From Halichondria panicea (lineage: Eukaryota > Porifera > Demospongiae > Suberitida > Halichondriidae): DNA of 64,000 nt. Below are positions 1-64,000 of the stretch, piece after piece (positions within the stretch are counted from its first letter, which is position 1; each line of letters starts with the position of its first letter). The notes under the pieces are model-generated. The model saw only the letters and a program-made list of their open reading frames with translations, was not told where the DNA came from and ran no database searches. The translations under genes were made by a program, and so were the position numbers. The stretch spans positions 4,965,047 through 5,029,046 of the forward strand of contig NC_087388.1 in NCBI RefSeq assembly GCF_963675165.1, written 5' to 3'.

Positions 1-1014
1 AGTATATTTTCGGGGGCAGAGTAGAATCTTCAGAGGGCCTGGTAAGTCTATAGCTGTCAGCTCACTAACTATACTAACTGTTAATGTCACGTTTTGTTTT
101 ACTCATTATATATATACAGGGCCAATGTGGATTGTTGGACCTTATGCCTACTTCCAACACTTCGCTATTGATCCAAGGGTGAGTTCTTTGTACACTGATA
201 ATTTCGTGTAAGTATTGCATTGCATAATTATGATGAGCAACTATTGTTGCTCATCATGGAATAATATGCACTTCCACAGGGCATCTTGCCTAATCCGGAA
301 GAATTGGTTGCTATTGGCAGCATCACAGCGGCACAGCGCACTCTGATCCAAGAAGATAACAAGCGTTATGTGAAAAAAAGCGACAGTATGTTATACTTCT
401 AATTAATTTTATGATGGGCCACTGAAACTTGCATCATTTAATCACTGTGGATTTTCATGTATATCTCAATATTAATTATCTTGCTTCCATATGCCAGTGC
501 TGACGAACAGTGCTATACTAACTGCTATCGAGAATGAGAATGCGTGCAATCCAGTTCTTAGAACCTCAGCAGTAACTACTATCACCTTAGTTCAGAGGTA
601 AGAAATACATGTTCTTCTCTTAATGACATTCTGATGTGCATGCATGAGCTGTAATATTTCACTATACACAGAGAGAATCCTCAACGTCTTACACAACTGA
701 GGTACCGAAAAAGCCATCCCAGCTCCTCTGAATCCACATGTGAGGGTAATTATTGTATGTACATATATATATACTCAGTGCATATAATTATGACCAAATA
801 TTAACTTATAGGGATCGAGCTAACAGAAATTCATATTTGTCATGTGTCATTTGTGACTATGCTATATTTATTGGGACTTTAGCCAGATTAGTACAACTTT
901 GAGAGACACTTCCTTTAGTAGACAAGAACTGTCTTTTTTTGGAGACTATTAAATTTTACCGTGAAGTCATGTAATTATTAGTGATTTTAATCCTAACTTT
1001 CAGCTCTCCCGTGA
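1..1014 (+). CDS. 3' part of an unrecognised multi-exon gene
   Basis: Exons can be joined in one frame: 1-41, 120-178, 280-385, 498-597, 672-745 and 1004-1014 (stop TGA 1012-1014). All junctions are GT-AG and the phases agree. The translated part starts VYFRGQSRIF, continues through GPMWIVGPYAYFQHFAIDPR and ends in a basic, Ser-rich tail (RYRKSHPSSSEST). I do not recognise the family; no signal peptide or membrane segment is visible in this part. The last tiny exon is the weakest call: reading on past 745 gives a stop near 801 instead. The gene begins before the window. Confidence 0.45.
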
Positions 1015-1530
1015 AACAATTGTGTTTTGGTGCTCAAGCAGAAGAAAAAAACAGTTACTTTGCCGATAATTATGTGTGTATAGCTATTATTATAATCCAA
1101 GTTGCTTTCCTTGATTTGTGCAAATTGTAAATAGCTGCATGTATGTATTAGTTTATGTACAGTGTAATACCATCCTATTTAAGGATGAACGGTTATCAAT
1201 TCTTGCATTACAGCTAAAGCACTGCGATTACCCACGAAAACTTAAGTCAAAATTGTCCCTGACATTCGATCAGAAACACCAGAAGAGTATCGAAAATCAG
1301 TTGAGCCAATTTTGTAGCAATGGTTAACAAATCGTAAAGCAAAGGAATTGTTAGGGCGACAAACTTGCAAACGTAATCTGTTTGTACATACATATAGGAA
1401 GTACATGGCTTAAAAAGTAATATATCGGGAACATTTGGGACTGCATGTGGATCTTATAGAACCAACTAGAATTAGCTATACAGATTTTTGCTATCGTGTC
1501 TGTCAAAATCACAAATTTCGTTAACATTCT

Positions 1531-1623
1531 TAGCCTCGATCCCAGGCCGAGTTTTCGCTTTTATAACGGTTAGGCGAACAACTATAGTTATAAAAGCGAA
1601 AACTCGGCCTGGGATCGAGGCTA
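1531..1623. mobile_element. 93-bp palindromic MITE, TAGCCTCGA family, with 9-bp TSD
   Basis: The element starts TAGCCTCGATCCCAGGCC and ends with its reverse complement; the arms are about 36 bp. It is flanked by TAACATTCT at 1522-1530 and again at 1624-1632, an exact 9-bp target duplication. Other copies are at 43015-43602, 53082-53307 and 60246-60301. It has no coding capacity. 9-bp duplications are typical of Mutator-like transposases, so mobilisation in trans is inferred. Confidence 0.85.
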
Positions 1624-2147
1624 TAACATTCTATGCTATTTGTGTGGCTTTCAAAAAAGTTATGGTGAAAATTAACTGCCGCAAGTGATTAATTTAGCTA
1701 TAAAAAATCCTCTGAAGATAAATCCGGGATCTCTTGTCTGCATGCATATATGCTGGGCGCGATAGCTCAACCGATTCCTCATGTGATTTTATCAAGCTAT
1801 AGTGGTGGTACATGTATAAGCCCAATGGTGCCTCGTAGCGTAGTAGCCATGCATAATGATATTCATAGCTGGCTTCCTTACCCTTTCCCCGTTTTATTTA
1901 AAACCAGAATAAATAAAAAAAACTTTATTCATAATTATAATCATCATGAACCTTACGTAGAAATGACTTGTAACTAGTGATAATTATCACAATCATCACT
2001 ATGTTATTCATTTGATTTCACAGTTTATACAACAGCATGTGGTTGCGACGTAAGGTTGGAGAAACGCCCCCTATGGTTTTAAGTGGAGTTGTGTACTGTT
2101 CCTAATGAACTCTTGCTGTTACCTAACACCCTTTCTTTTGTACTGCC

Positions 2148-2808
2148 CTTTGCAGCTCACTTGGAAGTTTGGAGCAAATAGTAAATTGCAAAAAACCACT
2201 TGAGATAAGTGTAACAGTTTACACAAGTAAACCACAATACTATAGAACAAGGGACAAAGTATAAATTTTGGAACAGAAGATTCAGATCTTTATGTGAATA
2301 TATAGTATATACCTTAGTACAGTTTTCAGCATAAACTACTATAGTTGGGTAACCATGAAAAACTAATCCTTATCAAGAGGAGTTAAGTGGCGTACTATAT
2401 CATTGTGGCAGAGAATTGGAGACTGGTTCAGCAGCAGGCTGTTTCTCAGTCAACATAGACGAACAGGCAGTTATGTCGTAATCAAGCTACTCCTACAGCC
2501 CAAACTTAGTACTTATAGATAGAGATTTGGCCAAGCTGTGGTTTAGCTGTAAACTGTTACACAGTGGTTTTTTGCATTTTACAGTAATACAACTTCACGT
2601 GAGCTTACGTGAGCTACAACAAATAGCGTGAAAAACTACAACAACAAAACATAAAGATCTGGTCTATTCCAAAATTTAAACTTGGTCCCTTAAGGGCTCT
2701 ATAGTAATGTGGTTTACTTATGTAAACTGTTACACTTATCTCAAGTGGTTTTTTGCAATTTACTATTTGCCCTAAACTTCCTAGTGAGCTGCAAAGGGCA
2801 GTATCCCT
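2148..2808. repeat. Foldback repeat with arms of about 145 bp
   Basis: The segment 2152-2293 (GCAGCTCACTTGGAAGTTTG onwards) returns as a reverse complement at about 2645-2805, imperfect but clear across GTAAATTGCAAAAAACCACT and the ATAAAGATCT block. A shorter related piece lies at 2525-2575. This looks like an old non-autonomous transposon; no target duplication was resolved. Confidence 0.6.
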
Positions 2809-3260
2809 GCAACACTGTTTATAGCCCTGAGATGGACTCTCAAGCGCATGCGCATGCGCAAAATCTGTCCATGCAGTTCCACGTGGCAAAGATTGCATCT
2901 TTGTGGTGAAACTAGATATTCGGGTGAAACAAGATACGGTGTCTTATAAGTTAGTGTTCTTGTTCCTGTACATTCTTTGTTGCGAGAAAAACAACAACAG
3001 GCAAAAGGTAAAAGAAATAGAATTAGAACTGAGAATGTTAGCTCCTAGCCTCATAGTCTACACACACGTACACACACACTAACTCATTCTCACATATCCT
3101 GTAATATACATCATACCTTATAGGTAAATGCATAGATAAAAAAATGCATTGTATGATTGTGGTTGACTACTAGCTTGTATTACACTACTCTTAACTATAT
3201 ATTATAATCGTATAAATACATGCACACATGTAATCAGAGTTATCTGACGTTGCCGAGACA

Positions 3261-5133
3261 ATGGTATTGGACCTGTTGCTTTTCCGAGCGGATCAGGGCG
3301 GAGACCCGGACAAGATTCGGGAGATACAACGAAAGAGGTTCAAGGACGTCAGTCACGTCGACAAGGTCATAGAATACGATGATCGATGGAGAAAACGTGA
3401 GTTGAACTTCATACATGATGGGCCAAGCTGGCTCTGATGACATCATGTCGTCTCGTGACATGTATCATAAAGCACTGCCAAATCTGTTACTAAAATTTAG
3501 TAGCCATTGTGAGTTAAATTTATCATTACAGTACTCTTGTCAGTCTTAGCATCACTCAGTACCTTGACAAGTATTAGCTATACACAGGGGAACGTGCATT
3601 CAAAAAAATCATTTGTCGATCTGCAAAGGGGAATTTCCCCACTCTGAAATCTAGCTAGCTATGGCCACAATTGAAGTGTCTATAGTAGCTAGTTGGATCC
3701 TTTATTAGCATTTGAACAACCATCACTGAGGTTCGGATTGTTCAATTATGTTTGAATGTAAATCAGACGTCGTGTTGGAGCAGTTTTGTCAAAAATGCAC
3801 GGCCTGACAGTGAGGAAAAAGCAGGCTGACCATGCCTTCTGAAAGTACTTTTGAAATGTTGGTCCATCCAATTGGCTCTTTGAAAATACTACAATTATAA
3901 TACTATGATCCTGCACCCTTTCCATACATGCCAGCTACCTCAGTGTTGCGTATGTTTCTCAGTGATGCTATAGCAACCCTCCACCCTCTTTAGACAGGCC
4001 ACTCATTATGTCTGTCTAACTTATATTATTTTTTGTGGAGGAACAGTTATGTTTTTAACTCTGTGTAAAATTGAGAAGTTATAATACCCTACGATTTAGC
4101 GACCAGAAGAAAATATTTTCTCCCGATTTAGTTATCTAGTTTTGAAGAACTTTTTCTTTTCTTGTAACTGTCAAGTTTGTTTGTAGCCGTTCACCCACCC
4201 TCACACACACACACCCTCCCCCCTCCCCCCCTCCCCACACACACATATAGTGAGATTTCAGATGGATAACTGCAACAAGCTCAAGAACATGTGCAGTAAA
4301 GAGATTGGTCGCAAGAAGAAGAACAAGGAACCTGATGGAGACACTGAGACACTGCCCGAGGACTTTAGCCAGAAACTGGACACCCTCACTGTAGAAGATC
4401 TCTCAGTAAGCTCAAATTTTATGCCAATTTACTTTGTTTCAGGGATGTGCCCACACTGGTCGGTTGTGGTTGTTACTAACCCCCTCATTGGCCTAGTTTG
4501 CATGTAAATCTGAGTCACGATACGAACAGAGAACTGGCTGGCATCAAACTTCCCCCTGTTCCCATCCTCAGGAATAAGTTGTGTTGAATCAAAGATCAAG
4601 GATTGAAAGTCTCCCCCTATATTCGAAAATTCTAGGGTGTTTGTGTCGTATATTCCAAGGTGTAGTTATGATGGAATGAGGAGTTGTTACTGTAGCTTAG
4701 CAACCATGAGCTTGCAAGGGAGTCATTATGGATGTCGGAATTAACTTCACAGTACATCGAGTGTAAACATTGCAAGTGTTTCTAGGTCTTCTGTCTACAT
4801 TCCGATGGTAACCGTGGTTTCTTTGATGCACTAATGCAGTGGTTTTTGTAGAATAACGAGCGCTTTTTGTGCCAAGTCTGGTTTTCATAGTCCATATATA
4901 GGACCTCGTTCCCAACTAGTGGTTCCAATAAATGTTCTAATTTTCCTAATGAAATCACCGCGGGTGATGCCTCGGTGTAGACGCCAAATCTTTACGGCAT
5001 TGAAGCTACGGTACTAGCAGACTACTATGAAGTACACACATGTACAGTGCAATTTATTACGTTTGCATGCAAAAGAGTGATAAATAAAGAAATGATAGAT
5101 AACATTGTTGTACAATCATGCCCCCCACACACA

Positions 5134-5174
<41 letters not shown>

Positions 5175-6856
5175 CCACACACACACATACAGCCCCTCAC
5201 TGTGCTACAAATTAAGCAGGTTCAAAAACTGATAGAGGAAAGAAACGAAAAAGCAAAAGAAGAGATCAAAGTTTGTGAGGAAGAGAGACATCGTTACCTT
5301 GTATTGATCGGCAATATAGTCCACCCCTCCGTTCCCGTTAGCAACGATGAGGTGTGTGTGTGTGTGTGTGTGTGTGCACATGCATGTAGGTGGCCTGGGT
5401 GTGGAGTAGACGGGATTGTAAAAAGCCTCATGTAAAGTTCTATAGCATGAGTCAACCTCTCTAGCTGTGTCATCAGTCCATCTTTTTATTGCAGACACTG
5501 TTGGTCTACCTAAGTACGACTAGCTACTACCGTAGAAACTGGATTATTAGCGCATGCGCTTTTAGGGTCAATAGCAGAGCTCTATACGCTTATATTCGAG
5601 AATGCGCCTATAATGCAGTCATTTTGAGCCCCACCCAGCAACCGGATGTCTCTGTGATGAGAGCTGACTCACAAGCTGGCTAGAAAGTGAGCAAGCAAGG
5701 CAAGCGGGCAACCCTAACTGGATCTATATCATACTATTATGTTCCAGTTCATTTTATAGGTCATTTACATCATTTAAATTCATATTATAAAAACATTCAT
5801 ATTGACCAGGAACTTGCCCGGAGAGTCCTTACAGATGGATATCACCAGCTATATAGCTATCATGCACTGTACAAGCTAACTAGCTCGTACATAGCTGAAT
5901 CAATTCTAAAATTCACTAATAACCTTCGCATAATTGGAAAAGCGCTTCAATTCGAGTATAAAAAGCCTGCAGTTGAGCATGCGCTTAAAATAAAGATACG
6001 CTTATAATCGAGTAAGCGCTAATAATCCAGTTTCTACGGTATAGAGACATGATGCCTCATTTAATCTCCTTCTCCATCTCCATTTGGAAAAATTATTTGT
6101 GATCCGTCCAAGTATGATTATTGTAGAACCTCATATTTATCCCCCCCCCTCCCTCTTCCCCCAGGACAACAATGGCATAGAGCGTCTGGTGGGAGACTGC
6201 ACCTCACGTAAGAAGTACTCGCACATCGACCTACTGCACATGATCAACGGAGTGGAGACTGAGAAAGCGACCATTGCTGCTGGCAACAGATGCTACTATC
6301 TCAAAGTATATCTTGTGGCGGGCGTGATTATTGTATCAAACGATTAGGAATGGTTGCTGGATTATGATTACTCGTATGTGTCCTATCTTTTTTTTGGCTG
6401 TCCACTGCGTTGATTTGCTTTTCCATACAGTACTTTTGAGTACACATGTCGTCGGTACATTTGTGTGTAGAAAAGGAGAAATGGTGCTTTCCCCTTGTAA
6501 TGGTTGTAGTACATTAATTTTATTAGCTTGTTGCCTCAGATAATAGTACTAGTTCCCTAGCTTGCATTGGTTTTGTGTGATAATAATTACGAAGTACGAT
6601 TAATTTTGCTATGAACTTATTACATTGATCGGCTTAGTTTTTTTAGAAAATGATCTCATTAGAAAAATGATTTTATATTATTCGTCACCATCTCACACAG
6701 GGAGCTGCTGTTTGGTTGGAGCAGGCTCTGATCCAGCTGGCTATGAGGGTGCTCCATCGTCATGGCTACTCGCCCATCTACACACCGTTCTTCATGAAGA
6801 AGGAGGTCATGCAGGAGGTGGCACAACTTTGCGACTTCGATGAGATGCTGTACAAG
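3261..6856 (+). CDS. SARS1: Cytosolic seryl-tRNA synthetase, exons 1-5
   Basis: Charges tRNA-Ser (and tRNA-Sec) with serine in the cytosol; class II synthetase. Exons: 3261-3396, 4251-4405, 5193-5351, 6165-6305 and 6701-6856, with consistent phases; they encode residues 1-249. The start [16 protein letters not shown] matches the usual animal N terminus. Residues about 30-150 form the tRNA-binding helical arm ([24 protein letters not shown]), followed by WGDCT-like [14 protein letters not shown] and the start of the catalytic core ([18 protein letters not shown]). CA or TG microsatellites sit directly at the intron edges near exons 2 and 3. The gene continues at 29791 after a 22.9-kb intron; the joint YK|V falls where other animals read ELYKVIGK. 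Confidence 0.95.
5128..5380. repeat. CA/GT microsatellites flanking SerRS exon 3
   Basis: A (CA)n tract at about 5128-5190 runs up to the AG acceptor of exon 3, and a (GT)n tract at 5352-5378 begins at the donor itself. In the transcript the CA and GU tracts are complementary and flank the exon, so they could pair; whether they affect splicing is unknown. Confidence 0.7.
5530..6039. mobile_element. TA-flanked MITE in SerRS intron 3
   Basis: CCGTAGAAACTGGATTATTA at the left end is matched by its reverse complement at the right end (GCGCTAATAATCCAGTTTCT then ACGG). Each end is bordered by TA, as expected for Tc1/mariner-type insertion. The interior has GCATGCGC palindromes and no credible gene; the open 106-codon frame inside matches nothing I recognise. 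Confidence 0.7.
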
Positions 6857-6885
6857 GTTAGTATAGGTATACAAGATTCAGGGGC

Positions 6886-9500
6886 CCAATCTTTGAAATG
6901 GTTGTGTGTACATGTTTGTACAGTCATGTATACATGTATGTGCACACCAGTGCTAGTAGCTTTATTGCCTGTCCCTAAGCTACAAGTTAGTGTGCTAAAT
7001 TTGGTGTTTCTGGAGCTAGCTAATCTTATACAAGCTTTGTACAAATGCATCCAATATTTATGTCGAAAGTGATGGGAAGCTATGGAACTGGCGGTACAAC
7101 CGTATCTACACATCTGTCTAAACTATGGCTACATAGTTTCTTGGAGATTTGTAGCTACGTGTACATGCAATGATTTCTATCGCTACCGCTGTTTCAGTAT
7201 CAGAAACTTGCGGTACAACTGTATCTGCACATCTGTCTACATACTTTCTTAAAGATTTGTAGGCTAGCCATGATTCCCATGGCGGCCAGACAAGCGAATA
7301 ATTTAATACGATAATTTATTGCTAGTCCTCGTTTATCAAGTGGCTTTCAGTATCGGAATTTGTATGGAATTTTAGAAGAATTTGGTGATTATATAGGATG
7401 TTATAGACTGATTATGGTATCTCCAAGTGCGTATGAAGAGAAGAGGGCATGCAACTTGCAATGTATACTGTGTATGCGTTATATTATTGATGAGTCAGCA
7501 GGATTTGCTATATTTAGCCAACCGCCCACTAGGTAATGAGGCGCTAGTCTATAGAGTATAAAGTGCATGTGCATGCAATAAATTCTTGTCTATATTTTTA
7601 GACATACACCCCCGTCCATTTGTAATACCATAGATTGTAGTTGCATGCCCTCTTTATACGCTCTTGATATCTCCATGTATAAACGTTACTGCAAGGGTGC
7701 ACACCCAATCTTTGAAATGGTTGTGTGTACATGTTTGTACAGTCATGTATACATGTATGTGCACACCAGTGCTAGTAGCTTTATTGCCTGTCCCTAAGCT
7801 ACAAGTTAGTGTGCTAAATTTGGTGTTTCTGGAGCTAGCTAATCTTATACAGTGTAATGCTTTGTACAAATGCATCCAGAGTTAATGTCGAAAGTGATGG
7901 GAAGCTATGGAACTGGCGGTTGTATACCGTATCTACACATCTGTCTAAACTATGGCTACATAGTTTCTTGGAGATTTGTAGCTACATGTACATGTAATGT
8001 GCTGCTGCTGTTTCAGTATGGAAACTTGCGGTACAACTATATCTGCACATCTGTCTAAACTATGCCTAACAACAAGAGTACATGCACTCCTGCTAACACA
8101 TAGTTTCTTGGAGATTTGTAGCCAATGATTTCTACCGCTACCGCTGTTTCAGTATCGGAAACTTGCGGTTCAACTGTATCTGTAAATCTGTCTACATAGT
8201 TTCTTGGAGATTTTGTAGGCTAGCCATGATTCCCATGGCAGCCAGACGAACTAATAATTTGTTTATTGCGAGTCCTCGTTTATCAGGTGGCTTTCAGTAT
8301 CGGAATTTGTATGGAATTTTAGAAGAATTTGGTGATTAGGGTGTTATAGAATATCATCTCCATGTAGACACGTTACTGCAAGGGTGCACAACTAATAGAC
8401 ACATTGTTTGAACTATGTCTAACACCAATGATTTCTATTTTTTATCTTGTGGCTTTTTGAGAATGTGTATATAATAAGATGATTAATGTTCACGAGTCCT
8501 TGGAATCTGGATTAAATCCTTGTGTAAAACAAGCAGGATTATAGACCTCCATAGTGGTACTTATACTTCCGTATATATAGCTGTCAGTAGGTGCATGGTT
8601 CAATAGCAACTGGACTACATACCTACATGTATTACTTGCAGTACTTGAAATAATTATATGAGGGGCTACCATAAAATTATAGCGGGTATATTTCAGGGGT
8701 ATAAATTTTCGCTGAAAGACCGTCGGAGAGGTTTTCATTGATTAATTTTCGCTTGAGTAGCAGCATGCATGCATAGATTTGTGGGTATAAAAATTAATGT
8801 CATGCTTAATCATGCAGTGAAAGCCGCTAATAATCACTCAAAATATATACCCGCTATACGGTAGTCCCCTATGTATATATAGGGGACTTTTTTAAGGAAC
8901 TGCAAGTGATACATGCAGGTGTATAGTGTAGTCGCTATTGGACCATCTATACATAAGCCAATATTAAATTCGTAGGTAATTGTAAGAACATGTTCAGTAC
9001 ATGGTTGGCAGGGAGAAGAAACTTAGCTACGGTGTACTGCTTTGTACAAATTCCTCTACAATTAATGTCAAAAGTGATGGGAAGTTATGGAACTTGCAGT
9101 ACAACCGTATCTACACATCTGTCTAAACTATGGCTACATAGTTTCTTGGAGATTTGTAGCTACGTGTACATGTAATGTGCTGCTGCTGTTTCAGTATGGA
9201 AACTTGCGGTACAACTATATCTGCACATCTATCTAAACTATGCCCAACACCAAGAGTACATGCACTCCTGCTAACACATAGTTTCTTGGAGATTTGTAGC
9301 CAATGATTTCTATCGCTACCGCTGTTTCAGTATCGGAAACTTGCGGTTCAACTGTATCTGCAAATCTGTCTACATAGTTTCTTGGAGATTTTGTAGGCTA
9401 GCCAATGATTCCTATCGCTGCCGCTGTTTGATCAGGTGGCTTTCAGTATGCATGTGCATGCTATGTAGAATTTTAAAAGAATTTGGTGATTAGGATGTTA
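6886..9500. repeat. Low-copy direct repeats in the left part of SerRS intron 5
   Basis: A block beginning CAATCTTTGAAATGGTTGTG at 6889 recurs at 7708. A downstream block (AAAGTGATGGGAAGCTATGG) occurs at about 7060, 7890 and 9067, each followed by several copies of a module containing ACATAGTTTCTTGGAGATTT. The unit therefore duplicated at least three times, with a shorter module repeated inside each copy. No credible coding region is seen. Confidence 0.75.
8661..8870. mobile_element. MITE with AGGGGCTACC termini
   Basis: The left end AGGGGCTACCATAAAATTAT with AGCGGGTATAT is matched in inverse at the right end (ATATACCCGCTATACGGTAG then TCCCCT). It spans about 210 bp, is non-coding and lies between two of the local direct repeats. 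Confidence 0.6.
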
Positions 9501-10059
9501 TAGACTGATCATATAGTATCTCCATGTATATACACGTTTCTGCAATGGTGCACTATTAACATATTTAACTCTGTCTAACACATAGTTCTGGGTGATTTGT
9601 AGTCTATTCTTTTATCTGATGGCTTTTTGGGATGTGTATGTAGGTGATTGAAAAAAGCTGTTTCACGAGGCCTTTAATCTTGGTTGGAATCTGGATTTAA
9701 ATCCTCGTGTAAAACAAGCAATGAGAATTTAGTATACCTCCATAGTGGCACTTATACTTCCGTATATATAGCTGTCAGTAGGTCTTAGTATAAGTAGTCA
9801 GGTGCCTAGTTGACAGTAATTCCCAACAGAGATACTACAATGCCTCGTGACCATACAAGTTAGTAAACATGTAAGACACTATAATACTTCATACATTTAA
9901 TAACACAATGAAGCCACAATCACAAAATAAACTACTTGAGACTTAGTATAGGGGGAATTAAGCTTTTTTCTATAATGAATTTGAATTTGAAAGTGAATAA
10001 TCTCTCTATATATAGGGGTATGTCTGCAAGAGGTCACACAATTAATGTCTACTAAATAG

Positions 10060-10371
10060 CTAGCTGCTCTTTTCTGACTCTTGTAGCTAATAAAAAGCTA
10101 GGGCTTTAGTGCAGGACTATAACTCATAAGTTGAATAGAAACTTTTGTGCAAACAAGTGATGCTACAGCTTTCAATGTGAGTTCTAGTCAAACTAGCCAT
10201 AACTCGAGAAAGAAGCTTTAGTTTGTAATCTACGAATCAAAATCCAAGAGAACGTGGCTAGAAGCCTATATATAGAAACTGTTTTCGTCGCATTGCAGCA
10301 TTTACAGCCACAGTCACTGTCAGCTTTACTGTATCCCTCTTGCGGCTACGCCGCCTTGAGGCATAACAATG
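10060..10371. repeat. Interspersed repeat ending GGCATAACAAT (SINE-like), copy 1
   Basis: Conserved blocks are CTAGCCATAACTCGAGAAAG, AACGTGGCTAGAAGCCTATA and a 3' end with GCGGCTACGCC followed by GAGGCATAACAAT. Related copies lie at about 17590-17812, 19000-19248, 39450-39828 and 46905-47308. It is non-coding. The shared 3' end and variable 5' end suggest a SINE-like or non-autonomous element, but no tRNA-like promoter was identified. Confidence 0.6.
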
Positions 10372-10769
10372 TTGAATGTATATGTCTCTAAGATTTTGTA
10401 CAAATCATTATCCCCTATACCTCTATACGTCCACCCCTCTTGCTCATCACGAAGCATAAATAATTAGTGATAGATATGGTCCTATAATTATGACACTTAT
10501 AATTATGTATAGGCCGCCAGCACGCAGAGAAAGCTGTGTAGTAAACCATGCACTGGTTAATCGATGCAGTAAACGCCACATGTGCATCATGTCACCGTGC
10601 CATGAGAAGGCAGCGTATAGTGGTGTATACTGTTTGGAACTCAATCAATCTCTCGTCATTAATCGATACTCGAAGAGACTATAATATAGTTTGCTTAATA
10701 TTATACTTTGTAATACTGTACTTTGTTCTGTTATTTATTTTTTATCTCACTCTTAATGGATTTCACTGT

Positions 10770-10960
10770 TGAACTAGGTTGAAACTACCTTGAAGCTACC
10801 TTGTTGCAACCACCTTGTTGCAACCTGGTTAAAACCGCCTGGCTACAACCTTGAAACAAGCTTGAAACAATTTCAAATCCATGGTTCTGGCAAGGTTACT
10901 GCAACCTTGCCACAACCTTGTAAGACTTGCTTGTTTCAACCTTGCCAAAAGGTAGTTATT
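10770..10960. repeat. Degenerate minisatellite based on CAACCTTG
   Basis: A run of imperfect 8-14-bp units of the type TTGCAACC / CAACCTTG / GAAACAAG lies upstream of the 172-aa gene. It is low-complexity and non-coding. Confidence 0.6.
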
Positions 10961-11165
10961 TCTGTATGGGATATGTTATACACTGCATGTGTACAGGTTT
11001 AGTGTGCCCGTGTTTCGATATGTCTACCCCTCAAAAATGCATGTGTGGGGTGATGTACTCTATCTACATATTATCTGTCTAGACTACGCTGCTTCTCTTC
11101 TCGGAGATTTGTAACCACTTCCATCCGGTGGTTTTCAGTATGGAAATGTACAATAGGTAAATCTC

Positions 11166-11172
11166 TATAAAA
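11166..11172 (+). promoter_or_regulatory. TATA box of the 172-aa gene
   Basis: TATAAAA stands 45 bp before the ATG at 11217, a spacing that leaves a 5' UTR of roughly 15-20 nt. Confidence 0.6.
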
Positions 11173-11216
11173 GTAGCAAGAACTGGTATAGTTAAGTATA
11201 AACTAAGTCATTCAGG

Positions 11217-11735
11217 ATGGCCAGTCAACAACGTAGTTCATCACCTTCACGACAGGAGCTTAGCTTTGATGATGCCCCCCAACCGAGTTTTAGACTAACA
11301 CTTCGTCAACCAAAGCACAAGAGTCTCTGGGAGCGCATGAAAGAAGCAGCCAAGTCTCTGTCGCCTGAACACTTTTTTAAATGGATTCAGGCGGAAAAAA
11401 AGAAGATTGACGCTAAAGTTGATCGAGGTGAACAACTCACTGATGAAGACGTTGCTTTTCTCAACAAGTCTCTTGAAACACAATTAAATGAGACTATCGA
11501 CAATTTCAAGGCGCAATTCATGGAAATTGCTAAGATAGAGAAGACTGATTCTCCAGAAGTAATAAAGATGAAAAGGGAAATTCAAGAAGGTTTGATAGCT
11601 TGGCTAGAGAATCTGTTTTTCTGGATTATTACAAAACTCAAAAAGATTTTTGAGATGATAAAGGAAGCGATAGAGTGGTGTTTCGAGCAAGTGAAAGTGT
11701 TTTTCAAGAAGCTGTATTCGTTTATTATTGAATAG
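11217..11735 (+). CDS. Intronless 172-aa protein with amphipathic helices
   Basis: I do not recognise the family. The first 30 residues are Ser/Gln/Arg-rich and look disordered (MASQQRSSSPSRQELSFDD). The rest is strongly helical and highly charged. Residues about 124-171 form long amphipathic helices rich in Trp, Phe, Ile and Lys (AWLENLFFWIITKLKKIF; VKVFFKKLYSFIIE). There is no signal peptide and only one Cys. The C-terminal part could bind or insert into membranes; this is inferred from composition only. The gene has a TATA box close to the start and no introns, like its peptide-gene neighbours, and lies inside an inverted repeat pair. Confidence 0.7.
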   Translation: MASQQRSSSPSRQELSFDDAPQPSFRLTLRQPKHKSLWERMKEAAKSLSPEHFFKWIQAEKKKIDAKVDRGEQLTDEDVAFLNKSLETQLNETIDNFKAQFMEIAKIEKTDSPEVIKMKREIQEGLIAWLENLFFWIITKLKKIFEMIKEAIEWCFEQVKVFFKKLYSFIIE

Positions 11736-12003
11736 AGTTGGTGCTCTATGTATATAGCAGAGCTGACTGAGACTGATAGCAAGAACAATTGAAGTACGTA
11801 TGTGTATTTTGTGATTGTGTTATTAAATGTATGAAGTATCATAGTGTCTTACATGTTTACTAACTTGTATGGTCACGAGGCATTGTAGTATCTCTGTTGG
11901 GAATTGCTATCAACTACACACCTGACTACTTATACTGAGCCACAGCAAGTCCAATATAGCAAGATTTAGTGTACTAGATAGTTTGTGTGCTAGGTCTGAC
12001 AAA

Positions 12004-12306
12004 ATGAAGGTTCTCGTGCTTGTGGTCCTGACTACTCTCCTCATAGGAGTCACCAAGGCTGCTTCTTATAAAGTGAATCAAAAGAAAGTACTCGAAACTC
12101 TTCTTCTGAACAGACTCTCGAATGAAGCATTGAAACAAGATGAGCAGGAGACAGCCATGGCTCAGAATCACCAGGCTAGTAAGGCTCTATTGGATTTGAT
12201 GAAGATGCTCAACCTGGTGGATAAGAGTGCCACTCTGCAGTCGTATTGTGCTTGCTTCAGGTCACCGTGCCCTTGTGATAACGGCCCATTTCCATGGGGA
12301 CGCTGA
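12004..12306 (+). CDS. Small secreted Cys-core precursor, MKVL family, copy 1
   Basis: 100 aa, single exon. The signal peptide is about residues 1-19 (MKVLVLVVLTTLLIGVTKA). A Leu-rich acidic/basic helical propeptide follows, with VLETLLLNRLSNEALKQDEQ and a second helix ALLDLMKMLNLVDK. The tail carries the core CACFRSPCPC (Cys 82, 84, 89, 91) and ends DNGPFPWGR. DKSATLQS stands just before the core and resembles the pre-core site of the MKWL family. Its closest relative is the copy at 20494, nearly identical except in the tail. The function is unknown; a secreted defence or signalling peptide is plausible. The start is the M that opens a strong signal peptide. Confidence 0.85.
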   Translation: MKVLVLVVLTTLLIGVTKAASYKVNQKKVLETLLLNRLSNEALKQDEQETAMAQNHQASKALLDLMKMLNLVDKSATLQSYCACFRSPCPCDNGPFPWGR

Positions 12307-12534
12307 ACAATGTATAAGCGTCTCAGATGTCTCTGTTGTAGCAACTATATAATATGCTCATGCATTGCTTGATTGACATTTTGTGCACTAAAATATATAC
12401 ACTGTATAATTATTTGCTTCATTTCTAGGAATGTGATTTGGTAATTAAGGCCCTCGCACATTTTTGTAGCACTAACCGTCATGTGTACCAATACTGCATG
12501 TAGGGCGAACAGTATTTATGGAGAAATACCCACT

Positions 12535-12745
12535 ACCGTATTACTAGAATATTTTGCAGGTGAAAAACCTTTGCGAATGAGCCAAATCATCAGAAAATTT
12601 GACCCTTTGCGATCTAACTATTGCGTTCTGGCAAGGATCATGTGTATTTACTAGTAATAATTTAGGTTTTGCGGATTTAATTGTTGCGAATTGATCAACC
12701 CTCGCAAAGTTCGCAAATGTTTGATGCTCGCAAAACATTTTAGCT
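12535..12745. mobile_element. MITE ACCGTATTACTAGAAT, partial copy
   Basis: It begins ACCGTATTACTAGAATATTTT and shares the interior with 12994-13201 in inverse order (TTGTTGCGAATTGATCAACC; GCAAATGTTTGATGCTCGCA). The right terminus is degraded. Confidence 0.65.
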
Positions 12746-12993
12746 ATCTGCCAATCCATGTGCATTTGTTTTCAATTTGATTAAATTGAAAAAATGATGT
12801 GGTTCAAAGAGTATAGTGTCTACGAGTACCAGCGGGAGGGTCAGAGTTCACTACACCAAAGAATATATAGCGAAGGATATAAATAAAAAATGGTCTGCAA
12901 TATAATTAGAAATTGTCTCAAAGTGATCTAACAAGGGAGCTCAAACAATAATAAAGTTTGCTATGCGATAATCTGGTTTCTTATCATCAACTA

Positions 12994-13201
12994 TACCGTA
13001 TTACTAGAATGTTTTGCGAGCATCAAACATTTGCGAACTTTGCGATGGTGATCAATTCGCAACAATAAATCCGCAAAACCTAATATTACTAGTAAATACA
13101 CTGGATCCTTGCCAGAACGCGATCGCAAATTGTCAACTTTTCTGCTGATTTGGCTCATTTGCAAAGGGTTTTCCCCCGCACAATATTCTAGTAATACGGT
13201 A
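12994..13201. mobile_element. MITE TACCGTATTACTAGAAT, complete copy
   Basis: The left end TACCGTATTACTAGAATGTT is matched by its reverse complement ATATTCTAGTAATACGGTA at the right end. The flanking TA fits a Tc1/mariner-type target duplication. It is non-coding, 208 bp. Confidence 0.75.
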
Positions 13202-13411
13202 TAATTTATAGTACGGTCCCACAAATAAATTTGCAATGTGTAGGATTGGCAGGGAGAACCACCAAAAAGCGTAACTCCAACTCGTTACAATGTCATTCAC
13301 ATGTACATTTTTCGATTTATAGTTACATTTTTGCTGGTAATTTTTACAAGCTATTTCGTGGTTTTTCCGACCAAACCAATGTTGGTTTGGTAGGGTGCCC
13401 TATACATATAT

Positions 13412-13525
13412 ACAGTGTAGAGTTTTAGTTTGGTTTGTAGTGTATACCAAAAACTGTATTGTAGCTTTATAGCATTGAATTTTGAGAAACATGACTCAAT
13501 TGTGTCTGTGTCTGTTCTTGTAGCC
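13412..13525 (+). pseudogene. Relic of the 3' flank of an MKTL-type gene
   Basis: TGTAGAGTTTTAGTTTGGTT, TGTAGTGTATACCAAAAACTG and TTTATAGCATTGA match the 3' flank of the repeat-bearing gene at 17115-17225 almost exactly. No coding sequence precedes it. It looks like the tail of a lost tandem copy. Confidence 0.6.
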
Positions 13526-13684
13526 ATTTGCCATCAAGTAGAACATGTTGCATCTTCAACTGATAATTAATAGAATTCTAAATTTGATAGCAGTAAACAC
13601 GATCATTAATTTTCTTGGAGAAATGTTCTGTGCATGTGTGGGAGAGAGAATTACTGAATAGATCACATTTCAAATGCAGGATCA

Positions 13685-13915
13685 CTTATATCTTATATCT
13701 GTGGCACACTACTATACTGTTACTCTATCCAGTCCTTCATATAAAATGTTTGCATGCACATTATAGTCTGCACCATATCGTGTGTGTAGAGACTGTTAGA
13801 CTTATATCTTATATCTGTGGCACACTATACTGTTACTCTATCCAGTCCTTCATATAAAATGTTGCATGCACATTATAGTCTGCACCATATCGTGTGTGTA
13901 GAGACTGTTAGAGCT
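13685..13915. repeat. Direct tandem duplication of about 115 bp
   Basis: The unit with CTTATATCTTATATCTGTGG and CACCATATCGTGTGTGTAGA occurs twice back to back, the second copy with small deletions. The copies are nearly identical, so the duplication is recent. Confidence 0.85.
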
Positions 13916-14549
13916 ATCAGATACTTGATAGTGAATGTAAACAGTTCTTGGGGTTGTTTGTACCTACAAAAAGAATCTCGTTTTGGCCGTAAACCTATGA
14001 CATATGCTTTGGGTGATTCTAAGTGTGTTCTTCAAATGTTGCTAACATTATTGTAGAAATACTGCTGTACTTGGGTCCAGCTAGGAGTGTTTGTGCCTCC
14101 TGTTGGGCAAATTAAAGTATATTTGTGTTGAGTTTGACCTTCATAAAGTTATCATAACTTTTTTTCATGCTTCAAAGTTTCATATACCATTGGATTCCTT
14201 GCGCTTCTATCTATATTATGCTGTATAGAGCTGATAAGCTCCAACCAGTTAAAAGTTAGCATTTTCCATGTAGAAGTCCCAGGCATACTTGTCCATCACA
14301 TAAAGCATAAATGAAGCCATAATTGACCAAATCCGGGGTTGAACTCAACGCAAATAGACTTTAGTATTTTGTATTGCTTGCATGGTTGACTGTATTTGTG
14401 CAGTGTGATTGTTGTGTATAACATATAGTTTAACTGTTTAGTAATCCTTGAGTGCCATGTGTATGTGTGTGTGCATGTGTATGGGTCTATAGAAACATAT
14501 CAAAAATATTATGTCAAATTTGGTTTAATTTGACATGTCAGATAGGAAT

Positions 14550-14635
14550 ATTAACCGATTAGTCGCGGTTTACGCTTTGAACCCGCGGCTATCAATATTG
14601 ACACTTCAAAGCGTCAACCGCAGCAATAATCGTAT
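14550..14635. repeat. Short imperfect hairpin element
   Basis: CGATTAGTCGCGGTTTACGC at 14556 pairs with TCAAAGCGTCAACCGCAGCA at 14606. It is probably a small MITE remnant. Confidence 0.5.
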
Positions 14636-14710
14636 AACTATTAACGTACACTTAATGGCTTGCTCTGCATGTGACCTGAGCTGGCTGGCATGTTTGGCTT
14701 AATGGAATCT

Positions 14711-14822
14711 AATTATCATTTCTTCCTAGTACTGCGTGATCCTAAATTGTGTGTTGTTCTTTCCTAGTATACTCAGTATTCAAGCCTAAAGCTGTGGCTA
14801 TTTATTATTTGTGCCTTAACCC
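14711..14822 (+). pseudogene. Relic of the promoter and 5' flank of an MKTL-type gene
   Basis: The blocks TTATCATTTCTTCCT, GATCCTAAATTGT, TATTCAAGC and TGTGCCTTAAC follow in the same order as in the promoter of the gene at 16054 (15950-16040). No coding sequence follows. With the 3' relic at 13412 it indicates at least one lost tandem copy. Confidence 0.55.
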
Positions 14823-15949
14823 TTTCTCAGCTGCCTTGAGGCGGCATTGCAACTGATAAACTTCGCTGTGCACGCTATAGGTAGATCTGTTAATAATTAT
14901 GCTGACACGAGGTAGGGTTCGATTAGAATTGTCGAAAGAATAGTGATAATAATTATAACTATAAGATGTTGGTAGTGCAACCTCAGAGAGGGTCCATGGA
15001 GAGCACAGCTATACAGTGAGAATATTGTAATGCTTGTGGGATCATTGAGCCAAAGGACAGTGAATGGGATCATAGCTAGCTACGTTTTCAGAAGTGCCAC
15101 AAAAGTATATGTGGGCCATGCATGTTCCTGGACCTTGTAAGTATCATTTGCTTGTAGCCTTGATAGCTTTAGTATAGGTTTACGTTTGGTATAGGCTAGT
15201 TGTCTTATGTGTAGGTGAAAAAAACATTTCCCGGGAAAAGAGCGTGTGCTTGATAGTACCTCGTGCCTTCATACAATATTGTTTGATTAGTTGGGGTGGT
15301 CAGTTGCTAGGTTACGATGGTGTCATAGCACATCTGGAGTCTGGGTTACTTACATGCACTCTACTTTGCAAGTCTTTCGTTTGCAATCAAAAGAATACAG
15401 TATGTGATAAGCTGTTTTGAAGTTCTTATCATCAATTGTAGTAGCTCAAATGTTTCTGAGAATGAAAGTGTTGCATCGTAATGTCTTTACCTGGCCATGA
15501 TCATTTCTTGGAGGTATTTTCTTGTACAGTCTCAGATATCAAATGTGTTTACATTATAGATCTCTTCTCACCCTTGACTGTCGTCGATACACGTGATTGT
15601 CTTGTAGTTTGAGTACCTGGTTGTGTATCTAACTGGTTAATACTCCTCTATAGTGAACACCACTTGCACATGCGCATAAAATGCCCTGCTATTAAACTTG
15701 TACATTTGTAAGAACTATGAATATAGTATCATTAGTGTACTGGCCCTGCCCACATAGTCTTGTAATTGGCATTCAGAGTAGTGCATACTGTCAGTGACGC
15801 CAAACTATTGAACCGTGACGTACCATGAGCTGCTGTTTACATGTTTTATAATGATATTCATAGCACAATTTGTACAAGTGGATGCAATTGTTGCCAATGG
15901 TCTTGTTCTGTAACATGAGAGTGACATGTGTGGGGCTCAATGTGTTTAT
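14823..15949. other. Gene-free stretch before the repeat-bearing peptide gene
   Basis: No exon, clear repeat or RNA gene is recognised here. Confidence 0.5.
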
Positions 15950-16003
15950 AATTATCATTTCTTCCTTGTACTGATCCTAAATTGTTCTTTGCGTATTCAA
16001 GCG

Positions 16004-16012
16004 TATATAAAG
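16004..16012 (+). promoter_or_regulatory. TATA box of the 30-aa-repeat gene
   Basis: TATATAAAG lies 42-50 bp before the ATG at 16054. Confidence 0.6.
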
Positions 16013-16053
16013 CTACAGTTATTCTCTGTGCTTTAACAAATATTGATATCACG

Positions 16054-17073
16054 ATGAAGACTCTTATGCTGCTCGTGTCGATGGTCCTGATAGGACTTGC
16101 AAGTGCTGCTCCTCATGAAGGACAGGAGACCAGAGAAGCAATGCTGAAGAAAGCCGTCTCAAGCTTGATTGAAAAAGCTGAGGATTATTTGCTGGAACAA
16201 TCAGCTGTAGAAGATGACAACGAAGCAATGTTGGAGAGATACGCAAGCTTGATTGAAAAAGCTAAGCATCGACAAGAATATCCGCTGGAAGAAACTGTAG
16301 AAGATGACAACAATGCAATGTTGGAGAGATATGCAAGCTTGATTGAAAAAGCTAAGCATCGACAAGAATATCCGCTGGAAGAAACTGTAGAAGATGACAA
16401 CGATGCAATGTTGGAGAGATGCACAAGCTTGATTGAAAAAGCTAAGCATCGACAAGAATATCCGCTGGAAGAAACTGTAGAAGATGACAACGATGCAATG
16501 TTGGAGAGATATGCAAGCTTGATTGAAAAAGCTAAGCATCGACAAGAATATCCGCTGGAAGAAACTGTAGAAGATGACAACGATGCAATGTTGGAGAGAT
16601 ACGCAAGCTTGACTGAAAAAGCTAAGCATCGACAAGAATATCCGCTGGAAGAAACTGTAGAAGATGACAACGATGCAATGTTGGAGAGATACGCAAGCTT
16701 GACTGAAAAAGCTATGCATCGACAAGAATATCCGCTGGAAGAAACTGTAGAAGATGACAACGATGCAATGTTGGAGAGATACGCAAGCTTGATTGAAAAA
16801 GCTAAGCATCGACAAGAATATCCGCTGGAAGAAACTATAGAAGAAGATAACGAAGCAATGTTAGGGAGACGTATCTCAAGCTTGTATCCGTTGGAAGAAG
16901 TGGGAGAACAAAAAGACAATAAAGAATCTGACCAGGATGCAAAAACAGTTGCTCTTATAAAGATGATTGAAAAACTAATGGACGCTAAACAGCTTGCAAA
17001 GGCCGAGGAGAGGTGCATGTGTTATGTGGCCCCCTGTCCTCGCGGCTGTCTCGACATGACCAACAAGAAGTGA
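16054..17073 (+). CDS. Secreted acidic 30-aa-repeat precursor with C-terminal Cys core (MKTL family)
   Basis: 339 aa, single exon. The signal peptide is about 1-18 (MKTLMLLVSMVLIGLASA). Seven copies of an exact 30-residue (90-nt) unit follow, from about residue 60, each containing LIEKAKHRQEYPLEE and EDDNDAMLER. The copies differ by only a few bases, so the array is young or homogenised. The repeats are very acidic and helical. The tail ends with CMCYVAPCPRGC (Cys 321, 323, 328, 332) and LDMTNKK. That core has the same start, C-x-C-x3-P-C, as the MKVL and MKWL neighbours. The repeat looks like an expanded version of their acidic propeptide. The function is unknown. I chose ATG 16054 because it opens the signal peptide; an in-frame upstream ATG exists at 15982. 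Confidence 0.85.
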   Translation: MKTLMLLVSMVLIGLASAAPHEGQETREAMLKKAVSSLIEKAEDYLLEQSAVEDDNEAMLERYASLIEKAKHRQEYPLEETVEDDNNAMLERYASLIEKAKHRQEYPLEETVEDDNDAMLERCTSLIEKAKHRQEYPLEETVEDDNDAMLERYASLIEKAKHRQEYPLEETVEDDNDAMLERYASLTEKAKHRQEYPLEETVEDDNDAMLERYASLTEKAMHRQEYPLEETVEDDNDAMLERYASLIEKAKHRQEYPLEETIEEDNEAMLGRRISSLYPLEEVGEQKDNKESDQDAKTVALIKMIEKLMDAKQLAKAEERCMCYVAPCPRGCLDMTNKK

Positions 17074-19269
17074 TTGAGATAGATTCCTGAAATGGCAGTT
17101 GAACTTTAATGAAACTTGTATTGTGTAGAGTTTTAGTTTGGTTTGTAGTGTATACCAAAAACTGTATTGTAGCTTCTTTATAGCATTGATTTTGTGAAGA
17201 AACGTGTCTGTTTTTGTAACCATGATCATTTCTTGACAAATCTCTTCAGTTCTTAGTGGGGAAGGGCCGGTTATTGTGTAAGTGTTCTCACATCTTCTTC
17301 TCAGCCTATAAATGTAATGTCTGTAACAGACAAATTGTGAAAAGATACTCCTAGTCAATCGGGGTTAGACGTTCAAAAAAATTCTAGCCATGTAAACTTA
17401 CGTTTAGGTGATCTAATTCAAGTATGACTGTTATACTAATTGCAATCAAACTATAATGTATACTTCATTTTTATGGAGTTAGTCGATCATTATAGTTGAA
17501 TTCATTATGTGTAGTGAAGTGGTGTGGAAATTGTCAGGCTCATGTGTGCTGTGTAGAAAACCAATGTGTTCAGTTTGAGAGTTAAAATACTACATACCGC
17601 CAGTTAGTTGCTCTTATATTGAAGGCTATAATTATGCATGGGTGCCTATAATTATACAGAAAACAATCAAGAAAACGTGGCTAGAAGCCTATAGAAGCGG
17701 TTAGTTTTCGTCGCATTGCAACAGTTTAGCAGTTACATGCAGGGAACAGACACACAGTCACAGCTTTATCGTATTCCTCGTGCGGCTACGCCTCGAGCAT
17801 AATAATCAGTTAGTCATGTAGTACTAGGAACTCTATTGTGCATGGTCATGCATGGGTATACACCATGTATATACTTTAATTCTTATCCTTGGTGTTAAAT
17901 CTGTGTAGGTAAGTGTGTCGTAAAGTGGTGTGGATTTTGTCAGGCTTGTGTGTGTGTGTTGTGCTAAGTGTTCAGTAAAACCAATGTGTGCAGTTGGTTA
18001 GGATCCTGTGCATACGATCAAGTGCATGCATAAGTAACGTAGTGAGGGTACTACAAGTGGCTGAGGGCTTCTAAATCACATGGACACCGACAAAACAGTG
18101 TCTAGATACCATATAGTGCTGCGTATGCGCAAACCTTGCCCTCAGGCTTACAATTACTTGACAATGGGATACTAGGTATACTAAGTCCCATAGTATACCT
18201 GCTCTGGAGCACTTTGAGAACCATGAGAATGCAGAGAACGCATTATTATCGCAACATAGTATACAGTAATATTATATGCATAGTCAGCATATTTAGTGAC
18301 ATTTACACAAAGTAATAACCCACTTTTCCCATGTACCTCCCATGTACTGTCCATGTAGATCTTATCAACTAGTGTCTAATAGTCATTATAATGACTAATG
18401 GCTTTATTAGTAGGAATGCATACAATTTGTTGGACTCTATACACTTGTAACAGTTACACGATGTGGACATAATTGTTATAGACACTGTTTAGGAAGTTTC
18501 TAGAATCCCTATAGTTGTAGTATATCCCAACGTAGTGAGGGCAGGTTTGATAGAACACTACTTTTAGCCAATCAGTTTGCAAGATTTGTGGCTAACACGA
18601 TCTTAAGTACAGTTAGAATGCAGTTTTCCGTGTGTCAGTCCGTCACTAATTGCTTAATGTGATAGAGTCCCTCACATTCCATATGGTTGGTTGGTCACAC
18701 ACTTACTTTATTAGTAGAAATGTGATCTGTAGAACTATCTACATGTAGTACTGTATAGATCAGAGGCCGCGGCTACTAAATGTTTCATTTTGCTGGAAGA
18801 GGAGGCTATACAATTCGAGAGTCCACTGTTCAAGAGCAGAGTTTATTAGCCCCAGCTAATTCAACAAACCTTTAGTTTGTCTTTTTACTCGAACTCTGCC
18901 ATGAGAACGTTTTTTGAAAGTACTAACAAACTACTATCGTAGAATATATAATTATGTGCACTATAGCTTTTCAGCTAACTAGCGTAAAGCTAATTTATAA
19001 GTTTATTTAAACTTTTTGCGAACAGATGGTGCTATAGCTTTCAAAATTAGCCATTACTTGAGAAAGAAGCTTTAGTTCGTAAATCCATGAAAAATCGCAA
19101 GAGAACATGGCTAGAAGCTTATACAAACTGTTAGTTATCGTCAGATTGCAACCATGCATTGAGCAGTTACTTCTGGAACAGACACACACACAGTCATAAC
19201 AGCTTTACCCTATTCCTTATGCGGCTATATGTCTCGAGGCATAACAATAGTTTGTGGCTTAGCTAGACT
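17074..19269. other. Intergenic repeats between peptide genes
   Basis: The 3' flank of the MKTL gene runs to about 17230. Two SINE-like copies follow at about 17590-17812 and 19000-19248 (GCGGCTACGCCTCGAG end). Between them lie fragments with GACACTGTTTAGGAAGTTTC (18480) and its inverse AACAGTGTCTAGA (18096), a pair related to 56985-57090. No gene is seen. Confidence 0.55.
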
Positions 19270-19270
19270 C

Positions 19271-19378
19271 GTTAGGCTACATGCTAGTCACATGAGACTA
19301 CCTGCTACTGACAATCACTGTGCTTGTACGACATCTACAGTGACTCCATCTACTAGTGATTCTGCCTCTTGTAAATGT
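19271..19378 (+). promoter_or_regulatory. Conserved MKWL upstream block
   Basis: GTTAGGCTACATGCTAGTCA, CATGAGACTACCTGCTACTG, ACAATCACTGTGCTTGTACG and CTACAGTGACTCCATCTACT lie ahead of this gene. The same block precedes the genes at 22427, 23364 and 26445 (also partly 27723 and 28954). It is the best candidate for a shared regulatory region. Confidence 0.65.
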
Positions 19379-19441
19379 TGATGTATCAAACAGTTTTAGA
19401 ATTGGTTGCTATATATCCTCTGTATACGACTACAACTCAAG

Positions 19442-19762
19442 ATGAAGTGGTTGAGTGTCCTTGCTCTGTGTGCTGCTCTCTTCATTGCAGCCACACATGC
19501 CAGCCATCTCCAAGATGAAGAGGGAATGATGGATCGTGCTGCTGAAGAAAGACTCTTGCGAATTCTACTTAGCAACAAAATGGATGCTGAAAATGAAAAT
19601 GAAATCGATCTAGTTGACAAAGAAGCTGCTGTAAACAGAGGCACTGTCACAAGGAAACTCGGCACAGCTCAGAACAAAGCCAGCTCTCAGTACGCGTGCT
19701 CCTGCGGTTGCTGCGGTAGGAATTCTTGGCTACCTTGCAACTGTCAATGGTGGCAGAAGTGA
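19442..19762 (+). CDS. Small secreted Cys-rich precursor, MKWL family, copy 1
   Basis: 106 aa, single exon. The signal peptide is about 1-20 (MKWLSVLALCAALFIAATHA). An acidic helix (DEEGMMDRAAEERLLRILL), an EIDL-VDKEAAVNRGTV segment and the pre-core site NKASSQ follow. The Cys-rich end has ACSCGCC and LPCNCQWWQK. Its core is more divergent than in the sister copies but keeps P-C-x-C. The signal and propeptide are nearly identical to the copy at 22427, while the core shares almost nothing. AATAAA at about 19783 is a likely poly(A) signal. The function is unknown. Confidence 0.85.
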   Translation: MKWLSVLALCAALFIAATHASHLQDEEGMMDRAAEERLLRILLSNKMDAENENEIDLVDKEAAVNRGTVTRKLGTAQNKASSQYACSCGCCGRNSWLPCNCQWWQK

Positions 19763-20035
19763 TGTACTCAAGTACTGTCAGGAATAAAAAGATCAACAAT
19801 TATAGTGTAAACAATTCATCAGTGATTTATCGTTAGTTGCATATAGCTATGTTATACAGGGATCTGTATTGCTACACTGTGTGTGTACACAGCTTGTGTT
19901 AAATAAGATCATCAATGTGCGTGCTCGTAGAATTAAAGTGCTGTGAAAAATGGTGCATGTGTTTTACAATACAATTATACTGTGTAAATGGGCTTGGAAA
20001 AGTGACTTTTCCGAGCCTTTTTGGTCACTTGTGAG

Positions 20036-20085
20036 GCTAGCCTCAATTCCAGGCCGCATTACAACACAGCCTGGTACTAAGAGTG
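20036..20085. repeat. Fragment of the TAGCCTCGA element family
   Basis: GCTAGCCTCAATTCCAGGCC followed by AGCCTGG resembles the ends of the 9-bp-TSD family, but no target duplication is seen. Confidence 0.45.
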
Positions 20086-20493
20086 CATAAGAAGAAAAGA
20101 GTGTCGAACTACTGATACTTCTACACAAACACTTGTGCACAAAGTAAACATGACTCGCATGTGATAAAGTATTGTAAATTTACTAGTGTAGGGAAGTATT
20201 ATAATATCTAGCTGTCTATTATATATAGGGAAGTATGTATATATTTATCTGCCATATTTTAAACATGCTAGTATAGTGTTACATTATAGATGGCCTCGTG
20301 ATGAAACTACCGGTGCACTAAAACAGGCTTCATGGGCACTAAGCAGCTAGGTTTCATGAATTGTAGAAAAGCAGGCTTCTGTAGTATAGGAAAGTATATA
20401 AATATCTGTCTATTAATAGAATAGGATGGGTAATAGTATAAAATGACTAAGTTTATAAGGTTGGCAGGCGTTATTGTAGCTCGTTCTGACAAA

Positions 20494-20805
20494 ATGAAGG
20501 TTCTCGTGCTTGTGGTCCTGACTACTCTCCTCATAGGAGTCACCAAGGCTGCTTCTTATAAAGTGAATCAAAAGAAAGTGCTCGAAACTCTTCTTCTGAA
20601 CAGACTCTCGAATGAAGCATTGAAACAAGATGAGCAGGAGACGGTCATGGCTCAGAATCACCAGGCTAGTAAGGCTCTATTGAATTTGATGAAGATGCTC
20701 AACCTGGTGGATAAGAGTGCCACTTTGCAGTCGTATTGTGTTTGTGTCACGTCACCTTGCCCTTGTGATACCGGCGTCTTCCCCTCCTTCCCTAATGGTC
20801 GCTGA
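20494..20805 (+). CDS. Small secreted Cys-core precursor, MKVL family, copy 2
   Basis: 103 aa, single exon. Residues 1-80 are almost identical to the copy at 12004, including the signal peptide. The core is CVCVTSPCPC (Cys 82, 84, 89, 91), followed by DTGVFPSFPNGR. Substitutions concentrate in and after the core, the pattern expected of diversifying secreted peptides. An in-frame upstream ATG at 20443 would add 17 residues before the signal peptide; I prefer 20494 because copy 1 starts there. It sits between two MKWL genes, so the families are interleaved. The function is unknown. Confidence 0.85.
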   Translation: MKVLVLVVLTTLLIGVTKAASYKVNQKKVLETLLLNRLSNEALKQDEQETVMAQNHQASKALLNLMKMLNLVDKSATLQSYCVCVTSPCPCDTGVFPSFPNGR

Positions 20806-22250
20806 ACAATGTGTGAAGGAGCTAGAAAACCAGGATTAACCATGTGTAGTTTAGTTTGTGATTTTGTTTCCATACTGTACATTATAATGTTTCCTACTTG
20901 GTGCAAATTACCGTCTTAGGCTGTAGATTGAATATTATACGTACGCTTGCTTTGTGACACTTTGTTATTAAATCCTCAGCAGCTACTAAATTGACCTTTT
21001 TGTACGATTTGTGGGAATTTATAATATCATGACATTGTAATGTAGCTGGTTTGTGCATAACACTGCTTTGCTAGACTATTATTTGCAATGAGAATAATCT
21101 TGCTATATCGTAACTACTGTAATGAAAGCACCGCGGGTGCTGATGCCTCGGTGGAGGTGCCAAAGCTACATAACATATAAAGCTACTAATAGCTAGCTAG
21201 CTTTTATACACACATTGATTCAAGTATAATTGTCATGACGAACAATTTTAATTTTGCTGCATGCAATCACAGGGAAACTCAAATAGTGGGTAATGATCGA
21301 CCATGATTGTTGTTAAAAACTCTTACTTGCACTTTATTGATCCTTGAGCAGCTGAAATAGTCTACACACACATGCGCACTGAGTCATAATTACCAGAAAT
21401 AGAGCCAATGAAAGATAGAGGCTATCAGGGGCATAGCCAGGATTTTGGAGAAGGGGGTATTATTATAATGAAAGAGGGCGCAAAGTGCGAAATTTGGTTG
21501 ACCGGAAGCCACACCCACCCCTAATTAATGACGTCATAATTACTTATCTGCCAAGTTGGGCGTGGCCGAATCTTTATTTTCATAGAGAAGCCTATTTACT
21601 AGCCACGAAAGAGAACTAGTTTATAGATTTAAGCCAGAATAGCTCACAGTGTAGAGACTGAATCGTTTTGTTTGCCTATTAGATATATTTCTCTGTGATT
21701 TGTACTTAACTCAGACTGGTTGGGGGTGCTCGAGCACCTCTTGCACCCCCCTGGCTATGGCATGTGATTTTTAAGCCTATACAATACGTTATTCTTAAGT
21801 CAACTGGCAATTAAGAGACGTGAACTTTTACTATACGTTGAAGATAGACGTTCCTTCCTTTATGGGCTCCTGCATGGTTGGCTCTATTTGATTGATTGAT
21901 TTTAGGATTCCCTGTTCATTCTGTGGGTTTTCTGGCTATGTTCATTTTAGTTTGTGTTAAAAGAATTGCGTCTGTCTATATAGATAACATCGATCTGTTA
22001 CCCGTTACTCCAACCCGATATTAGGTCATGTTACGTATCTAGGACACCACTATGTGATTTTATAATAAATATTATAATTATTCATCGCAATATCAATGTG
22101 CTCATATGTAACTGTAAATTGAGGGGGGGGGGGGGGTCTAAAGTTATTGCTGTGACTTGATGCTAGTGGTTCTGAAACCAAATGTTCCCTATTCCACTCC
22201 ATTCACCTTCGATATCGTATTGCTGTACCATCAACGTCCTTCCTATGTAC
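20806..22250. other. Intergenic region with a MITE and SINE-like pieces
   Basis: A fragment with GCACCGCGGGTGCTGATGCC lies at about 21127-21190 and resembles 46710-46760. A MITE-like segment spans 21428-21764: it starts GGGGCATAGCCAGGATTTTG and ends CACCCCCCTGGCTATGGCAT. A poly-G run lies at 22122-22136. No gene is seen. Confidence 0.55.
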
Positions 22251-22380
22251 TGCTGTTAGGCTACATGCTAGTCACATGAGACTACCTGCTAGTGACAATC
22301 ACATGTGCTTGTACGACATCTACTAGTGATTCTGCATCTTGTAATGTCGATGTATCATTTTTCTATAAAAGAAACAGTTT
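22251..22380 (+). promoter_or_regulatory. Conserved MKWL upstream block with TATA box
   Basis: The shared block begins TGCTGTTAGGCTACATGCTA and is followed by TATAAAA at 22374-22380, 47-53 bp before the ATG at 22427. GAAACAGTTTTAGAATTGGT just after the TATA box is also shared with the other MKWL genes. Confidence 0.65.
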
Positions 22381-22426
22381 TAGAATTGGTTCCTATCCTC
22401 TGTAACGTCTACAACTACAACTCAAG

Positions 22427-22741
22427 ATGAAGTGGTTGAGTGTCCTTGCTCTGTGTGCTGCTCTCTTCATTGTAGCCACAAATGCCAGCCAACTCCAAGA
22501 TGAAGAGGGAATGATGGATCGTGCTGCTGAAGAAAAACTCTTGCGAATTCTACTTGGCAACAAAGTGGATGCTGAAAACGAAATCGATCTAGCTGACGAA
22601 GAAGCTGCTGTAAACAGAGGTACTGTCACAAGGAAACTCGGCACAGTTCAGAACAAAGCCAGCTCTCAGTGCTTTTGTATTAGGCAACCTTGCCGCTGTT
22701 CCAGCTATCCCAGATTTAGAATTCGTAGATGGGAGAAGTGA
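22427..22741 (+). CDS. Small secreted Cys-core precursor, MKWL family, copy 2
   Basis: 104 aa, single exon. The signal peptide is 1-20. The acidic propeptide contains DEEGMMDRAAEEKLLRILLG and VNRGTVTRKLG, followed by the pre-core site NKASSQ at 77-81. The core is CFCIRQPCRC (Cys 82, 84, 89, 91), then a basic, aromatic tail (RFRIRRWEK). The first core Cys falls at residue 82, exactly as in the MKVL precursors, although the two leaders are otherwise unlike. The cationic tail suggests membrane or nucleic-acid binding, for instance an antimicrobial peptide; this is inference. Confidence 0.85.
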   Translation: MKWLSVLALCAALFIVATNASQLQDEEGMMDRAAEEKLLRILLGNKVDAENEIDLADEEAAVNRGTVTRKLGTVQNKASSQCFCIRQPCRCSSYPRFRIRRWEK

Positions 22742-22889
22742 TGTACTTTATCATGAAGTACTGTCTCAGGAATAAGAAGATGGAACAATTATTAGCTATA
22801 TAGACATTATTGAGAACAATTCAGTTAATGTGCTTGTATATATATAGCATTAGAGTACTGTGAAAAATTTATGGTGTGTCTCAAATTAT

Positions 22890-23190
22890 AGTTAAGGTTG
22901 TTATAGATAAAACAGTAAGAGAGATTGGTAAGAGAAATCAGAAACAAAAATGTTCGTGTGAAACACTCCGCGTTTGATCATGCAAGATAATCTAGCTCTA
23001 TAATGGTCAACTCAGCTACTATATCACCAAACTATCCCTTAATATGAAGTCGTGGGAGGTAACGGCCCATTGTGTGTTTACTAAAGGACTGTTATACTGC
23101 AAACGTTTATGAACGGTACAGCTTATCCATAGCATGAAGCCGTTCTATGTAGCACAGTCATATAGATACATAATACCAAGTCCAGCAATG
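22890..23190. repeat. Copy of the GGGGATTGGAAACG element (partial)
   Basis: AACAAAAATGTTCGTGTGAA, the ACACTCCGCGTT block and CTTATCCATAGCATGAAGCC also occur at 24720-25090 and, in inverse, at about 35510-35900. This copy lacks clear termini. Confidence 0.55.
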
Positions 23191-23363
23191 TCCTTCCTAT
23201 GTACTGCTGTTAGACTACATGCTAGTTACATGAGACTACCTGATACTAACAATCACTATGCTTGTACAACATGTACAGTGATCTTGTAATGTTGTTGTAC
23301 CATATTTGAAACAGTTTTAGAATTGGTTTCTATCCTCCGTAACGTCTACGACTACAACTCAAG

Positions 23364-23686
23364 ATGAATTGGTTGAGTGTCCTTGCTCTGTGTGCTGCTC
23401 TCTTTATTGCAGCCACACATGCCAGCTAGCTGCAAGATGTCGAGGGAATGATGGATCGTGCTACTGAAGAAAACTCTTGCGAATTTTACTTGACAACGAA
23501 GTGGATGCTGAAAACGAAATCGATCTAGCTGACGAAGAAGTTGCTGTGAACAAAGGCACTGTCGCAAGGAAACTTAGCACAGCTCAGAACAAGGCCTGCT
23601 CTCAGTGCTTTTGTATTAGGCAACCTTGCCGCTGTCCCAGCTTTCCCAGATTGCCTAGAATTCGTAGATTTAATTGGCGGAAGTGA
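23364..23686 (+). pseudogene. Broken MKWL-family precursor, copy 3
   Basis: It aligns along its whole length with the copy at 22427. The signal region is open for 21 codons and then meets a TAG (23427-23429), and a base is missing near 23470, which shifts the frame. The downstream part is open in another frame and still encodes a CFCIRQPCRC core and a basic tail. The conserved upstream block is present at 23204-23292. It is best read as a recently inactivated copy; a sequencing or assembly error is less likely because two independent lesions are present. Confidence 0.8.
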
Positions 23687-24389
23687 TGTACTTTATCATG
23701 AAGTACTGTCAGGAATAAGAAGATGGAACAATTATAGCTATAGAAATTGTTGAGAACAATTCAGTGATTTATTGTTAGGATATGTATTGCTACGCTGTAT
23801 GTGTGTACTATAAGCCACAGGCATGGCTAAAACTAGTCTATAGAAGGATTACATTTATAGTCAGCATGCTCATTACCTGTCTTGACTGCCGCTTTACATT
23901 GAAATTGTGAAATTGATCACTGGTCAATGTTGATCATGCTAAAAGTAAGCTCTAAATGGTCAACTCAGCTACTATATGTGACGGGCTCTGGGAAAACAGA
24001 CTAATTGGCTGGCGTAAGCTATAATTTATATACCAGATGATAGAGCAAAGTGTACACATACCTCGTTTCATGCCTGAGTTATGCGCGTTGGAAACTCGAA
24101 GTTGTAAAACAGCAGTATTGAGAAACGCCCACTCAAAGATTGCTAAATTGGGGAAAGTAAGGTAATGGTGGCTGCTTAGACAAAGCGCTTTGGTGGAAAG
24201 AGTTGGATTCAGGGCATCAGATTTTGCAGAGAGGTAGTAGTAGAAAGACTGTATATAAGGAAAAAAATGTATGAGATTATATACACTGTAGTCTATAAAT
24301 CTGGCTATTGCTCAATACCAATATCTGCTCCAATTGGTCTGTTTTCCCAGAGCCTGTCACATATCACCAAACAAGGAATAGCCCTTAAT

Positions 24390-24510
24390 ACGAAGTTTTG
24401 TATTAGGTCCCCTTGCCGCTGTTCCAGCTATCCCAGATTGCCTAGAATTCGTAGATTTCCTATGAGATTTTGGCAGAAATTATGTACTTTGTACTGTGAG
24501 GAATAAGAAG
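24390..24510 (+). pseudogene. 3' fragment of an MKWL-family precursor
   Basis: TTTTGTATTAGG, CCTTGCCGCTGTTCCAGCTA and CCTAGAATTCGTAGATTTCC match the core region of the copies at 22427 and 23364. The encoded piece has CIRSPCRC and a basic tail. The signal and propeptide are absent and unrelated sequence precedes it. The 3' flank (GAGGAATAAGAAGATG) is retained. Confidence 0.7.
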
Positions 24511-24689
24511 ATGAAACAATTATAGCTATAGACAATATTATTAACAATTCAGTGATTTATTGTTATAGTTGTAGGGATCTTTATTGCTACACTCTGTGTA
24601 TGCACAGCTGGCATTAATTATAAGATCGTTGTAATTTATGTTTTCATCGAATTAGAGTCTCTGAAAATGGTGTGTCTCAAATTATAGTT

Positions 24690-25400
24690 AAGGGTTGTTA
24701 CTAGATAGAACAGTAATAGGGATCAAAAACAAAAATGTTCGCGTGAAACACTCTGTATTATAGGGCATGGCTAAAACTATAATTATTATTTTTATGGTCA
24801 GCATGCATGCTCATATTTCCTGTCTGACTGCCATACAATGTGCTGTACATTGAAATAGTGAAATTGATCACTATTCAGTGTTGATTATACTAAAAAGTAA
24901 AGAGAACCTAGCTCTAAATGGTCGACTCAGCTACTATCACCAAGCAAATAAAAATCCTATACAAGAAGTAATATGAAGTCGTGGGAGGTCACGGCCCGTG
25001 ATGTGTTTAAAAGTATACACTATATTACACTGCAAACGTTTATAAACAGTACAGCTTATCCATAGCATGAAGCCATTCTATGTAGCACTTAGATACATAA
25101 TAACCAAGTCTTTGCTGTTTTGGCTTCACAGCAGGGAAAGAGAAAGTTGACATACAGTAGTTCAAGTTAAAATTTGAAAAACAGAGCAAAGAAAACAGAC
25201 TTAGAGCTTGTCAGTGGTGTAAACTTACTTCTCTATATAGAGTAATAAATCCCAGTCCCTGAATGATCGCTAGTGGATAGGAGAGCTATAGAATATAACT
25301 ACAGAACAATCAACCAGAAAATATAACGCGGAGTGTTTCAACCGTTTACACAGGAAGGCATGGTCGTTTCCAATCCCCTTTCTTTTATATCTATATGTTG
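24690..25400. repeat. Copy of the GGGGATTGGAAACG element
   Basis: It contains ATGTTCGCGTGAAACACTCT at the left and CGTTTCCAATCCCCTTTCTT at the right. The interior matches 35177-35941 in inverse (ATAGCATGAAGCCATTCTAT; TGACATACAGTA block). Confidence 0.6.
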
Positions 25401-26196
25401 TCATGGTATAGTGCATGTATATTAGCATACTTTTTTTGGCAATTGCCAAGATACAAGAATAGCAAAAAGCTAATACTTACATTAATTATGAAAGCATACT
25501 AAGTACAGAAGGATCATTACCTGAGGCACGCGTGGGCGGCCACAGGTATAGTAGTCTGTTTGTTTGTTTGTGATAGCCTTTTCTACTCACCTGGATGGCA
25601 CAGCACTGTGTTTACAGCATGGATAACCTTCACACAACAAGATCTCGGTTTAAATAGTGGCAGATTTTGATGTTAAAGCTTCTTTGTCGAGCAAAAGCTA
25701 AGAAGCTTGAACTTGCACGTTGGCAGCTAGCTAGCTACACGTGGCCTTGACTATGTATTTGCAGCTGAAGTGATCTGTACCAGGAACAATTGAATAGGGT
25801 CAAAATAGAATTATAACTGGGTTGGTTATTGACTGACTCTGGATCGATCATATACTCGAACTCCAGCCTGGCAGGAGCCATACTTCTCTAAGTCTAAGAC
25901 TCCAGGCTTGTTTGCTGTGACCCCAGTCCACAGTGCATGTACCACTCAATGTGTCAGCATGCCTCCAGTCTGGTTTAGTTTTATTGCTCTTGAGTTGCTG
26001 TGCTAGTCATATACATGCTACGCATATGCACTGCATTATGGTTTCATGTCACCAGCCGAGGGTTTGCACTTTAGTGCTCTAGTAAGTATAGTTCTAAGTA
26101 TTCTAGTGGCTCAATTATGATGGTTGGTTCGGTATGTATATTGACGCTTATCCGATTTATCCTCAATGCTATAGGTATACCACATACCCTTCCTAT
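25401..26196. other. Gene-free stretch between MKWL genes
   Basis: No coding exon, clear repeat or RNA gene is recognised here. Confidence 0.45.
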
Positions 26197-26200
26197 GTAC

Positions 26201-26377
26201 TGCTGTTAGGCTACATGCTAGTCACATGAGACTGCATGCTAGTTACATGAGACTACATGCTAGTCACATGATACTACCTGCTACTGACAATCACTGTGCT
26301 TGTACGACATCTACAGTGACTCCATCTACTAGTGATTCTGCGTCTTGTAATGTCGATGGTATCATTTTTCTATAAAA
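26201..26377 (+). promoter_or_regulatory. MKWL upstream block with triplicated CTACATGCTAGTCACATGAG
   Basis: The 20-bp motif, with an internal CACATG E-box, stands three times in tandem here (about 26210-26280, with variants GTTACATGAG and GTCACATGAT) but once before the other copies. TATAAAA is at 26371-26377, 68-74 bp before the ATG. Confidence 0.65.
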
Positions 26378-26444
26378 GAAACAGTTTTAGAATTGATTTC
26401 TGTATCTTTAGTATATACATACGTCTACGACTATACAACTCAAG

Positions 26445-26849
26445 ATGAAGTGGTTGAGTGTCCTTGCTCTGTGTGCTGCTCTCTTCATTGCAGCCACACA
26501 CTCCAACCAGCTCCAAGATGAAGAGGGAATGATGGATGAAGCAGATGAAGAAATGATTCTGCAGATACTTCTTGCCGACCAAGCCAATGCTGAAAATGAC
26601 GAGGAAATTGAACATGCTGATGAAGAAGCTGCTGCTGTATACAGAGGAGGAAGGATAAACTCAGCTCGTGATAAAGCCAATTCCGCTCAGAGCTGCACTT
26701 GCCACTGTCACGGTCCTACTACTATTACTCGTCGTCGTCGTTGGCAGAAGGCCAATGCCAAATCTCAGTGCGATAATTGCTGTCACACCACCACTACCAC
26801 TACAACTACCACTAGAACGACCCGCACTCGTTTCCGCTGGGTGGTTTGA
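26445..26849 (+). CDS. Small secreted Cys-rich precursor with two Cys blocks, MKWL family, copy 4
   Basis: 134 aa, single exon. The signal peptide is 1-20. The acidic propeptide (QLQDEEGMMDEADEEMILQI) is followed by RDKANSAQ, the first Cys block SCTCHCHG, a basic RRRRW stretch, a second pre-core-like ANAKSQ with CDNCCH, and a Thr-rich run with Arg ending RTRFRWVV. The Thr run is encoded by an ACC/ACT microsatellite-like stretch. The two blocks could be released as two peptides if the Q-C junction is a processing site. The function is unknown. Confidence 0.8.
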   Translation: MKWLSVLALCAALFIAATHSNQLQDEEGMMDEADEEMILQILLADQANAENDEEIEHADEEAAAVYRGGRINSARDKANSAQSCTCHCHGPTTITRRRRWQKANAKSQCDNCCHTTTTTTTTTRTTRTRFRWVV

Positions 26850-27722
26850 GGCAGTACTGTCAGGATCAAAAGATTAACAATTAAAGACGTTGTATATACA
26901 AACAATTTAGTGAAGTACCTATTGTTAGTTGCAGTGATCTGTATATTGCTATACACTTGTATGATCACGAGAATGAATGTTCTCATATAATTGTATGATT
27001 GGGATAGCAATGAGTATATAATTTTACAGGTATATAATAGTTAGTCAGTTGGCTTGCAGTATAATTATAGTAACTGGTTTTGATGCAGTCTTGTAATTAT
27101 TCCATTCACCCTCAATACCTACTTCCTTATTTACTGCTGTTGGTTGTGTGCATAGGCTCAGTCAGCAACAGTCAACAATAGTTTGTAACCTAGCTAGAGT
27201 CACAATACAAGACATTAGCGCACACTGACAGCAGAGAATTTGATCAAAAAATCGGGACATCATACCGTATATATAGTGGATAATTTTTGTGGGTATAAAA
27301 AAGTGCTCAACTCAAAAATGGTGCTTTTCGTTGTTTGAGCTTCATTTCCTGTACTGCATTGCATGTGTTCTGATAAACCACAACACCAACTTTTTTGGAG
27401 GTCAGTTTGCATGCCCACGAAAATTACCTGCTGATACGGTACGTTACCATGCAGACTCAGTTCTGTTTTGATGCTTGTTTTGATGGCATGCTGATGAATC
27501 AATACTATAGCCCTGTATACATGAGACTACCTGTTACTGACATGTCACTGTGCTTGTACAACATCTACAGTGACTCCATACACCTGCATACTATATCATG
27601 GATGCCAAATTATGTAACAACATTTCCATAAATCATAATTAGGTACTTAATTTCAGTTTTGATCTGTGTACAACAACGTATACTATTTAGTATCAGTTTC
27701 CAACTCAAGGAGACAACTCAAG

Positions 27723-28055
27723 ATGAAGTGGTTGAGTGTCCTTGCTCTGTGTGCTGCTCTCTTCATTGCAGCCACACATGCCAACCATATCCAAATGATC
27801 GATCATGCTGCTGAAGAAAAGATTCTGCAGATGCTTCTTGCCGACCAAAGGGATACTGAGGAACTTGAACAAGCTAATGAAGAAACTGCTGCTGTATACA
27901 AAGGAAGGTTAAGTGCAGCTCGTGACAAAGCTAACGTACAGTGCGTTTGCCACTGTATTAGTAAATGGAAGTGGAAGAAGGCCAGCAAAGCTCAGGGCAA
28001 TGCTAGAGCTCAGTGCTTTGGATGCTGTTCTGGTAGCGGCGGTTGGTTGATTTGA
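27723..28055 (+). CDS. Small secreted Cys-rich precursor with two Cys blocks, MKWL family, copy 5
   Basis: 110 aa, single exon. The signal peptide is 1-20 (MKWLSVLALCAALFIAATHA). Next come a short acidic propeptide (MIDHAAEEKILQMLLADQ), the pre-core site RDKANVQ, the block CVCHCISKWKWKK, a second site GNARAQ, the block CFGCC and a Gly/Ser end (SGSGGWLI). The layout matches the copy at 26445, although the Cys blocks differ in sequence. The upstream conserved block is only partly kept (27524-27580). The function is unknown. Confidence 0.8.
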   Translation: MKWLSVLALCAALFIAATHANHIQMIDHAAEEKILQMLLADQRDTEELEQANEETAAVYKGRLSAARDKANVQCVCHCISKWKWKKASKAQGNARAQCFGCCSGSGGWLI

Positions 28056-28953
28056 TGTACCTTATCAAGTACTGTCGGGATCAAAAGATGAACAGTTAAA
28101 GATGTAGTTATAGACGTTGTATATTATATATACAATTTAGTGATGTACATAATTTATTGTTAGTTGCAGTGATCTGTATTATTGCTACAATGTATGGCTA
28201 GTACTAATCACAAGATCATGAAAATGCATAGAACTAGAGTATTGGATAGCATTGAGTACATACAGGTGATCATTGGGCTTGTAGTAAACTATAGTGACTC
28301 CGTTTGCAAGTGGCCAAATGTAAATATTCCATTCATTCAATATCATTCTATTTTCATAGTTTCCTATGCTTGTAACTTAGCTATGCCTCCTAGTTACACC
28401 TATGTTACGTGTATATAATGCATACCGCACCGAGTTTCAAATGCAGCATTCTTTCGATTGCAAATTTGTCAGCTTTTGCAAAAGAATTGCAGAGAGGGCA
28501 TGCATGCATGCACCTGCAATACAGTGTAATGTGCAATTGATTTAATACTTAGTGAATTTCAACAAGCGACGCATTTTTTAATCAGGAAAACGTGATGTGT
28601 CGTTGTTTAACCTGAGTGCATAGAGTTGCTCACTGAAAATGACCAACTCGCTAATCTATTAACTTACTCGCTACAAGGTATCAAGCTTAAAAATCACGGC
28701 ATTGTTTTACATTACCAGTTCTGTTCTGCTGACATCTTATCCTAATTATGATTAGTGTATACCTGCTACTACATAGAACTACCTGCTAGTGACACATCAC
28801 TTCGCTTGTACGACTTCTACAGTGACTCCATCTACACTTGCTATTGTGTTCACAAACACCATTAATTTTATAATTTATACTGTACGTTTGTATCAGTTTT
28901 CATCTGTCTCTACGATCAACGTTATCAGTTTCATCTCAAGAAGACAACTCAAG

Positions 28954-29295
28954 ATGAAGTGGTTGAGTGTCCTTGCTCTGTGTGCTGCTCTCTTCATTGC
29001 AGCCACACACGCCAGCCATCTCCAAGATAAAGAGGGAATAATGGATCGTGCTGGCAAAGATAAAGCCTTGATGCGATTACTATCGAAGCTGCTCACTAAG
29101 AAATCTGTGGTTAGGCTTAATGAGCAAGCAAGGGATGTTGACGATGAGGAGACTGCCATAAACAAAGGCACTGTTGCAAAGAACCTCCGCCTCGAAGATG
29201 CTCAGAAAAGTGACCAAGCCAACTCCCAGTGGTGGTGGGTGCGACGTACTGGTTGCCACTGTGCCATTCCACCTTGCCGATGTGCTGGAAAGTGA
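28954..29295 (+). CDS. Small secreted Cys-core precursor, MKWL family, copy 6
   Basis: 113 aa, single exon. The signal peptide is 1-20, identical to sister copies. The propeptide is longer and more basic (MRLLSKLLTKKSVVRLNEQA), then DDEETAINKGTV and the pre-core site DQANSQ. An aromatic WWWVRR leads to the core CHCAIPPCRC (Cys 101, 103, 108, 110) and AGK. The C-x-C-x3-P-C-x-C pattern is intact. It is the last gene of the cluster, about 500 bp before SerRS exon 6. The function is unknown. Confidence 0.85.
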   Translation: MKWLSVLALCAALFIAATHASHLQDKEGIMDRAGKDKALMRLLSKLLTKKSVVRLNEQARDVDDEETAINKGTVAKNLRLEDAQKSDQANSQWWWVRRTGCHCAIPPCRCAGK

Positions 29296-29790
29296 ATAGT
29301 ATAGTCATGCAGTAATAGCCTGCCAAACTGATAGTCTGTGTGTGCTAACTTGTTTACAATAATGATCATCAAGTGATGTAGTGTCATGTGTGTGCTACCT
29401 GTATCAGTGAAGTCCATGCATGTATCATGTTATTAAATTTTATTCTGCCGCTAATCCCAATAGCGAGTACACGTAATTAATTTGTTAATTAGATCCCAGT
29501 CTCTTCCGTAATACAAAACTGGAACACTAACTGTACCGTAGATCTAACTGTTTGCTCTATGCTTACGAGCTGTTTTTGAACCTGTCATAATAATTATTAT
29601 GGGCTTGTGGGCGTATTATTGAGGTAGGAAATACCTCTGCAATACAGTTCCTGCTCTGGCTGGGGGGGAGGGGGAGGGGGGGGGGGGCTGGAGTTGTACA
29701 GTTGTTGCTTCTATATAGGAATGTTATATTATTTGTCCATACCCACTCGACCCATACACAGTGTCACACACACACACATTCTACACGCAG
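29296..29790. other. Gene-free stretch before SerRS exon 6
   Basis: It holds a G-rich run at about 29662-29688 and a CA tract next to the acceptor. No gene is seen. Confidence 0.55.
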
Positions 29791-32057
29791 GTGATCAGTA
29801 AGAGCAGTGAGGTCGCTGAAGACACTGCTGTGGAGGAAAAGTATCTTATAGCCACTAGCGAGCAGCCATTGTGTGCACTGCACAGGGACGAGTGGTTGGA
29901 CCCCAAGGAACTGCCACTAAAATATGTGGGTGTGTCCACGTGTTTCCGACAGGAAGTGGGGTCGCACGGACGAGATACTCGTGGGATATTCAGGGTTCAT
30001 CAATTTGAGAAGGTAATTCCAGTTGCATACGCATGTAGAGTTAACCATCCTTACCAGGTGTATGTGTTGTATGCGTATGTAGAGTTAGCCACTCCTTACC
30101 AGGTGTATGTGTTGTATGCGCATGTAGAGTTGACCATCCTTACCAGGTGTATGTGCTGTATGCGCATGTAGAGTTAGTCATTCCTTACCAGGTGTATGTG
30201 TTGTATGCGCATGTAGAGTTAACCATCCTTACCAGGTGTATGTGTTGTATGCGCATGTAGAGTTAGCCATCCTTACCAGATGTATACCTTCACCAAATTT
30301 TCTAGCCCAGCCAAGTTAGCTGCCCTCAATACAATTACAAATTGCGGTTTTTGGTTTGCATACTGGAGATTGCAGAATCTTTGCAACACATGAATAGAAG
30401 TGTGTAGCACTGTGGTTCCTTATATGGGAAATGCTCCTAGTAAAACAGACCACAGTGTGTACATAAAATCCATATAAGGAACGCGTAACGCTCTACGCTT
30501 TTACTGGTGTGTTGCAAAGATTCTGCAAACTCCAGTAAACAATAACAATGCTAATAATAATGGCAAGACACATATTGGTGCGACATACAGATTGTTAGCG
30601 GGGCTCTCAAGTTAAGTAATTTAGGTTGTAATAGCGTATGAGTGTGAGTGTGTGGGCTACAACATATCATTGTTGTAGAATGGTATAATTATATAACGGG
30701 TGTACTAGCTGTGCTCTCTGTGTTTTGATAGGTGGAGCAGTTCTGTCTGGCTAGTCCCCATGACGATGCCTCTTGGACACTGATGGACGAGATGATTGGG
30801 AATGCAGAGGAGTTCTATCAGATGCTCAAGATTCCATACAGAGTTGTCAACATTGTTTCTGGTAAATTATTGGGTTTAAGTTGATAGTGAAGTGTATTAT
30901 TTCACGTAATCGTTACTCTTTTTGTAATTTTGTGGCTATCTGGTCTTTGGTAAATTTATCCAAGAAACTGTGATACAGTAAGAGTTTAGTCTCCAATTAT
31001 TATCGATTAACGTTATGGCTGTTGCTGTTAGTTTGTTTTGTTGAAATAACAGCAAGCAAATTGTACCAATATTAGTCAGACAGCCCTCTATATACTAGGA
31101 CTTTAAGCTGTGATTGACCTTTCACCCTTGCAGGAGAGCTAAACAATGCAGCTGCTAAGAAGCTGGACTTGGAGGCGTGGTTTCCTGGCTCGGGGGCGTT
31201 CCGTGAGTTAGTCTCGTGCTCCAACTGCACTGACTACCAGTCGAGAAGGCTGCAGATCAGATACGGACAGACTAAGAAGATGAATGCTCAGGTGTGTGTG
31301 GGAGTGGAGTGGGAGTGGAGTGAAGTTGTTTTATTGGCCATAACCTTGATGGATCCAATTTCAGTGACTTTCTGGTAGTTTTATGTGAGCTTTTAGATAA
31401 GGTATCAATTATTTTCAGGCCCGATTTTGACAAAAGCGAGGGCTGTAAGTAAGTAAGCACAAAATTGGGTGAACATCGGTGAAATTGAAATTATGATACA
31501 CCCACCGTACACGTACCGTTTGATTATTATTGCTAACAGAGTGCAACACTCCCCCCCCCCCCCCCCCCACCCATTGCAGCCCGAGTATATTCACATGCTG
31601 AATGCAACCATGTGTGCCACTACCCGTGCCATCTGTGTTATCCTGGAGAACTATCAGACAGAGGAGGGGGTGCAGGTCCCTGAGGCACTCAAACCTTTCA
31701 TGCCCCCAGGTATGGATCGTGTACGTGCGTATGTTTTGTAGTACTTATGCTTTTGTAGGTCGAGGTCGGTTTTTTTTAAAGGGTAGGCGCATGGTCATAG
31801 TAGTTTGCAGTGGCTTTAGTACAGCTAAGCAGTTTTTGTATCTATTGTAAATTTGTGATTGTACTCGTTGTTTTGCTGGTCTAACAATAGCTTATTCTGT
31901 GTACTTTCAATAATCACCATTAATTATCACACTCATTTTTGTTGTTGTGTTTTTTTCTGCAGGACTAGAAGAGCTGATAAAGTTTGTGAAGCCAGCTCCT
32001 ATTGAGGAGGTGGCTAGCAAGAAGAAAGCAAAGGCTAGCGGTGCAGGAAAGAAATGA
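29791..32057 (+). CDS. SARS1: Cytosolic seryl-tRNA synthetase, exons 6-10
   Basis: Completes the gene begun at 3261. Exons: 29791-30012, 30732-30861, 31134-31291, 31580-31709 and 31963-32057; phases agree and the total is 493 aa. Class II motif 2 is [20 protein letters not shown] (residues about 301-320). The seryl-binding region reads [20 protein letters not shown]. Motif 3 is [19 protein letters not shown] with Arg at about 435. The C terminus is a short Lys-rich tail ([12 protein letters not shown]), about 20 residues shorter than in vertebrates, so the vertebrate UNE-S extension is largely missing. AATAAA at 32067 follows the stop closely. Confidence 0.95.
30028..30280. repeat. 44-45-bp minisatellite in SerRS intron 6
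   Basis: The unit with GCATGTAGAGTTA and CCTTACCAGGTGTATGTGTT repeats about 5.5 times, directly after the exon 6 donor. Confidence 0.85.
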
Positions 32058-32496
32058 ACAATATAGAATAAACTGAACTAAATCAATCGAACAGAACGTT
32101 AGCCAGAGAATCCATTGATGTGAATATCTAAATTTTTATACAAGTCAGCATAATAACTGTTGTTTGTGATGATTGAGGCGATAGCTTATTTAACCGCGGC
32201 TAAAAATCAAATCAAATGAATTTCCAATTGCCACGGACTGGAGCAATAACCTACTAAGACTCGCAGCTAGCTATTCAGCATATTCATTGACCCAAATTAA
32301 TCGCAGGTATTCTCAGCTAATGATATTCATTGACCCAAATTAACCTGGAAATTTGCAGCTATCATTGACGGCCTCCTCCTACGCTGCTCCAACGGTACTA
32401 TATTACGCTCACCGGTTCGACATTAATTCATTAGTGATTTTAGACTAGACTGGAGCAATAACTTACTAAGGCTCTATAGATCTAGGTTACCATTCG
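32058..32496. other. Intergenic gap with short direct repeats
   Basis: ATTCATTGACCCAAATTAA occurs twice (about 32282 and 32326), and GGAGCAATAACYTACTAAG also occurs twice (about 32242 and 32453). The second lies just before the Ig receptor start. No gene is seen. Confidence 0.55.
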
Positions 32497-35400
32497 ATGT
32501 ATGCAATGCATCAAACACGAATTCGAAGAGCAGCTGGATTCATTCTCTTCATTTGGTTTTGCCTGCAAGAACCAACTCCCTGCAGAGGTCAAGACTACCA
32601 GCTCATTTCAACCAGACTACAAGGAAATAACATTAACGTTCTGCAGCTCAGTTGCAGAGTTGTAATCGGTAGTGCTAGCCTCCAAGATGCTATGTTTTGG
32701 TTGAACTCCACAGTGACTGACCGTGAGCTGGATAATATTGCTGAGCTTCAACCTATGAGGATATCTGATAGCTTGAGTATTCGGATCAATAAAAATTACG
32801 AAGGCCGTTATTTATGTGGGCCCAATGAGAACACAGTGAGTACAGGAGTCCTGATAGTAGGTGAGTATAAATTATAATTATGCTATGGCACCTCCATAGA
32901 ACGGACACCATTGAGGAACAGCCTTTTGGCCGTTATAATTATATAAAGAGGTGGTCTTCTTTGGGAGTTTCAATTGCCAGCTATGTATGCGTCATTTCTT
33001 GTTGCAAATGAATCTTGGGGCTTTGCTAACTGCTCATGGCAAGCTTTGAAAAGGCTGTAGGGAGCTAGATTTTCACGATTGTGCAATCCCAGCAATAATT
33101 TTCTGTTCTGGAAGGCTATTATTAATTGCTAAAGCTGGTCGGAGGACTAGAAAGCTGCTCGTTACACGGAGTAGAGAGGTGGTCACTCCTGAAAGGTTGC
33201 TTTACATTGAAGTCATTGTAGTTTCAATCCGGACCTGAGCTTTTGGCCGTTATAAGCATGTACGTGGTTGCTCTTCGTAGGTGGTCATTAATGGAGGTTC
33301 CACTGTATAATTATAATAGTCATTATAGGTCTATACGCGCGTATACACCAAGTGAAATGTAACTTGATTTTGATTTTCCGGGTCACTTATTAATTTAATT
33401 ATGGTCCACTAATAATAATGTATGCATGTGTGGGTGAGTATAATAAGTATGTAGTTCAATAGGCATGCAATGCTTTCACAGTTTGTGTTCATACCGAAAA
33501 TCAAGCTTTTACACTTTTGTTCCATGTGCGATTTTCGTTCTCACTGAGCTTGCCTTAGGACACCCGATTAAGTGTAACAGCTTCAAAGTATATACACACT
33601 GGTTCACTGCATGCATGTCTTTCTCTGTTGTGATGCAGCATATCCCGATCCCACGTCGATAGTAATCCCTCCAGCAGAGCCAGAGAAAGTTGTTGCTGGT
33701 AACACTGCAACGTTAAACCCACTGGTGTGTCCTGGGAAATTAATTCAACAGTACTTCATTGACTGGAAAAGAAATGGAACTTCAGAAACCATCGCAAAAA
33801 TCCAAGGTCCTCGGCCAAATCCGTCAATTTTTAATCCTGACCCGAGGTACTCAGTGGATAGAGACATTTTTTCACTGACAATTCAATCGGTATCGTTTCA
33901 AGACCGAGGTGTGTACTTGGGAGTTGTGGGTGTGGCTGATCCGGAAGGGCAGGAAATGGAGGACACACGGACAGCGAGACAAGGCGTGACACTGGAGGTG
34001 TACGGTAAAAAAATTATGAGCTGAGAATTTTCAGTTTGGTGAACTTATTAGCATCATCACACAATATAGAGAAAAAATATCCTTTACAATTTATAAGTGC
34101 ACTTCCTCTATAAAAGTCCCTTTAGTCTGGATGCCAAATCTATTGTGTTTCCTTCTCAAATACAGTACCACCAGCTTTCATTGAGTCACCACAAGATCAG
34201 ATTATCTCTTTGATGACTGATAGCGCAGTCACATTTTCATGCATTGTCGAGGGCTACCCTAAACCAACAATAACCTGGCAACACAACGATGAAGATGTCT
34301 CGACTAGTGACAAGTATATATTATACGAGGTGTCTACAAGCTCATTTGAAACTGAATTGTTTGTGGTAAATAGCACTTTAATGTTACTTAACCCTGACAA
34401 CTTGGCCAGTGGAACTGTCAAGTGTATTGCAGTTGTTTTAATGGACAGGGAATCACTAGTGGGCAGTGCAAAAGCTGACTTATCTGTACTTGGTAAGTTC
34501 TTTGAGCAATTAATATTGACCACAGCGTGGTAAACTTTAAAGGGTTGCTGATTGTATAGCCAGATGTCTTCCAATGATCGCTTTAAGTTAATGATTGTGC
34601 ATTAATGTAATTATTATGACCGTCCTATGTTTTATGTTTCACACAATATTCATAATCTCTGCAGGGCTAGTTAAAGATGTGACTCCATTCATTTCTATCG
34701 TTCAGTCGGATCGTGTTGTCTACACGGTGGAGCTCTATAAGCAGATACCAGCTGAGGTCCAGTTCTATTTACAGTACACAGAGGGACAGTCTGGCATGAT
34801 AACGTACAACACAACTATTCTGAATCGCTTCAGCCAGGCAACCACTATTCGATTTGAAGACACGGTAAACTATCGACAGTTTCGAATCGCTGTAGCTCTT
34901 GTGTCTGGGTTAACAATAGGACCTCTCAAAGGAAGTGAAATCATTTATGGTATGCAGACACGCTATTTTGTGCCAAAGTTATGCAGTAAACAGGTGTTTT
35001 AGTTGGGGAGCTACCATACAGCGGGAAATGTTTGTGAGGTGCTATTTTAGGGAAGACGGTTAACGTGAAAATTAAAACCTCCCACAGACCGGTACTTCAC
35101 ATGCAAAGCTATTGGTGGGTGCGGTTTTCTGGCATTGATTAAACGCGAATATTAGAACTCACGAAAACTTCTGCCAGAGATACAAAAGAAAGGGGATTGG
35201 AAACGACCGCCCACGCCCTATGTAAAAGGACTGACATCCGGTGAAGCACTCCGTGTAATTATTGCGCTCGCAAATAATTACATGGAAAAGTTTTATATCC
35301 CTGGTTTCTAGCTCTCCTATCCACTAGAGATCACTCAGGGCCTGGGAGATACTTGAGAGAAGTAAGCTTATACCACTGACAAGCTCTAAGTCCTTTGTCT

Positions 35401-36442
35401 TTACTCTGTTTCCAATTTTTTTGAGTTTAGCTTGAATTACTCTATGTCAACTTTTCTCTGTCCCTCCTGTGAAGTCAAAACAGCAAAGGACATTGCTTGA
35501 CTTGGTTATTATGTATCTAAGTGCTACATAGAATGGCTTCATGCTATAAATAAGCTGTACTGTTCATAAACGTTTGCAGTATAGTCCTTCAAACTGCTTT
35601 AGTATACTTTTAGACACGCCACGGGCCTGTCCCTCCTACGACTTCATAGTAAAGGCTATTTCTTCTTGCATAGCATTTATTTGTCTAGTAATAGTGGCTG
35701 CATGGCTTAGTCGACTTTTTAGAGCTAAATTCTCTTTACTTTTTAGAAAAATCAACATTAAAAATGATCAATTTCACTGTTTCTATGTACAGCACATTGT
35801 AGAGCAGTCAAGACTGGTAATGAGCATGCTGACTATAAATATAATCCTTTGTAGTTTTAGCCACGCCCTATAACGCGGAATGCTTCACGCAAAAATTTCG
35901 TAAAAATTTCGTTTCCAATCCCCTTTCTTTTGTATCTCTGCTTCTGCTGAGGGCTCTCAATAGCGAAAATGTGCACCTTCGAAAATTTCCGCTATACGGC
36001 TACAGTAGCTTAATGTGTAACAAGTGCATGTATATCTTGCTATTATTATGCTTTTCATTATCCAAACTCCACAGATATCTCTAAGCCTTCCGAGTTAAAT
36101 TTTCTCCTCGTGATGTACTTGGTGCCAGCTGTAGCAATTATACTCGGTCTGATAATCGCTTCTGTAGTGGTGTGTGCAGTATTTTGTCGAGGACCGTGCT
36201 CTTTGTGTTGCCTGAGATACCTGCCACCTTCCGCAGCAAGGAGTGCAATTGAAGACTACAAAAAACATAGAATCAATTGTGGCTGCTGCTCCAAACAAAA
36301 TACTGCAATTGAAATGCGTGCTGGAGGTCCACCACTAATGGAAATGCGTGCTGGAGGTCCACCACCTCAACCGAGCATTTTCTGTCTGCAATTTCACTTC
36401 AAAGATAATGAAGAAGATATAGCTTTTTTTGAAAGGGTTTAA
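32497..36442 (+). CDS. Ig-like single-pass membrane receptor
   Basis: Exons: 32497-32860, 33639-34004, 34166-34492, 34665-34949 and 36075-36442; 569 aa. All four introns are phase 1, so each exon is an exchangeable module. Exon 1: signal peptide (after MHQTRIRRAAGFILFIWFCL) and an Ig-like fold (LQLSCRVV ... EGRYLCG). Exon 2: Ig-like (NPLVCPG ... FIDWKRNG ... DRGVYLG), without the usual second Cys. Exon 3: I-set Ig (VTFSCIVEGYPKPTITWQ ... VKCIAV). Exon 4: possible FN3-like or further beta domain (VYTVELYKQIPAEVQFYLQY). Exon 5: membrane helix at about 458-484, a juxtamembrane Cys cluster (CRGPCSLCC), and a short tail with a duplicated EMRAGGPP. The ligand is unknown; MYAM or MHQT could be the start. 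Confidence 0.85.
35177..35941. mobile_element. 765-bp element with perfect 30-bp terminal repeats in the Ig receptor intron
   Basis: The left end AGAGATACAAAAGAAAGGGG plus ATTGGAAACG is exactly inverted at the right end (35912-35941). Copies lie at 24690-25400 (opposite orientation) and partly at 22890-23190. The interior open frames are short and unrecognised, so it is probably non-autonomous. Confidence 0.75.
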
Positions 36443-36523
36443 GTTGTGTTGTTTTTTAAGTTTCTTAGTTACTGTATGTAAATGTTGTTTGTTAAATTAT
36501 TTGTAGCTTTTAAATTATACAGT

Positions 36524-36605
36524 AGACTCTCGTTAATCTGTGCAGCTTGGCCAGAATAGCGAGGTGGCTGCAGCTCAGGAAATAGCCGCGGCTTAAAAAC
36601 GAATT
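36524..36605. repeat. Fragment of the ACTCTCGTTAATC repeat
   Basis: AGACTCTCGTTAATC and GCTTGGCCAGAATAGCGAGG also occur in the fuller copy at 48648-49077. Confidence 0.65.
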
Positions 36606-36700
36606 TATCTCGAATCTAATGACTACATGTACTTGTTGGCTTCAAGAGTTAGAAAGAGCTGCTAAAGAAGCTAGCTATTTTATGCACTTGTCAAAGTAAT

Positions 36701-37146
36701 GCCCCACCTCCCCCCTACCGGGGGTATGTTGGGGATTAGACTTGAATTTGCTCCCCTACCTAGGGGACTTAGACAGATGCATGAATTGGGTCAAAGGTCA
36801 ATTAAAGATCACATGATATCTGCCCACACTCTTCCTTCCAACACGTATACAGTGACAGCAAAATTAATCCTGAAGCAATCTCTGCCTTGACTTCACTAGC
36901 TCTATAGGAGTAAGCTTATAGCTGTCAATGTAAGAACATATTTATATAGTGATTCTGTACTTGTTATCTTCTCGCTACAGTGAAACCATGAAGAAATAGC
37001 TATAGTGTGATACAATGCAGGTCTAATCCCCACATAACCCCCATGTTGCACCAGGGGATTAGACCAAATAAACATGCCCAAAGGTAGGGGTATTAGATCA
37101 TGTGATTGGTCTAATCCCCACCTATCCCCGGTAGGGGGGGATGGGG
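36701..37146. repeat. Inverted repeat element, GTCTAATCCCCAC type
   Basis: CCCCACCTCCCCCCTACCGG and GGGGATTAGAC at the left are mirrored by GGTCTAATCCCCACCTATCC and CGGTAGGGGGG at the right. A second internal palindrome lies at 37020-37065. It is non-coding. Confidence 0.6.
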
Positions 37147-38700
37147 CCAGAGGAGGTTGGTCACGATTGTTAATTAATCTTCTAATTTTCTTTGTAACCT
37201 CTAATTCCTACAGTAAATGCACAGAAGCCATTGAAGGAACCCCAACCTACCCAACCCGCTGAGTCAGCACTTTTATCTTATTTTGGCATTCTTGAGCGTT
37301 TATCTGTCTTGTATTACGTCTCCTGTTAGTCTATGAGTCGTAGTAGTCTTAATTAAACTATCTTTGCTACACCTGCTATATTAAAACAGAAGTCAAAGAA
37401 ACAAGGAAAGTGCAGCAACAACTGGAACTTTGTGACTAATCTTAGTTTCTGCCTTATTACTTCGAGAGAGTAGTGTACCAATAGATGTATTTATTTCTTA
37501 AAAGTTCTTAGAAGTTACTGAAAGTAATTATTGAAGCAATCTGAAAGCCTCTGTTGAAAAGAAACAAGAAAGATTGGAGAGAATTCCAGGGACAACAATG
37601 CAAAACTATTAAATTGCAAGAACTAATTCAATTTGCACACGAAACAAGACAATAGTAATCTACTGTATTATTTAGAAGCTATCAACAGAGTTGTATCATA
37701 GATTTATAGTTGTATGGCCTTAAATCTACATCACACTAAAAACGAATTATTTAGACCAAATGAAATTGACAGAAGAGTTGCTTTTAAAGATCAAGAAACA
37801 GATACAAGCGTAAGGTGGACATTGATGAGAGTTCTGAAACATGATACAATATATACTGTACGAAAGAAAAGATAGCATGGTTACTTTAAATCCAAAAGAA
37901 CTCTCTGAAGCAGGAGACATCATACTATTATAGGGACATCATAAAGATATACATTACAGAAACATTATAAACTTCATAATAGATATTAAATTGTTACAAT
38001 GTTAACTCCTGAGTCCTGAGTGTCCATTTCATACTTTTTTAAAAGAGAATAGACCAAGCGGTTCAGCAGATATGCTAACTTTAAGATCATTTCCGGTATT
38101 AACAACAAATTTCATAAGTCCCGCCCAAGTACATTAAAATGCGGTAAATTTTTGTACGAATTTTTCCCTGACTAGTGTTCTTCAAAACGCTGTATCTCTG
38201 CATTCGCTTGACCAAATCCAGTGCAGTAAAGTTTTTCCTAGAGTGTTCAAAAGAGATAGTAATACATAGGAGTTAGAAATAGCAAAAATAAAAATTGGTC
38301 TGACATCGCTACTTCGAGTATGACAGTTTTAAGACAGAAGAGGCTCTCATCTACGTCTAGGATGGTCCTATAGCGGGGTTGTCTTTGCAAGTAGCAGTTT
38401 GAGGCACCATACACTTCCCCAGATCCAAGGTAAGACATCCTGACCATACAACCGTCATAGAGGTAGATGAGAGCCTCTTTTGGCTTCAGACTAGTGTGAA
38501 AGCCTTCTGGAACAACGCAATAGAGAGCTAAGCTGATGTACAAAGATTGAAAATAGATGAGAGAAAGAAAAAAGGGGATTCCCCATATTCTGGAGAATAA
38601 ACTAACGCATGCGCACTATCACCATGCAATAGGTACCAGGCCGTATTTTAATCTGCCTGGAATCGAGGCTAGACTATGCTACGCTAGTGTGATTGAACTG
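37147..38700. other. Gene-free A-rich stretch
   Basis: 37350-38040 is A-rich on the plus strand without a recognisable frame. AGAGGCTCTCATCTACGTCT at 38339 pairs with AGGTAGATGAGAGCCTCT at 38460. A minus-strand open frame of 98 codons (38247-38543) matches nothing I know. A fragment with CTGGAATCGAGGCTA at 38661 belongs to the TAGCCTCGA family. Confidence 0.45.
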
Positions 38701-38703
38701 CAG

Positions 38704-39443
38704 ACACACCCCTATTCCTGGATGTAGATCTAATGCGCATGCGCGCTCAATACCAATCCATTTTGAAGAAAATCAGAATCACCTTTGTTGAGGTCCAGGT
38801 AAGCCACAAACCAACCTTTTCTGATAATTACATTATTTTCAATTTGTATTATTCGTTACTGTGTTTAATCAACTGCTAACACCTATTCTGTCAATTTGAA
38901 TTCATAATTATTGAAAATTATTAACCTCTCTAATACTTGTGAGCGAAAGCAAAAACATGGCGAGAGGCATTAGCACAGCGCCAGCTTGAACACTAGTTTT
39001 ACTCATGATTTATGAACACAATTAAACACTCAATTACCAAGGCCCACAAAAACATTTGCAACTAGTGTTCAAGCTGGCGCTGTGCTAATGCCTCTCGCCA
39101 TGTTTTTGCTTTCGCTAGAGTGTTATATTAGTATTAAAGTTATATAAAGTCACTGAGAAGAAAAGACTTATTTACATGCATCTATTGTTGTATTATGTGG
39201 CTTACCAGGACCTCAAGAAAGAAGAAAATTGATTCTTCCAGGATCTGTAGTTCAGTGTATATAATATCTAAGACCTGTGTACATGCATATTGTTATCTAT
39301 ATTGTTATATGGTAGTGTTTTGTGGCTTACCAGGCCCTCAAGACAAAGATGATTCTGCCAGGAGGATCTTGGATATTATTTTCTCACACATGGGAATGAG
39401 CGCGCATGCGCATTACATCCACAGGAATAATTAAAGGGTGTGT
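38704..39443. mobile_element. Inverted-repeat element with GCGCATGCGC, interrupted by a foldback
   Basis: CACACCCCTATTCCTGGATG and AATGCGCATGCGCGCTCA at the left recur inverted at 39395-39442. TTGAGGTCCAGGTAAGCCAC inside the left part is inverted at 39197 and 39322. The foldback 38942-39116 sits within it, so insertions are nested. Confidence 0.6.
38942..39116. mobile_element. Foldback MITE with perfect 57-bp arms
   Basis: AGCGAAAGCAAAAACATGGC onwards (38942-38998) is exactly reverse-complemented at 39060-39116, with a 61-bp spacer. Perfect arms indicate a recent insertion or selection for the hairpin. The transcript could form a 57-bp duplex. Confidence 0.85.
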
Positions 39444-39449
39444 CCAAAG

Positions 39450-39828
39450 AGATCAATTTCACAAATGGCTACTGCTAGCTAGCTGTTTTAACATATATTT
39501 TCTGAGTATTGTAGCTAACAAAAAGCTAGCGCTTTAGTGCAAGGCTAACTCATATGTTGAATAGAAAGTTTGTGCGGACAGATGATGCTATGAAAGATTC
39601 TGAAGAGACTGCAACAGCCTTCAATGTGAGTCAAACTAGCCATAACTCGAGAAAGAAGCTTTAGTTTGCTAATCCACGAATCAAAATCCAAGAAAACGTG
39701 GCTAGAAGCCTATAGAAGCTGTTAGTTTTCGTTACATTGCAACCGTTGAGCAGTTATAGCTGGAATACACACACACACACAGTCAGCTTTACCATATCCC
39801 TCGTGCGGCTACGCCTCGAGGCATAATA
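39450..39828. repeat. SINE-like GGCATAATAAT repeat copy
   Basis: CATAACTCGAGAAAGAAGCT, AAAACGTGGCTAGAAGCCTA and TGCGGCTACGCCTCGAGGCA match the copy at 10060-10371. Confidence 0.65.
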
Positions 39829-40003
39829 ATGTAAAAATTGCTAGGATTGGCCAGGGGAACACCAAAAAAAGCGTAGAAACCAGAGCATAACTCCAATCTG
39901 TTACGTCATTCATGTGTACCTTGAGTTAAACATAATCATGAGAACAGTTCAGAGGAGGACAAAAACTATAATTTTTCTAATAATTATTATAGCTGGTTCA
40001 TAA

Positions 40004-49396
<9,393 letters not shown>

Positions 49397-49877
49397 CGTT
49401 TGAGAGCACTGAAAGTTTGCAGAAAGTGTCTGTTCTTGTCAAGTCCTCTTATTACAATAATAGCCTCTCCTTGCCTCTAGCTCTCCAGTCGACCAGCATA
49501 ATTATGTGCCAGGCCGCACTTCATTAGGAGGCCATGCCTGATGCGGTGAAGGAGGCTGACCGCTTGACGACCTTGTGTGCACATGGATAACATTAATTAT
49601 GCCAAAAACCAGTGACACTGTATGATGAGTCAGTGTAAGAATAGAGATCTAGTGGACTGCATACCATAATTATTGAATGTATGCTTGGTTAATTAACAAC
49701 CATGCGCATGCATGCAAGTCACCGTTTAATAATATATATCGCATAGCGGGTTATAATTATTTCGAGAGTATAGACTATAAACTTTTGCAGAATGACGGAG
49801 ATGTTTTTTTCGTGGATTTAATATTCAAAGAATAGCATTCTGCAGCATGCATGCATGCATGTGTGCGATAATGAGTA

Positions 49878-49930
49878 TAAATGTTCGCGGTACATGCATG
49901 GTTAATCAGCGAAAACCGCGAACATTTATG
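49878..49930. repeat. Hairpin ATAAATGTTCGCGGT
   Basis: ATAAATGTTCGCGGT at 49878 pairs with ACCGCGAACATTTAT at 49916. It is upstream of the protease gene and probably a small MITE end. Confidence 0.55.
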
Positions 49931-49982
49931 CCCTAAGAGTACATATAGAGGCCTATACACGCTATAATTTATACGGTATATC

Positions 49983-50026
49983 TAACCTTAAATCCAGGCC
50001 GATTTAAATAGGCCTGGAATCGAGGC
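49983..50026. repeat. Degenerate short TAGCCTCGA family member
   Basis: TAACCTTAAATCCAGGCC and GGCCTGGAATCGAGGCTA form a 44-bp near-palindrome. No clear target duplication remains. Confidence 0.55.
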
Positions 50027-50707
50027 TACACTGTCAGTATAGGGATTATCATGACACGCCTGCGCCTGCATGTCCTGCATGCTTTTCAGGTCGATCGTGG
50101 AGGTGTACTGAAATAACATTCGAAATAAAATTCACAGTTCGAGAGGCTCCAGTGTGCGTGGTGTCACGCCAAGATTCTAAAGAACGTGAACTCATATCTA
50201 GTTTCTAACTCTATTCTAGAACAAACTATCATGCGTGCGCTGTAGGGTAGATTAGTTTTATAGGTGTCATGTTTTACTATTAATGCATGGAAATGCATGG
50301 GTGACTGTATAATTATGCAGTCATCAAAGACAATGATATAATACATGATAGCGCATGCGCGGTTATTACAGCCGACACTGGAATTGAGGCTACTTATTTG
50401 TGTAAGACTCAGTCTCATAAATCAGCTGCACCTCACGGAGAGGAACTAATAATTACTGTACAAGCCTGACAAAGATACATATAAAATGCATGCCTGATGT
50501 AACCCACAATCTGCGACACTCAATTATATGCGACATTTCTGAATCAATATTTTGCCCCTTATATAGCACCATAATTATTGTTTTGTGTGCAACATAGTCT
50601 CTTGCAGAATGTTTAAGTGTCGCTTTAAATCGAGGTATTAAGGTATACATGGAGCGTGGACCATGAATTAACTCACGTCTCCTTGAGCTGATTCATGAGA
50701 CTATATA

Positions 50708-50741
50708 ACACATTCACTGTTAAAAGTTCCCTTTCTCTTTT
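50708..50741 (+). repeat. Left terminal inverted repeat of the transposon
   Basis: It starts ACACATTCACTGTTAAAAGT and continues TCCCTTTCTCTTTT. It is preceded by TATATA. Confidence 0.85.
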
Positions 50742-50959
50742 GCAGGATCAGAATAGAATTCACTGTATTATTAGTTAAGTGAAACAAAAATTGTTTGATT
50801 TTTTGTCTATTTGTAAATCTTATCTGCATTGTTATGTTATTGTTGTATTCCATGGTTGTGTTAACTTGTTTTTATTGACTCTGTTTAGCATACTAGATTT
50901 GGAGAAGCTAACAGAGATATATTTTGTATCACGATAAACAGAATGAAATATACACAACA

Positions 50960-53900
50960 TTAGGTGTTACTTTGCTTTAGCTCTTGGTATACACTCTTTA
51001 AATGTTCTATTGTCTTTTTACGTAGATGACCGGTGGACGTCAACTGGAAATCGTACAAGAGTATTGAGGATTTCGTGACTGAATCTTCCCACTCAATTCG
51101 CTTCCTCTTGTTTTCTGGATCCTGTCTTCTTGCCACTTTCCATTTGCTGTTGTACTTCCCTTCCATCCAGACAACTCCTACCTCTGAATCTGAGATCGAT
51201 CGAAGTTGAGCAATCCATGGCTCGATGTTACTGCTTGGACAGCTTCTGACTGCCAGCAACTGATCAATCTTGAGACCTGCTAAATCCTGCACCTCCCTAA
51301 CGTCTGTCCGTGATTGCTTTCGGTAGGCCCCAGTGTACACCTGTATGACATTGAATTTGAAGGTAGATACCATGTGAACAAAGCAACCTAAATTTAGGAA
51401 GCCTACTCAGTGACCTAAATTTAGGGATGGTATAATTTGTGTGTGTGCATGCACACATTGACCTAAATTTAGGGAATTGTGTGTATATACTTATACATTA
51501 CGTATATACCTAAGTTGAAGAATTATGCAAAGTGACCTAAATTTAGGTTATTATAAATTTAGGGAAAGTGCAATAGGTGTGCTGAACTGTCGTATAATTA
51601 TTGCTTACATTGCACTCTTCATTCTCTGCAGCAAATAGAGCTTGAAGCTGGGTATTCTGAGGCGCATCACAGCTCATATCTGCTGATCCTGAGGCTGGGA
51701 GTTGGGCCAGTTGACGAACTGTGTAATAATTATTAGAATATAAGTGATATACGTAATGTAAAGTATATTATGGTGTTACGTATATAATTCTGATTGAAAT
51801 GAGAGTTTGCTCACCTTCTTGGAGATGTAGCAAGGGCCAGGGGGTAATTCCAAATTCATCATCAGAGTAGACAGCGTCCATATCAAATTGCTCCCACCAA
51901 ATACGAGCATCATCAGAGATCCAAGAATAAAACTTTGGAATATCTATGTGTAGACGTGGCAGGTCTATCTTGTTGTCAGACAGGTGAACTCTATTTGGAA
52001 TGCCACATGGAATCTCCTGCACAGTAAACATTTTGCATGTAAAGTTAAAAAAGTGTAATTTGATCTATACGAATGCATGAGCTTAATTTATAGCCATAAG
52101 AGGTGTAGGTCGATAAATACATTGTCCATTTTTGTTACAGTAAAATGCACGAATCAGCGAAAATTTAACCCTCAAAAATGTTACGCTATATAGTGCAAAA
52201 TCCAAATTTTTATGAACATAATAGGCACATTAATTTTTTAAAGAATTCAAGAATCGAATGGGTGTATTATCAGGGCCTAGAGAGCTGTAGAATATACTTA
52301 TGGTTCGAACTTCAGCGTCTGTAAAAAACTGCTATTAATTATTATAACAACTGCATACACCCTAACACAAAGTGTGTTGCCATACATAATGTAGTATGCA
52401 TGTGCTTGTACGGTATTTATTATGATCACTGACAAAAAAACGTTATTACATGCGGACTTGCCAGAAGTAGTTTCACTGCTACATCAGCATTGCACCAAGC
52501 ATCACTGCTCCAATGCCGAAAATACATCACAGCTTTCCCATCTTCTAAAAAGAATTTGAAGCAATGTGGAAGAGAGTGACCATTTAGTCCGTCAATACAA
52601 GGTTCCAGCCACGACCTCACATCAGAAATAGTATTGAGTACCTCAACCGTTGGGGTAGGTGTGCTTGACTGTGTAATCTGCTTTTGGAGATCTGTACAAT
52701 TATACATGCAACAATAATTATGTAATGTCACAATCAATTCAAAACCAACCTTAATAAATTTATAATTTATAGGAAGTATAATTATAGCTATAATTATAAT
52801 TGACCACCATGCATAATACCTACATACTACATGTATAATTATGAATGCATAATTATTACCTGGTAAAGATTCAGCTCCTTTTAGAGTGAGCTGCTTAGAT
52901 ATCCTTGAGAAAAGCTGGTCAATGTCCTCATGAGTATGACCAACAGGTAGGAAGTTTACCCGCACCTATTATAGCACAATGTATACAGTGTCATATGCAT
53001 GCATGGGCAACCATGCATTGACAATGTGTGCATGAATGATTATAATTATAGTCATTAGGGCAGGGCAGTGCATGCAGTTGCTAGCCTCGAGACCAGCCGT
53101 TCGTTATCTGAAAGAACGCCTGGTCAAGTTCTAATGTACAACTTGTCTAGCTGAGTCAGCGTTTTATAGCATCATAATGATATTCATGGGTAATACACCT
53201 TGTGCGGGCAATTACCGGTCCAAGAAATTCCTGGACCATAGAACGAGTGCTACATTGGAACTTGACCAGGCGTTCTTTCAGATAACGAACGGCTGGTCTC
53301 GAGGCTATGCAGTTGCTATGTAATAATTACTATAATGATACCTTAGTGAATATCTTTCGTTCTACCAACAATGCGCAAAACCCCAGGAAGAACTTGTTTT
53401 TGTTTTCTTTTGCTGTATTGTCCAGTTGGATGTTGAGAACTGGTGGGAGATGATCTAGAGCAATCAAGGATTTGAGCAGCACATGAATCGTAACGTTGCA
53501 GTCATGAGGGAATTGCAGCATGTCAATGTAGACGTGAGCTAACTTTCCATGAGGTGCCCGGGTGTGTACTAGCACTCCAGTGACGTGTGTTCTGAGAGGA
53601 AGCAATCCCTGCACAGACTTTGGGATCTTTGCGAGGCGAGGAAGATTGGTCTTGTGCTGATCCATGCCATCAATGATGATGGTAACACTGTGTTGTGGAT
53701 TTGTTCTAGATTTTTCCCGATGACCATAATACTTCCGCCTTTCTTGCCTGTCACCATAATAATAATAGCAAGATGGAATAAAATTCGTATGCATATAATT
53801 GTGAGTCCTATGCACCCATGCATAATTACGTTTTGGATGTATAATTATGCACATGGGACGAGTAATTTAGGTACATTTACTTGCTGTCTGACTAAAGGCA

Positions 53901-55361
53901 AAGAATTAATTGCGTGGAAATGTAATGTGTACTCGAATACAAGGTAAAGGCTTGCAGAGTCACTTACTGAACAATCTGTAGATGTTGATCATACTCCTCC
54001 TTAAATCCACACCTCCATCCACTCTTCATTCTTTCCTGGTCAAACTTAGTGCAAATATCACACTTGCTGAAAGCGCTTTGCTGTAAATTGGATAATTATA
54101 TGGTTATGGTTATATAATAATAGTATAATAGAATACTTACACTGGGAATGAGCACCTTCGAAAAATCTTCTTTCCAAAAGCGATAAAAGGTAGAAACTTT
54201 CACAACAGCATCTTCTGGGATTCCTCCAGCCATGAGCTCCCTCTTCATCCTGACGTACACATCGTACTTAGTGAGGAAATGAGGAAGGTGTACACGATCG
54301 ATGTTAGGCATCTGATCTCCAATGAGATTAAAGTATTGCCTCATCCAAGTCTTGGCTTCAGACGTTTTTGAGGCCTCGGCTCTCACGTGGGGTTTTCTAG
54401 TGGCTTTGTGAATGCCATTTGAGAATTGTTCGGTTACTGTTTTGAATCTCTTGTTTGAAATTCCAAGAATATTCAAGAAGGCGTTCTTGCATACATGCTT
54501 TCCTTCGAGCATCATCGTAAGCTTGCTTGAGCTCGATGATTGTCTGCTTGACGAGGGAATAAATATCAATGAGGTATCAAACAGAAACTGTTTCTGGTCA
54601 GCTCTTCTCTTTTTGTTAAAGATACCTCTAACTTTCTGTACTTCCTGCTGAGTAAATGCAGCAATACACACCCTTCCACAACATTGAAACCGATGAGAGC
54701 TTACAGGAGATTCACTCTCATATTCCAAAGGATCTTCTGTCCTTCGCTTCTTGACAGGTGTTGAATTCAAAGGAGCTTCAAATTGGGGATCAAAATCCAT
54801 GAGTTCGAGTAGTTCGGAGTCAGCATCACAGTTAGTGAAGCTGGAGGACACAAACAACTCTTGGCTGCTGTCTACAACAGGAGATAAGAGCAGAGAGTTT
54901 TGCGTGTTGGTAGTCATGCTTGTCTCTGGAGACACAATAAGAAGGGAGTCTTGCGCTATGCTTGTTTCGAGTTCTGGTGACACAAAAAGGAGGGAGTCTT
55001 GCGCTATGCTTGTTTCGAGTTCTGGAGACACAATGAGGAGAGAGTCTTGCGCTATGCTTGTTTCGAGCTCTGGAGACACAATAAGGAGAGAGTCCTGCGC
55101 TATGCTTGTTTCGAGTTCTAGTTCTGGAGACACAATGAGGAGAGAGTCTTGCACTATGCTTGTTTCGAGTTCTGGAGACACAATGAGGAGAGAGTCTTGC
55201 TTGTTGTTAGCTATGCTAGCAGGAGTGCATGCACCCCTGATGCTAGTTTGTGAGTCTTGCTTACTGCTTGTCCCTGGTGACACAATAAGGAGAGAGTCTT
55301 GGCTATAACTGCCATCATAGAGAGGACATGAATCATTCATCATTGCATGCATGCAAGCCAC
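50960..55361 (-). CDS. DUF7869-type protein, candidate transposase
   Basis: Exons in coding order: 55361-54141, 54080-53968, 53747-53342, 52965-52860, 52691-52450, 52016-51815, 51718-51609 and 51340-50960; 926 aa, all GT-AG and in phase. The first 130 residues hold about seven copies of a QDSLLIVSPELETSIA-type repeat. A Cys/basic region follows (RFQCCGRVCIAAFTQQEV) and a CDICTKFDQER motif. The conserved core has IIIDGMDQHKTNLP (Asp 471, 474), NIQLDNTAKENKNKF (Asp 554) and VGHTHEDIDQLFSRIS (His 590, 592, Glu 593, Asp 594, 596). These three blocks are the hallmark of the DUF7869 family, recalled rather than searched. Their order suggests an RNase H-like DDE/D catalytic core; that is inference. 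The terminal repeats and the partner gene support a role in transposition. Confidence 0.85.
51387..51565. promoter_or_regulatory. Left subterminal array of CCTAAATTTAGG
   Basis: Exact palindromes lie at 51387-51398, 51414-51425, 51462-51473 and 51536-51547, with a partial one (TAAATTTAGG) at about 51554. They lie in the last intron of the DUF7869 gene, 0.7-0.85 kb from the left end. The same palindrome lies near the right end. These are candidate transposase-binding sites. Confidence 0.7.
53082..53307. mobile_element. TAGCCTCGA family element nested in the transposon, with 9-bp TSD
   Basis: TAGCCTCGAGACCAGCCGTT and its reverse complement close the element. The arms are about 50 bp and include TTATCTGAAAGAACGCCTGG. 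TGCAGTTGC flanks both sides (53073-53081 and 53308-53316). It lies in intron 3 of the DUF7869 gene. Confidence 0.8.
54906..55300 (-). repeat. In-frame tandem repeat at the N terminus of the DUF7869 protein
   Basis: Units of about 48-54 nt encode QDSLLIVSPELETSIA with small length changes in multiples of three. The core SQDSLL...SPE resembles serine-rich, phosphorylatable linear motifs. Keeping the frame despite length change implies selection on the protein. Confidence 0.8.
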
Positions 55362-55533
55362 AAATCATGCGCACTGAACTATCACACCTGCGGGTTCACG
55401 CATGGCTACTTTATTGCGCATGCGCCGATGGACTAGCACTATTCAGCTGCATTTAAAACTGCACTGCACTGCGCTGCACTTAGTAGTACGTGCTTAGCTA
55501 CTGTAGCTCCCTAGTTTACAGCATAGGTGAAGA
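55362..55533. promoter_or_regulatory. Bidirectional promoter region of the transposon
   Basis: 172 bp separate the two divergent start codons. It contains GCGCATGCGC and repeated CTGCACTGCACTGCGCTGCA. No TATA box is obvious. Co-expression of the two genes is inferred. Confidence 0.55.
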
Positions 55534-58500
55534 ATGCCTGCAACCAAGAGGTGGCACTTTGAGTTTCTCGTGGGTGGAGTCAGTGGTATCACTGTGTACA
55601 AGAATGGTGCAAGGATTAAGAGCTACAAACTCCCAAATCGCCCAGTCTTGGAAAGTGTATATTCAATAGGTACTCCTTCTACTAGAAAGACTTGTGATAA
55701 GGTTAAAGAATACCTAGATCAAGCCATTGAGGTAAGCTATAATGTATAACAATGTTGTAATTTTAGTAATAAGCACCACAGATATAATCCTGGTTTTTAT
55801 TGGTCATACAGGTCACATTTAAATGCAAGACTACTGTGCTCCTGAATCGGAAGGAGTTTGAATGGAATAAATCAGCATTTTGTCGACTGTTGAGGCTGTC
55901 TCCTGGGGCGAGAGCAGTCGACTTCATTCAAGTCTTCAACCAACTGACAAAGGTATCATAATAATGTGTCTTGCCCATTTCTGCGTGATTGCTAAGGTGT
56001 ACAACAGTTGATACAGTCCCTGTTTTCACATAGGAATAATGGGGGGGGGGGGTCATATAGATCCTTGTGATAGGGAAAATGTAATAATTGATGTACAATA
56101 CGTTTTTCATGTACATCACTTGAAGATCAGACCCTCTCAACAAAATCTCTGACTACAAAGCCCGAGTTTAAGCAGCAAAATTTTAGCCCAATCCAGTGCC
56201 TTCCTGATGAGTTCAAGCTGGAAATGTTATCAAAGGTATACAAGCGCTTGAGAAGATTTTCTATAGACAAAATAATATTGTTACGTATAAAGAAGCACAT
56301 GCAGAGGTATAATATTATAGGAGCCTGACAGCGTAATCTATTTATATCTGCATTGAAGTTGTTATGAATTAACAGTAACAGTTTTTTAGATCATGTTTGC
56401 CTGCAATCTGATTGGCTATAGAGGAAGTGTTCTATCCAACTTAGTATACTTACCGTATAGCGCGAAATTTTCGAGGCACTTATATTTCGTGGATTGGCCT
56501 CTAAAAACCATTTCGTTGCACAATGTTCGCGGAATGACTGCTTACGGGAAGCCACGCCTTTAAATATTTGCACGATAGCAGGTAATTCTAATTAAAGAAC
56601 AATTTTCGTGGACTTAATTTTCGTATAGAATTCTAACCCACGAAATCCGCGAAAATTAAGCCCCTCGAACATTTCGCGCTATACGGTATTTACTTCACTT
56701 ATGTAGCAAAGATTAGATAAGAATAGTGCATGATTGACTAAATTGAGAATCATGGTTGCTATAATTATTATGCATGATCTATAATCAGGGCTAGTAGAAC
56801 CCTCTCTACACGTTCGGGATACTACAACCATGCAGCTCTAAATGTTAATTATTAATTTTCCAGGTTTCAAGCAGTGAGCTAAGCCTTGCTGAATTAAAGG
56901 AAGAAGCTACCAGCTACAGATCAAGAAAGTCTCTGCAAAGGGCTTTTTGCAAGTAAATTAACAATCACATGCATGCATTTGTATAGACACTGTTTAGGAA
57001 GTTTCTAGAAGCCCAAAGGGCTGGTAATTGTAGTATCCCGAACGCGGTGAGGGTTCTACTAGCCCTGACTCGTGAGGACTTCTAAATCATGTGGAAACTT
57101 CCTTTTTTTGATCTAAAGTGTATTATTTCTATAATCACATTTTTTAAGTTAAGTATAATTCCATCCCAGGATAACTACTTCCAGTACGTGGTGCGAGGCA
57201 AAACGTAGATTTCCTGCCTTCACTACCCCAGAGCGTCTGAGGACATTCCACCAGATATGTTTAACCAAAACAATACCGGCGTCTTTTCGTTCATATTGTG
57301 AGGCAGCTCTAAAAGCAGAAAAATCAGGCAGCACAGACACTGTTGTCCCCTCGGCTGATATATATAAGTTCAGGCACTGCAAGGCTTATGTGGTCGAAGG
57401 GGATGCAGCAAACATGTGCTGCCAAGATGTTAGGGATGTCTACCCTACATTCATGGGCTCAAATCTCTTCCTGGCTGACATACCCGTGGTATAATTATGT
57501 GCATGCATGCACGTACAGCTATAACACATGTATATGTTATAGCTACGTATATAAACACTCCTGATATTATACTTACATGTTGTTCAACTTCGTGCAGGCG
57601 TGGACAACAGAACAAATTCAAAGCCTTGTGTACACCACAAAACAGCTGAATACAATACCCGAGAAAACTGTGAGCACATTTAATGTTGCATTGATTAGCA
57701 CCAGTCTCTCAAAAATTGAAGAACTGAAGAATTGTTTGTTGAAGTGCTACGAACACGTCAGTGTGTGCTACTGGCAGACAGCGTGCACAGGTAAACTATG
57801 TTCAATAATAATTCATCGACATTATACATTTAACAACTTGTGTCACACGGTGTGTGCAAATCCATCGGTTTTTCGCCTCTGCTATAATTATACACTCAAA
57901 ATAACAACGCTATAAATATTTCGCATGACTGTATATAATATTTATCGTGTAACAACTGTATAATAGCGTGAACTTTTTCGAGGTGCTTAATTTTTCCTGA
58001 TTTCGTGGGTTAGCAATACTACTAATTATCTGCTATAACTCGCAAAGATTTAAGGTGTGGCTTCTGGTAAGCACGAACATTGTGCAACGAATTGCTTTTA
58101 GAGGCCTTTACAAAATATATAAGCACCTCGAACATTTCGCACTATTATGTACACATGCAGCCTATTATATCGTACATAACTATAAGCATAATAATTATTA
58201 TACAGCCCATAATCATTATTGTTATAGGTGGCTTAGATTCCACTCATCCACTGGGATTTATCCCATCAATTGGTTGTGTGGTAGTGGGACACTACTCACT
58301 CAGTGGAAAGCTGGAGGAGGACCACTTTAACTTCGTTGAGGAAGGGCGGTCCAATTTCTTCCCCTGTATTGATCAATCCACTGCTAAGATTCCGATTTGT
58401 GTGCTGACAGGCATTATAAAGAAGCTGTCTTTTGAAGGGAGCACTGTTATTGATGCCACAAGTGAATCTGGTAATTATTATAGGATGACAGTGCATGCAT

Positions 58501-59013
58501 GCATGATTACTATTATTTTTATGTTTTAGATACCCAGCATGATTGTGATGTACAAACAACTATGGACCACCTGCCATGATAGTCAGATAGTTTCGGCCTT
58601 GTTGGGCCTCGTCAGCATAGTGTAGTTGTATATATGTAATGAGTACATGTAATAAGATTACATGCATAATATTATATACATGCACATACATGTAATTATC
58701 ATGTGTATAATAGTGCATGGGAATGTATCCATGCATGCACATGTACACAAGTAGAGTTCATGTATGCATGCAGTTTACCTAAATTTAGGTATTATTATAA
58801 TGCAACTGTCTCTAAATTTAGGTACAACGTACAAAGTTAATGGTACATGTAAACCTAAATTTAGGTAGAATTGCATAACACATCGTTTCATGCATGCATG
58901 CAGGTAACTGTGCAATCGCCTCACTACAAGCAGGAAGAGATGTGGTGGTACTCAAGGCATTGGCCCAAGCAGCACTTGCAAGAAGCCAGCTTGCAGAACT
59001 GTCAACAACATAG
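55534..59013 (+). CDS. Methyltransferase-like protein of the transposon
   Basis: Exons: 55534-55731, 55812-55952, 56131-56235, 56864-56952, 57170-57488, 57598-57790, 58228-58470 and 58904-59013; 465 aa, all in phase. The N-terminal part (MPATKRWHFEFLVGGVSGIT) is unrecognised. FLADIPV at about 278-284 stands where beta-class amino-methyltransferases carry motif IV (DPPY). STVIDATSESGNCAIASLQA with GRDVVVLK (about 418-447) matches the C-terminal SAM-binding motif I (normally DPFAGSGTT...A...GR). The order IV then I is that of the beta class. Both motifs are degraded (DIPV for DPPY; TSESG for FAGSG), so catalysis is doubtful and DNA binding may be the retained role. Assignment is by pattern only. 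Confidence 0.7.
56451..56688. mobile_element. MITE TACCGTATAGCGCGAAATTT in the transposon
   Basis: The left end TACCGTATAGCGCGAAATTT is inverted at the right end (CATTTCGCGCTATACGGTA). It is TA-flanked and 238 bp, in intron 3 of the methyltransferase-like gene. A diverged copy lies at about 57950-58146. Confidence 0.75.
56785..57090. repeat. Inverted repeat surrounding exon 4 of the methyltransferase-like gene
   Basis: AGGGCTAGTAGAACCCTC and TTCGGGATACTACAA (56787-56826) are inverted at 57030-57069. Exon 4 (56864-56952) lies between the arms, so the pre-mRNA could loop it out. Related sequence occurs at 18475-18545. Confidence 0.6.
58778..58865. promoter_or_regulatory. Right subterminal array of CCTAAATTTAGG
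   Basis: Exact copies lie at 58778-58789 and 58854-58865, with a one-mismatch copy (TCTAAATTTAGG) at 58811-58822. They lie in the last intron of the methyltransferase-like gene, 0.4-0.5 kb from the right end, mirroring the left array. Confidence 0.7.
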
Positions 59014-59244
59014 CTAGCTATGGACTAGACTATACTATACTGTTTCAAGCGTTCCGTTAACTTCTATGTTACTTTGTATATGCGGAGTATACGACTCGAT
59101 CTTCATCTTATTGAATGTTCATCTGGTTAAGCAAGTCAATGGGTATCAATAGAAAATAATTGGTGTTCTCTAATCTTTGAGAAATTAACAGGGATATTAA
59201 ACTAAAAAAAATGATTATGAACAAAAAACATAGCATATTAAAAT

Positions 59245-59278
59245 AAAAGAGAAAAGGAACTTTTAACAGTGAATGTGT
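59245..59278 (-). repeat. Right terminal inverted repeat of the transposon
   Basis: Reverse complement of the left terminus with one mismatch (C to T). It is followed by TATATA. Confidence 0.85.
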
Positions 59279-61053
59279 TATATATAGAGTTGATATTCAC
59301 TTCTGCAAAAATGACCGAGACCCTTGGAATATAGGATGCTTTAATGAATGCATGTGCATGGCATTGTAGGTAGCTGACATATTATAAATTAAACAATGAT
59401 TAGATCTAGCATAAAGATGTTTTATCACCACAATAATGATTATTTATTGCTGCATAAGACTTTAGAGTGTCATGATAATTATTAACGATGTCTTGTACAT
59501 GTCAGTCGCATGTGTGCTGCATGTGTTAGTTTATGTTGTCTTGTTGGGAATAATAATCGGATTTTTTATGAGGTTAATAAAGAATAGAGTAATGGATAAA
59601 AAGAATATTGATCATGGCCTATACAGGTTATACCAATTCAGTAATTCACTTTGGCACAAGTAAAATTATATAGCCTCGATTCCAAGCGCTTTGGCGGGCC
59701 TTTAAACATCAGGCATGTCCATGTCAGACAAGAGTTCATACGTCGTAGAGTTTAGAATAACTTTACTCTCGACATGCATGCCTGAACTCTGCAAACAAAT
59801 TCATTTCCCTATATAATTTATAGCTTATGTTTCTGGTTTGAAAATCACGTTTAAATTACCCTTGAGAGAGGGAGGTATCACTATTCAAGTGACATTATTT
59901 TCTGTAAATCTGCATTTCCTGTATTATTAAAACCAACCACACCACCATGCAACATGAACACACTGCTCATACACACTATAATTTATACACACATGCATAT
60001 ATAGTTGATGCACATACACACACGTAACATGTTGATAGGTTCATCCACAAGATGTTATACCGTATATATATTGAACACTTAATTCTATAGTATACGTATT
60101 AACTTTAATTTTACTTCAATCTGTATATATATATGCAAGTGCTATAGTATATAATTATACTGATATGTCTATTGTCTTGTCAATGTGATCATTTGGCCCG
60201 CAGTTCATGCATAGAGTTCATGCATTATTAATGCATGGGTTGTGATAGCCTCGATTCCAGGTCGCAGGGAAAAACTGTTGAAGGGGCTGGAGTCGAGGCT
60301 AGGGTTGTGATTATAGAGTGGAGCCAGCTATTAACACTTGTCTGCTCCTATTAACACTTGCATATGCTCTGAGTCTGAGGAGTACACAGTTGATCATGAT
60401 CACCACCTCATTCTGACCAATTATCAAGAGACTACACAGTTGCATAACAGCTTATCATAAATCTCATGCATGAGCTCATGCATGCATGCAGGCTATAGTA
60501 TACAATGTCAACACAAACATCTTTCTTGTGCAGCTTACACAACATTAATACCCACACATGCATGAGCTCATAACAATATATATGCACTGCATGCTACTAT
60601 ATATAGGCATAGGCACATTTTGCATGGGGTGAGAATTATACTCTGGCATATAACGGCACCTTTATATCATGATCACGAGAGAATTTTATTGTACATTTAA
60701 TATTCAATATCGATAATTATTCATAACAATGAATCATGGTATAAATGAAGAGTTCGTCCTCGTCAAAAATTTAGAACGGGAAACTTGTTGGAGTGGTTTC
60801 TATATTGATATACTAGGATAATAATCTCCTGGATTAGGAGAATGTGCATGCATGAGTATAATAGTGCCGCAAAGTGTTTGCACACACGCATTGTATAGAA
60901 ACGTAAGACATTAGCGAGATATGTAGTTATGCAAAACTTAATGAAATGATCTTTACCATAAATCGACATCAATATCGGGGCCTTTAACAATAATTATAAA
61001 ACAATTATAGTTAAGAACATGTGCATTATAAGAAACAATTGTTTAGTCAGGCA
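59279..61053. other. Intergenic stretch, AT-rich, with small elements
   Basis: No gene is recognised. It holds a TAGCCTCGATTCCAAGCGC fragment at 59672 and the 56-bp element at 60246-60301. Many ATGCATGCAT and CATGAGCTCATGCATGCATG runs are present. Confidence 0.5.
60246..60301. mobile_element. 56-bp minimal TAGCCTCGA element with perfect 9-bp TSD
   Basis: TAGCCTCGATTCCAGG at the left and CTGGAGTCGAGGCTA at the right. GGGTTGTGA flanks both sides (60237-60245 and 60302-60310). It is little more than two termini, which defines the minimal mobile unit. Confidence 0.85.
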
Positions 61054-64000
61054 TCATTTGCTTGCTAGAAACATTCTATAAAGTTCTTCTTTCTCTTTGT
61101 CTTTAAAAACGGGTGCAATCTCAACTTGCACAACTTCTGCAAACCCTTCCGACATGGCTGGCTCACAAAATTTGGACTTGTACATATTAAAAACCATATC
61201 ATTGACCTTAACATAGCCAGTGCTCTTCTGTGTAATCTCTCGATATCGATTGTTATGCTTGGCATGAGATGCGGTGGTCATGAATTGAAAACACCTAACA
61301 GGTACACTGAATTTCTGGGCACAGTCGATATACCGTTTTCTTGATTCCACGTCTGGGCTCGTGTTGTCAATGGCAACGCTCCTACCAGCTGCCAATAATT
61401 TGTTACATTCTCCAACACATTTTTGCCAAGATCCGATCTTGTCTCTATTGACATGCGCATAGCCTTTAGTTGAAAGGTGGTTCGTGTAAAATGTTGATTT
61501 CCCTGAAGCCGGACATCCAACAAATATAATCACTTCTTGAGAGTCCGAGTGCATCTTCGCAGAGGGTGGAGTCAATATGGGCGTGGTCTTGGTGTAATCA
61601 AAAGCGGATGGGATGAATTCGCCCCATGAGAATTTTTGGGTTTTCGGTTGACCGAGGAAGTATTCATCCGGTGTCGAAAAGTTAAGATCGAAGTTGGCAG
61701 CAAATTGTCGGTCACCACAAGAGAAATCCTTCTTTGTTCCTAAAGAGAGTGTGTGAGTGTTTGTATGTGGTACAGTATACAAAGCCGTATAAAGTGTTTC
61801 AATTTTTGACCACAGAAGCATCAAAAGTCAGCCTTTGGCGGTCGTTAGTGGGTGGTGGTGTTACTAGTGGCAGGGTAGATATCGGTACGCGTTTACGAAC
61901 GAAATGCATACCGATATCTATATTGCATAGTTGTACGTAAGGAGAAGTGCTGCTCGGCACATGTTATACATGCAACGATCGAGGTGGATATGGATGTGGG
62001 GAGGGAGGAGGCGTATGCAAACTTATGTGCACAACATACAAATAATTAAGTGCATCAATTTCCTAGTATACATAATTATTGCATTATTATACAGGAGAGC
62101 TGCTCAGCACATACAACCACACAGCCATCAGCTACTATACCTGGTTTCCAATTGGCCTCTCTCCCTGCTGCATCACCGACGAAGCAGCTCACACTCTTGT
62201 CCACCACATACCCTCCATTCTCTTTCTCTACCAGATAGTTCCAGCCCCCGGGGGCAGGCTTGCGATACACGTCTCTAGCAGTAGCAGCGATCACCAGTAT
62301 AGGTAGCTCTAGCTTGGCTGCAATGGATTCCATTTTTTGCTTGAATTCTGATTTTGTCGGTTTCCCTTTTGAGATGCCAAGTTGATTTGTGAAAATAACG
62401 ATTCTGAAACCTTCCCCGTGAAGTGAATGTAGTTTGGGGTAGACCTTGGGGAAAAGTTTCCAGTCAGTAGGTCCAGTAGCAAACCTGAATGGGTAAAACG
62501 GAGATGTTTGACCTTTGGAAATTTACAACCTGTATACAATAGAGACTGTGCATGTGATAACAACAGATACAGCATTATCAAAAGGGTACTCAGATACAGC
62601 ACAAAAGGGTACACAATGCAAAGATTTACTATATGAATACCATGCTGTATCAGACATGCATGTCAACACAGAAATGAGAAACCTATTACATATACTAACC
62701 TTTTTCCCGAGGCTGTCTGAATTAGAGTACCATCGAGATCAAAGCATGCCAGTTTACTACAATGCACTGCGTTCCCATACTGTAGGATCAACATGGTGTC
62801 CACCTCCTCCCAAGAGCAACTCATCTCAACACTACCACTTGACGTAGATCCACCAGAGAAAAAGGCATCTAATGACGATTGCTTTGGTTTATCGATTGAA
62901 GATTCTTCATTCATTACAGAAGATTTATTCTCGCTGGTTGCTTTTGAAGCAAGTAATTCTTTTGATTTCTCACTGGTTGCTTTTGAAGCAAGTAATTCTT
63001 TTGATTTCTCACTGGTTGCTTTTGATGCTAGTCTAGTAGAGGTCCTAGTAGAGGTCCTAGTAGAGGTCCTAGTAGCCAATGGTGGTTTAGTGGGTTTAGA
63101 TACTTTAAGCTTCTTGGAGGAAGTGGTATCTTCTCCATTAATGCTTTGTGAGTGTGCACGCTTTCGTGATGTGCTCGATGATAAGTCACTTTCATTAGGA
63201 GATTTCTCTCGTCCCAAATCGACATCTCTATCATCAGAGCTCTGAAGTTTCTCCAGTGCATCTTCTGGAATTTTCTTTCCAAAATGAATGTGATATTTGT
63301 ATTTTCCTTCGAGTAGTTCAATGCTGGCCATTGGTCCGAGGAGAATAGTGCTGCTCTTACTCAGAGAAGTGCCTGCAGCTACTGAGGGGTTGGCCCCAAG
63401 CTGTCTCACTAGTAGCTCTTGTTTGGGGTAGTCGGCGGTTACTTCAACCTGCATGGAGAGACGATAATTATATAGGCTCTTAAGGTCTACGCAAGCCTCG
63501 ATATAATTATTTCGAAGGTACACATGTATAAATGGTGTCTGATGTCAACAGTGAAAATGAAGCACATGGTCAAAGCTCCAATCAATGTGACAGACACAGT
63601 ATTTTAGTTGCGACATGTACATAGGTTCAACACTTACACTGAGGGGGGCGCGAAAAGGGGTGGGGTTGCTCACTCAAAGTAATGACAATTTTCATACCAT
63701 AATGAAAGTGCCAGAAATTTGTGAGACTATGTGTACGAGACTATATGTACATAAAAACAAATGAATTTATATGATGCTATAATTATGGGGCTGAAAATTC
63801 AAATTTTAGAGTGGCGTTGTAATTACATGAATTATGGTAGTTTGTTTACACGATCGACTGGACGGACCTGACTCCTGGATAGTTTACTGTCTGTGACGAG
63901 TGTAAGTGGCCCTCTGCCCAGTACCAAGGAAACGCCGTCCGCTAGGACAATGGTGGGACAAGCCTTGTCTGCAGGAAGGAGCTGACAGAACTGCTCCAAC
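61054..64000 (-). CDS. PNKP: Bifunctional polynucleotide kinase 3'-phosphatase, 5' end beyond the window
   Basis: Restores 5'-phosphate and removes 3'-phosphate at DNA breaks before ligation. Exons in coding order: 64000-63868 (partial), 63448-62700, 62484-62141 and 61739-61054; 636 codons visible. An N-terminal FHA domain ([20 protein letters not shown]) would bind phosphorylated XRCC1/XRCC4. A long Ser/Lys/Thr linker carries three TRTS units and three [12 protein letters not shown]-type units. The HAD phosphatase has [10 protein letters not shown] (DxDGT nucleophile), [14 protein letters not shown] and [10 protein letters not shown]. The kinase has Walker [10 protein letters not shown] and NRDKIGSW, with [15 protein letters not shown]. 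All key motifs are intact. An ATG-led open frame runs past the exon d acceptor to 61824, but the splice at 61739 is preferred. Confidence 0.93.
62880..63075 (-). repeat. In-frame repeats in the PNKP linker
   Basis: A 39-nt unit encoding [13 protein letters not shown] occurs about three times, next to a 12-nt unit (RTST) repeated three to four times. All lengths are multiples of three. Confidence 0.8.

Follow-up and report, generated by a model that had tools for sequence, protein, structure and literature searches.

Two divergent genes lie between inverted repeats in a stretch of Halichondria panicea DNA (64,000 nucleotides, here called the window), and the question was whether they form a mobile element, which product would move it and what the other would do. 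An earlier note, made from the letters alone, had proposed a two-gene DNA transposon. Comparison with other copies set the ends of the element, AACACATTCACTG...CAGTGAATGTGTT, as follows:

50707..59279, no strand: whole element, 8,573 bp, recurring elsewhere
50703..50706, no strand: target-site duplication ATAT, left copy, its 4-bp length backed by other copies
50707..50741, + strand: left terminal inverted repeat, 35 nt, one mismatch with the right arm
59245..59279, - strand: right terminal inverted repeat, 35 nt, one mismatch with the left arm
59280..59283, no strand: target-site duplication ATAT, right copy

Ends, target site and copies

The inverted arms run over 40 nt (50702-50741 and 59245-59284, 98% complementary); judged from other copies, the element's own ends are 50707-50741 and 59245-59279 (35 nt, 97%), reading AACAC at the termini. 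The repeats and single mismatch described in the earlier note were found, with a length of 35 nt instead of 34, one base further on each side. The 34-nt end match had a value of 33, and the best among 500 Markov-resampled control elements was 22. As the note had anticipated, the termini recurred at other loci, and copies or fragments of the element were present at at least 10 other loci in Halichondria panicea. Of eight normally ordered copies that could be read at both ends, seven had a target duplication of exactly 4 bp, and a single TACA occupied all four empty sites read at the insertion of one relative; the site of the C11 copy was not clean. The C3 copy hints at excision circles. The note's TA or TATATA target was replaced by these 4 bp (ATAT in the window). 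A search for the empty site of the window copy found none: the only full matches were the two flanks of the copy itself, and the other four were short and partial.

Halichondria panicea carries a young DNA transposon at 50707-59279; a fuller form, of about 9.8 kb, carries a partner gene of 758 aa. That segmental duplication or misassembly produced the copies is a negligible possibility: two C5 copies have a common left flank and are probably one duplicated insertion, but other loci have distinct flanks with 4-bp duplications, and the filled and empty sites have already largely refuted this reading. Tc1/mariner and PIF/Harbinger elements, which make TA or 3-bp duplications, were rejected on the 4-bp duplication seen here. 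EnSpm/CACTA was rejected as well, since it makes 3-bp duplications and has CACTA ends, against 4 bp and AACAC in this element.

The DUF7869 protein as candidate transposase

The gene on the negative strand (gene A) and an insertion within it are placed as follows:

50960..55340, - strand: gene A, DUF7869 protein, 915 aa, 8 exons (gene model and PF25273 match)
55340-54141, 54080-53968, 53747-53342, 52965-52860, 52691-52462, 52016-51815, 51718-51609, 51340-50960, - strand: exons of gene A
53082..53307, no strand: foldback insertion in intron 3 of gene A, 65-nt arms, 94%

Gene A reads through its 8 exons, with one GC-AG intron whose GC donor follows exon 52691-52462, and it is under purifying selection among young copies. 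The foldback is present in the window and C11 copies and absent from the C1:7053677, C1:9676671, C8:5623579, C8:3308877 and C3 copies. The sole Pfam match of the protein is DUF7869 (PF25273, aa 482-672, E=1.1e-67). Its core was modelled as RNase H-like, and fold searches showed a resemblance to integrases and DDE transposases. Three putative catalytic acids (D464, D547 and D589) are near-invariant, at 98/98, 94/98 and 97/98. Retroviral integrases, TnsB, Mos1 and Hermes have the same kind of core, with 5-16% sequence identity to DUF7869 among the matches listed, and the order of their acids along the fold is the same; unlike those enzymes, the DUF7869 protein has a BAH-like region at its C-terminal end.

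Alternatively, DUF7869 might be a captured gene, with an unrelated enzyme acting in trans on the ends to move the element. Its catalysis is predicted, and the window protein matches none of Pfam's named transposase families, but the integrase/transposase-like core with its three acids makes this very unlikely, as does an element of another DUF7869 subfamily on C2. There a perfect pair of 33-bp inverted repeats encloses a DUF7869 ORF, the only ORF of at least 150 aa in the 10-kb stretch; the target duplication of that element is ambiguous, AAT at most.

DUF7869 is most likely the transposase of the window element, judging from the modelled fold and the acids, and we hold it quite probable that the whole is a DDE/D cut-and-paste transposon with DUF7869 as its transposase. 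That DUF7869 here belongs to an element of cut-and-paste type, as the note had suggested, agrees with the shared ends at other loci and the 4-bp duplications. With its RNase H-like core and three acids, the gene A product would bind to the 35-nt ends, cut the element out and join it into a new site through a staggered 4-bp target.

The partner gene and the subterminal palindromes

The divergent partner (gene B) and two clusters of palindromes near the ends are placed as follows:

55534..59013, + strand: gene B, internally deleted form, 465 aa, 8 exons (our reconstruction; methyltransferase match)
55534-55731, 55812-55952, 56131-56235, 56864-56952, 57170-57488, 57598-57790, 58228-58470, 58904-59013, + strand: exons of gene B
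56122..56123, no strand: deletion point of gene B, about 1.5 kb with the ParB-like exons absent from this copy and the C11 copy
51388..51546, no strand: left subterminal cluster, four copies of the palindrome CTAAATTTAG within the final intron of gene A
58779..58864, no strand: right subterminal cluster, three copies of the palindrome CTAAATTTAG within the final intron of gene B

The earlier note had taken both genes as fully open, which was correct for gene A; gene B is not intact in the window copy, having lost at 56122|56123 the 1,494-1,498 bp carried by four other copies (C1:9676671, C8:5623579, C8:3308877 and C3), a loss common to the C11 copy. The predicted 465-aa model splices over the deletion by a putative cryptic acceptor, and the NCBI model on the same contig has a later start and 321 aa (P0001). 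The last two exons bear a degenerate methyltransferase motif I. The ParB-deleted form moved recently, and fuller copies probably helped to move the window copy, which lacks the ParB-like exons.

The full gene B of 758 aa combines a ParB-like domain with, C-terminal to it, the degenerate methyltransferase motif. The ParB-like domain gave weak PHROG matches (E=3e-4, 0.006 and 0.046) on two of five gene B paralogue pieces, and five of the seven phage records matched by gene B were Gordonia ParB-like genes, weakly (E=8-9); the Pfam ParB_N profile (PF02195) had no match across the whole Halichondria panicea genome. The methyltransferase likeness noted earlier was borne out by a weak phrog_18293 match over motif I (E=9e-4, in two of five gene B members); the ParB-like domain, lost from the window copy, had not been noted. 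M.RsrI was the only molecule matched in PDB, weakly (E=1.5), and Pfam gave no match to the methyltransferase region. Functional beta-class DNA adenine methyltransferases have a DPFxGSG-type motif I and a DPPY/W motif IV. Gene B has DATSESG or variants as motif I, and PP followed by Y, W or F occurs neither in the 758-aa protein nor in the five profile members; it was therefore rejected as a functional enzyme of that class, and from its motifs it appears catalytically dead. A structure model from P0002 alone was uninformative (pLDDT 34). Protein searches with gene B, scoring 8,000 candidates each, returned only H. panicea proteins.

The divergent pair was found at 12 of 32 DUF7869 loci, in four diverged lineages and on 7 contigs, and not at one fixed syntenic locus. 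The note had called the partner constant; the pair does recur, but 20 of the 32 loci lack a gene B at a distance of up to 15 kb, so that the constancy of the partner is limited to some lineages. The family-3 locus (C1:8420430-8431466) has 28-nt repeats with one mismatch and no target duplication seen, and the C14 locus has the gene pair and palindromes; the stretch examined there gave no clear inverted repeat. Prokaryote genomes yielded two DUF7869 loci in Bacteroidetes bins, both of them interrupted and likely eukaryotic contamination; no gene B was recognised by eye among the ORFs listed there. In viral contigs patterns matched, and no relative of gene A or gene B was confirmed.

The palindrome CTAAATTTAG occurs 7 times in the element and 0 times in the remaining window, against a mean of 0.016 and a maximum of 1 in 1,000 Markov resamplings. 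It is family-specific, with CTAAATTTAG, GGACCCACGTGTGGGTCC type or TGTACAAATTTGTACA according to the family, and the palindromes are kept in internally deleted copies. We propose, as a possibility a little short of even, that gene B acts through these sites. The full form, a ParB-like domain joined to a remnant of a beta-class adenine methyltransferase, would serve as a DNA-binding accessory protein. It may bind the element's own palindrome arrays, which lie about 0.4-0.8 kb inside each end, and so help in end pairing or in regulation of the element, not in DNA methylation. Plant En/Spm (CACTA), with two proteins of which the accessory one binds subterminal repeats, is our working analogy.

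Gene B could also be a passenger or selfish add-on without a role in transposition, as the loci without it, the recent movement of the ParB-deleted form and the C2 element, which has no gene B, would allow. We consider this unlikely in view of the divergent pairing in four diverged lineages, the retention of palindromes in deleted copies and the purifying selection on gene B among young copies. The accessory role remains our preferred reading of gene B.

Superfamily and related systems

The transposase may belong to a catalogued superfamily, most plausibly Sola1, a reading that overlaps with ours and concerns filing only. Sola1 elements make 4-bp target duplications, a trait of Sola1, Sola2 and Sola3 also found here, but common to other superfamilies and so not decisive. 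Fold searches pointed to the DDE/RNase H-like group and no single superfamily. Sola1-1_Ec32 is described as a 21.5-kb DNA transposon of the brown alga Ectocarpus whose second gene runs in the opposite direction to the transposase gene and encodes 1104 aa with ParB-like and DNA methyltransferase domains, predicted to be an N4-cytosine or N6-adenine methyltransferase (PMC12477816). Its layout and both accessory domains are those of the sponge element, which would be its animal relative. The likeness is one of described layout and domains; the sponge element has about 9.8 kb, a 758-aa partner whose motif I is degenerate, and DUF7869 as the likely transposase, and Pfam gave the window protein DUF7869 only, with an rve integrase-core match (E=0.005) in one of 34 relatives. 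ParB-methyltransferase accessory proteins are also reported from other transposons, which are algal whereas ours is from a sponge, and therefore the partner does not fix the superfamily. The superfamily names in passages of PMC4455052 and PMC10294476 leave the filing undecided. We regard the Sola1 assignment as a minority possibility.

Fungal DNA transposons with TET/JBP genes are likewise reported to carry an accessory protein of DNA-modification type (PMC12730594). The protein there is a dioxygenase, as described, against ParB/methyltransferase here. The fungal elements have different transposases.

A protein search with DUF7869 gave 448 proteins at E<=0.001 (best 120 of 448 listed), among them proteins of Amphimedon, Acropora, Nematostella and Strongylocentrotus; the family, whose annotation goes no further than a domain of unknown function, occurs in many animals and in environmental sequences. 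Literature searches found no paper containing DUF7869 or PF25273 and, for ParB-methyltransferase, one paper, on the brown algal transposon. Transposon-borne ParB-methyltransferases have already been reported from algae, and the sponge element extends the kind. It may be, though less likely than not, that DUF7869 is an uncatalogued transposase superfamily, widespread in animals and plankton, partly with a co-evolving ParB-like/dead-methyltransferase partner reading palindromic arrays near both ends, which would be a parS-like end-pairing or copy-control system in an animal transposon. If DUF7869 is a transposase, such genes become candidates for transposons or domesticated transposons. The partner brings the ParB-methyltransferase accessory proteins of algal transposons into an animal, and the family-specific palindrome array makes the proposed self-recognition directly testable.

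Element ends and copies across the genome

We studied a two-gene DNA transposon at positions 50707-59279 of the window (contig C12 of a 131-Mb genome), where gene A, encoding a DUF7869 protein and putative transposase (915 aa, minus strand), diverges from its partner, gene B (plus strand). By alignment with other copies, the element itself begins at 50707 and finishes at 59279 (AACACATTCACTG...CAGTGAATGTGTT). The terminal inverted repeats described in the earlier note were confirmed: the arms are 98% complementary, and the best 34-nt end match was 33, as against a maximum of 22 in 500 Markov-resampled elements. A genome search for the terminus, which that note had proposed, found the left end at ten or more further places, including the internally deleted copy C1:17483964 and the old, diverged copy C1:8313355, so the ends are common to other loci. 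The right end occurred at six places including the window, and a 32-nt part of it also on C6. Both ends were found at six loci, the window among them (these relatives form family 1), and the left end alone was seen for C1:7053677, C1:9676671 and both C5 copies. The element is multicopy and mobile.

Inverted arms and copies (C1, C3 and so on are contigs of the same genome)
50702-50741 / 59245-59284, window: inverted arms, 40 nt, 98% complementary
C11:2900095-2911266: copy with both ends
C8:5623579-5633398: copy with both ends
C8:3308877-3318682: copy with both ends
C1:17483964-17486829: copy with both ends, 2.9 kb, internally deleted
C3: copy with both ends, rearranged
C1:8261165-8269411: family 2 element (stretch L034), 38-nt arms (flanking CTTAA counted in) that are 100% complementary

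The C3 copy (about C3:1891844-1901667; stretch L020 from 8345, L015 to 8168) is circularly permuted: window-equivalent 57271-59279 is followed by one base and then by 50707-57284. A 14-bp repeat, CAATACCGGCGTCT, borders the copy on its two outer sides, and the arrangement looks like an excised circle that was reinserted. The older copies C5:5548020 (L016) and C5:5159296 (L017) lie in opposite orientation with an identical left flank, and therefore probably represent a single insertion within a duplicated stretch. A foldback insertion with 65-nt arms (window 53082-53307) is present in the window and C11 copies and missing from five others.

Target duplications and empty sites

The TA or TATATA target suggested earlier was not borne out, as the duplications of family 1 are 4 bp long: ATAT (window), CTAT (C11), AAGA (C8:3308877) and AAAG (C1:17483964). 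The C8:5623579 copy is flanked by TGAC and CGAC, and its first few bases are altered. The C11 copy lies inside a repeat, for which eight paralogous places were compared; the six that could be read showed GCTCTATAGG in five and GCTCTATATAGG in one. Relative to these, the filled site carries six additional bases, GACTAT, at the left junction, so that CTAT is no clean duplication there. Window 36789-37053 belongs to the same repeat family and is usable as a paralogous empty site. No empty site for the window copy was found in the genome search.

Target length was settled by family 2, whose arms enclose the same divergent gene pair. Its ends, AACACTCTCTCAAC..., recur in a 17-kb copy on C7 and a 1,715-bp internally deleted copy on C8, with target duplications TTAA, TAAC and TACA. 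The C8 copy likewise interrupts a repeat: of the 42 matches listed for its two flanks joined together, 40 run through the junction, and all four empty sites read have a single TACA.

Gene structure, selection and recent movement

Gene B had been taken as intact in the window, which did not hold: 1,494-1,498 bp with further exons, present in the C1:9676671, C8:5623579, C8:3308877 and C3 copies, are missing at 56122|56123. In C1:7053677 the stretch is present at its start before the sequence diverges, and ParB-like exons occur in the old copy C1:8313355 too. The full protein (758 aa) is open in C8:3308877 and matches two partial NCBI models, P0001 and P0002. Over 8,573 bases the C11 and window copies differ by no substitution and one gap, yet C11 is a separate locus with its own 2,588-bp insertion; thus the ParB-deleted form moved very recently. 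That insertion, at window-equivalent 56315-56318, is a different element that begins CCGATTAGCCGCGGTT and ends AACCGCGGCTATTCGG, with TTAT at both junctions.

Codon differences were counted once when common to several copies, and as independent of the copies' history. For gene A, C8:3308877 compared with the window, C1:7053677, C1:9676671, C8:5623579 and C3 copies gave 21 synonymous and 11 nonsynonymous differences and two involving a stop (P = 6e-7 where 78% nonsynonymous would be expected); codons 97-129, a tandemly repetitive stretch with less certain alignment, account for four of the 11. For full gene B, the same reference against the window, C1:9676671, C8:5623579 and C3, each over the part covered, gave 11 and six (P = 2e-4). 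Measured against the window, dN/dS was higher for older copies, at 0.33-0.82 in gene A and 0.23-0.66 in gene B, which is what dying copies should show. Stops in gene A lie at codon 791 in C8:3308877 and codon 305 in C3.

One gene A intron apparently has a GC donor (GCAAGT, window 52456-52461), without which the frame would be lost. The C-terminal region (aa 790-915; 51340-50960) matches the C-terminal part of a human NIPBL chain (6wg3_E, E = 1.3e-9; E = 8e-7 with our profile A2), and is read as a shared or exapted domain. In the structure model, residues 603-694 align with PtSHL, with a BAH domain among the Foldseek matches.

The gene B protein matched no Pfam family. In an alignment of its middle part with paralogues (A1), two of five paralogue pieces matched PHROG entries annotated as ParB-like partition proteins (phrog_6392, E = 3e-4; phrog_1033, E = 0.006; phrog_723, E = 0.046), two had no match and one hit an unnamed family; the family 1 piece itself reached E = 0.11. 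In Pfam, A1 members matched unrelated or uncharacterised families (best E = 0.006; DUF6551 in two of six, E = 0.013), NCBIfam gave nothing relevant, and Gordonia phage ParB-like genes appeared at E = 8-9, in five of the seven phage records matched. The C-terminal part matched a PHROG methyltransferase over motif I in two of five members (E = 9e-4), and M.RsrI was the sole PDB molecule matched (E = 1.5). Motif I reads DATSESG, whereas DPFxGSG is usual, and the protein contains no PPY, PPW or PPF; we therefore read this part as a putative degenerate methyltransferase. The P0002 structure model was uninformative (pLDDT 34).

Recurrence of the gene pair and palindrome arrays

With further exons of the same locus excluded, the genome matches listed comprise at least 32 DUF7869 loci and at least 20 gene B loci. 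A divergent gene B lies within 15 kb at no fewer than 12 of the 32 DUF7869 loci listed, against 0.15 pairs expected; these are family 1 (including the old copy C1:8311948), family 2, C1:8426280 and C14:4829484, the last three with gene B 30-52% identical to that of family 1 over aligned segments. Within the same distance, 20 listed DUF7869 loci have no gene B and seven gene B loci no DUF7869. One DUF7869 element (stretch L023, 2860-6154; C2:4682859-4686153) lacks gene B; it has a 683-aa ORF and perfect 33-bp inverted repeats, and related ORFs occur in L024 (C1:8541676), L025 (C7:6594942), L026 (C1:8152302) and L027 (C1:12721504). Two metagenome bins assigned to Bacteroidetes also contain DUF7869 reading frames (L048 and L049, the latter broken as if by introns), which are likely eukaryotic contamination.

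Family 1 carries seven CTAAATTTAG palindromes, a group of four ~0.7-0.8 kb inside the left end and a group of three ~0.4-0.5 kb inside the right, with none in the rest of the window and a mean of 0.016 by Markov resampling. Family 2 has GGACCCAC arrays on both sides, the right fully palindromic (GGACCCACGTGTGGGTCC) and the left imperfect. The C14 and C1:8426280 pairs have a common palindrome, TGTACAAATTTGTACA, on both sides in C14 and three times on the left and once on the right in C1:8426280; their gene B pieces are 62% identical to each other versus 39-44% to families 1 and 2. Copies of families 1 and 2 with internal deletions still have repeats on both sides. ParB acts on parS, and subterminal repeats are the target of the accessory protein of En/Spm; by analogy with both, gene B may bind the palindrome arrays.

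The idea of an accessory gene is not new, as a report on an Ectocarpus transposon indicates (PMC12477816). As far as the open-licence literature searched shows, what is new is the occurrence in an animal, the association with DUF7869 and the putative degenerate methyltransferase.
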